Part shown: positions 1 through 6,055 of the stretch, piece after piece
How positions within the stretch are numbered: position 1 is the first letter of the stretch
Layout: every line of letters starts with the position of its first letter
The notes under the pieces: model-generated
Told to the model about the DNA's origin: nothing
Databases searched by the model: none
The model's input: only the letters and a program-made list of their open reading frames with translations
Translations under genes and position numbers: made by a program
NCBI GenBank assembly: GCA_016209155.1
Contig: JACQWU010000326.1
Coordinates: 1-6,055, forward strand
Reading direction: 5' to 3'
DNA: 6,055 bases
DNA from: Candidatus Desantisiibacteriota bacterium
Lineage (GTDB): Bacteria > JACRDZ01

Positions 1-119
1 AAGCGGGAATATAGTATTTAAGCCATTATTCTAAAACCTGGATTCCGCATCAAATGCAGGATGACACCTTTTTTGACAACCCCACCGGTACTTCAGGATT
101 TGTGCTTTTATATTGTTTT
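1..119. repeat. REP-like palindrome downstream of rpmB, possible inverted partner at the window edge
   Basis: At 38-66 the plus strand begins CTGGATTCC and ends GGATGACA around a short hairpin: TCC-GCAT, loop CAA, ATGC-(A)-GGA. This resembles the widespread intergenic repeat that reads CTGGATTCCCGC...GCGGGAATGACA in many bacterial genomes, which is my recollection of the repeat type and not a search result. The first 14 bases (AAGCGGGAATATAG) resemble the opposite arm of the same repeat in inverted orientation, but the window cuts it off. On the minus strand the hairpin follows the rpmB stop and is followed by a short T run (TTTT), so it might help end rpmB transcription. The stem is weak and I do not call it a terminator. 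No gene is seen here. Confidence 0.45.
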
Positions 120-311
120 TTATACAGCCTTTTTTACTTTGCCGGATTTTAAGCAGCGTGTACAAACACGTATTCTTTTAACAGAGTTATTTTGAACTAC
201 TTTAACTCTTTGTAAATTCGGCAGCCATCTTGTCTTTGTTTTATTATTCGCATGACTAACAAGATTCCCGACTTCAGGCTTTTTGCCGCAAATTTCACAT
301 TTTTGTGACAT
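120..311 (-). CDS. rpmB: 50S ribosomal protein bL28
   Basis: This encodes a 63-residue bL28 protein, a small basic component of the large ribosomal subunit. The family signature is clear: an N-terminal CEICGKKP followed by the [20 protein letters not shown] stretch, then [11 protein letters not shown] near the C-terminus. The pairs CxxC (residues 5-8) and CxxC (about 51-54) form the zinc-ribbon version of bL28, found in bacteria that have not switched to the cysteine-free paralogue. The length is normal for the short form. The start is an ATG at 311 preceded by a strong AGGGGG Shine-Dalgarno seven bases upstream, so it is secure. The gene stands alone in this window, with its own likely promoter at 344-373. 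No ribosomal neighbour is visible, which is common for rpmB. Confidence 0.97.
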
Positions 312-318
312 ATCTACA

Positions 319-324
319 CCCCCT
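319..324 (-). promoter_or_regulatory. Shine-Dalgarno site of rpmB
   Basis: On the minus strand AGGGGG lies seven bases before the ATG at 311. This is near-ideal spacing and fixes the bL28 start. Confidence 0.8.
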
Positions 325-343
325 ATTATTTAATCTTTTTGGA

Positions 344-373
344 ATTATATAATAAATACTCCCATAAAATCAA
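344..373 (-). promoter_or_regulatory. Probable sigma-70-type promoter of rpmB
   Basis: On the minus strand TTGATT (368-373) is separated by 18 bases from a perfect TATAAT (344-349). Transcription would start near 337, giving a leader of about 25 bases that carries the rpmB Shine-Dalgarno. The boxes match the housekeeping consensus well. The region is AT-rich, so chance matches to the -10 box are possible. Confidence 0.6.
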
Positions 374-449
374 GATTTATTTATAAATCGTTCTAATATG
401 TATTGTTTTTATACTAAGGTTTAAAAGTATTATAATGAAGAACACTGTG

Positions 450-471
450 GAAGATACCGCAGGGTATCTTC
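450..471. repeat. Perfect 9-bp palindrome with GCAG tetraloop
   Basis: GAAGATACC (450-458) and GGTATCTTC (463-471) are exact inverse complements around the four-base loop GCAG. Three G-T wobble pairs could extend the stem outward on the plus strand. Neither strand has a T run after the stem, so it does not look like an intrinsic terminator. It lies between the back of the rpmB promoter region and the decayed restriction remnants. It may be one copy of a dispersed repeat, but there is only one copy in this window. Confidence 0.55.
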
Positions 472-502
472 TGTCTCTGATAGGAATTCTTTATTATTTA
501 TT

Positions 503-579
503 TTAAATAAGTTTCGATACTTTCCCGGCAAGAATATCACGGCAATATCAATACGCCATTTTATTTCAGTATCAAGCAT
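503..579 (-). pseudogene. Possible 5' remnant of a type I restriction methyltransferase subunit (HsdM-like)
   Basis: From an ATG at 579 the minus strand reads MLDTEIKWRIDIA. A single-base frame change then gives RDILAGKVSKLI followed by a stop at 503. Together this resembles the very start of N-6 DNA methylase subunits of type I systems, which commonly begin like LDTETKRRID-ARDILVGK. The shift is explained by loss of one C in a short C run near 537-540. Similarity fades after about 22 residues, so nothing of the methylase domain remains. The neighbouring DUF559 remnant on the same strand is compatible with a former restriction-modification locus. The match is short, so chance similarity cannot be excluded. 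Confidence 0.38.
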
Positions 580-590
580 TCTTTAAACTC

Positions 591-870
591 CTAATCTTTA
601 TTCCCCTCTTGAGGGGTGGCAGCCAAAGGCTGACGGGGTGGAGCTTTCAACTCAACACTCCTGTTTTGTATAGCCTTCCGCACAATTTCATAAACATTAC
701 TTATTTGTTGTTTTACCAAAATATCCTCAATATGCACAACCGTCAGTTTAAAATTTCTTGTCTTTAAAGGTCTGCCAAAATATTACTTCACTCAAAACAC
801 CGGCTTTACGCAGTTCTTTAGACTTTTGTTTAAGTTGTATATTTTTGGGTAATAATAGATAATTAAACAT
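591..870 (-). pseudogene. DUF559-family endonuclease-like gene, internally deleted and frameshifted
   Basis: The N-terminal part, from an ATG at 870, reads MFNYLLLPKNIQ...KELRKAGVLSEVIFWQ..KDKKF. This is the typical start of DUF559 proteins, which have a restriction-endonuclease/Vsr-like fold. The frame stops at 748-750. Directly after, in another frame, comes LTVVHIEDILVKQQIS, the typical C-terminal strand and helix of the same family, ending at 591. About 50-60 residues are missing between them. That segment normally carries the DRQ..IG.YIVDF and IEIDG motifs with the acidic catalytic residues. The junction lies in AAATTTTAAA near 747-757. The frame is also open upstream of 870 through a repeat copy, with a possible TTG start at 948, but ATG 870 matches the family start better. 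The product would be inactive. Confidence 0.75.
597..657. repeat. 61-bp double-hairpin repeat, copy 1
   Basis: This copy is identical over 61 bases to 895-955. It contains two adjacent hairpins: CCCCTC-TT-GAGGGG at 603-616 and CAGCC-AAA-GGCTG at 620-632, followed by a G-rich tail (GGGGTGGAG). On the minus strand it is translated as the end of the DUF559 remnant (VELKAPPRQPLAATPQEGNK), just before the stop at 591. The structure is REP-like. No transposase or RAYT gene that could mobilise it is visible in the window. Confidence 0.85.
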
Positions 871-894
871 ATTTTTTTTAGATTCTCCCTGGTT

Positions 895-955
895 TTTATT
901 CCCCTCTTGAGGGGTGGCAGCCAAAGGCTGACGGGGTGGAGCTTTCAACTCAACA
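895..955. repeat. 61-bp double-hairpin repeat, copy 2
   Basis: This is an exact direct copy of 597-657, offset by 298 bases, with the same two hairpins (901-914 and 918-930). On the minus strand it lies just upstream of the ATG of the DUF559 remnant and is in frame with it, so a TTG start inside it (948) would add a repeat-encoded leader to the protein. The remnant is therefore bracketed by two identical repeats in direct orientation. Recombination between them would delete 298 bases. Confidence 0.85.
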
Positions 956-960
956 ATCCG

Positions 961-1000
961 TTTTAAACTCCCAGTCTTTATTCCCCCCAGGATGGGAATA
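961..1000. repeat. Degenerate partial copy of the repeat's left flank
   Basis: Positions 961-988 match 581-608 at about 24 of 28 bases (TTTAAACTCC, then TCTTTATTCCCC). Beyond that, the inner hairpin is replaced by a different one, ATTCCC (980-985) with GGGAAT (994-999). It looks like the left edge of a third repeat copy that has decayed or recombined. Confidence 0.5.
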
Positions 1001-1213
1001 TCTATCTGTAATTATTTTTGGATTATTGGAACATAGTCTTTTATATATTTGAGAATAATTATACGCCACTTTAGATTCTTTTGATTTTGATTCCGGTTTT
1101 TGCCTCTTTTTGCATAGTTTTTCCTGTGCATGGATAATGTTGTGAAAAACAATATTACTTATATGTAAATAAAATATATCAGAAAATTCAACAAAATTGA
1201 AGAAATAATTCGA
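1001..1213. other. Intergenic stretch with no recognisable intact gene
   Basis: On the minus strand a 39-codon frame runs from an ATG at 1131 to a stop at 1012 (MHRKNYAKRGKNRN...). Another frame over the same bases is open and reads ...KVAYNYSQIYKRL.... Neither has a Shine-Dalgarno and I recognise neither. They may be further debris of the decayed locus or chance frames. The minus-strand motif TAAANTGGCGTA occurs both here (about 1062-1073) and in the HsdM-like fragment, which could reflect common origin or chance. The rest is AT-rich sequence leading to the promoter of the large plus-strand gene. Confidence 0.4.
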
Positions 1214-1228
1214 ATGAAAATTTTATTG

Positions 1229-1257
1229 TTGGATTATTATTTAAAAATAGTTATAAT
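1229..1257 (+). promoter_or_regulatory. Candidate promoter of the large activase gene
   Basis: TTGGAT (1229-1234), a 17-base spacer and a perfect TATAAT (1252-1257) form a plausible housekeeping promoter. Transcription would begin near 1264, about 40 bases before the ATG at 1304. This would place an upstream ATG at 1214 outside the transcript and so supports the downstream start. The -35 box is only a partial match and the region is very AT-rich. Confidence 0.45.
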
Positions 1258-1286
1258 AATATACAAACTACTAAAAAACATCAGCG

Positions 1287-1292
1287 AAGGAG
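1287..1292 (+). promoter_or_regulatory. Shine-Dalgarno site that decides the activase start
   Basis: AAGGAG ends 11 bases before the ATG at 1304. The spacing is slightly long, but it is the only good ribosome site near the start. The in-frame ATG at 1214 has no comparable site. Confidence 0.65.
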
Positions 1293-1303
1293 TTTATATT
1301 GTC

Positions 1304-4300
1304 ATGAAACACATAATAGGAATAGATGCCGGTTCTGTGAGTGTTAAGGCGGCTATTATAAATGAAAAAAACGACATACTATTCACCGATTACATAAGAC
1401 ACAAAGGTCAACCGCTTTTAACAATTTATGAAATTTTAAAAAATATTAATGGGAAGTATGACAATCCCAACATTATATTTACCGGTTCTATGGGTAAACT
1501 TATCGCAAAAGAACTCGGAATTGAATATATTAATGAACTTGCCGCATGTTCCACCTCAACAATGAAATTTTATCCCAATGTAAAGACCATTATTGAAATG
1601 GGCGGGGAAGATTCAAAACTCTTAATTCTTGAAAATAATGCCATAAAAGATTTTTCATTAAATTCCATTTGCGCGGCAGGAACAGGTTCTTTTTTAGATC
1701 AGCAGGCAGAAAGACTTCAAATGTCTATTGAAGAATTCGGAGAAACAGCATTGCGTTCTTTAAGCCCCGCGAAAATTGCAGGCCGCTGCAGCGTGTTTGC
1801 CAAATCCGACATGATTCATCTTCAGCAAATCGCAACACCTGCGGAAGCAATTGTCGCGGGTTTATGTTTTGCGGTTGCGAAAAATTTTAAGGGTTCAATA
1901 GTAAGGGGCAGGCAAATTTTAAGCGACATCTCCTTTCAAGGCGGAGTTGCTTTAAATAAAGGAATGATAAGGGCTTTTAAAAATATTTTTAATATTGATA
2001 ATTTGATTATTCCTGAATATACGGCAATAATGGGCGCAATCGGAACAGCTCTTAAAGCATCAGAAAATAAAAGCGCAGTCCCTCTTAATCTTAAAAAAAT
2101 TGAAAATATGCTTTCACTTCATACATATTCAGATTCATTTCATCCTCCTCTTATTAAAGAGGGAGATGAGTTTAAAAAACGCCATATAAAAAAATATGAA
2201 AGCATAACTTTAAATGATTATCTTCAATCCAAAAAAGAAAATACTTCTATCTCCATCGTAAAAAACATCCCGGACAAAAAACTCGACGCTTATATGGGAA
2301 TAGACATAGGTTCAATAAGCACTAATCTTGCTTTAATAGATGATACAGGCGCTTTAATTTCAAAAAGATATATTATGACTGCCGGAAATCCAATCAAAGC
2401 GGTTATGAACGGACTCCTGGATTTAGGAATAGAACTTGGAGATAGAATCAATATACGCGGTGTGGGGACAACCGGTTCAGCCAGATATATGATTGCTGAT
2501 TTTGTCGGCGCGGATATTGTAAAAAATGAAATTACAGCTCAGGCTACCGCCGCCTGCTTTATTGATCCGCTTGTTGATACAATTTTCGAAATCGGCGGGC
2601 AGGATTCAAAATATATCTCCTTAAAAAACGGAATTATTATAAATTTTGAAATGAATAAAGCATGTGCCGCGGGGACAGGGTCTTTCCTTGAAGAGCAGGC
2701 TGAAAAATTGAATATATCTATAAAAAATGAATTTGCCGAATATGCTTTTTCATCAAAAAATCCATGCAAACTGGGAGAAAGATGTACTGTTTTTATGGAA
2801 AATTCTCTTGTTGCAAAACTTCAGCGCGGAGCGCAAAAAAATGAACTTCTTGCAGGACTTGCATATTCAATAGTGGAAAACTATATTAATCGCGTTGTTG
2901 CCAGCAGGGAAATCGGAGAACGAAGCTTTTTCCAGGGCGGGACCGCTTTTAATAAAGCAGTTGTAGCGGCCTTTGAAAAATTTCTCGGAAAAACAATAAC
3001 TGTTCCTCCAAATCATGATGTGACAGGCGCGATTGGAATGGGTATTATCGTCCGCGATCACATAAAACAAAAAACTATTGATAAATCCCTATTTAAGGGA
3101 TTCGATCTTGCTAAAAGAACCTATGAGCAAAATTCATTTGAATGTAAAGGCTGTGAAAATATATGTGAGATTAACAGAATTAAAATTGAAGGTAAGGATG
3201 AAAACACACTTTATTTTGGAGGAAGATGTGAAAAATATGATATAAGAAAAAAAATTAATAGTTTAATCCCTGACCTATTTGAGTATAGAAATAAAGAACT
3301 CTGGAAATCACATATAGAATGGTCTGAAAAAACAAATAAATTAAATAATGCTTCACCAAATGGAAAAATCGGAATTCCTTATATTTTTTTCTTTCATGAT
3401 TATCTTCCTTTCTGGAGTACACTTTTATGGGAACTTGGATTCGAGGTAATCGTTTCGCCAAAAACAAACAAAAATATTGTGAATCTCGGTGTGGAACAGG
3501 TACTTGCCGATACATGCTTTCCAGTGAAGGTGGCTCATGGACATGTGAAATATTTGCTTGAAAAAGGAGTGGAAACTCTTTTTATCCCGAGTTTTATTAA
3601 TATGAATTTAGATAATGACCCATTTGATAAAGGTTATGCCTGCCCTCTTGCTCAGAGTATTCCATACCAGTTCCAGGCCGCTTTCAACAAAGTGAAAATT
3701 GTTTCTCCTATTATAAAATTGAAAAACGGGAAAACTTTCCTTTTTAAAGAACTAAAAAAAGCGATGCAGCCTTTTAATATTAATTCCAATAAACTGAAAA
3801 ACGCAATCAAAAAAGCTCAAATAGCTCAGGATAAATTTATTAAAAATATCAAAAATAAAGGCAGTGAAGTCATTTCCGGACTTAATAAAAAAGCTATTGT
3901 TATAATAGGAAGGCCGTATAATTCCTTTGATATGGGGATAAACCTTGAACTGCCTAAAAAACTTGCGTCTCTTGAGATGATTTCAATACCAATGGATTTT
4001 CTTCCGGATGAAAATATTTATGAAACATGGCCCGGCATATACTGGAAATCGGGACAAAATATTATAAAAGCGGCAAAAACCATTAAAAATAATCCATTGC
4101 TTTACCCTATTTTTATAGGGAATTTTTCATGCGGACCTGATTCTTTTATACATAAAATATTTGAAAAAGAACTTGCAGGTAAACCCTATTTACATATTGA
4201 AATCGACGAACACAGCGCCGATGCCGGCGCGATTACAAGATGTGAAGCCTATCTTGACAGTATAGACGCGCAGATTGCAAAAGGTATAACACCTGATAAA

Positions 4301-5533
4301 AAAACATTCAAGCTTAAAAATGTTCAGTTTCTGTCAAGAAAATTTTCTAAAAAACACAGGACGATTTATATCCCGAGAATGTCGGATCATGCATTTGCCT
4401 TAAAAGCCGCATTTGAACTTTATAATGTACCCGCGGAAGTACTTCCTGAAACTGATTCTTATGCCCTTACTCTCGGGAAAAAATATGCTACCGGAAAAGA
4501 GTGCTATCCGTATATTGTCACAACCGGAGATATGCTTAAAAAAGTATTTTCTGAAGGCTTTAAACCTGAAGAATCCGCATTCCTTATGCCATCGGGTTCG
4601 GGTCCGTGCAGATTTGGTCTTTATAATGTTCTGCATAAAATTGTTTTAAATGATCTCGGATTTAAAGATATTCCAATATTTGCTCCAAATCAGGACATTT
4701 CCCTTTATAAAGATCTAAGCCATATAGACGGTAACTTTATGACAAAATTTTACGAAGGTGTTTTAGCAATAGATCTTTTAACAAAATGCCTTCATGAAAC
4801 AAGACCATATGAGAAAGATAAAGGACTTACAGATAATCTCTATAATAAATATTTAGAAAAAATACCCGTTGATTTAAAAAAATCAAATGAAGATCTTATG
4901 CTGCTAATGGCTCAAATGCGAAAAGATTTTGAAAATATTCCCAGAATAAAAAACATAAAAAAACCTTTGATTGGAATAGTGGGAGAAATATTTGTAAGGC
5001 TTAATAAGTTTTCAAATGAAGAACTGATAAGAAAAATAGAATCTCTCGGAGGAGAAGTATGGCTTTCAACTTTAGATGAATGGATAGAATATTTAAATGT
5101 ATTGAATATGAAGGAAAATATGGAAAAAAAAGACTTCCCGAATATTTTCAATATCTATTTAAAAAAGCAGATACAAAAAAGAAAAAAAGAAAAAATAGAA
5201 AAACATTTCAATGGATTTCTTAAAACAATCCATGAGCCCAAAACCTCTCTTCTCCTTAAAAACGCATCAGCATATATGCATGATTCATTCGAGGGGGAAG
5301 CCATATTGAGTGTAGGAAAATCCATTGATTTTATAAAAAACAACGCTTCCGCAATTATTAATGCAATGCCCTTTGGATGCATGCCGAGCACTGTAGCAAC
5401 ATCAATAATGAGAGGGATTTCACAGGAATATGGAATCCCTGCTATCAGCATGCCATATGACGGCACAGACGCTTCAACCACACAACTTCAATTGGAAGCT
5501 TTTATGGAACAGGCAAAAAGATCAGCTAAATAA
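1304..5533 (+). CDS. Large acyl-CoA dehydratase activase-type protein: two BcrAD/BadFG ATPase domains, DUF2229 and HgdB-like iron-sulfur region
   Basis: The product has 1409 residues, normal for this fused family. Residues 4-251 and 329-583 are two ASKHA ATPase domains. Each has a phosphate-1 loop (GIDAGS at 6-11; GIDIGS at 332-337), a phosphate-2 loop (GGED at 100-103; GGQD at 431-434), CAAGTGSFL and FQGG. Cysteine pairs C123/C162 and C454/C494 are spaced like the cysteines that bind the dimer-bridging [4Fe-4S] cluster of HgdC. A linker carries C614, C617, C621 and C642. DUF2229 starts near 687 (KIGIPYIFFF). The HgdB-like region spans about 1019-1409. Cysteines at 738, 780, 943, 1067, 1102 and 1359 (DTCFPVK, ACP, CGPD, ECYPY, GPCR, PFGCMP) are family-conserved candidate cluster ligands. 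By homology it is a cytoplasmic, oxygen-sensitive ATP-driven low-potential electron-transfer protein. The substrate is unknown. An in-frame ATG at 1214 would add 30 residues unlike the family; 1304 begins directly with MKHIIGIDAGS. No ferredoxin or dehydratase partner gene lies in the window. Confidence 0.92.
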   Translation: MKHIIGIDAGSVSVKAAIINEKNDILFTDYIRHKGQPLLTIYEILKNINGKYDNPNIIFTGSMGKLIAKELGIEYINELAACSTSTMKFYPNVKTIIEMGGEDSKLLILENNAIKDFSLNSICAAGTGSFLDQQAERLQMSIEEFGETALRSLSPAKIAGRCSVFAKSDMIHLQQIATPAEAIVAGLCFAVAKNFKGSIVRGRQILSDISFQGGVALNKGMIRAFKNIFNIDNLIIPEYTAIMGAIGTALKASENKSAVPLNLKKIENMLSLHTYSDSFHPPLIKEGDEFKKRHIKKYESITLNDYLQSKKENTSISIVKNIPDKKLDAYMGIDIGSISTNLALIDDTGALISKRYIMTAGNPIKAVMNGLLDLGIELGDRINIRGVGTTGSARYMIADFVGADIVKNEITAQATAACFIDPLVDTIFEIGGQDSKYISLKNGIIINFEMNKACAAGTGSFLEEQAEKLNISIKNEFAEYAFSSKNPCKLGERCTVFMENSLVAKLQRGAQKNELLAGLAYSIVENYINRVVASREIGERSFFQGGTAFNKAVVAAFEKFLGKTITVPPNHDVTGAIGMGIIVRDHIKQKTIDKSLFKGFDLAKRTYEQNSFECKGCENICEINRIKIEGKDENTLYFGGRCEKYDIRKKINSLIPDLFEYRNKELWKSHIEWSEKTNKLNNASPNGKIGIPYIFFFHDYLPFWSTLLWELGFEVIVSPKTNKNIVNLGVEQVLADTCFPVKVAHGHVKYLLEKGVETLFIPSFINMNLDNDPFDKGYACPLAQSIPYQFQAAFNKVKIVSPIIKLKNGKTFLFKELKKAMQPFNINSNKLKNAIKKAQIAQDKFIKNIKNKGSEVISGLNKKAIVIIGRPYNSFDMGINLELPKKLASLEMISIPMDFLPDENIYETWPGIYWKSGQNIIKAAKTIKNNPLLYPIFIGNFSCGPDSFIHKIFEKELAGKPYLHIEIDEHSADAGAITRCEAYLDSIDAQIAKGITPDKKTFKLKNVQFLSRKFSKKHRTIYIPRMSDHAFALKAAFELYNVPAEVLPETDSYALTLGKKYATGKECYPYIVTTGDMLKKVFSEGFKPEESAFLMPSGSGPCRFGLYNVLHKIVLNDLGFKDIPIFAPNQDISLYKDLSHIDGNFMTKFYEGVLAIDLLTKCLHETRPYEKDKGLTDNLYNKYLEKIPVDLKKSNEDLMLLMAQMRKDFENIPRIKNIKKPLIGIVGEIFVRLNKFSNEELIRKIESLGGEVWLSTLDEWIEYLNVLNMKENMEKKDFPNIFNIYLKKQIQKRKKEKIEKHFNGFLKTIHEPKTSLLLKNASAYMHDSFEGEAILSVGKSIDFIKNNASAIINAMPFGCMPSTVATSIMRGISQEYGIPAISMPYDGTDASTTQLQLEAFMEQAKRSAK
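2141..2168. repeat. Palindrome embedded in frame in the linker between the two ATPase domains
   Basis: Twelve-base arms (2141-2152 and 2157-2168) surround the loop ATTA. Ten positions pair by Watson-Crick, one is a G-T wobble and one is a mismatch. The segment encodes HPPLIKEGDE, about residues 280-289, in the poorly conserved linker between the ATPase domains. Translated stretches of the type PPLIKEG or PPLLKGG are often the signature of REP-like palindromes that have entered reading frames. That interpretation is inference. Confidence 0.55.
3084..3102. repeat. Small palindrome at the linker after the second ATPase domain
   Basis: AATCCCT (3084-3090) and AGGGATT (3096-3102) are perfect inverse complements around ATTTA. 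The segment encodes KSLFKGF, about residues 594-600, between the end of the second ATPase domain and the four-cysteine linker. It is short enough to arise by chance in AT-rich DNA. Its position at a domain boundary and its SLFKG translation resemble the first embedded palindrome. Confidence 0.4.
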
Positions 5534-5555
5534 TAATCAAGGACAGAAATAATAG
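5534..5555. other. Short convergent gap without visible terminator
   Basis: Only 22 bases separate the stop of the large activase gene from the stop of the opposing chimeric frame. No GC-rich hairpin followed by a T run is present on either strand. Transcripts from the two sides may therefore overlap at their ends. Confidence 0.5.
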
Positions 5556-6055
5556 TCACAAACCTAATCTATCACTTATTTCTTTCATTCCGGAAAGCGA
5601 TATTTCAACAAATTGTTCGAATGTAAGCCCCAATGCTTCACAGGATTTTATCTGATCGCGATTGGCTCCTGCCGCAAATCTTTTTTCCCCAAATCTATTT
5701 ATAACAAATGGGACATCAATGGAAGATAATTTTTTGTCAGGATGAATCAAAGCGCATGCCACAATAAGCCCTGTTACAGGGTCAACAGCATAAAGCGCCC
5801 TATCCATCATGGACTTTACATTCAAAACATAATCATAAAATCTTTGCGCCCAATCAATATATGTTTTTTCAGTACTATAAGAATAATGCTTCAAACGAAT
5901 AGCTTCACGCATTTTCTTTAGTATAATAGTAGCGGACGAATTACATTCGCCTTCTTTCAATTCAATTAAATTAGAATTTAAATCAGACGAATCATTTTTC
6001 AAAAAATTATTCAAATATAATTTAACAGCTTCTTCAGCCTGATTTATTTTCCAAC
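5556..6055 (-). pseudogene. Chimeric frame: N-terminal part of an integron-type tyrosine recombinase fused to the C-terminal half of an HD-domain phosphohydrolase (5' partial)
   Basis: The frame is open to the window edge and reads WKINQAEEAVKLYLNNFL at its upstream end. This resembles the N-terminal extension of integron-like integrases. LKKMREAIRLKHYSYSTEKT followed by YIDWAQRFYDYV is the start of their SAM-like core-binding domain. Near 5811-5820 (NVK/SMMDRALYAVD) the sequence switches to MDRALYAVDPVTGLIVACAL, then the SCEALGLTFEQFVE and EISDRLGL stretches. This is the C-terminal part of small HD-domain hydrolases, which are usually about 185 residues long. The recombinase half lacks the catalytic domain (R..H-x-x-R..Y) and the HD half lacks the metal-binding H..HD..D motifs, so neither activity is expected. 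The downstream TTG at 6014 is a possible internal start, but homology continues upstream, so I extend the feature to the edge. The fusion is in frame with no internal stop, so it may be recent or may make a stable product. Confidence 0.75.

Follow-up and report, generated by a model that had tools for sequence, protein, structure and literature searches.

Integrase pseudogenes that adjoin a near-identical functional copy in one genome have been described (PMC2426708). The locus considered here resembles these pseudo-intI genes, which stem from intragenomic duplication, in that a broken integrase copy shares its genome with an intact one that is nearly identical. The two differ in the nature of the break: a pseudo-intI has a stop or a frameshift, whereas here the break continues in frame into an unrelated gene. 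That second gene belongs with the HD/HDIG-domain proteins (PF01966, TIGR00277) of about 181 residues, which the fusion resembles over its last ~87 residues, through to the LGL terminus. Their N-terminal half, where the H and HD metal-binding motifs are found, has been replaced in the fusion.

The window, i.e., the whole stretch of DNA that was analyzed, is the complete 6,055-base contig C286 of a draft genome of a Candidatus Desantisiibacteriota bacterium (3.08 Mb in 352 contigs, 79% complete). The fusion frame occupies positions 5556-6053 on the minus strand and contains 165 codons, with no stop up to the contig end. It is without a start because C286 ends there, and not because the window was cut; the first-pass annotation had suggested looking beyond position 6055, which is the last base of the contig. 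The same annotation described one uninterrupted frame joining two unrelated families, each lacking its catalytic part, and both statements are borne out. When the two halves are compared separately, the N-terminal side is that of an integron-type integrase (PF13495, and weakly TIGR02249), and the C-terminal side is that of HD-domain proteins. The tyrosine recombinase catalytic domain (PF00589) is missing from the fusion frame, and neither PF01966 nor HDIG is matched in the frame or in its HD half. A search of solved structures gave no meaningful match, and an Rfam scan of the window gave none at all.

The integrase half is closely matched by an intact gene on another contig of the draft, C206. 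This gene (C206:3227-4516) encodes a 429-residue integrase, which scores 421 bits against TIGR02249 (cut-off 265) and contains the PF00589 Phage_integrase domain. The two copies are identical at 238 of 242 bases (98%; window 5814-6055 vs. C206:3420-3661), with differences at 5936, 5834, 5823 and 5818, and the similarity disappears below 5814. In the fusion frame, TIGR02249 reaches only 20.5 bits, while PF13495 (Phage_int_SAM_4) matches residues 44-76 (1.6e-6) at profile positions 1-33 of 85, so that no more than the initial third of the core-binding domain is retained. The fusion reads NVK where C206 reads NEK, and NVK is also found in the integrase of another genome of the phylum (L018). Together with the four base differences, this suggests a real variant copy instead of a chimera of C206, and hints that the integrase half may derive from such a copy.

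For the HD half, residues 79-165 of the fusion are up to 74% identical to HD-domain proteins of many lineages. The full-length relatives have about 181 residues, and the fusion corresponds to the last ~85-87 of these, from residue ~98 onward. In the relatives, PF01966 is matched at residues 21-98 and TIGR00277 at residues 17-91, which is precisely the portion missing from the fusion, and the H and HD motifs come before the position that corresponds to the junction. Among 78 homologous HD loci (a count that includes a few places fetched twice), the HD motif lies upstream and in frame in 77, the remaining locus being cut by the end of its own contig, and integrase sequence is present in none. 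No intact HD copy occurs in the draft. The N-terminal half of the HD protein has only a distant match elsewhere in the draft, in a 525-residue frame that is perhaps RNase Y; because the draft is incomplete, the failure to find this half carries little weight.

The first-pass annotation placed the junction at about 5811-5820. The join does lie there, but it is better described as an interval (Table 1). Positions 5835 and above belong to the integrase side, beginning with a 101-base stretch (to 5935) that has no differences from C206, and positions 5813 and below belong to the HD side.

Table 1. Coordinates of the features on the 6,055-base contig.
Feature	Positions	Strand	Description
5' part of integron-type integrase gene	5814-6055	minus	Codons 65/66 to ~146 of 429; continues past the contig end
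Exact contig-end overlap with C206	5937-6055		119 bases; from terminal overlap scan of 142 contigs
Junction interval	5814-5834	minus	Integrase-like at 18 of 21 bases; differs from C206 at 5818, 5823 and 5834; crossover point uncertain (base-by-base alignment)
3' part of HD-domain protein gene	5556-5813	minus	Final ~85 codons with the stop; metal motifs (H and HD) lost
1439-residue protein	1214-5533		Two acyl-CoA dehydratase activase (BcrAD_BadFG) units and a DUF2229 domain

The end of the contig has a likely explanation. In the terminal overlap scan, for which five of the 142 contigs were represented by their first 20 kb only, the other overlaps include lengths of 39, 99 and 141 bases, and lengths of 34, 72 and 134 also occur. 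The values 119, 39, 99 and 141 all belong to the default word-size list of MEGAHIT. (Nine short contigs gave 600-base self-similar matches that are uninformative, probably representing masked runs of N.) C286 probably stops at the point where its path and that of the intact integrase gene become one in the assembly graph. The overlap accounts for the contig end, and does not settle whether the junction, which lies 242 bases inside, is real.

We think it fairly probable that the frame is an in-frame chimeric pseudogene, in which a recently truncated duplicate or variant integrase copy was joined to an HD gene by illegitimate recombination. On this reading, the same genome or a co-sampled strain would have carried an additional integrase gene of the integron type, slightly diverged from the first. 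This copy would have been broken recently near codon 146, and its 5' part attached to an HD-domain gene from codon ~98 onward, via illegitimate recombination or deletion at the scale of microhomology; the product would be in frame by chance. The deletion or recombination scar proposed in the first-pass annotation is thus retained as the best reading of the junction. At 98% identity between the integrase part and the intact copy, the join should be recent, and after so recent an event the absence of stop codons is no guide to selection. When two coding sequences are joined at random, the frame is kept with a chance of about one in three. An open frame thus argues only against old debris, for which the first-pass annotation had called it unexpected, and not against a recent join.

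The main rival to this chimeric pseudogene is an assembly or library chimera, in which a contig that ended in an HD gene was wrongly extended into a branch of the integrase gene. Metagenome assemblies are known to contain local errors and, rarely, chimeras (PMC7111523), and the setting is a suspect one, with the junction only a short distance from the contig end, inside a repeated gene of an incomplete draft, and with the contig end itself formed by an exact overlap that is probably a graph branch. Furthermore, the differences from C206 are bunched at the junction, with three of the four falling within 21 bases of it. A false join would require a shared word, but at the junction the base-by-base alignment shows the two families to have no more than a few bases in common, which favors a real rearrangement. 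The fourth difference, at 5936, is distant from the junction, and the NVK variant recurs in a relative; both are awkward for a chimera made with C206. On balance we find an artefact rather doubtful, although the clustering of differences and the nearness of the contig end keep it a possibility of real weight.

Two biological alternatives appear far less plausible. In one, an integron-type integrase would have acted off target, recombining a site within its own gene with another in the HD gene; the first-pass annotation had raised the action of such integrases at sites beside their genes. The genome does contain an intact integron-type integrase, and off-target integron activity has been reported (PMC10127599). 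However, a core-pattern scan of the window, up to position 6055, found no attC-like pairs, the single pair in C206 (at the same place on both strands, inside another gene) is at chance level, and the single-stranded DNA fold of the junction is no better than those of shuffled sequences (z 0.73). Site-specific recombination of this kind is not supported, and we consider it very improbable. We give equally little credence to a functional new small protein, also suggested earlier as the reuse of a DNA-binding domain, in which an integrase N-terminal segment and an HD-protein C-terminal domain would be kept because the combination is useful. The frame is open and the HD part retains the columns conserved among its relatives, but with so recent an origin there has been no time for decay, and such intactness is uninformative. 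Both domains are incomplete, about 33 of 85 positions being left of the DNA-binding one, and no relative spans the junction. The same junction, for which related genomes had been proposed as a check, was found in none of 290 genomes except its own, in none of three other genomes of the phylum, and in none of the viral contigs, plasmids or phages searched. The integrase side has lost its catalytic domain entirely and its core-binding domain for the most part, and the HD side has lost the H and HD metal-binding motifs; the product of the chimeric pseudogene is therefore probably without function, judging from its sequence. With no complete domain in either half and no such fusion elsewhere in what was searched, we regard it as a non-functional chimera, and an ordinary one if real.

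The remainder of C286 and the surroundings of the intact integrase contain several other features. The C-terminal stretch of the 1439-residue protein resembles component D of 2-hydroxyglutaryl-CoA dehydratase; when 51 HD loci were searched by tblastn for this large activase gene, none gave a match, so that a conserved linkage of the two genes is not seen there. By eye, a minus-strand frame at 120-311 resembles ribosomal protein L28 (rpmB), a small frame at 748-948 could be what is left of an endonuclease-like (DUF559-type) gene, and a near-identical direct repeat of ~55 bases (ttcccctcttgaggggtggcagccaaaggctgacggggtggagctttcaactcaac) at 600-655 and 900-955 is perhaps of the small dispersed kind. 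The region that precedes the intact integrase (L085:1981-3161) contains a ParE-type toxin gene and small genes that by eye resemble HicB/HicA, i.e., toxin-antitoxin modules. In addition, the start of C206 (L085:1-150) and the end of contig C301 (3' end of L220) have 134 identical bases in common, which resemble the terminal part of a group II intron.

In all likelihood the odd frame is a recent, unremarkable pseudogene or else a join made during assembly, and not a new kind of protein. Apparent fusions at the ends of draft contigs that adjoin repeated genes need read support before new proteins are claimed from them. If the join is real, it would represent another integrase copy decaying by recombination with a host gene, in this case in an uncultured lineage.
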